The notes beneath the pieces are model-generated. The model worked only from the letters and a program-made list of their open reading frames with translations. It was not told the origin of the DNA and ran no database searches. 23,529 bases of DNA from the NCBI GenBank assembly GCA_022566355.1, contig JADFJB010000071.1:1-23529 (forward strand), given 5' to 3'. The translations under genes were made by a program, and so were the position numbers. Positions 1 to 23,529 of this stretch are shown here, piece after piece (within the stretch, counting starts at the first letter, position 1; each line of letters begins with the position of its first letter). The DNA comes from a candidate division KSB1 bacterium. Its GTDB lineage: Bacteria > Zhuqueibacterota > JdFR-76 > DREG01.

Positions 1-11
1 TTAACATTTTC

Positions 12-36
12 ATTGTTCATTGTTCATTGTTCATTG
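12..36. repeat. Short 7-bp tandem repeat across the M1 peptidase stop codon
   Basis: The unit ATTGTTC is repeated three times and followed by a partial copy (ATTG). On the minus strand it reads as AATGAAC units. The repeat covers the last codons and the TGA stop of the M1 aminopeptidase gene, so slippage here would alter the C-terminus by only a few residues. No known element is recognised. Confidence 0.8.
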
Positions 37-2615
37 CTGATCGATACCGCCCTTACCAATAAATCAGTCGATTGCAATATTTTTCCTCGCAAGCGATCGG
101 TATAATTCTTTTGGTCCTTTAAGAATCGATCTACAATTTCAGCGGCTTCGGCTGAGTTATGCCCTCCAAAAATAACATCCAACCAGCGCTTGGGGAAAAA
201 GATGTCGCCGGTTTGTTGTATTTCCTGCAATAGTTCCAGGCTCTCTCTCAAATATTTCTGTGATTGTGAACCACGAATAGGGTGATGCAAATAACGCAAT
301 CCGGTTAAGACCCAGGGTTCATGGCTTCTATTTTTATCTTCTTTCAGACTTTCGAAGAATTCGTCACGAACAGTTTGATCCGCCGACAATGCCGGCAGTA
401 TAAATTTAAACCTGGCTTTTCTATCCGGACTTTTAATTCTTTGCAATTGGCCTCTGATCACATCTTCAGATTCAGGAATGCCGCGGACAGCTAATTCGAA
501 ACAAAGAGTAGTCATGTCATTTTCCTGGATGAAGAGTCCGGGGATCGTCAGCTCTTCCTGCCAGATTTTAAGCAATTTTGCTACAGCTTTTTCGGTAACA
601 GCAATACTGCGAAAAGTGCGGAAATAGCTTGTGATCGCTTTCGGATTCATAGGCTTGTTGATTAAATCCCACAATAATGTTTCAATGTCTATGGCCAATT
701 TTCTGCGTTGGCTGTCTGTATGAAACTTCCAGAATGCAGAGTTTAGATAACTGAGGATGCGTTCGATATTTTGAGTATCGTTTTCGTGTTGTAAAGCTGT
801 TTTGGCTGTGTTGAACAATGCACCTGGCAATACACGAAAATGCAGCATTTCCTCCCACAGCGTAATCCAGGCAACCCCGCGTAAAAGAGCGTCATCGATT
901 TTGTGAATATTGCTAAGCAAAAAGTTCCGGCTGTCCGTATCAAGTTCAAAATTGCCGTAACCTAACCCGGTGCCATTTGCCAGCACAAAATCGGGTTTGG
1001 GTAATCCCAGCGCTTCTTTAACTTCAACAACCTCTTGATTCATTTGAACTGGAAAGTACTGGCTACTATTATCACGAACTATAACCAGGTCCATCAGTTG
1101 GTTCCAGGTTTGTCCTATATTTTGGCTGTCTTCTTGTTTCACCAGCAATTTTGAAATATTGCCATTTTTATCAAAAGTTATTTCTGTGGTAAGATGGGGT
1201 CTGCCGGGTTGATTTACCCAAACTTCGCTCCAGGCCTTTAGGTCCTCTTCTGATTTTTTATCGAGAATCGCGATCAGATCCGGCCAGGTCGCATTGCCAT
1301 AGTTGAACTGATGTAGATACTCCCTTAAACCTGATTGAAAGGATTTCTCGCCTACCAAGCGCTCCAGGTGTTTCATAACAATGGGCGCTTTTTGATAAAT
1401 GATTGCGCCATAAAGTGTGCCGGCGTTTTTCAAATTATCCAAATCCTGGCGGATCGGATTGGCGCCTGCAGTTCGGTCGACGCCATAAGCGCCGGGGTAA
1501 TGAGCCAGGAGGAAACGCAGGGGGTGATTGATCTCCGGAAAGCTGGGATTAACGATTTTTGCAGCCATGAAATTGGCAAAGACTTCCTTCATCCAGACAT
1601 CGTTAAACCAGTCCATAGTAACGAGATTGCCAAACCACATATGAGCGGTTTCATGGGCAATCACACTCGCCCGACCCAGCTTTTGATTTTGAGTTGCCGA
1701 ACGTTCCAAAAATAGTCTGGAAGCGCGATATAAAATCGCTCCGGGATGTTCCATACCGCCATACTGAAAAGAGGGGATCAGAACGAAATCAAATTTGTCG
1801 AAAGGGTAGGGGATGCCGGTGTACTCTTCCAGCCAATTAAGCGCGGTAAAATGTAAATCAAAAATAGTTTTGGTATTGGATTGCACTTTTTCTGCATCGG
1901 TTTCCCTGTGAAACATTCGCATAATTCGACCGTTCCGCTCCTCGCTAATCACTTCGAATTCACCTACTGCAAAAGAAAATAAATATGTGCTGATAAGTTT
2001 AGTTTCTGCAAAATCAAAGCGCATTCTACCTTGTGAAGTCTTAGTCTTTGCCAATTTTCCATTTGCGACCGCTTGCCAGGTTTCCGGAATCTCCAGTGAG
2101 AGTTTATAGATTGCTTTTAAATTCGGTTGATCAAAACATGGGAAGGCAAATGACGCACGGTTCGGAACAAAAAGTGTGTAGAGAAATTTTTCATTGCGGT
2201 TAAGTGAGCTTTCGCCGGCAATAAAATCGATGACGATACTAATATCCCCCATTTTTAAATATGTCGACGAAATGACAATATGGCCATTTATGAATTCGTA
2301 ATTGATCTCGGTTTCCTTATTTCCTACACGAATCACTTTAGCGGGATTTTCATTAAAATCAATGATGAGTGGCAAAGAAAGATCGTTCAATTGAAGGCTT
2401 ATAACAACCTGGCCCGTGATTTCTTGATCCAACGATTCCGGAATAGAGAAATGTAATTGGTAATGGAGATTGGAAATGGTTTTTGCACGATGTCTGGCGA
2501 TTTCGAGCGATACACCTTGTACAATATCCAGACCAGGCTTTTTTGAACAACTTAACGGAACTAGCGCAAACAAAGTCAACGGAATTAGGAGGATTTGTAA
2601 GGATTTTATTGACAT
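24..2615 (-). CDS. M1 family zinc aminopeptidase, predicted lipoprotein
   Basis: This is a gluzincin aminopeptidase of the M1 (aminopeptidase N-like) family, which removes N-terminal residues from peptides. The zinc motif HETAH lies at about residues 321-325, with the third ligand Glu 19 residues later in the stretch WMKEVFANF. The exopeptidase motif reads YGGMEHPGA in place of the usual GAMEN. A Tyr in YQKAPIVMKHL fits the transition-state tyrosine. The N-terminal catalytic part is followed by a long helical C-terminal region, giving about 863 residues, normal for the family. I place the start at the ATG at 2615, not at an upstream in-frame codon near 2690, because a signal peptide follows at once, ending LVPLSC. 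That is an acceptable though not ideal lipobox, so the enzyme is probably anchored in the periplasm. It stands apart from the next minus-strand gene by more than 350 bp and is probably transcribed on its own. Substrate range cannot be read from the sequence. Confidence 0.93.
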   Translation of the reverse strand: MSIKSLQILLIPLTLFALVPLSCSKKPGLDIVQGVSLEIARHRAKTISNLHYQLHFSIPESLDQEITGQVVISLQLNDLSLPLIIDFNENPAKVIRVGNKETEINYEFINGHIVISSTYLKMGDISIVIDFIAGESSLNRNEKFLYTLFVPNRASFAFPCFDQPNLKAIYKLSLEIPETWQAVANGKLAKTKTSQGRMRFDFAETKLISTYLFSFAVGEFEVISEERNGRIMRMFHRETDAEKVQSNTKTIFDLHFTALNWLEEYTGIPYPFDKFDFVLIPSFQYGGMEHPGAILYRASRLFLERSATQNQKLGRASVIAHETAHMWFGNLVTMDWFNDVWMKEVFANFMAAKIVNPSFPEINHPLRFLLAHYPGAYGVDRTAGANPIRQDLDNLKNAGTLYGAIIYQKAPIVMKHLERLVGEKSFQSGLREYLHQFNYGNATWPDLIAILDKKSEEDLKAWSEVWVNQPGRPHLTTEITFDKNGNISKLLVKQEDSQNIGQTWNQLMDLVIVRDNSSQYFPVQMNQEVVEVKEALGLPKPDFVLANGTGLGYGNFELDTDSRNFLLSNIHKIDDALLRGVAWITLWEEMLHFRVLPGALFNTAKTALQHENDTQNIERILSYLNSAFWKFHTDSQRRKLAIDIETLLWDLINKPMNPKAITSYFRTFRSIAVTEKAVAKLLKIWQEELTIPGLFIQENDMTTLCFELAVRGIPESEDVIRGQLQRIKSPDRKARFKFILPALSADQTVRDEFFESLKEDKNRSHEPWVLTGLRYLHHPIRGSQSQKYLRESLELLQEIQQTGDIFFPKRWLDVIFGGHNSAEAAEIVDRFLKDQKNYTDRLRGKILQSTDLLVRAVSISNEQ

Positions 2616-2692
2616 GATTCTGATTCCAGTTTCTTTATAAAAAGTTTTCACAAGAATATTTACTATTTTAAAATTCTGACAAATTAACAAAA

Positions 2693-2818
2693 TGTCATTT
2701 CGACCAAGCCCTTCGGCTGCGCTCAGGATGTACTCCGCGAGGAGAAATCTTGTTTTCCAACAAGTTATATTTAGAATAGATCATAAGATTTCTCGGTGTA
2801 AACTCCTCGAAAATGACA
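2693..2818. repeat. 126-bp palindromic intergenic repeat element (REP/MITE-like)
   Basis: The ends are near-perfect inverted repeats: TGTCATTTCGA at 2693-2703 and, on the other strand, TGTCATTTTCGA at 2807-2818. A second inverted pair lies inside (GAGAAATCTT at 2742-2751 and AAGATTTCTC at 2785-2794). The arms also match around CTCCGCGAGGAG and ACTCCTCG. The left arm contains a small inner hairpin around CCCTTCGGCTGCGCTCAGG. Repeats of this style (TGTCATTTCGACC...GGAGAAATCT) occur dispersed between genes in many bacterial genomes. An open frame runs through it but only as a by-product. It may be mobilised in trans, or may act as a transcription terminator or RNA stabiliser for the flanking gene. 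This is inference. Confidence 0.75.
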
Positions 2819-2982
2819 GCGAAAAATTATATTACATTGTTTCAATATATAAAATATACCTTACCACCACTGTGGTTTGATTATGGATTTATTAGGATTT
2901 TACTTTACCAGGTAAGAAAAATCAAGGTAAAAATGGGGAAATTAAGATGCCGTTAAAAAGGGTAATATTTGAAAAAAAAGAA

Positions 2983-3180
2983 TCAGCCGTTAACCTGAAT
3001 CTGGACAAAATCGTCGTCGACACCGGAGCAGGGGCATAATTCTATCTGGTAGCGGATCTCATCACGTAAATGGTCAAGTGCATTAGCTGGACTCAGTCCA
3101 CGGGCACTGGCCATTTGTTCGGAGCATAGTGCGATGAAATCGCCATCTTCGGTTTCTTCTACTGTTGCATGAAAGATCAT
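2983..3180 (-). CDS. Small HicB-like domain protein (orphan)
   Basis: This small acidic protein has about 65 residues. The start MIFHATVEETEDGDFIALC fits the first strands of the HicB fold (beta strand, turn, strand with a central aromatic and Ala), and SPANALDHLRDEIRYQIEL fits the following helix. The end contains CPCSGVDD. HicB proteins are usually antitoxins to HicA, but no HicA-like partner (short protein with a conserved His) is visible on either side, and many stand-alone HicB-like proteins are not part of toxin pairs. I chose the ATG at 3180 because an AGGAG sequence lies 13 nt upstream; the in-frame ATG at 3210 has no ribosome-binding site. It ends 160 bp from the palindromic repeat. 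The fold assignment is by pattern only; function is unknown. Confidence 0.6.
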   Translation of the reverse strand: MIFHATVEETEDGDFIALCSEQMASARGLSPANALDHLRDEIRYQIELCPCSGVDDDFVQIQVNG

Positions 3181-3275
3181 TTTTAGGTCACTTCTCCTTT
3201 CGTATTTCATTTAATTCGTAGCAGAATGTAGCAATGGTTTTCATAGAAAATCAAGAAAAAATGAGAATCGTTAAA

Positions 3276-4880
3276 TTATTTTTTGATCACGACAATCAAC
3301 CGATTTAATAAAGGAATAATACTTTCTTTTGAATTTATGCCCATCAAACAAATTTGTATCCAATTTCGTTTGAGAAGGTACTCGCTTTTATAACTTAATA
3401 GAAAACCTGATTTTTCTAATCGTTGGCCAATGCTTTTGGCGTTTACTTTTTTCGGCAGCTCTATTGTGATAACAGCGGGAGACATGTCGGACTCTGAAGC
3501 AACGAGTTGAAAACCAAGTTTTTGCAGCCTGTGTCTAAGCCAGGACGAGAGATCGATTATTTCGTTGAAGATTTCCTCGGAAATAAAATGTTCTAAAGCT
3601 GTTTGTAATGCTAGAACGAGGTTTGAGGAAATTGTAAAAGGCACCCCATCTTTCTCAGAGTAATAACCAAGATCCAAATACTTGGGTAAATACGGCGCGG
3701 AACGAACTTTGTGATTATAAAATACCATGGATAAACCAGGGAATGATCCCAGGCCTTTGCCGCTGACGCCTGAAGATAAATAGACTTCACGCAAGTCAAC
3801 AGGGACTGTTCCGATAGAGCTGATGCTATCTAGACAAAGATGAATCTTTTTTTCTCTACACAGTGTCTTAAACATATCCAAATCATTCAAAACACCGGTT
3901 GATGTTTCACAATGAACAACCCAAAGCCATTTAACATTAGACATTCCTTCCAATTTATTCAGGATCAAGTCACTTCTAAAAGAAGTACCCCAGTTTACTT
4001 GCAGGATATCAAACGACAATCCGAATCGGGTGGCATGGTCGATCAAACGATCGCCAAATTCCCCATTGCTCAAAATTAAGCCTTGCGTGTTTTTCAATGA
4101 TAATTGACCGGCAATGACGTCATTTGCCAGGGTGCCCGATCCCATGAAAATTTCAACAGATCTCGAACCGACCCATTCACATAAATGACGCTTTGTACGT
4201 TTAAATTCTTTCATGAAATTTTCACAACGATGTGATATGGGAATTTCATTAAACACTTGCTTAACATTTTGATGGATCGTTACCGGACCAGGTAGAAAAT
4301 TTGCCGGAGAATTTTTTATGGAAGATGTCGGATTATTGCGAATAAAGTTTTTAGCCTTCTCCAAGAAGGCTTCCGGCGTTAAATACAAAGGCTGGTATGG
4401 CGCTTCCGGCGAGCCGACAAGGGGGCCAAAGGGGATGAAACCGATGTGTTGATATAATTTCTTTTGCCTTAATGCGCCTGAAATAATTGCAAGGTCAAAT
4501 CCCTGGCTGATACAATGTTCAGCCATTTTCTTTAATAGTTCAAAAAATATCTTGCCCGAACGATATTCTTTTTCCACTGCAAGCAGACGGATTTCACACG
4601 CAGAATGCGCATCCGGCAGGTATGAATTTAGGTCGTCAATCTTTTCATCTAAAGAGAATGGACGTTTGTTTCTTATTGCAATCATCCCAACAAGAATATC
4701 ATTTTGAAGACAGATCAAATAAGTGTTTTCTTTATGGAATTTATCTACAAAAGCTTTTTTGGAGTTCCTTTTATTTTGAGGGATTTCTTCAACAAATGTT
4801 TTGTAATTTAGTTTATGAATCTGTTCAAACTCCCATTCTTCTTTTGCAACCTTATATGTCAGAGATTGGCTTGTAGGCAT
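3276..4880 (-). CDS. GNAT acyltransferase fused to class V PLP aminotransferase
   Basis: This is a two-domain protein of 534 residues. Residues about 1-175 look like a GNAT fold: conserved core EIRLLAVEKEYRSGKIFFELL at about 96-116 and HIGFIPFGP at about 145-153. The acyl-CoA loop is degenerate (RSGKIF instead of RxxGxG), and the early segment LNYKTFVEEIP recalls FeeM-type N-acyl amino acid synthases and autoinducer synthases more than ordinary acetyltransferases. Residues about 194-534 are a fold-type I class V aminotransferase of the serine-glyoxylate/phosphoserine kind: NFLPGPV at the start, phosphate loop GSGT (247-250), PLP-binding Asp351 in LDSISSIG, and Schiff-base Lys375 in SGKGLGSFPG. 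All PLP residues look intact. The gene is the last of a probable operon, 44 bp after a PlsY-like gene. A plausible role is to form an amino compound and acylate it, giving an N-acyl amino acid or aminolipid; this is inference from fusion and context. The domain calls are firm, the substrates unknown. Confidence 0.85.
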   Translation of the reverse strand: MPTSQSLTYKVAKEEWEFEQIHKLNYKTFVEEIPQNKRNSKKAFVDKFHKENTYLICLQNDILVGMIAIRNKRPFSLDEKIDDLNSYLPDAHSACEIRLLAVEKEYRSGKIFFELLKKMAEHCISQGFDLAIISGALRQKKLYQHIGFIPFGPLVGSPEAPYQPLYLTPEAFLEKAKNFIRNNPTSSIKNSPANFLPGPVTIHQNVKQVFNEIPISHRCENFMKEFKRTKRHLCEWVGSRSVEIFMGSGTLANDVIAGQLSLKNTQGLILSNGEFGDRLIDHATRFGLSFDILQVNWGTSFRSDLILNKLEGMSNVKWLWVVHCETSTGVLNDLDMFKTLCREKKIHLCLDSISSIGTVPVDLREVYLSSGVSGKGLGSFPGLSMVFYNHKVRSAPYLPKYLDLGYYSEKDGVPFTISSNLVLALQTALEHFISEEIFNEIIDLSSWLRHRLQKLGFQLVASESDMSPAVITIELPKKVNAKSIGQRLEKSGFLLSYKSEYLLKRNWIQICLMGINSKESIIPLLNRLIVVIKK

Positions 4881-4924
4881 TGTTGTTTACTGATCTAAAG
4901 AGGGTATGTGTTCTTTAGAGATTA

Positions 4925-5503
4925 TTATTTCTTATGAAGTAAGCGAACTAAATCACGTATGCTGTTCCTGTGTGCAATTAAAATGATTAGAATCAGTGCG
5001 GTAATTCCCAACTCATTGATGAGTGTTGGATCAAAAGTGAGATAGACAATAGGAGTAAGAACAATTATGATAAGACCGCTCAAAGTATATTTCCTGAAGA
5101 TAAAATATACGATACCAAAAAGCACTAGTAAAACAATAAGGAGCTGGTAGTTAAAAACCAATATCGCTCCGGCAGCTGTTGCAATTCCTTTTCCTCCGGA
5201 GAATTTTAGTTGAATCGGCCAATTGTGACCTGCGACAACAGCCAGTATTACTAATATAACCGCTATTTCAGTAAGTTCAAAATAGAAAGCTGCCCATACA
5301 ACAATGGCTCCTTTAGCGGCGTCGCCTAGTAAAGTAATAATAAAACCAATTTTACCATATTTTCTACCTACATTAGTAGCCCCGGTAGCATGGCTGCCGT
5401 GGTTCCTTATATCATCTGCATTTAACAGACGAACCAGGTAATAACCGGTCGAAAAACAGCCAAGGAGGTAGCTTAGAAAGATGAATATGATCTCTTTGCT
5501 CAT
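4925..5503 (-). CDS. Divergent PlsY-family acyltransferase (acyl-phosphate type), membrane
   Basis: This is an integral membrane protein of the PlsY family, which transfers acyl groups from acyl-phosphate to glycerol 3-phosphate. It has about 192 residues, a usual length, with several hydrophobic helices. Motif 1 reads GSHATGATNVGR (36-47) where typical members have GSGNxGATNxxR; the Ser and Arg reported as essential are kept. Motif 2, GHNWPIQLKFSGGKGIAT (92-109), is well preserved. Motif 3 is poor: AHRNSIRDLVRLL with no Asn in the usual place and no terminal Glu. These changes suggest either a weak copy or a different acyl acceptor. I used the ATG at 5503; an in-frame TTG at 5524 is possible and neither has a clear ribosome-binding site. 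It sits between a D-aminoacylase-like gene (63 bp upstream, about 42 if the TTG is used) and a GNAT-aminotransferase fusion gene (44 bp downstream). This is like the pairing of N- and O-acyltransferases in aminolipid pathways (OlsB/OlsA). I withhold the symbol plsY because of the motif changes. Confidence 0.8.
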   Translation of the reverse strand: MSKEIIFIFLSYLLGCFSTGYYLVRLLNADDIRNHGSHATGATNVGRKYGKIGFIITLLGDAAKGAIVVWAAFYFELTEIAVILVILAVVAGHNWPIQLKFSGGKGIATAAGAILVFNYQLLIVLLVLFGIVYFIFRKYTLSGLIIIVLTPIVYLTFDPTLINELGITALILIILIAHRNSIRDLVRLLHKK

Positions 5504-5566
5504 AAAGAAATTTTGTGTTTCCAAAACGATGTTTTAATAAGATCTTATAAATGGTTCACATAATTT

Positions 5567-7186
5567 CTATCTGCTTAATACCCGGCCAGACATGACATCC
5601 GTAAATTCTCCATCCAAAATAGCAGCCTGGCCATTGACAAAAACATGAACCATCCCTTCAGAAAGGTGGTAGGGTTCGGTGAACGTTGCACGATCGCGAA
5701 GCTTATCGAGATCGAAAATGACCAGGTCTGCATAAGCGCCTTGCCGTATTACACCCCGGTTCCAAAGCCGGAATACCTGGGCCGGCAAGCTCGTCATACT
5801 CCGGATCGCAGCAGGCAGTTCAAGGACATTTTCCTCCAAAACATATTTATGGATCTTGCGCGGGAAAGTGCCAAAAGCGCGTGGATGGGGAACGCCCTCG
5901 CCCCATTTAGGATAAGCGCCATCTGAAGAGGTCATGGTCCAGGATTGGACCATGAAGGTTTTTACGTCATCTTCATTCATATTAAAGGAAATGATGGATG
6001 GTCCGCCTTTGCGAAACATTTTGATGGATGCCTCGACCGGATTCATTTGCCAATCGTCTGCTACTTCCGCCAGTGTTCGACCTTCGATGGCAGGATCCGG
6101 TTGAAACCGTCGGAATAAGATACGATCGGCGCCACCACGCCGAGCTAAATTCTCCATCATTTCAGTGATGATTTTGGCCATAGTTGCCGGGTTTTCGAAA
6201 CGGGCGATGAGCGAATCTCGTCCGCCGGCCTGTGCCCAGCGGGGCAGGAGCGCTGCGCCAAGCCCGGTAGAAGATGCAATATAAGGGTATTGATCCGCAT
6301 AGATTTCCAAGTCTTGCTTACGAGCTCGGTCAATACGGCGTACTACAGCCATGGAATAACCCCAAACCGGCGGTCCCAATACCTTAATATGAGTCACGAT
6401 TCCCGGGAGGCTGGCTTCCCGGGCTATTTGAATTACTTCATCCACGGCCGCTACAACGCCGATAGTATAATTAGATTCATCTCGGATATGACTGGTATAA
6501 ACGCCGCCGTACTCCGATGCAATCTTGGCCAGTTCTACTAATTCCCGGGTATCCGAATAGCTTCCCGGTGCATAAAAAGGGCCGCTGGATAGTCCGAACG
6601 CTCCGGCTTTCATCCCTTTTCGTACAAGGTCTCTCATTTGCTCTAGCTCGGTTTCAGTAGGTAGCCGATCAACCATACCCATAACCTGGCGGCGGATCGA
6701 GCCGTGCGGAACCAGTTGAGCCGCATTGATTCCGAGTCCATGTTTCAGAAGGTCCCCTTTTTGCTTTTCAATATCTACGGGTCCACCGCCATCAGGATTT
6801 ATGAAAACCGTGGTAATCCCCTGGGCAAGAAGCGGCTGGGCGTGACTGCGGTCTTCGGAAGTGAGTCCTCCAGAAGTGTGGGAATGGCTATCGATGAAAC
6901 CCGGCGCTACATATAATCCGGAAGCATCGATCTCACGTTCTGCCTGAGCATCGTCCAGGTTTCCCAATGCAGCTATTCGATCTCCCTTGATCCCTATGTC
7001 CGTTCGAAACCAGGGATTGCCGGATCCATCTAATACCCTGCCGTTGCGGATAATCGTTCCATACTTTTCCTGGGGTAAGGCCTGCTCAGTTAAGGTAATC
7101 AGAAAAGTGATTAGGATGTATCGAAGCAATGATGGAAATGTGAAACACTGGACAATACTTGTTGAGGATTTAACCGGGTTTCTCAT
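5567..7186 (-). CDS. Secreted amidohydrolase, N-acyl-D-amino-acid deacylase family
   Basis: This is a metal-dependent hydrolase of the amidohydrolase superfamily. Its relatives remove the acyl group from N-acyl-D-amino acids. With the start at 7186 it has 539 residues: a hydrophobic signal segment (about 18-36), a beta-sandwich part, then the TIM barrel with metal motif GFIDSHSHT (His101, His103), His233 in YTSHIRDE, His266 in VTHIKVLGP and Asp422 in TSSDGAYP. Family signatures SSGPFYAPG and HPRAFGTFPR are also present, and LPAQVFRLWNRG precedes the returning beta-sandwich. The bridging metal ligand Cys found in classical D-aminoacylases (GNCG motif) is missing; that place reads INPDGGGP, so substrate or metal use may differ. 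An upstream TTG at 7225 is less likely, since AGAAGAGAAAAG precedes the ATG. The gene appears richer in G+C than its neighbours. It leads a probable operon with the PlsY-like and GNAT-aminotransferase genes. Confidence 0.88.
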   Translation of the reverse strand: MRNPVKSSTSIVQCFTFPSLLRYILITFLITLTEQALPQEKYGTIIRNGRVLDGSGNPWFRTDIGIKGDRIAALGNLDDAQAEREIDASGLYVAPGFIDSHSHTSGGLTSEDRSHAQPLLAQGITTVFINPDGGGPVDIEKQKGDLLKHGLGINAAQLVPHGSIRRQVMGMVDRLPTETELEQMRDLVRKGMKAGAFGLSSGPFYAPGSYSDTRELVELAKIASEYGGVYTSHIRDESNYTIGVVAAVDEVIQIAREASLPGIVTHIKVLGPPVWGYSMAVVRRIDRARKQDLEIYADQYPYIASSTGLGAALLPRWAQAGGRDSLIARFENPATMAKIITEMMENLARRGGADRILFRRFQPDPAIEGRTLAEVADDWQMNPVEASIKMFRKGGPSIISFNMNEDDVKTFMVQSWTMTSSDGAYPKWGEGVPHPRAFGTFPRKIHKYVLEENVLELPAAIRSMTSLPAQVFRLWNRGVIRQGAYADLVIFDLDKLRDRATFTEPYHLSEGMVHVFVNGQAAILDGEFTDVMSGRVLSR

Positions 7187-7343
7187 CTTTTCTCTTCTAT
7201 TTTTGTTTATTCGTTTGAAAGACAAATTACCCAGGTTAGAAGATATCGCAGGTCCGGATTAAAAAATCAGATAAGCAAATGTAATTAGTGTCATTAACGG
7301 TACAATAAATAATGAATTCCACTTTGGTAGATTAAGAAATGGT

Positions 7344-8972
7344 TTATGGCCTATTGTTCTTAATCTCCTTTAAATTCAATTGTTTCACTTGAATCGTTTT
7401 TATTAATTTCTGATACCGTTTAATATCTTTTTCTAAAATGCCGGGAGGCGGTTCAATGTCTTTGAGCACTTGTTCGGCATTTTTCTTGTTTTTCATTTTC
7501 AAATATTCATCGGCCGCAGTCAATCTCAATTGAAAAGCTTTATTCGGCTGATTCGTTGCGTTATATCCATCAGCCAGATAGTTGATAAGCCGAGGTTCTA
7601 TCTGAATAACTTCTTTTTTATTTTCAATGCTGCGATTATAGCGTGATGCTATAGAACGGGCATTTTCTAGCTGGAAAATGGCAGATGCTGGAGTGCGGCT
7701 ATTGCCCCATATTTTTAGATTCGTGTAGATAACACCTAGAGCCGAATGGTATTTGTAAATTTTTAATAAATCAGAATCTCTGTAAGCTGCCCCTTTTCCT
7801 TCAAATAAAAGAGACCCATATTCTTCTATCATGTTTTTCAGATCATCCAAATTGTCGTTTGCTATATACAAATCTGCACAGCGTAGAAAAGCATCCGGAT
7901 CTAAGTCATCATATCTGAATACACCTGACAAAAGATAATAATCTTTAGCCAATCTCGGATTTTTATTTTGTTGATACCATTTTCCTATCGATTTACTTAA
8001 CATCCGAAAGGCTTCAAAACGCCAGATTCCCCTGGGAGCTTCCTGCCATGTTTTACCCTTTTGCCACCAATTAAAATCATAAGGCTCATGTTTTGCAGTA
8101 TCATGTAGCACAAATAGCTCTTCAATCCCCGCACTAATTGCTTGATCACCAAAGATTGTTTTCAGGATTTTTCCAGTATCTGAAGCCTTGAAATTTTGCG
8201 GATCATAAAACTGTTTACTAAGACTAACCGCTAAGATAGTGAGTAATTCTATTTTATCATCTTTCTTCCATCCATTAGAGAGTAGAGCGTCCAGCACAAA
8301 TTCCTGCGCTTGAAGAATCCTTCCATCTTTCATACTTTGCCACAAGTGTGGAAATATCTCAGGTGATTTAGCAGAAATATATGCTTTTACCAACTCTTCT
8401 TGGGCTTTGACGTCCCCGGGTTGCCCTTCAACAGCTATTTGATAATATTGAATTGCTTTGGACTTCTTCTCATTTTCCCGCAGAAAATCAGCATAATTAT
8501 GTGCATAGAAGGATTTTCTGGAATCATCTGACTCAATAGCTAATTCATATGATTTACCAGCTTCATCCATCTTGCCTAACTGATTATATATTTGAGCAAG
8601 GTTATTTAAAGCTGATCCGGTATTCGGTTGAACATCCAGCAATTTTTTATAGAGATCTACAGCTTCTAAAAGAATAGATTTTTGATCTTGTTTTACTATT
8701 AAATGTTTTGCTTGCTGCTGTTTTGTAACTGCCATATAAAACAGGAAACTGGCTTGCCATTTAATATCGTTCATTTCAATTGCCGACTGATGTCCCTGGT
8801 TGAATGTCTCAAGAGCCATGTCATAATTTTGGCCCATAAGAGCTTTTTTGCCACTACTCACTGTACTTGCGAAATTCGTTGATTCTTGAAAAGAATGTGA
8901 GGGCACAGTGTATAAAAGCATTAATCCATAAAGGATAATGGATGTTTTCTTGATGGATGTGATAAATATCAT
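7344..8972 (-). CDS. Secreted TPR-repeat protein of unknown function
   Basis: This protein has 542 residues. An N-terminal signal peptide (SIILYGLMLLYTVPSHS followed by FQES) predicts export. Tetratricopeptide repeats are visible in the first half: ALETFNQGHQSAI, LLDVQPNTGSALNNLAQIYNQLGKMDEAGKSYELAIE, and FYAHNYADFLRENEKKSKAIQYYQIAVEGQP, then a long helical part with weaker repeats such as LINYLADGYNATNQPNKAFQL. It has a basic tail and no enzymatic motif that I can see. It is the third gene of a tight operon, 15 bp after the preceding secreted protein gene, with only a weak AAGG ribosome-binding site, so it is probably co-translated. TPR proteins scaffold protein-protein contacts, so it may bring together the other two products in the periplasm. 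The specific role is unknown. Confidence 0.82.
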   Translation of the reverse strand: MIFITSIKKTSIILYGLMLLYTVPSHSFQESTNFASTVSSGKKALMGQNYDMALETFNQGHQSAIEMNDIKWQASFLFYMAVTKQQQAKHLIVKQDQKSILLEAVDLYKKLLDVQPNTGSALNNLAQIYNQLGKMDEAGKSYELAIESDDSRKSFYAHNYADFLRENEKKSKAIQYYQIAVEGQPGDVKAQEELVKAYISAKSPEIFPHLWQSMKDGRILQAQEFVLDALLSNGWKKDDKIELLTILAVSLSKQFYDPQNFKASDTGKILKTIFGDQAISAGIEELFVLHDTAKHEPYDFNWWQKGKTWQEAPRGIWRFEAFRMLSKSIGKWYQQNKNPRLAKDYYLLSGVFRYDDLDPDAFLRCADLYIANDNLDDLKNMIEEYGSLLFEGKGAAYRDSDLLKIYKYHSALGVIYTNLKIWGNSRTPASAIFQLENARSIASRYNRSIENKKEVIQIEPRLINYLADGYNATNQPNKAFQLRLTAADEYLKMKNKKNAEQVLKDIEPPPGILEKDIKRYQKLIKTIQVKQLNLKEIKNNRP

Positions 8973-8987
8973 AATAATACCTTAAAG

Positions 8988-9872
8988 TTAAGGATCAATG
9001 ACGGTTGTTCCCATGGTACCAGGATTTAAATTTTTAAAATACTTTTCCATAAAAACAGTTAGGTCAATTAAATTATTCTCTTCTAATATTTCAGGTATTT
9101 TAACATCCCATTTGTCACTATTAACCGGCAGGAAGATAAATTTATTCACAGCACACATAATCATACCCTTCCACGGCCCAACTAGCTGCATCTTAATTAT
9201 TCCGGGAAAGCGTACATTTTCATTTAATGCAAAGAACTCAACAGAAAGGATGGACTCTGGGCCTGCGTTCAGAGCTTCCCATTTTATAGGCACGATTAAA
9301 CTCTGTCGAGCTGAATCAGATTGAATCGTATTAATTATGGGAATTGCCTTTAAGAACCCTTCATGAATCTTGATTTGAAATGCATCGCTTGCAATAAAAG
9401 ATTCAAGTTTAATTTTAATATCCCGAATCAGGGTTTTCGGTTCATGAGATTTCGGGTCGTCCCAAACATCATATAATTGAATTTTAGGCAGGTTTGAAAA
9501 TTCAATCGCATTTCCGTTGTTAATTGCTGAAAATTTCATCTGAATTGCCTGTCCGGCTTTGCCTGTCAATTTTATTCTTAAAGCTGAATGAGATTGAAGT
9601 GTACCTGTTGTATCAAATCCCGGTGTCCACCGCAGAAATCCAAATGGGTTTTCGCACAAAATCGCCATATGCATTTCAATGCTGTCGGAAACCATTTTTC
9701 GGGTTTTTGGTTCCATGTTTGTCAGGTATACTTCACCCGCTAATTCAAATTCTGTTTTAATAATGGGTGGTAAATTTTGCCCGTAACAGATGCCTGCGAG
9801 TAATACTGTTTTAAAGAAAATTAAAGCCCAAATTGTTGAAAACTTTTTTCGATATCCATGGGATTTATTCAT
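8988..9872 (-). CDS. Secreted protein of unknown function
   Basis: This protein has 294 residues. A basic start and the hydrophobic stretch IWALIFFKTVLLAGICYG, followed by QNLPP, form a signal peptide. The remainder is rich in beta-strand-like alternation with segments such as ALRIKLTGKAGQAIQMKFSA and SILSVEFFALNENVRFPG, suggesting beta-sandwich folds; no catalytic motif or known family is recognised. The ATG at 9872 has an excellent GGAGGT ribosome-binding site six bases upstream, lying inside the last codons of the preceding gene, which it overlaps by 8 bp. This shows translational coupling with the membrane protein upstream. A TPR protein follows 15 bp downstream. The three probably act together at the cell envelope; this is inference. 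Confidence 0.8.
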   Translation of the reverse strand: MNKSHGYRKKFSTIWALIFFKTVLLAGICYGQNLPPIIKTEFELAGEVYLTNMEPKTRKMVSDSIEMHMAILCENPFGFLRWTPGFDTTGTLQSHSALRIKLTGKAGQAIQMKFSAINNGNAIEFSNLPKIQLYDVWDDPKSHEPKTLIRDIKIKLESFIASDAFQIKIHEGFLKAIPIINTIQSDSARQSLIVPIKWEALNAGPESILSVEFFALNENVRFPGIIKMQLVGPWKGMIMCAVNKFIFLPVNSDKWDVKIPEILEENNLIDLTVFMEKYFKNLNPGTMGTTVIDP

Positions 9873-10893
9873 TATTTACCTCCATAAACAAAAAGGAAAT
9901 AGAGTTCTCGGTTGAAACAATGTATTGTTTATTGATTATTAGATTTTGGGAATCAACTTGACCAATTTGAACGGTTAAAGAATCCCCGGCGCTAAATTCA
10001 TCTGAGTTCAAATAATAAGGATGAGAAATCAATTGTGAAATAAAATCCTCACGCCTGTTCGCAGGCACATTTATATCGATTAAATAGTGCTTCAATTCTT
10101 GAATGATAAATTGTCTGTTTTGTGAATCATTGAGGATTTGAAAATCCTCTTTTGCTATACCTGTATAAATCAACCCCCGCCGTAAATCTTGAATGGAATA
10201 TGTCTTACCTTTATGTTTTATCCTAAGAAAATAGGTCTTATCAGGATTCCCGCCTTCTTTAGGAAGCTGTAATAGGAAACCATCTTGCGGACTCGGCACA
10301 AGACAAACAGCATGAAACTCTTTTCTTTCGAAATCAAAGGGGACGCGTAAATAAATATTTGACCATGGATTAAACTTTCTTTTAAACGACTCAAAGCCCC
10401 TGGGATAAGAAATAGAAAACTTCAGCTCAGGTTGGTGGAATCGTAAGAAAAATGGTTTTCCTTGAATACGATCAAAAGAAGTTACCCGCATAGTGTCAAG
10501 AAATGGATTTTGATTTTCGGTAACTGCGACAGTAAAGCTGGATTCTCCAGCTTCAGCGCCTTTGTAATCCAGGTAAATTGACGAGGTGGAAAAGAATAAG
10601 AAAATAATAATGATCAATGCGAAGATAAGATATTCAGTTGCAGAAGAACGCCCTAGAAGCTTGCGGGAAAAAGATATTTCGGCTTGATCTAAACCCCATT
10701 TAACCCAGGTCTGAACTAATTTCCAGAATCCCCAAAGAGTTATTGTACTGCCCAGCATTGTACTTTCTGTAAAATAAAACCTGAGGTGCCTTTGAAACCA
10801 TACGGTAATGCCTATGACAAGCAATACTAGTAAAATTAGATTTATTCGATATCTAACAGGTTTGGTAGAAAGTTGGTTAGTTGACTCTTGCAT
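9865..10893 (-). CDS. Membrane protein of unknown function, first gene of a three-gene operon
   Basis: This protein has 342 residues. Hydrophobic segments lie at about 18-33 and 88-105, with a weaker one near 44-60. A soluble domain of about 230 residues follows, likely on the outer face of the inner membrane. The soluble part is beta-rich at first (FFLRFHQPELKFSISYPRG) and has a helical stretch near FIIQELKHYLIDINVP. No family is recognised. The stop overlaps the start of the next gene by 8 bp, and that gene's ribosome-binding site sits in this gene's 3' end. The start has only a weak AAGA upstream. A 270-bp AT-rich region separates it from the divergent DUF5916 gene, so promoters of both should lie there. 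Confidence 0.78.
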   Translation of the reverse strand: MQESTNQLSTKPVRYRINLILLVLLVIGITVWFQRHLRFYFTESTMLGSTITLWGFWKLVQTWVKWGLDQAEISFSRKLLGRSSATEYLIFALIIIIFLFFSTSSIYLDYKGAEAGESSFTVAVTENQNPFLDTMRVTSFDRIQGKPFFLRFHQPELKFSISYPRGFESFKRKFNPWSNIYLRVPFDFERKEFHAVCLVPSPQDGFLLQLPKEGGNPDKTYFLRIKHKGKTYSIQDLRRGLIYTGIAKEDFQILNDSQNRQFIIQELKHYLIDINVPANRREDFISQLISHPYYLNSDEFSAGDSLTVQIGQVDSQNLIINKQYIVSTENSISFLFMEVNNE

Positions 10894-10990
10894 TTTTCTT
10901 AGCCGTTTTCGGCCCTCATCTGAAAGAGTTTATGATCATTAATAGAAATAAGAAGGGGTTTATATTCAAAATTAATATACAAATTCTGAA

Positions 10991-11018
10991 TTGTCAAGTG
11001 AAATTATTTTTATAATAA
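10991..11018 (+). promoter_or_regulatory. Candidate promoter in the divergent 10894-11162 spacer
   Basis: In the AT-rich spacer between the divergent operons, TTGTCA (10991-10996) is followed after 16 bases by TAATAA (11013-11018), or after 14 bases by TATAAT. It points to the DUF5916 gene about 145 bp downstream. In such AT-rich DNA this can arise by chance, and the host sigma consensus is unknown. Confidence 0.2.
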
Positions 11019-11162
11019 AATTGAATTTTAGTTGGATATGTTAATGTGAGTTATATAAAATCAAGTACACCACTTTTTGGTTTGCTAATAGTAGGATCAG
11101 ATTCCACTTAGAAAAATCAAGTCAATTATGATGTTGTCTTTATTTCCAAAATTGCAGGTTGA

Positions 11163-13436
11163 ATGAAGATGACGAACACCGATACAATTAATATGTGGAC
11201 TTATATATTGAGATGGTTTTTTCGGAAGCTCAAATATCTATTCATTTTTTTAATATTTCCGTTTAATCCTGTTTTTGCAGGAACCAAATCTCTTACCCCT
11301 CTTCGCATAACTGGAAAAATGATAAAAATTGATGGCAAACTAGATGAGCCAGTATGGCAGCAAGCTGTTCCAATAGAATCCTGGTACCGTCAAACTCCAA
11401 ACGAAGGTGCCGAACCATCACAAAAAACGATCATGCGGTTGGTTTATGATAATGAGTATATTTATCTTTCGGCGCAAGTATACGAGTCAAATATTTCAGA
11501 AATCCTAGCACGTACTTTGGAAAGGGATTCCTATTCTCCGGGCCAGGATGCAATCTGCATCCTTTTGGATACTTACAATGACGATCGCACAGCTTACGGA
11601 TTTATCGTGACTCCTGCAGGAGTTCGTACTGATGTAACCGTTGCTAATGATGGCGAGGGATTTGGCCGTGGTTGGAACGCCGAATGGGATGCTTTTTGGG
11701 ATGCATCTGTACTACATAATGAAAACGGTTGGACGGCAGAACTTCGTATCCCATTTTCAAGTTTACGATTTGAAAGCAAGGATGGGAATGTGGAAATGGG
11801 ATTGATCCTATGGCGCTACCTGGCACGCAATGTCGAATACAATGTCTATCCTGCTATTCCAAACAAATGGCAAAACAGCGCAGTGAAGCCCAGCCAGGCC
11901 CTGGATATTAAATTTGAGAAAATCTCCTCTCAAACGCCATTATACATTAAGCCATATGCCATTGGTGGTCTTAACAAATCCAACACTTTGCGAGAGGATG
12001 AATCTGCTTACGATCTGAATAAAGATTGGAAAAAAGACATTGGGCTGGATGTTAAGTATAATATTACCAGTAACCTCATCCTGGACCTCACAGTAAATAC
12101 CGATTTTGCCCAGGTCGAGGTAGACGACCAACGCATCAACACAACTCGGTTTTCACTCTTCTTTCCGGAGAAGCGTGATTTTTTTCAGGAGCGTGCTGAT
12201 TTGTTTACCTACAGATTTCCTGGAGGACGGCAACGGTTATTCCAGAGTCGGCGAATTGGTATTGTTGATGGGCAACAGGTTCCCATTCTGGGCGGTGTTC
12301 GATTGACTGGGAGAATAGGTGGTTGGGAAATGGGATTGATTGAAATGCAGGCCGATAAGGCAGTTGTTGATAATACAGAAATCCGCACGGAAAACTTTGG
12401 TGTTTTTCGTTTAAGGCGTGAAGTCTTTGAACGAGGTTCCTTTATCGGTGGTTTGTTAACTTCACGAACCGGACCTGATGGAAATCACAATACCGCCATA
12501 GGATTGGATGGAGATATTCGAGTAATAGGTCAGCAATACTTAAAAGTTCACTTTAGTCAAAGTTATGAGAATAATGTTGATCTTTCGAAAACCTGGTATG
12601 CTTCCGTTACCTTGCAGCGTCGTATTCGCAGGGGATTTTCTTTCGGTACATCGGCTTCTCATTATGGCTCTTAATTTAATCCCGGGCTGGGATTTTTAAC
12701 CCGGAATGGCGTAGACCGGTTTGGAACCAGGCTGCAATATACCTGGTTTCCGGGGACAAAAAATAAGTTACAAAATCATACACTTACCAATAGAACCAGT
12801 TTCGTGTGGGATGCGACTTCAACCCGCGAATTAGAGACGTTCGACAGCCAGTTCAATTGGAATGGATTATTTAAATCAGGAGCTACTGCTCGTGCTTCAG
12901 TTCGCCATCGCCGTGAGTTGATTCGGGAATCTTTTAGTGTTGGTGATGTTGAGATCATTCCTGGTTTATACAATTTTCAATTGGCTGAACTTGGCTTTGG
13001 CTCGACTACTGGTAACGATTTCAGAGTAAATTTGCGAGCAACTGCCGGCGAATATTTTGGTGGAAACCAGTATCGAGCTGTTCTCTCACCCTCGTGGACG
13101 ATAGATGAACATCTTGCGTTTACATTCGATTACGAATACAATCGAATAGAGGTTGATCAAAAGTTATTTAAGGCACATCTAACCAGGATGCGAATTCGGA
13201 CATCTATAAATCATGCATTGACAATTAATTCTTTTATTCAATTTAACAGTGAAATCTCTGAACTGGCCGTGAATGTCCGCTTGCGATATAATCCTTCCGA
13301 GGGCAGTGACCCTTACCTGGTTTATAACGAGAACATCAACACATCATTAAATCCTGATGACGACCTTTTACCGCGTTTGCCACGCAGTCAGAATAGGGCA
13401 GTCTTGCTCAAGTTTTCACATACTTTTGTTAGATAG
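11163..13436 (+). pseudogene. DUF5916 / CBM9-like outer-membrane protein interrupted by an in-frame stop
   Basis: The reading frame is continuous from 11163 to 13436 except for one TAA at 12672-12674. The first part (503 residues) has a signal segment, then a CBM9-like domain: ITGKMIKIDGKLDEPVW, YDNEYIYLSAQVYE, WDASVLHNENGWTAELRIP and FSSLRF. A segment typical of DUF5916 proteins follows (YNITSNLILDLTVNTDFAQVE, FFPEKRDFFQE). After the stop, the same frame continues with FNPGLGFLTRNG, again a typical DUF5916 stretch, and alternating aromatic strands of a barrel to the natural stop at 13436. No other disruption is seen, so there are about 757 codons in all. Intact relatives are predicted outer-membrane barrels carrying a carbohydrate-binding-like domain, function unproven. 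Possible explanations are a recent nonsense mutation, a sequencing error, or read-through. Translated as it stands, the product would lack most of the barrel. A start slightly downstream (ATG at 11193) cannot be excluded. Confidence 0.85.
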
Positions 13437-13471
13437 AGTTTGAATAGTACCCTTGAAAACTTGTCTTAATC

Positions 13472-14695
13472 TTATTTATTTTTGGAAGTCAATCCAAAAT
13501 TCTTGTATGCCTTTTCAGCAATCGTTTCACCAATACTGATGGAAGCAGTGGCAGCAGGAGAGGGGGCGTTAAGAACGTGGATCATTCTCTCTGACTCCAT
13601 GATTTGGAAATCATCAATCAGATGTCCATCTGGACTAATTGCCATGGCGCGAACACCGGATCTTGCACGAACTATATCCTTTGAAGTTATTTCAGGAATG
13701 AGTTTTTGTAAAGCTTTTACAAAGGCTCGTTTGCTAAAGGAACGGTTAAACTCGGCTAGTCCGGTTTTCCAATATTTTCCGGCCATCCGCTGAAAGCCCT
13801 TGTAAGTTAATATTTCAAAAGTATCTGATAGAGAAAAGCTGAATCGGCTGTAGCCTTCTCTTTTTAAAGCAAGGACTGCATTGGGTCCGGACTCAATACC
13901 ACCATTTATCATCCTGGTAAAATGGACGCCCAAGAACGGGTATCGAATATCGGGAACCGGGTAGACCAGGTTTTTAACGAGGTATTCGCTTTCTTGAGTT
14001 AGTTTAAAATATTCCCCACGAAAGGGAATTATTTTAAGGTCGGGTTCCTGACCACAAATTTGTGCTACTTTGTCTGAATAGAGACCGGCACAATTGATCA
14101 AATACTTGCATGCAAAATCACCGGCGGTTGTCGTAAGATTTAATTGAGGGGGTTCAACTTTGACTTGAATAAGTTTTGCATTTGTTTGGATCTCTCCACC
14201 GAACTGTTCAAACAATGCTGTATATTTTTTTGCTACCTCTTGAAAATCAACGATACCGGTATCGGGAATCAACAGAGCTGCAATCCCTTCAGCATGAGGT
14301 TCAAACTCTTTCAGCTCATTTTTGTCAAGTTTCCTGATCCCATGTAATCCATTTGCAATTCCTTTTTTTTGCAGTTCCGTTAATATATTCAATTCGTCCT
14401 GGTTTGTTGCGATAACGAGTTTGCCGCATCGTTCATACGGAATGTTATGCTGTTCACAAAAATCATATAGTTTCTTACGCCCCGCAACACAATTGATTGC
14501 ACGCAGAGAACCTGGTTGATAATAAAGTCCGGAATGAATGACTCCGCTGTTGTGGCCCGATTGGTGTTGTGCAATTTTATCTTCCGCTTCCAGGACAAGC
14601 ACGGAATTTTTGCCGCGATCCGCCAATTTCATAGCGGTAGCCAATCCTACGATTCCGGCGCCGATAATTGCAATGTCATATTGTGTACCAGTCAT
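13472..14695 (-). CDS. lhgO: L-2-hydroxyglutarate oxidase
   Basis: This FAD-dependent enzyme oxidises L-2-hydroxyglutarate to 2-oxoglutarate, feeding electrons to the quinone pool; it acts on a by-product of lysine/glutarate metabolism or of unspecific dehydrogenases. The FAD-binding Rossmann motif IIGAGIVGLATA stands at the N-terminus and ends in the acidic VLVLEAE. HQSGHNSGVIHSGLYY is a strong LhgO/L2HGDH signature, and RGEYFKL, NLVYPVPDIRYPFLGVHFTR and SGVRAMAISPDG match the rest of the family. At 407 residues it is normal length. AAGGA lies seven bases before the ATG. It converges with the DUF5916 gene 35 bp away and has no operon partner on its strand. No defect is seen. Confidence 0.93.
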   Translation of the reverse strand: MTGTQYDIAIIGAGIVGLATAMKLADRGKNSVLVLEAEDKIAQHQSGHNSGVIHSGLYYQPGSLRAINCVAGRKKLYDFCEQHNIPYERCGKLVIATNQDELNILTELQKKGIANGLHGIRKLDKNELKEFEPHAEGIAALLIPDTGIVDFQEVAKKYTALFEQFGGEIQTNAKLIQVKVEPPQLNLTTTAGDFACKYLINCAGLYSDKVAQICGQEPDLKIIPFRGEYFKLTQESEYLVKNLVYPVPDIRYPFLGVHFTRMINGGIESGPNAVLALKREGYSRFSFSLSDTFEILTYKGFQRMAGKYWKTGLAEFNRSFSKRAFVKALQKLIPEITSKDIVRARSGVRAMAISPDGHLIDDFQIMESERMIHVLNAPSPAATASISIGETIAEKAYKNFGLTSKNK

Positions 14696-15263
14696 AATAA
14701 ATCCTTAAAGATAATTGGTGATTCATTTCTAAAATTCAAAGTTAATTCCCGGCAAAGAAGGTTGCTCCACACCTCAAATCTTACTGCTGTTGTTATTCCA
14801 TTATTATCTGGCGATAAAGACTTTTGTGCGATTGCGTTGCATACTTTACTGTGTCGAATTGTACGATATTAGACAATCAGTGCAACAACCAGGACTTCTT
14901 CTGGATGATTTTTGAATCCCTCTGCGCAAAAGCAGGGGATAAGGCAATAGCCAATTTTGTAAATGTTATGATTTGGAACGATTGAGTTTGAGCTTTCCAT
15001 AGCATTTCTTATCTTTAATTGAAGGTAAATTAGTCAAAAGGTGCAAATATTGTAAAGAGATTTCAAGGATTTCGAAGTGGTTTGGAAAGTTTATTTTCTG
15101 ATAGAAGTTTGGGTTCTGGTAATAAAAAGTCACAATCTACTTTCAACTTCGTTTTAAATAAAAAGATAGTAAAATTGCTAATGTCGAGATTTTCGGTTAT
15201 CTTTTAAAAATCGATACGTTAAGAATACCCTAATATTTGATATTTGTACAGAATGTAAATCCT
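14696..15263. other. Non-coding stretch between lhgO and the sigma factor gene
   Basis: About 570 bp hold no gene that I can support. An imperfect hairpin lies at 14916-14940 (ATCCC-T-CTGC paired with GCAGGGGAT, 6-base loop), without a T-run, so it is not a clear terminator. The right half is very AT-rich and must contain the promoter of the sigma factor operon. Since ECF factors often activate their own promoter, this is the place to look for a binding motif shared with target genes; I cannot define one from a single site. Confidence 0.5.
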
Positions 15264-15812
15264 ATGAATATTACAGAGTTATCCAAACTTGTAGAAGACG
15301 CTAAATCTGGCAATAGAAAAGCGCTTGAGGCAGTTTGTCGAATTCTGGAAAGCGAAATAAAAATCATTCTTCGTCAAAAGATCTCGGACCTTGAACTTGT
15401 CAATGATTTGTCTCAGGAAACATATTTGCGTTTAATTAAGGGCATTCAAGATATTAAAGAACCTGTTAAAATCAGGAATTTTGTTGCCAAGATGACTTTA
15501 TATACCTTGAATGATTACTTTCGCAATCATGCTAAATGGAAAAAGATCCTAATTCGAGAGGATGTTCATTTGTCTGATTCAAGGATATTCTACAAGAAAG
15601 AGGAAGTTGATGATAGCGAGCTGTTCAATAAACTTGCTGTTGAGGAAGCCATTAATAAGATTCCTGAACAGAAAGACAAGCGTTTATTCGAACTGAAATT
15701 ACAAGGGAAAAACTACGAGGACATTTCCAGTGAATTGTCCATTTCAATAGGCTCAGCAAAGATGAGGTTCAAAAGAACCCTTGAATTTTTGAAAGCTAAG
15801 CTAAGCGGATGA
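15264..15812 (+). CDS. ECF-type sigma-70 factor
   Basis: This is an RNA polymerase sigma factor of the extracytoplasmic-function type, 182 residues from the ATG at 15264 (an in-frame TTG at 15237 is a weaker choice). Region 2 is visible as DLSQETYLRLIKGI and IRNFVAKMTLYTLNDYFRNHAKW. After an acidic linker, region 4 shows INKIPEQKDKRLFELKLQGKNYEDISSELSISIGSAKMRFKRTLEFLKAKL with its helix-turn-helix. The gene starts a plus-strand series: 47 bp after its stop comes a single-pass membrane protein in the usual anti-sigma position, and then an exported TPR-CHAT protein. The arrangement suggests that the sigma factor is held by the membrane protein and released by an envelope signal. No close ribosome-binding site is evident, so expression may be low. 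Confidence 0.9.
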   Translation: MNITELSKLVEDAKSGNRKALEAVCRILESEIKIILRQKISDLELVNDLSQETYLRLIKGIQDIKEPVKIRNFVAKMTLYTLNDYFRNHAKWKKILIREDVHLSDSRIFYKKEEVDDSELFNKLAVEEAINKIPEQKDKRLFELKLQGKNYEDISSELSISIGSAKMRFKRTLEFLKAKLSG

Positions 15813-15859
15813 ATTTATCTCGATCAACAATTCCATTTACCCGATTTTATGAGAAATAA

Positions 15860-16741
15860 ATGAGCGATAAAAAGCCAACTAATGACTTACTCGCTCGATA
15901 TGCAATCTATCTTGCTGCTAAAGAAATGGATGTAAGTATTGAGGATAGCCGTATTTCCGTAGACGAAATCAGAAATGTAGAACACCAGATTTCAACTAAT
16001 CCTGAATTATCCGAATATATAAGTTTCTTGCAACAAAACTATATAAACCTTTATCAGAATTTGGATGAGTCTCAGGTAGGCCATATCACTATCAAACCTA
16101 TCAAAAAAAAATACATTACTCTAATTTCGCATCGGTTTAAATCACCGATAATGCGATATGCTTCAGCAGCTATTGTAATGCTGTTTCTTACAATTATTTC
16201 GTTGCCTTTAATAAGCAAGATGGTCACACCAGGCACTTATCCCATCGTTCAGGAAAGTCTTGACATCGTGCTTCCAGTTTTACGAGGTGAAAGTGGTTTT
16301 CCCTTGGAGTCTGGTAAAGATTTGTTTAATAAGGGACTGTATTTCGAAGCAATCAACTCATTTAGTAATGAATTTCAAAAAATTAAAAAAGATAATGAAA
16401 ATGAAACAGTCATTTTTGCTTATTACTTGGGTCTAACTTATCTGAAACAAGCTCAACAATCAACGTTTAGCCTCTTCACAAGATATCATTCGGCTTATCT
16501 GGATAGTTCATTCAGATATCTCGAGCTTGCGCGTCTAACGGTTACCAACCGTGTTATACTGCAGCGAGATATTTTCTGGCGACTAGGAATTGTAGAAACC
16601 CTCCGGTATTCAATAAATAATATGAATGAGAATTACACGAACGCTGAAAGGTTTCTAGTATTTCTCGTTGAAAATGATGGTAGAAATATAGAAGGAGCCA
16701 TAAAGTTACTAAAAAAGTTGAGAGAACTAAAGAATAAGTAA
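15860..16741 (+). CDS. Probable transmembrane anti-sigma factor with periplasmic TPR-like region
   Basis: This protein has 293 residues. The N-terminal part (about 1-98) is cytoplasmic, helical and charged (DEIRNVEHQISTNPELSEYISFL). One transmembrane helix lies at about 101-119 (ASAAIVMLFLTIISLPLIS), and the C-terminal part (about 150-290) contains TPR-like helices: DLFNKGLYFEAINSFSNEF and VIFAYYLGLTYLKQAQQ. There is no zinc-binding HxxxCxxC, so it is not a classical ZAS anti-sigma factor; the anti-sigma role rests on topology and on its place 47 bp after the ECF sigma gene. The periplasmic helices could meet the TPR repeats of the exported CHAT protein encoded next, which is inference. The spacer to that gene is 154 bp. 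Confidence 0.65.
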   Translation: MSDKKPTNDLLARYAIYLAAKEMDVSIEDSRISVDEIRNVEHQISTNPELSEYISFLQQNYINLYQNLDESQVGHITIKPIKKKYITLISHRFKSPIMRYASAAIVMLFLTIISLPLISKMVTPGTYPIVQESLDIVLPVLRGESGFPLESGKDLFNKGLYFEAINSFSNEFQKIKKDNENETVIFAYYLGLTYLKQAQQSTFSLFTRYHSAYLDSSFRYLELARLTVTNRVILQRDIFWRLGIVETLRYSINNMNENYTNAERFLVFLVENDGRNIEGAIKLLKKLRELKNK

Positions 16742-16797
16742 ACGATTCTCAGGAGGAAAAACTAGGGAATTGCTGTGATGGATGATAATGGGATAAT

Positions 16798-16859
16798 TTG
16801 TAACTTACTCATTACTATAATCAATCCAATAAGTGATGAGCTACAAAGCTAAATTTTTT
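16798..16859 (+). terminator. Hairpin and T-run between the anti-sigma-like and TPR-CHAT genes
   Basis: CTCATTACT (16808-16816) pairs with AGTGATGAG (16832-16840), nine pairs with one G-U. The outer arms TTGTA and TACAA extend it with a bulge. An A-rich gap and a run of six or seven T follow at about 16853-16859. It may be a weak or partial terminator setting the ratio of the CHAT gene to the sigma pair, but the stem is AT-rich and the T-run lies a few bases too far away. Confidence 0.3.
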
Positions 16860-16895
16860 AACAGGTGAAAAACTATAACTGTAAGGGAGACAATT

Positions 16896-19800
16896 ATGAA
16901 GCACAAAATACTAATCACTGCAGTTTTTGTTATGTTTTTTTCTGTAGAATTACTATTTGCGCAAAACCCAGTTCAAGATAAACTCAAGAACACAACCTAT
17001 ACAATACAGGATACTACCCAGGCTGTTGCTTATTTCAACAAAGCGATAGAACTAAGCAATGCAGCCCAATATGACAGTTCCAATGCTTTATTTGAAAAAG
17101 CCAGGGTGATTTACAAGGAGATGAGTGACCAGTTTGATATAAATACAATTTGGATAAAAAATCTACAGTGCTTTAATCGTATAGGGAATAATTTTCGAAA
17201 ACAAGGAAAGTATCGACTTGCCCTGAATAATTTAAAGCAAGGGTTAGAAGGATTGGAAAAATTTGAAGGGGATCATAATGTTATTGCAATGAGTTTTAAT
17301 ATTATTGGAGCAGTTCACCTACAAAATGGCAATTATAATTGGGCAATAGAAAATCTTCAAAAGTCATTATCGATCAGGCTTCGATTATTCGGTGAAGAGC
17401 ATTCTCAGGTTGCCGGTAGCTACCATAATATAGGAGCTCTTTATCGTGATAAAGGTGATTATGATCGTGCGCTTGAATACAACGAAAAGTCCTTGTTGAT
17501 AAACCTTCAATTACGGGGTGAGGAAGATCGTTGGGTTGCTAACAACTATAATAACATTGGGAGCGTTTATAGGCATAAGGGTGATTTTGATCGGGCGTTG
17601 GAATACTATACAAAAGCGCTATCGATCAGACTTCGATTATTGGATGAGGAGCATGATGAGGTTGCTAACAGCTATAATAGCATTGGAACAGCTTACCAAA
17701 GTAAAGGGAATTATGATAAAGCCTTAGAATATTTCAAAAAAAACTTATCAATTGTTCTTCGATTATACGGTAATGAACATCCCTTAGTTGCCAGTGGCTA
17801 CAGTAATATCGGAACTATTTACTATAATAAAGGCGAATATGATCGAGCGCTGGAATACCACAATAAATTTTTATTAATAAATCGTCTTATACTGGGTGAA
17901 GAACACCCTGATGTTGGCACAGCCTATATTAACATAGGTGAAGATTATCGATTGAAAGGCATTTTCGATCAAGCGTTAAAATATTTCCGAAAAGCTTTGG
18001 CAGTATATCTTAAAGCTCTAGGCGCCCACCATCCAAAAGTTGCAAACGATTATTTAGGACTGGCCGAGGTTTATTTTCAGAAGGATGATTTTAGCAACGC
18101 ATTAAGGTATTGCCAAAAGTCACTCATTTCACTGGCCCCCGGATTTACTGATCAGTCCATATACCGCAATCCACCTTTAGAAAACCTAAGTTCTGAAATC
18201 GGTTTACTCAACGCATTAAAATTAAAAGCAGAAATTTTAACTCGTATGTCTGGCAAGACCGGGAAAAAAGATCTGGAGACGGCTTTCTCAACCTACCAGC
18301 TAGCGGCAGATCTTATCGATAAGATACGAACGGGCTACAAGGCCGAAGGCTCTAAGTTGCTATTAGGCGAAAACGTTGTAGAAATCTATGACCAAGCCAT
18401 TGGCAGCGCCATAAAACTGAACCAAATTACAGGAAAAAAGTCTTATAAAGAAAGCGCTTTCTTTTTCGCTGAAAAAGGTAAAGCCAGTGTGTTGAGCCAT
18501 GCTCTGCAGGAAACTCAGGCCAAATCCTTCGCCGGTATACCGAACACCCTATTGGAAAAAGAAAAACAACTAAAAATCGACCTGGCTTTCTACGACACAC
18601 AAATTGAGAAAGAGCGCCAGAAAAAAGAAGGCCAGGATGAAGCCAAAATCCAGGATTTCGAAGGTAGGTATTTTTCATTAAAGACAGAGTACGAATCGTT
18701 AATTGAAGAATTGGAGACGACCTACCCGAAATATTATGAATTGAAATACCAGACCCAATCCGTGTCGATACCTGAACTGCAAGAAGTATTGGATTCCCAA
18801 ACAACTGTAGTGGAATATTTCACAGGCGAAAAATCCATCACTATTTTTACCGTTGCTAAACATCACTTTGAAGTCACAACGGTTGCAAAGGACAGCCTAT
18901 TTGAAACGTTGATTAAGCAGTTACGCACTGGCATAACAAAACACGATTATGAGCTTTATGCGAAGAGTGCATACAGGTTGTACCAGTTTCTCATCCAGCC
19001 TGTAGTAGGCCATCTTACAACCAGGAGCTTGATAATCATTCCAGATCATGTTGTTGCCAATGTCCCGTTTGAGGCCTTGCTTACTGAGGATGGAGCCGAT
19101 GTAAAGAGCATAGATTATACCAGCCTGCCTTATTTATTGAGAGAATACCAGGTAAGTTATGCCTATTCAGCCAATCTATTGTTGGATCTGCTGAATCGAA
19201 GCCAGCCTGATCCTCCCAGGGATTACCTGGCATTTGCCCCGGTTTTTCCGAACGGAATCAGTAGCGGTTCACGAGCAGCAGATTTGCTACAAGCAAATCA
19301 TGATCTTGATTCAACCCGAACTGCTCGTACCCATCTACCTGCTTCTCGGGATGAAGTTCTGGGTATACAACAGTTGTTTCGCCAGAGCTATGGTATCATA
19401 GACCGGCTGTATGACTGGTTGTTTGGTGATAAGTCCCGAGTCTATCTTGAAAATCAGGCAAGCGAAGAGAATCTGAAAAACACTGATTTGAAGGAATATC
19501 GCTATGTTCATTTTGCCACCCATGGTTTTGCCAATGAAACGACCCCCGAGCTATCCGGGCTGCTGTTGGCACAGGACACCACCTCAACTGAGGATGATGT
19601 GCTTTTTCTAGGAGAAGTGTATAACCTGGAATTGAATGCAGACCTGGTGACCTTAAGCGCCTGCGAGAGCGGGATCGGCAAGACTATCAAAGGAGAAGGA
19701 TTAATGAGTCTCAGTCGTGGCTTTTTATATGCCGGAGCGAAGAATCTGTTGGTTTCACTGTGGAAGGCAGATGACAGGGCTACTTGTGACTTAATGCTGG

Positions 19801-19946
19801 CATTTTATGAGGAGATGCTGAAAGGCAAACCAAAGGCGCAAGCGCTCAGGGAAGCAAAACTCCGTTTGATTGGAAATCAATCCCGCTCTGCTTGGGATTA
19901 CGCCGATCCATCAAGTTGGGCTCCGTTTATCCTGGTTGGTAAATGA
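16896..19946 (+). CDS. Exported TPR-CHAT caspase-like protease
   Basis: This protein has 1016 residues. A signal peptide (KILITAVFVMFFSVELLFAQ) predicts export. TPR repeats of the 42-residue kinesin-light-chain type run from about residue 130 to 415, preceded by weaker ones. A helical linker follows, with a coiled-coil-like part around EKEKQLKIDLAFYDTQIEKERQKKEG. The C-terminal CHAT domain covers about 720-1016. The catalytic pair is intact: His876 in HFATHGFA and Cys923 in LSACESGIG. Further family motifs are GEGLMSLSRGFLYAGAKNLLVSLW and SSWAPFILVG at the end. CHAT proteins are caspase-related cysteine peptidases (separase/gingipain clan); this one most likely cleaves a partner when its TPR part senses a signal. 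GGGAGA lies seven bases before the ATG. It follows an ECF sigma and a probable anti-sigma gene on the same strand. Export separates it from Craspase TPR-CHAT, which is cytoplasmic. The stop is doubled (TGATGA). Confidence 0.92.
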   Translation: MKHKILITAVFVMFFSVELLFAQNPVQDKLKNTTYTIQDTTQAVAYFNKAIELSNAAQYDSSNALFEKARVIYKEMSDQFDINTIWIKNLQCFNRIGNNFRKQGKYRLALNNLKQGLEGLEKFEGDHNVIAMSFNIIGAVHLQNGNYNWAIENLQKSLSIRLRLFGEEHSQVAGSYHNIGALYRDKGDYDRALEYNEKSLLINLQLRGEEDRWVANNYNNIGSVYRHKGDFDRALEYYTKALSIRLRLLDEEHDEVANSYNSIGTAYQSKGNYDKALEYFKKNLSIVLRLYGNEHPLVASGYSNIGTIYYNKGEYDRALEYHNKFLLINRLILGEEHPDVGTAYINIGEDYRLKGIFDQALKYFRKALAVYLKALGAHHPKVANDYLGLAEVYFQKDDFSNALRYCQKSLISLAPGFTDQSIYRNPPLENLSSEIGLLNALKLKAEILTRMSGKTGKKDLETAFSTYQLAADLIDKIRTGYKAEGSKLLLGENVVEIYDQAIGSAIKLNQITGKKSYKESAFFFAEKGKASVLSHALQETQAKSFAGIPNTLLEKEKQLKIDLAFYDTQIEKERQKKEGQDEAKIQDFEGRYFSLKTEYESLIEELETTYPKYYELKYQTQSVSIPELQEVLDSQTTVVEYFTGEKSITIFTVAKHHFEVTTVAKDSLFETLIKQLRTGITKHDYELYAKSAYRLYQFLIQPVVGHLTTRSLIIIPDHVVANVPFEALLTEDGADVKSIDYTSLPYLLREYQVSYAYSANLLLDLLNRSQPDPPRDYLAFAPVFPNGISSGSRAADLLQANHDLDSTRTARTHLPASRDEVLGIQQLFRQSYGIIDRLYDWLFGDKSRVYLENQASEENLKNTDLKEYRYVHFATHGFANETTPELSGLLLAQDTTSTEDDVLFLGEVYNLELNADLVTLSACESGIGKTIKGEGLMSLSRGFLYAGAKNLLVSLWKADDRATCDLMLAFYEEMLKGKPKAQALREAKLRLIGNQSRSAWDYADPSSWAPFILVGK
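17283..18137 (+). repeat. 126-bp tandem coding repeats (42-residue TPR units)
   Basis: Six full units start at 17283, 17409, 17535, 17661, 17787 and 17913, exactly 126 bp apart, and a seventh partial one at 18039. Each encodes VAxxYxxIGxxYxxKGxYDxALEY followed by a helix and EEHP. The spacing is perfect with no insertions, and units 2 to 5 are most alike, which suggests recent expansion or gene conversion. Confidence 0.85.
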
Positions 19947-20293
19947 TGAGGAAGTTAATATTGCAGATTACATAAACAACCTGCCACAAGGCCGTATTGT
20001 TCTGGTCGGAATACTTGACGAAGGCAGTAACAAAATGAACGAAGTGGCCTACCTGGCCCTGGAAAGCTTGGGCAGCGGGCAATGCCGTAATATCGGTTCT
20101 CGGGATTCTCACGCGTTTATCGGGTGTAAAAGGAGCACAGCCAGGCACGGTAATTGAAATTCATGCGCCGCAATATTCCTGCCCGGCTACTGTTGAAGTG
20201 CACATTGTGGATGTAAGGGTTCAATCAGCAGCCTTCCTTTCATTTGGAAAGTCAATAGCAATATTTACTCTTAATTACCTTCTTCTATATTAG
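19942..20293 (+). pseudogene. Truncated, frameshifted ILEI/FAM3-like domain remnant
   Basis: Directly after the TPR-CHAT stop a different frame encodes ADYINNLPQGRIVLVGILDE, then ALESLGS and SRDSHAFIG. It continues after one extra base at about 20122-20125 as VKGAQPGTVIEI and ATVEVHIVDVRV, up to TAG at 20291. This order (inner helix, LPxGRIVLVxxxDE, LGS, RDSxAxIG, KGAxPGTxxE) is that of the ILEI/FAM3 (interleukin-like EMT inducer) domain, which some bacteria carry in secreted or surface proteins, possibly to bind sugar. The first half of the domain and any start codon are missing, since the CHAT reading frame occupies that DNA. It is therefore a 3' fragment of a former gene, presumably joined here by deletion or recombination. 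The frameshift could also be a base error, but that would not restore the missing N-terminal half. Confidence 0.65.
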
Positions 20294-20360
20294 AGTATAT
20301 TGTTGAATCTCCAATGAAGAATTAGTATTGTTCAACATTCTCCGAGAAAAAATATTACCC

Positions 20361-20384
20361 ATAAGTATAAGTATAAGTATAAGT
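20361..20384. repeat. 6-bp tandem repeat upstream of the DinB gene
   Basis: The hexamer ATAAGT is repeated four times in a row, ending 32 bp before the DinB-like start codon. Copy-number change by slippage could shift promoter spacing or leader length. The stretch 20294-20416 otherwise shows only AT-rich DNA with a loose TGTTGAA/TTCAACA inverted pair. Confidence 0.8.
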
Positions 20385-20416
20385 AGAAAAATAAATAAAT
20401 ATTAGAAAGATTAACA

Positions 20417-20893
20417 ATGAGCAATGAAGACTTACGAAATCACCTGGTTGATCTATTAAAAAGCAAAGATGCTCACGTGGATTTTGAGACAACCATAGCC
20501 AATTTTCCAATTGATGAAATTAACACCCGAATACCCAACATCCCTTACACGCCCTACCAGGTTGTGGAACATATGCGCCTGGCGCAATGGGACATCCTGG
20601 AGTTTTCCAGAAATCCAAACTACATTCCGCTTAAATTTCCTGAAGGTTATTGGCCAGGGAAGGAGTTCACGGCAAACGAGAATGACTGGAACAAAAGTCT
20701 AGAAGCTTTCCGTGAAGATTTACAGCAATTGATTAATCTTGTCAAGGATGAGTCGACTGATCTTTTTACGCCGATTCCCCATGGCAGTGGCCAGACAATC
20801 CTGCGAGAAATCTTACTTACGGCCGATCACAATGCCTATCATTTGGGCCAGCTGGTTTTGATGCGACGCAGCTTAGGTGTTTGGAAGAATTGA
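20417..20893 (+). CDS. DinB-family protein
   Basis: This protein of 158 residues belongs to the DinB/YfiT four-helix metalloprotein superfamily. Three histidines fit the metal site: His52 in VVEHMRLAQWD, and His138 and His142 in ADHNAYHLGQLVLMRR. The helix-helix layout and length are typical. Members include thiol-dependent transferases (such as bacillithiol or mycothiol S-transferases) and many proteins of unknown role. The reaction here cannot be told from sequence. The upstream region carries an ATAAGT tandem repeat and only a weak ribosome-binding site (AGAAAG). A membrane protein gene follows 60 bp downstream and may be co-transcribed. No sign of damage. Confidence 0.85.
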   Translation: MSNEDLRNHLVDLLKSKDAHVDFETTIANFPIDEINTRIPNIPYTPYQVVEHMRLAQWDILEFSRNPNYIPLKFPEGYWPGKEFTANENDWNKSLEAFREDLQQLINLVKDESTDLFTPIPHGSGQTILREILLTADHNAYHLGQLVLMRRSLGVWKN

Positions 20894-20953
20894 TTCTTTT
20901 GGTTTTAACGTCTACAATAATTAAATTGTCAGGCGAAAACGAAGAAAATCCAT

Positions 20954-21409
20954 ATGAATAGTATTAAAGAGTCATCGCCATTTTCCTGGTCCCGGTTTAG
21001 ATCCCATTTTTCTGTAGCGCCTATAGAAATCAGGGTCTATGCCGTATTTATCACGCTTGTTAGCTTGATTGCAAATGGTCTTTACTGGATCGCAGCGAAC
21101 GAATTAACTGAAACCATATTCATTTATTTGACAGGATCGACTAGTATGGGCTATTTATTTAGTCTCTATTGGGTGGGTTATTTGATTTATACAAAAGACG
21201 ATAAATCGCGTATCATTCTTATATTTTTGTTAGCCGTGGTCATTGTTTTCTTTATTTTTCAGCACATCAAAAGGGGCGACATTTATATTGACAATTGGTC
21301 TTCGAGAGAAAATCTCTTTCTATTGATTTGGAATCTGCTCATTCCATTGGTTTGGATTGGCGTGTTTCTCTCTCCACGTATTAAGAGGTTTTGTCATAAG
21401 GCAGAATGA
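20954..21409 (+). CDS. Four-helix membrane protein of unknown function
   Basis: This protein has 151 residues with four hydrophobic segments at about 28-46, 55-78, 86-104 and 121-139, short loops and a basic C-terminus (PRIKRFCHK). The positive-inside pattern puts both ends in the cytoplasm. It is not recognised as a named family and has no enzymatic motif. It lies 60 bp after the DinB-family gene and before the phage-like region, and is probably the last host gene in the window. Confidence 0.65.
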   Translation: MNSIKESSPFSWSRFRSHFSVAPIEIRVYAVFITLVSLIANGLYWIAANELTETIFIYLTGSTSMGYLFSLYWVGYLIYTKDDKSRIILIFLLAVVIVFFIFQHIKRGDIYIDNWSSRENLFLLIWNLLIPLVWIGVFLSPRIKRFCHKAE

Positions 21410-21463
21410 ATTTGGTAAGAAGCCGGAGTAGGAATATTCATTGATTTTTTAATAAGAGGAGTC

Positions 21464-22135
21464 ATGATAAATTACAATAAATCTCTGATCATCGGGTTGT
21501 TATCAGGATTCTTAATAATTGGTGATGTTGCAGCTTTGCAATCCGGTTACCTGGCGTTGTTGGCGCAATATTCGGATGTTACAGGAATAAACGCTCCACG
21601 TTTGGGGGCGCAAACAGTTTCCCACACGACAGCATTTGCGAAAGACCAGGAAATTGTAAGGGGTCAGGTGAGGACGGTTGATTACGTAAGATCATTAATA
21701 CACGGACCAATGACACGCTGGTTGCATATGTTTTATGAAATGTCAAGAGATGCAATAGGGACACGTACTGAAAATATATATATAGAAAAATATGGTGGCT
21801 TTGTGAATGTTTCCAAAAAGCAACTTCCTGAAAAAGTATTTATGGAAGTATTTGGTGCTTCCGGGCCGGCAGAGGATGCCTCACGAGTACAACAGAGATT
21901 CCAGGCTATCTCCACTGCTATTCAGATAAACCAGTTATCTGTTCAACAGGGAGGTCAGCCGCTTAATTATGACGCAATAGTAAGAGATTTATTAAAACAA
22001 GGGGGTATAAGTGATGTCGACGCATTCATTCCTGAAGGAACTCAGGGCGGACCCGAGATTCCCGGAGCTGCTGGAGGACCTGAAGCTTTTAACGCCCTCC
22101 CCGCCATTCTACAGGGCCTCCAACGAGGAGGATAA
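21464..22135 (+). CDS. C-terminal part of a phage portal protein behind a signal-like leader
   Basis: The frame has 223 residues. From about residue 28 it reads YLALLAQYSDVTGINAPRLG, then QTVSHTTAFAKDQEI and VRTVDYVRSLIHGPMTRWLH, which I recognise as the C-terminal section of podovirus-type portal (head-tail connector) proteins. The Gly/Pro/Gln-rich tail is also usual. Such portals have roughly 500-700 residues, so most of the protein is missing. The first 25 or so residues (KSLIIGLLSGFLIIGDVAA) look like a signal peptide, with a GAGGAG ribosome-binding site upstream, and are unlikely to be phage. The frame is thus a chimera joined near 21530-21545. Scaffolding-like and capsid genes follow in the expected order. 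It is most likely not a working portal. Confidence 0.7.
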   Translation: MINYNKSLIIGLLSGFLIIGDVAALQSGYLALLAQYSDVTGINAPRLGAQTVSHTTAFAKDQEIVRGQVRTVDYVRSLIHGPMTRWLHMFYEMSRDAIGTRTENIYIEKYGGFVNVSKKQLPEKVFMEVFGASGPAEDASRVQQRFQAISTAIQINQLSVQQGGQPLNYDAIVRDLLKQGGISDVDAFIPEGTQGGPEIPGAAGGPEAFNALPAILQGLQRGG

Positions 22136-22235
22136 TGATAAACAGGTTTCTAACTGGATTTTTAATTCGGGAAGGATATTTCAGGGTAACACTATCCTGA
22201 ATTTTTTTATTGGTGAAACGGAGGATACCCAATGA
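22014..22235 (+). CDS. Small phage protein overlapping the portal gene
   Basis: This is a protein of 73 residues in a frame different from the portal. Its 5' 122 nt overlap the portal 3' end, and its stop overlaps the start of the scaffolding-like gene (ATGA). GGGGGT lies seven bases before the ATG; a GTG one codon earlier is possible. The content FLKELRADPRFPELLEDL, then TPSPPFYRAS and WIFNSGRIFQGN resembles the small conserved proteins found after portals in T7/N4-like podoviruses (Leu-rich helix, P-x-x-PxY, W...SG..G). That similarity, from memory and pattern, supports a real gene. The function of such proteins is not established. Confidence 0.6.
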   Translation: MSTHSFLKELRADPRFPELLEDLKLLTPSPPFYRASNEEDNDKQVSNWIFNSGRIFQGNTILNFFIGETEDTQ

Positions 22236-22843
22236 CAAACGAAGAGCAAGCTGTGGTTGAGCAGCCCGACGAACAGGCCGAGCCTGTATCCGAGGACGCG
22301 AACGCACAGGATCTGGAATCTCTATTAGCAGAGTATTCCAAAACTGGTGAAGCTGAAGAGAAAAAAGAAGAACCGGAAACAGTAACGTCAACAACAGACC
22401 TAAGAAAAGAATTAGCTGAAATAAGTTCTATTAAAAGGATGCTTGTTGAAGATCGTGAAAGAGAAGCCCGTAATATGGCCAAAACAGAATTAAATCAAAC
22501 TGTGAAGTCTATTAAGGGCGATCTTAGTATTCCTGATGATCACATTAAGGCATTTCTTGATGTTAAATCCAGGAATGATCCACGATTGGAAAGAGCGTAT
22601 CTGGCTAAAGACCAGAAGCCCGAGCAATGGAGTGCTATTGAAACTAAACTTCGTACAGAACTGCAAAATTTTGTTGAAAGTCTTGTGAGTAAAGACGCGA
22701 CTGAAACCAGGGAAGCTATTGCATCTTCAGTTTTGAATGCAAAATCAACAATCCCTAATTCTAGTTCTATTGATCTCAGTAAAATGAGTGATCTGGAATT
22801 CGAAGCCTTTAAGAAAAAACAATTTAAAAGAGAGGGATTATAA
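22232..22843 (+). CDS. Phage scaffolding-like head assembly protein
   Basis: This acidic, strongly charged protein has 203 residues. The first 65 residues are Glu/Ala/Gln-rich and probably disordered. Coiled-coil-like helices follow (LRKELAEISSIKRMLVEDRE, LRTELQNFVESLVSK) and a basic end, KKKQFKREGL, of the kind scaffolds use to touch the capsid shell. GGAGG sits seven bases before the ATG, and the start overlaps the upstream stop. Its place between portal and major capsid genes is the standard one for a scaffold, which guides procapsid assembly and then leaves. No sequence motif proves it; the call rests on composition and order. Confidence 0.7.
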   Translation: MTNEEQAVVEQPDEQAEPVSEDANAQDLESLLAEYSKTGEAEEKKEEPETVTSTTDLRKELAEISSIKRMLVEDREREARNMAKTELNQTVKSIKGDLSIPDDHIKAFLDVKSRNDPRLERAYLAKDQKPEQWSAIETKLRTELQNFVESLVSKDATETREAIASSVLNAKSTIPNSSSIDLSKMSDLEFEAFKKKQFKREGL

Positions 22844-22860
22844 CATAAAGGAGAGATCTT

Positions 22861-23529
22861 ATGACTCTATCTGCTACTAATACGGAAGTCCAACTTCCTG
22901 TTAATGCGATCTTTGAGCAGACCTTTTTGCGTCAAGCTACACCGCTTGCTCCATACTTTACAGGCACAATGCCTACGGCTTTGGACAAACAAGGTGGCTC
23001 TGCTACGGCTAAGTGGCGCAGAACCGATGCTCTATCACCCTCAACCACGCCTCTCAGCGAACAAACGGGTAACGAGGCTTTCTTCGGAGGCCGTGCAGCT
23101 GTTGCAACTGCACAAACAGATGTAACTGCTGCTGTCCAAAAATTCGGGCAGGTAATCGCTCTGACTGAGGAGGTTGAACACTTCAATCCTGCCGGTCAGG
23201 TTGATTCTATCGTTCGTTCTTTGGCTATTGCTGCCGGTCGGTCTTTGAACCAACTACAGCGTAATGTGGCTGAAGACAACCTTACTAAAGTCTTTGCTGC
23301 TGGGGCGGCATCAACGGGAGCTGTTGTAAGCAAGATTACTCTTGCCTCAATCAACAGTGTTGTTAACACGCTTGAGCGTAATAACACATTGCCGTTTATG
23401 CCAATGTCAACGGGCGACTTGAATACAGGTACGACTCCTATCCTGCCTGCATTTTGGGGATTAACACACCCTGATGTTGCCCAAGACATTAAAGATTTGG
23501 CTGGGTTTAAGTCTATTGAGACTTATTCC
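22861..23529 (+). CDS. Major capsid protein, N4-gp56 family (partial, runs off the edge)
   Basis: The frame is open for 223 codons from the ATG at 22861 to the window end; AGGAG lies eight bases before the start. The beginning NAIFEQTFLRQATPLAPYF leads to GGSATAKWRRTDALSPSTTPLSE, then QKFGQVIALTEEVEHFNPAG and AAGRSLNQLQRNVAEDNL. This order (gTtvkWrR.d.L.....pLtEg, fGqvi.lTe..e, a..lnq..e..a...) is that of the N4-gp56-type HK97-fold capsid proteins. Full members have roughly 300-400 residues, so the C-terminal part is outside the window. The gene looks intact so far and follows the scaffolding-like gene by 17 bp. Confidence 0.85.
   Translation, partial: MTLSATNTEVQLPVNAIFEQTFLRQATPLAPYFTGTMPTALDKQGGSATAKWRRTDALSPSTTPLSEQTGNEAFFGGRAAVATAQTDVTAAVQKFGQVIALTEEVEHFNPAGQVDSIVRSLAIAAGRSLNQLQRNVAEDNLTKVFAAGAASTGAVVSKITLASINSVVNTLERNNTLPFMPMSTGDLNTGTTPILPAFWGLTHPDVAQDIKDLAGFKSIETYS

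Follow-up and report, generated by a model that had tools for sequence, protein, structure and literature searches.

An ECF sigma factor, a membrane anti-sigma factor and a TPR-CHAT protein with an export-like N terminus form a recurrent gene neighbourhood in candidate division KSB1

Introduction

Could a caspase-like protease outside the cytoplasm control a sigma factor inside it? Three genes in a 23,529-nucleotide stretch of DNA from a candidate division KSB1 bacterium (hereafter the window) raise this question. CHAT proteases are known chiefly through Craspase and conflict systems, and we know of no substrates for the many exported TPR-CHAT proteins. An earlier note on the window had placed a sigma factor gene, a membrane protein gene and a TPR-CHAT gene on the plus strand, and all three lie where it put them (Table 1). 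We suggest, as a reading with about an even chance of being correct, that the trio is a membrane-spanning ECF sigma switch in which a caspase-like CHAT protease is the periplasmic part.

Table 1. Coordinates of the three genes and of features within their products
Feature	Position in the window	Strand	Basis
ECF sigma factor, 182 aa	15264..15812	+	Pfam Sigma70_r4_2, NCBIfam sigma70-ECF
Single-pass membrane anti-sigma factor, 293 aa; periplasmic TPR domain, degenerate anti-sigma domain without zinc ligands	15860..16741	+	AF2 model; zf-HC2 anti-sigma homologues aligned in A2 and A4
Three-helix anti-sigma domain on the cytoplasmic side (residues 1-70)	15860..16069	+	Alignments, AF2 model
Transmembrane helix, residues 96-122	16145..16225	+	K+R 3 before, 1 after
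Arg142, candidate cleavage site (lead only) in flexible membrane-TPR linker	16283..16285	+	Invariant in A2
Periplasmic TPR domain, residues 145-293	16292..16738	+	VIA-align
Exported (predicted) TPR-CHAT protease-like protein without C-terminal anchor, 1016 aa	16896..19946	+	Pfam, AF2, Foldseek
Signal-peptide-like N terminus (MKHKILITAVFVMFFSVELLFA-Q)	16896..16961	+	Direct reading
CHAT domain, residues 691-1016	18966..19943	+	
Catalytic His876 (predicted)	19521..19523	+	Invariant in A5
Catalytic Cys923 (predicted)	19662..19664	+	Invariant in A5

An ECF sigma factor and a degenerate membrane anti-sigma factor

The first gene product scores above the cut-offs of both Pfam Sigma70_r4_2 (8.6e-06) and NCBIfam sigma70-ECF (1.1e-12), and a six-member profile built on it matches solved ECF sigma factors to 3e-12, which bears out the sigma factor named in the earlier note. 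The protein comprises sigma70 regions 2 and 4 with no other domains, as is typical of ECF sigma factors. It is 43% identical to the sigma factor of the L063 module and 38% identical to that of L060.

The second gene product matched no Pfam or NCBIfam family on its own. In an alignment of anti-sigma homologues (n = 28), all 28 have a single transmembrane helix, 21 carry the zinc motif HxxxCxxC and 19 match zf-HC2; the window copy has no zf-HC2 match and reads HQISTNPEL in place of the motif, which is also lost in L060, L063 and other homologues. The majority of the homologues follow a sigma gene, and the family profile reaches the solved anti-sigma factor ChrR, weakly (0.0074). By these alignments the product, previously described as anti-sigma-like, is an anti-sigma factor of zf-HC2 ancestry that has lost its zinc motif. 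It shares with ZAS-type anti-sigma factors the adjoining ECF sigma gene, a homologous N-terminal domain and one transmembrane helix, and departs from them in its zinc ligands.

The AF2 model of this protein is confident (mean pLDDT 87.5), and the excess of basic residues before the transmembrane helix indicates that the N terminus is inside. A single-pass membrane regulator with periplasmic TPR-like helices had been proposed, and the model indeed contains one transmembrane helix and a TPR domain. The latter aligns with BamD in VIA-align (Z 16.0, rmsd 2.0, 127 aligned residues) and with other TPR domains at Z of about 15. The fold search with the whole model was filled by TPR domains and barely probed the N-terminal domain.

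A TPR-CHAT protein with a conserved catalytic dyad

The third gene product matches CHAT (4.7e-66) and TPR_12 (4.7e-73) in Pfam, and its AF2 model has a pLDDT of 87. It combines the CHAT fold with His and Cys, as do CHAT proteases (clan CD), and is a putative peptidase. The dyad, earlier described as intact, is invariant across 28 CHAT sequences, and both residues are retained in 55 of 55 sigma-linked CHATs. They are likewise present in all CHATs without sigma linkage (86/86), so the dyad is no pointer to the anti-sigma factor as the substrate. The N terminus is consistent with the export that had been claimed for this protease, and an export-like hydrophobic stretch begins every full-length sigma-linked CHAT (41/41).

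Linkage of CHAT and sigma genes across genomes

We surveyed 67 CHAT genes from the phylum candidate division KSB1, drawn regardless of context. An ECF sigma gene lies within 4 kb of 39 of them, compared to about 2.1 expected from ECF density (Poisson P about 1e-35). Two of the four orientations account for 37 of the 39 linked cases: 24 have sigma, anti-sigma and CHAT genes on one strand and 13 are arranged tail-to-tail. For the other 28 CHAT genes this range holds no sigma gene, although contig ends cut several of them, and none of 18 larger double-CHAT genes of KSB1 has an ECF sigma nearby. Some anti-sigma relatives adjoin a sigma gene but no CHAT gene. The same arrangements recur in loci of Bacteroidota, Calditrichota, Ignavibacteriota and Acidobacteriota. 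Tail-to-tail modules are carried, for instance, by the cultivable Flagellimonas hymeniacidonis (L116) and Agaribacillus aureus (L119). The earlier note had made its reading depend on the three genes being neighbours elsewhere, and they are adjacent in many genomes. The grouping of sigma and CHAT genes is more than chance and is not local.

Sigma and CHAT distances are correlated (r 0.46 against a permutation maximum of 0.16, in a Mantel test uncorrected for the species tree). The nearest relative of the window sigma factor is found in L063 and that of the window CHAT in L057, and these modules are distinct loci within a single other genome. The window CHAT clusters with those of L057, L054 and L046/L105 (SH-aLRT 95-99); these have no sigma gene upstream and instead face a sigma factor and TPR anti-sigma factor tail-to-tail. 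In L060 and L063, sigma/anti-sigma pairs like that of the window are followed by another CHAT. Because the window CHAT and the sigma/anti-sigma pair come from branches that usually have other partners, we conclude that the partners were exchanged while the linkage persisted.

The missing upstream sigma in this CHAT branch, together with the 154 bp gap before the CHAT gene of the window, could also reflect a chance neighbourhood in which a CHAT from the tail-to-tail branch landed behind a sigma/anti-sigma pair. We consider this quite improbable, given that same-branch CHATs do face a sigma factor and a TPR anti-sigma factor, that the L060 and L063 pairs do precede a CHAT, and that both halves of the trio are CHAT- or sigma-linked elsewhere.

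Comparison with Craspase

In type III-E CRISPR systems, Csx29 cuts the sigma inhibitor Csx30 (PMC10028731). Craspase (Csx29, Csx30, CASP-sigma) and the window both have a neighbouring TPR-CHAT protease, sigma inhibitor and ECF sigma factor. Craspase, however, is cytoplasmic and acts on the RNA command of Cas7-11, whereas the window protease is predicted to be exported and its inhibitor lies in the membrane. Csx29 is the top Foldseek match of the modelled TPR-CHAT protein (8eey_B, 3.1e-15; Z 31); the CHAT sequence profile did not reach it in the PDB, and the likeness is by structure comparison only. The resemblance had been described as one of composition; it goes further for one part only, the TPR-CHAT protein, whose fold matches Csx29.

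The membrane protein has no sequence match to Csx30. The window holds no repeat array resembling CRISPR, and there is no RAMP/Cas7-type (Cas7-11) protein in the 98.5%-complete genome, in line with the earlier report of no CRISPR part. Since the Cas7-11-type protein, the array and the Csx30 match are all missing, the module is not classed as Craspase; in place of a cytoplasmic Csx29 bound to Cas7-11 it has a protein with a signal-like N terminus and no candidate Cas7-11 partner. The Csx29 match and the shared ECF sigma factor and inhibitor would suit a decayed or related type III-E locus whose CRISPR part was lost. This origin is extremely improbable in view of the export-like N terminus, a genome and locus devoid of the CRISPR parts sought, an inhibitor of the membrane zf-HC2 type that does not match Csx30 in sequence, and the widespread sigma-CHAT linkage. 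The linkage suggests a possible origin of the Csx29-Csx30-sigma triad.

Comparison with other regulated sigma factors

DdvS/DdvA from Myxococcus xanthus (PDB: 8rot, 8rw5) is, like the ECF54 group, a nearer precedent that the earlier note did not name; in it an ECF sigma factor is held by a transmembrane anti-sigma factor. DdvA carries the annotation CHAT domain-containing. Among PDB sequences it alone is credibly reached by the CHAT profile (2.2e-4); it retains the H and C in that alignment and is among the top Foldseek matches. Its signal is unknown (PMC4374960). The CHAT domain of DdvA is part of the anti-sigma chain, whereas the window encodes a separate exported protein, and the window anti-sigma factor differs further from DdvA in a TPR domain of its own and in the loss of the zinc motif. 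The window is therefore not of the DdvA type, with anti-sigma and CHAT in one chain, and no anti-sigma/CHAT fusion ORF occurs in the collected loci.

DdvA raises an alternative in which the window CHAT is a non-cleaving sensor or scaffold that binds a ligand and the anti-sigma TPR domain and shifts the state of the anti-sigma factor through contact alone, a two-protein form of what might take place inside DdvA. A CHAT domain inside an anti-sigma factor and TPRs, the usual protein-binding modules, in both window proteins are compatible with such a role. We regard it as rather unlikely, as the conservation of His and Cys in every sigma-linked CHAT, along with their surrounding motifs, argues for catalysis.

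The window anti-sigma factor also resembles RseA, controlled by DegS and RseP, and RsiW in being a single-pass protein with a cytoplasmic sigma-binding part and, as proposed here, a first cut in the periplasm. The first protease would differ, being a caspase-like CHAT encoded beside the sigma factor, not a PDZ serine protease as in the RseA-DegS-RseP system. The genome also encodes a site-2 protease. CalpL-CalpT-CalpS likewise frees a sigma factor from its inhibitor under protease control. That type III CRISPR system differs in its SAVED-Lon protease, its cytoplasmic location and its cyclic oligoadenylate signal (PMC11417357). For ECF54, CHAT, carboxypeptidase and subtilase genes are conserved in the genetic context and proteolysis has been proposed, as has the lack of an anti-sigma factor; the example given comes from an actinobacterium (PMC8999054). 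The likeness here is one of gene context, CHAT genes near an ECF sigma gene. In the literature searched, CHAT or such proteases were tied to sigma factors only for Craspase and CalpL and in the ECF54 remark; an earlier account in the ECF classification is possible. The prior art (DdvA, and ECF54 with CHAT genes nearby) lowers the novelty of the module.

A proposed proteolytic switch

Cleavage of the anti-sigma factor by the CHAT protein would be the likeliest mechanism of the proposed switch. Judging from zf-HC2 homology, the membrane protein may, through its N-terminal domain, keep the ECF sigma factor inactive in the cytoplasm, and the exported TPR-CHAT protein could recognise the periplasmic TPR domain. 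Upon an envelope signal, the CHAT protein would cut the periplasmic part, probably where the flexible linker leaves the membrane. The cytoplasmic anti-sigma part may then be freed by a site-2 protease, comparable to DegS-RseP control of RseA, and the sigma factor would switch on its regulon. In favour of this reading are the linkage with its spread and its absence from double-CHAT genes, the anti-sigma ancestry, the retained dyad and export-like N termini, the correlated distances, the exchange of partners, the site-2 protease gene and the precedents of DdvA and Csx29. Against it count the 154 bp between the anti-sigma and CHAT genes of the window, for which no shared promoter was found and a promoter/terminator scan gave no more candidates than shuffles, as well as the CHAT genes with no sigma in range and the anti-sigma relatives that adjoin no CHAT gene.

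Alternatively, the CHAT protein could be the output, its gene belonging to the regulon of the neighbouring sigma factor and the exported protease being produced during stress, either to cleave envelope proteins or to serve as a toxin-like effector. ECF regulons often take in adjacent genes, CHAT has its own promoter region in tail-to-tail loci, and CHATs that lack a neighbouring sigma gene retain the dyad as well. Against this, the orientations are not limited to co-transcription, and no motif common to the sigma and CHAT upstream regions of tail-to-tail loci stood out from mismatched pairs, in a weak test dominated by AT-rich matches. Periplasmic TPRs on both proteins, the CHAT domain within DdvA and the cleavage of a sigma inhibitor by Csx29 also speak against a mere output, which we hold to be unlikely, though of appreciable weight.

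The strong, orientation-specific link to an ECF sigma/anti-sigma pair gives exported TPR-CHATs a definite candidate substrate. If the proteolytic switch is real, a caspase-like enzyme joins the few proteases that initiate the cleavage of anti-sigma factors. More broadly, and with more doubt than conviction, we speculate that across KSB1, Bacteroidota and neighbouring phyla periplasmic caspase-like CHATs form a widespread class of proteases devoted to the site-1 cut of ECF anti-sigma factors, made next to the membrane on its outer side at a conserved basic residue. The RNA-guided Csx29-Csx30-sigma system and DdvA would then be special cases of a general CHAT/anti-sigma/sigma circuit. Arg142 would be the candidate site in the window, as a lead only. 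An arginine motif in the linker is also present in family members without CHAT linkage; among CHAT-linked members, R[GS], a motif chosen post hoc, occurs in 16 of 23 linkers, compared to 5.7 in shuffles.

The trio and its CHAT protein

Three neighbouring genes for an ECF sigma factor, a membrane protein and a TPR-CHAT protein, proposed in an earlier note as resembling Craspase without a CRISPR part, are all present in the window, separated by 47 bp (sigma/middle gene) and 154 bp (middle gene/CHAT). The 293-aa middle protein matches no Pfam or NCBIfam family. As the note had also stated, CRISPR parts are missing: the window holds no CRISPR-like array, and its genome (98.5% complete) no RAMP-family protein.

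Genes of the trio in the window
Feature	Position	Strand	Basis
ECF sigma factor	15264-15812	+	Sigma70_r4_2 (Pfam) and NCBIfam ECF model, both over cut-off
293-aa protein, middle gene	15860-16741	+	AlphaFold2 model, anti-sigma homologues
1016-aa TPR-CHAT protein	16896-19946	+	signal-peptide-like start, long TPR region, CHAT domain

His876 and Cys923 of the CHAT domain, reported as intact, are invariant across a 28-sequence alignment; the pair is kept in all 55 sigma-linked CHAT domains, and also in 86/86 unlinked ones. Every full-length linked protein (41/41) has an N-terminal hydrophobic stretch and 20 of the 41 a C-terminal membrane anchor, which the window protein lacks. The structure model of the window TPR-CHAT protein (pLDDT 87) has as its top Foldseek match Csx29 of Craspase (8eey_B, 3.1e-15), followed by separases and DdvA, and aligns with Csx29 over 472 residues (VIA-align, Z 31.1, rmsd 4.6). 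By CHAT sequence profile, the sole credible match among solved structures is DdvA (2.2e-4), whose H and C line up with the pair.

Sigma-CHAT linkage across genomes

The window's genome falls in the phylum that includes candidate division KSB1. The best CHAT matches in this phylum were taken irrespective of context and read on both flanks, excluding only a ~2,700-aa double-CHAT type. The neighbourhood described from the window recurs elsewhere: an ECF sigma lies within 4 kb of 39/67 CHAT genes, against ~2.1 predicted from ECF density (28 ECF genes in the window's own genome, 10-44 in others). With one of two near-identical genomes removed, 37/62 are linked, in 24/29 genomes. The sigma is upstream on the same strand in 24 of the 39, and in 13 a sigma/anti-sigma pair lies downstream, tail-to-tail; the other two fall in other orientation classes, one of them (G056) with a second sigma upstream on the same strand. 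As a control, none of 18 exported double-CHAT genes of the phylum has a sigma within 4 kb. The linkage is thus real and general, and restricted in orientation. Another set of loci was picked by similarity from genome_contigs; a few are KSB1 and the remainder Bacteroidota, Calditrichota, Ignavibacteriota and Acidobacteriota records. Of its 90 CHAT ORFs, 26 lie within 4 kb of a sigma, which is tail-to-tail in 16 cases.

Several comparison loci (L-numbers) depart from the trio. The double-CHAT proteins (L269-L286) are exported, ~2,750 aa long, bear one or two CHAT matches and occur in many genomes of the phylum. In two variant modules (L070:5348-6592 and L072:5397-6692; minus strand), anti-sigma and CHAT are separated by an extra membrane protein whose HEFAH motif resembles that of metalloproteases. 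A longer variant (L078, L081, L083, L084, L085) encodes a sigma, a small Cys-containing protein, a membrane protein with a helical periplasmic part and, in most, an additional small protein before CHAT. On contig C30 of the window's own genome, a 326-aa protein built from ~20-residue repeats (LMADSRYAVAWSNLLADD) adjoins a sigma-less CHAT gene (L007:3428-4408, minus strand).

The middle protein as an anti-sigma factor by homology

Alignments indicate that the 293-aa protein descends from anti-sigma factors. When it is aligned with a distant paralogue and phylum relatives, its counterparts are proteins bearing two zinc anti-sigma modules (H-x3-C-x2-C). The paralogue lies in the same genome, directly 5' of another CHAT gene. 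The window protein shares with its closest relatives (L060, L063) the absence of the first module and the loss of the cysteines from the second; L071, with a single degenerate module, is intermediate. Across the 28-member alignment, HxxxCxxC is present in 21, a zf-HC2 match in 19 and a single transmembrane helix in all 28, and the profile weakly matches the solved anti-sigma ChrR. In the AlphaFold2 model (pLDDT 87.5), three helices at the N terminus precede the membrane helix (96-122), and a TPR domain (145-293) follows it; charges predict that the N terminus is on the inner side.

Two CHAT-linked anti-sigmas (L008:2890-3744 and L079:5310-6185; minus strand) have what resembles, by eye, a periplasmic Ig/FnIII-type domain in place of TPR and share the sequence TREST directly outside the membrane. 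TPR anti-sigmas of the same family also adjoin a sigma with no CHAT nearby (L246, L251, L252, L253, L256, L259, L261), and large genes follow them in some of these loci (922 aa in L252).

Exchange of partners

A tree of CHAT sequences places the window protein with L057, L054 and L046/L105; L105 (genome_contigs, KSB1) and L046 (the window's phylum) have identical CHAT domains. None of these relatives has a sigma upstream, which initially seemed to favour a chance position of the window CHAT gene, but each is tail-to-tail with a sigma and TPR anti-sigma, which makes chance adjacency unlikely. The window sigma and anti-sigma are closest to the L063 and L060 pairs, downstream of which lies a CHAT of another branch. 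The window thus pairs one kind of CHAT with another kind of sigma/anti-sigma: partners were exchanged and linkage retained. Sigma and CHAT distances correlate across 44 systems (r 0.46; maximum of 1000 permutations 0.16), to which the species tree contributes.

Proposed mechanism

Regulated proteolysis is the simplest reading of the module. The anti-sigma would keep the sigma at the membrane, the TPR-CHAT protein would recognise the TPR domain outside it, and CHAT would cleave the linker, after which a site-2 protease, of which the genome encodes one, would act. A possible cleavage site is Arg142 (window:16283-16285), between membrane helix and TPR domain; a linker arginine recurs across the family. 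R[GS], a motif picked after looking, occurs in 16/23 linkers of CHAT-linked members versus 5.7 in shuffles; it is also found in members without CHAT linkage. The main rivals to regulated proteolysis are that CHAT is an output of the sigma's regulon, or a partner without cleaving activity.

Known systems combine related parts differently. The sigma inhibitor Csx30 is a cleavage substrate of Csx29 (PMC10028731); here, a separate exported CHAT protease accompanies a TPR-bearing membrane anti-sigma. According to a review, CHAT, carboxypeptidase and subtilase genes surround ECF54 sigmas, for which it proposes proteolysis without an anti-sigma (PMC8999054), whereas the present module has one. DdvA, the anti-sigma of DdvS, responds to an unknown signal (PMC4374960), and its PDB entries call it a transmembrane anti-sigma as well as CHAT domain-containing; in the window, anti-sigma and CHAT are separate proteins. 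The module differs from all three and occurs in two recurrent arrangements.
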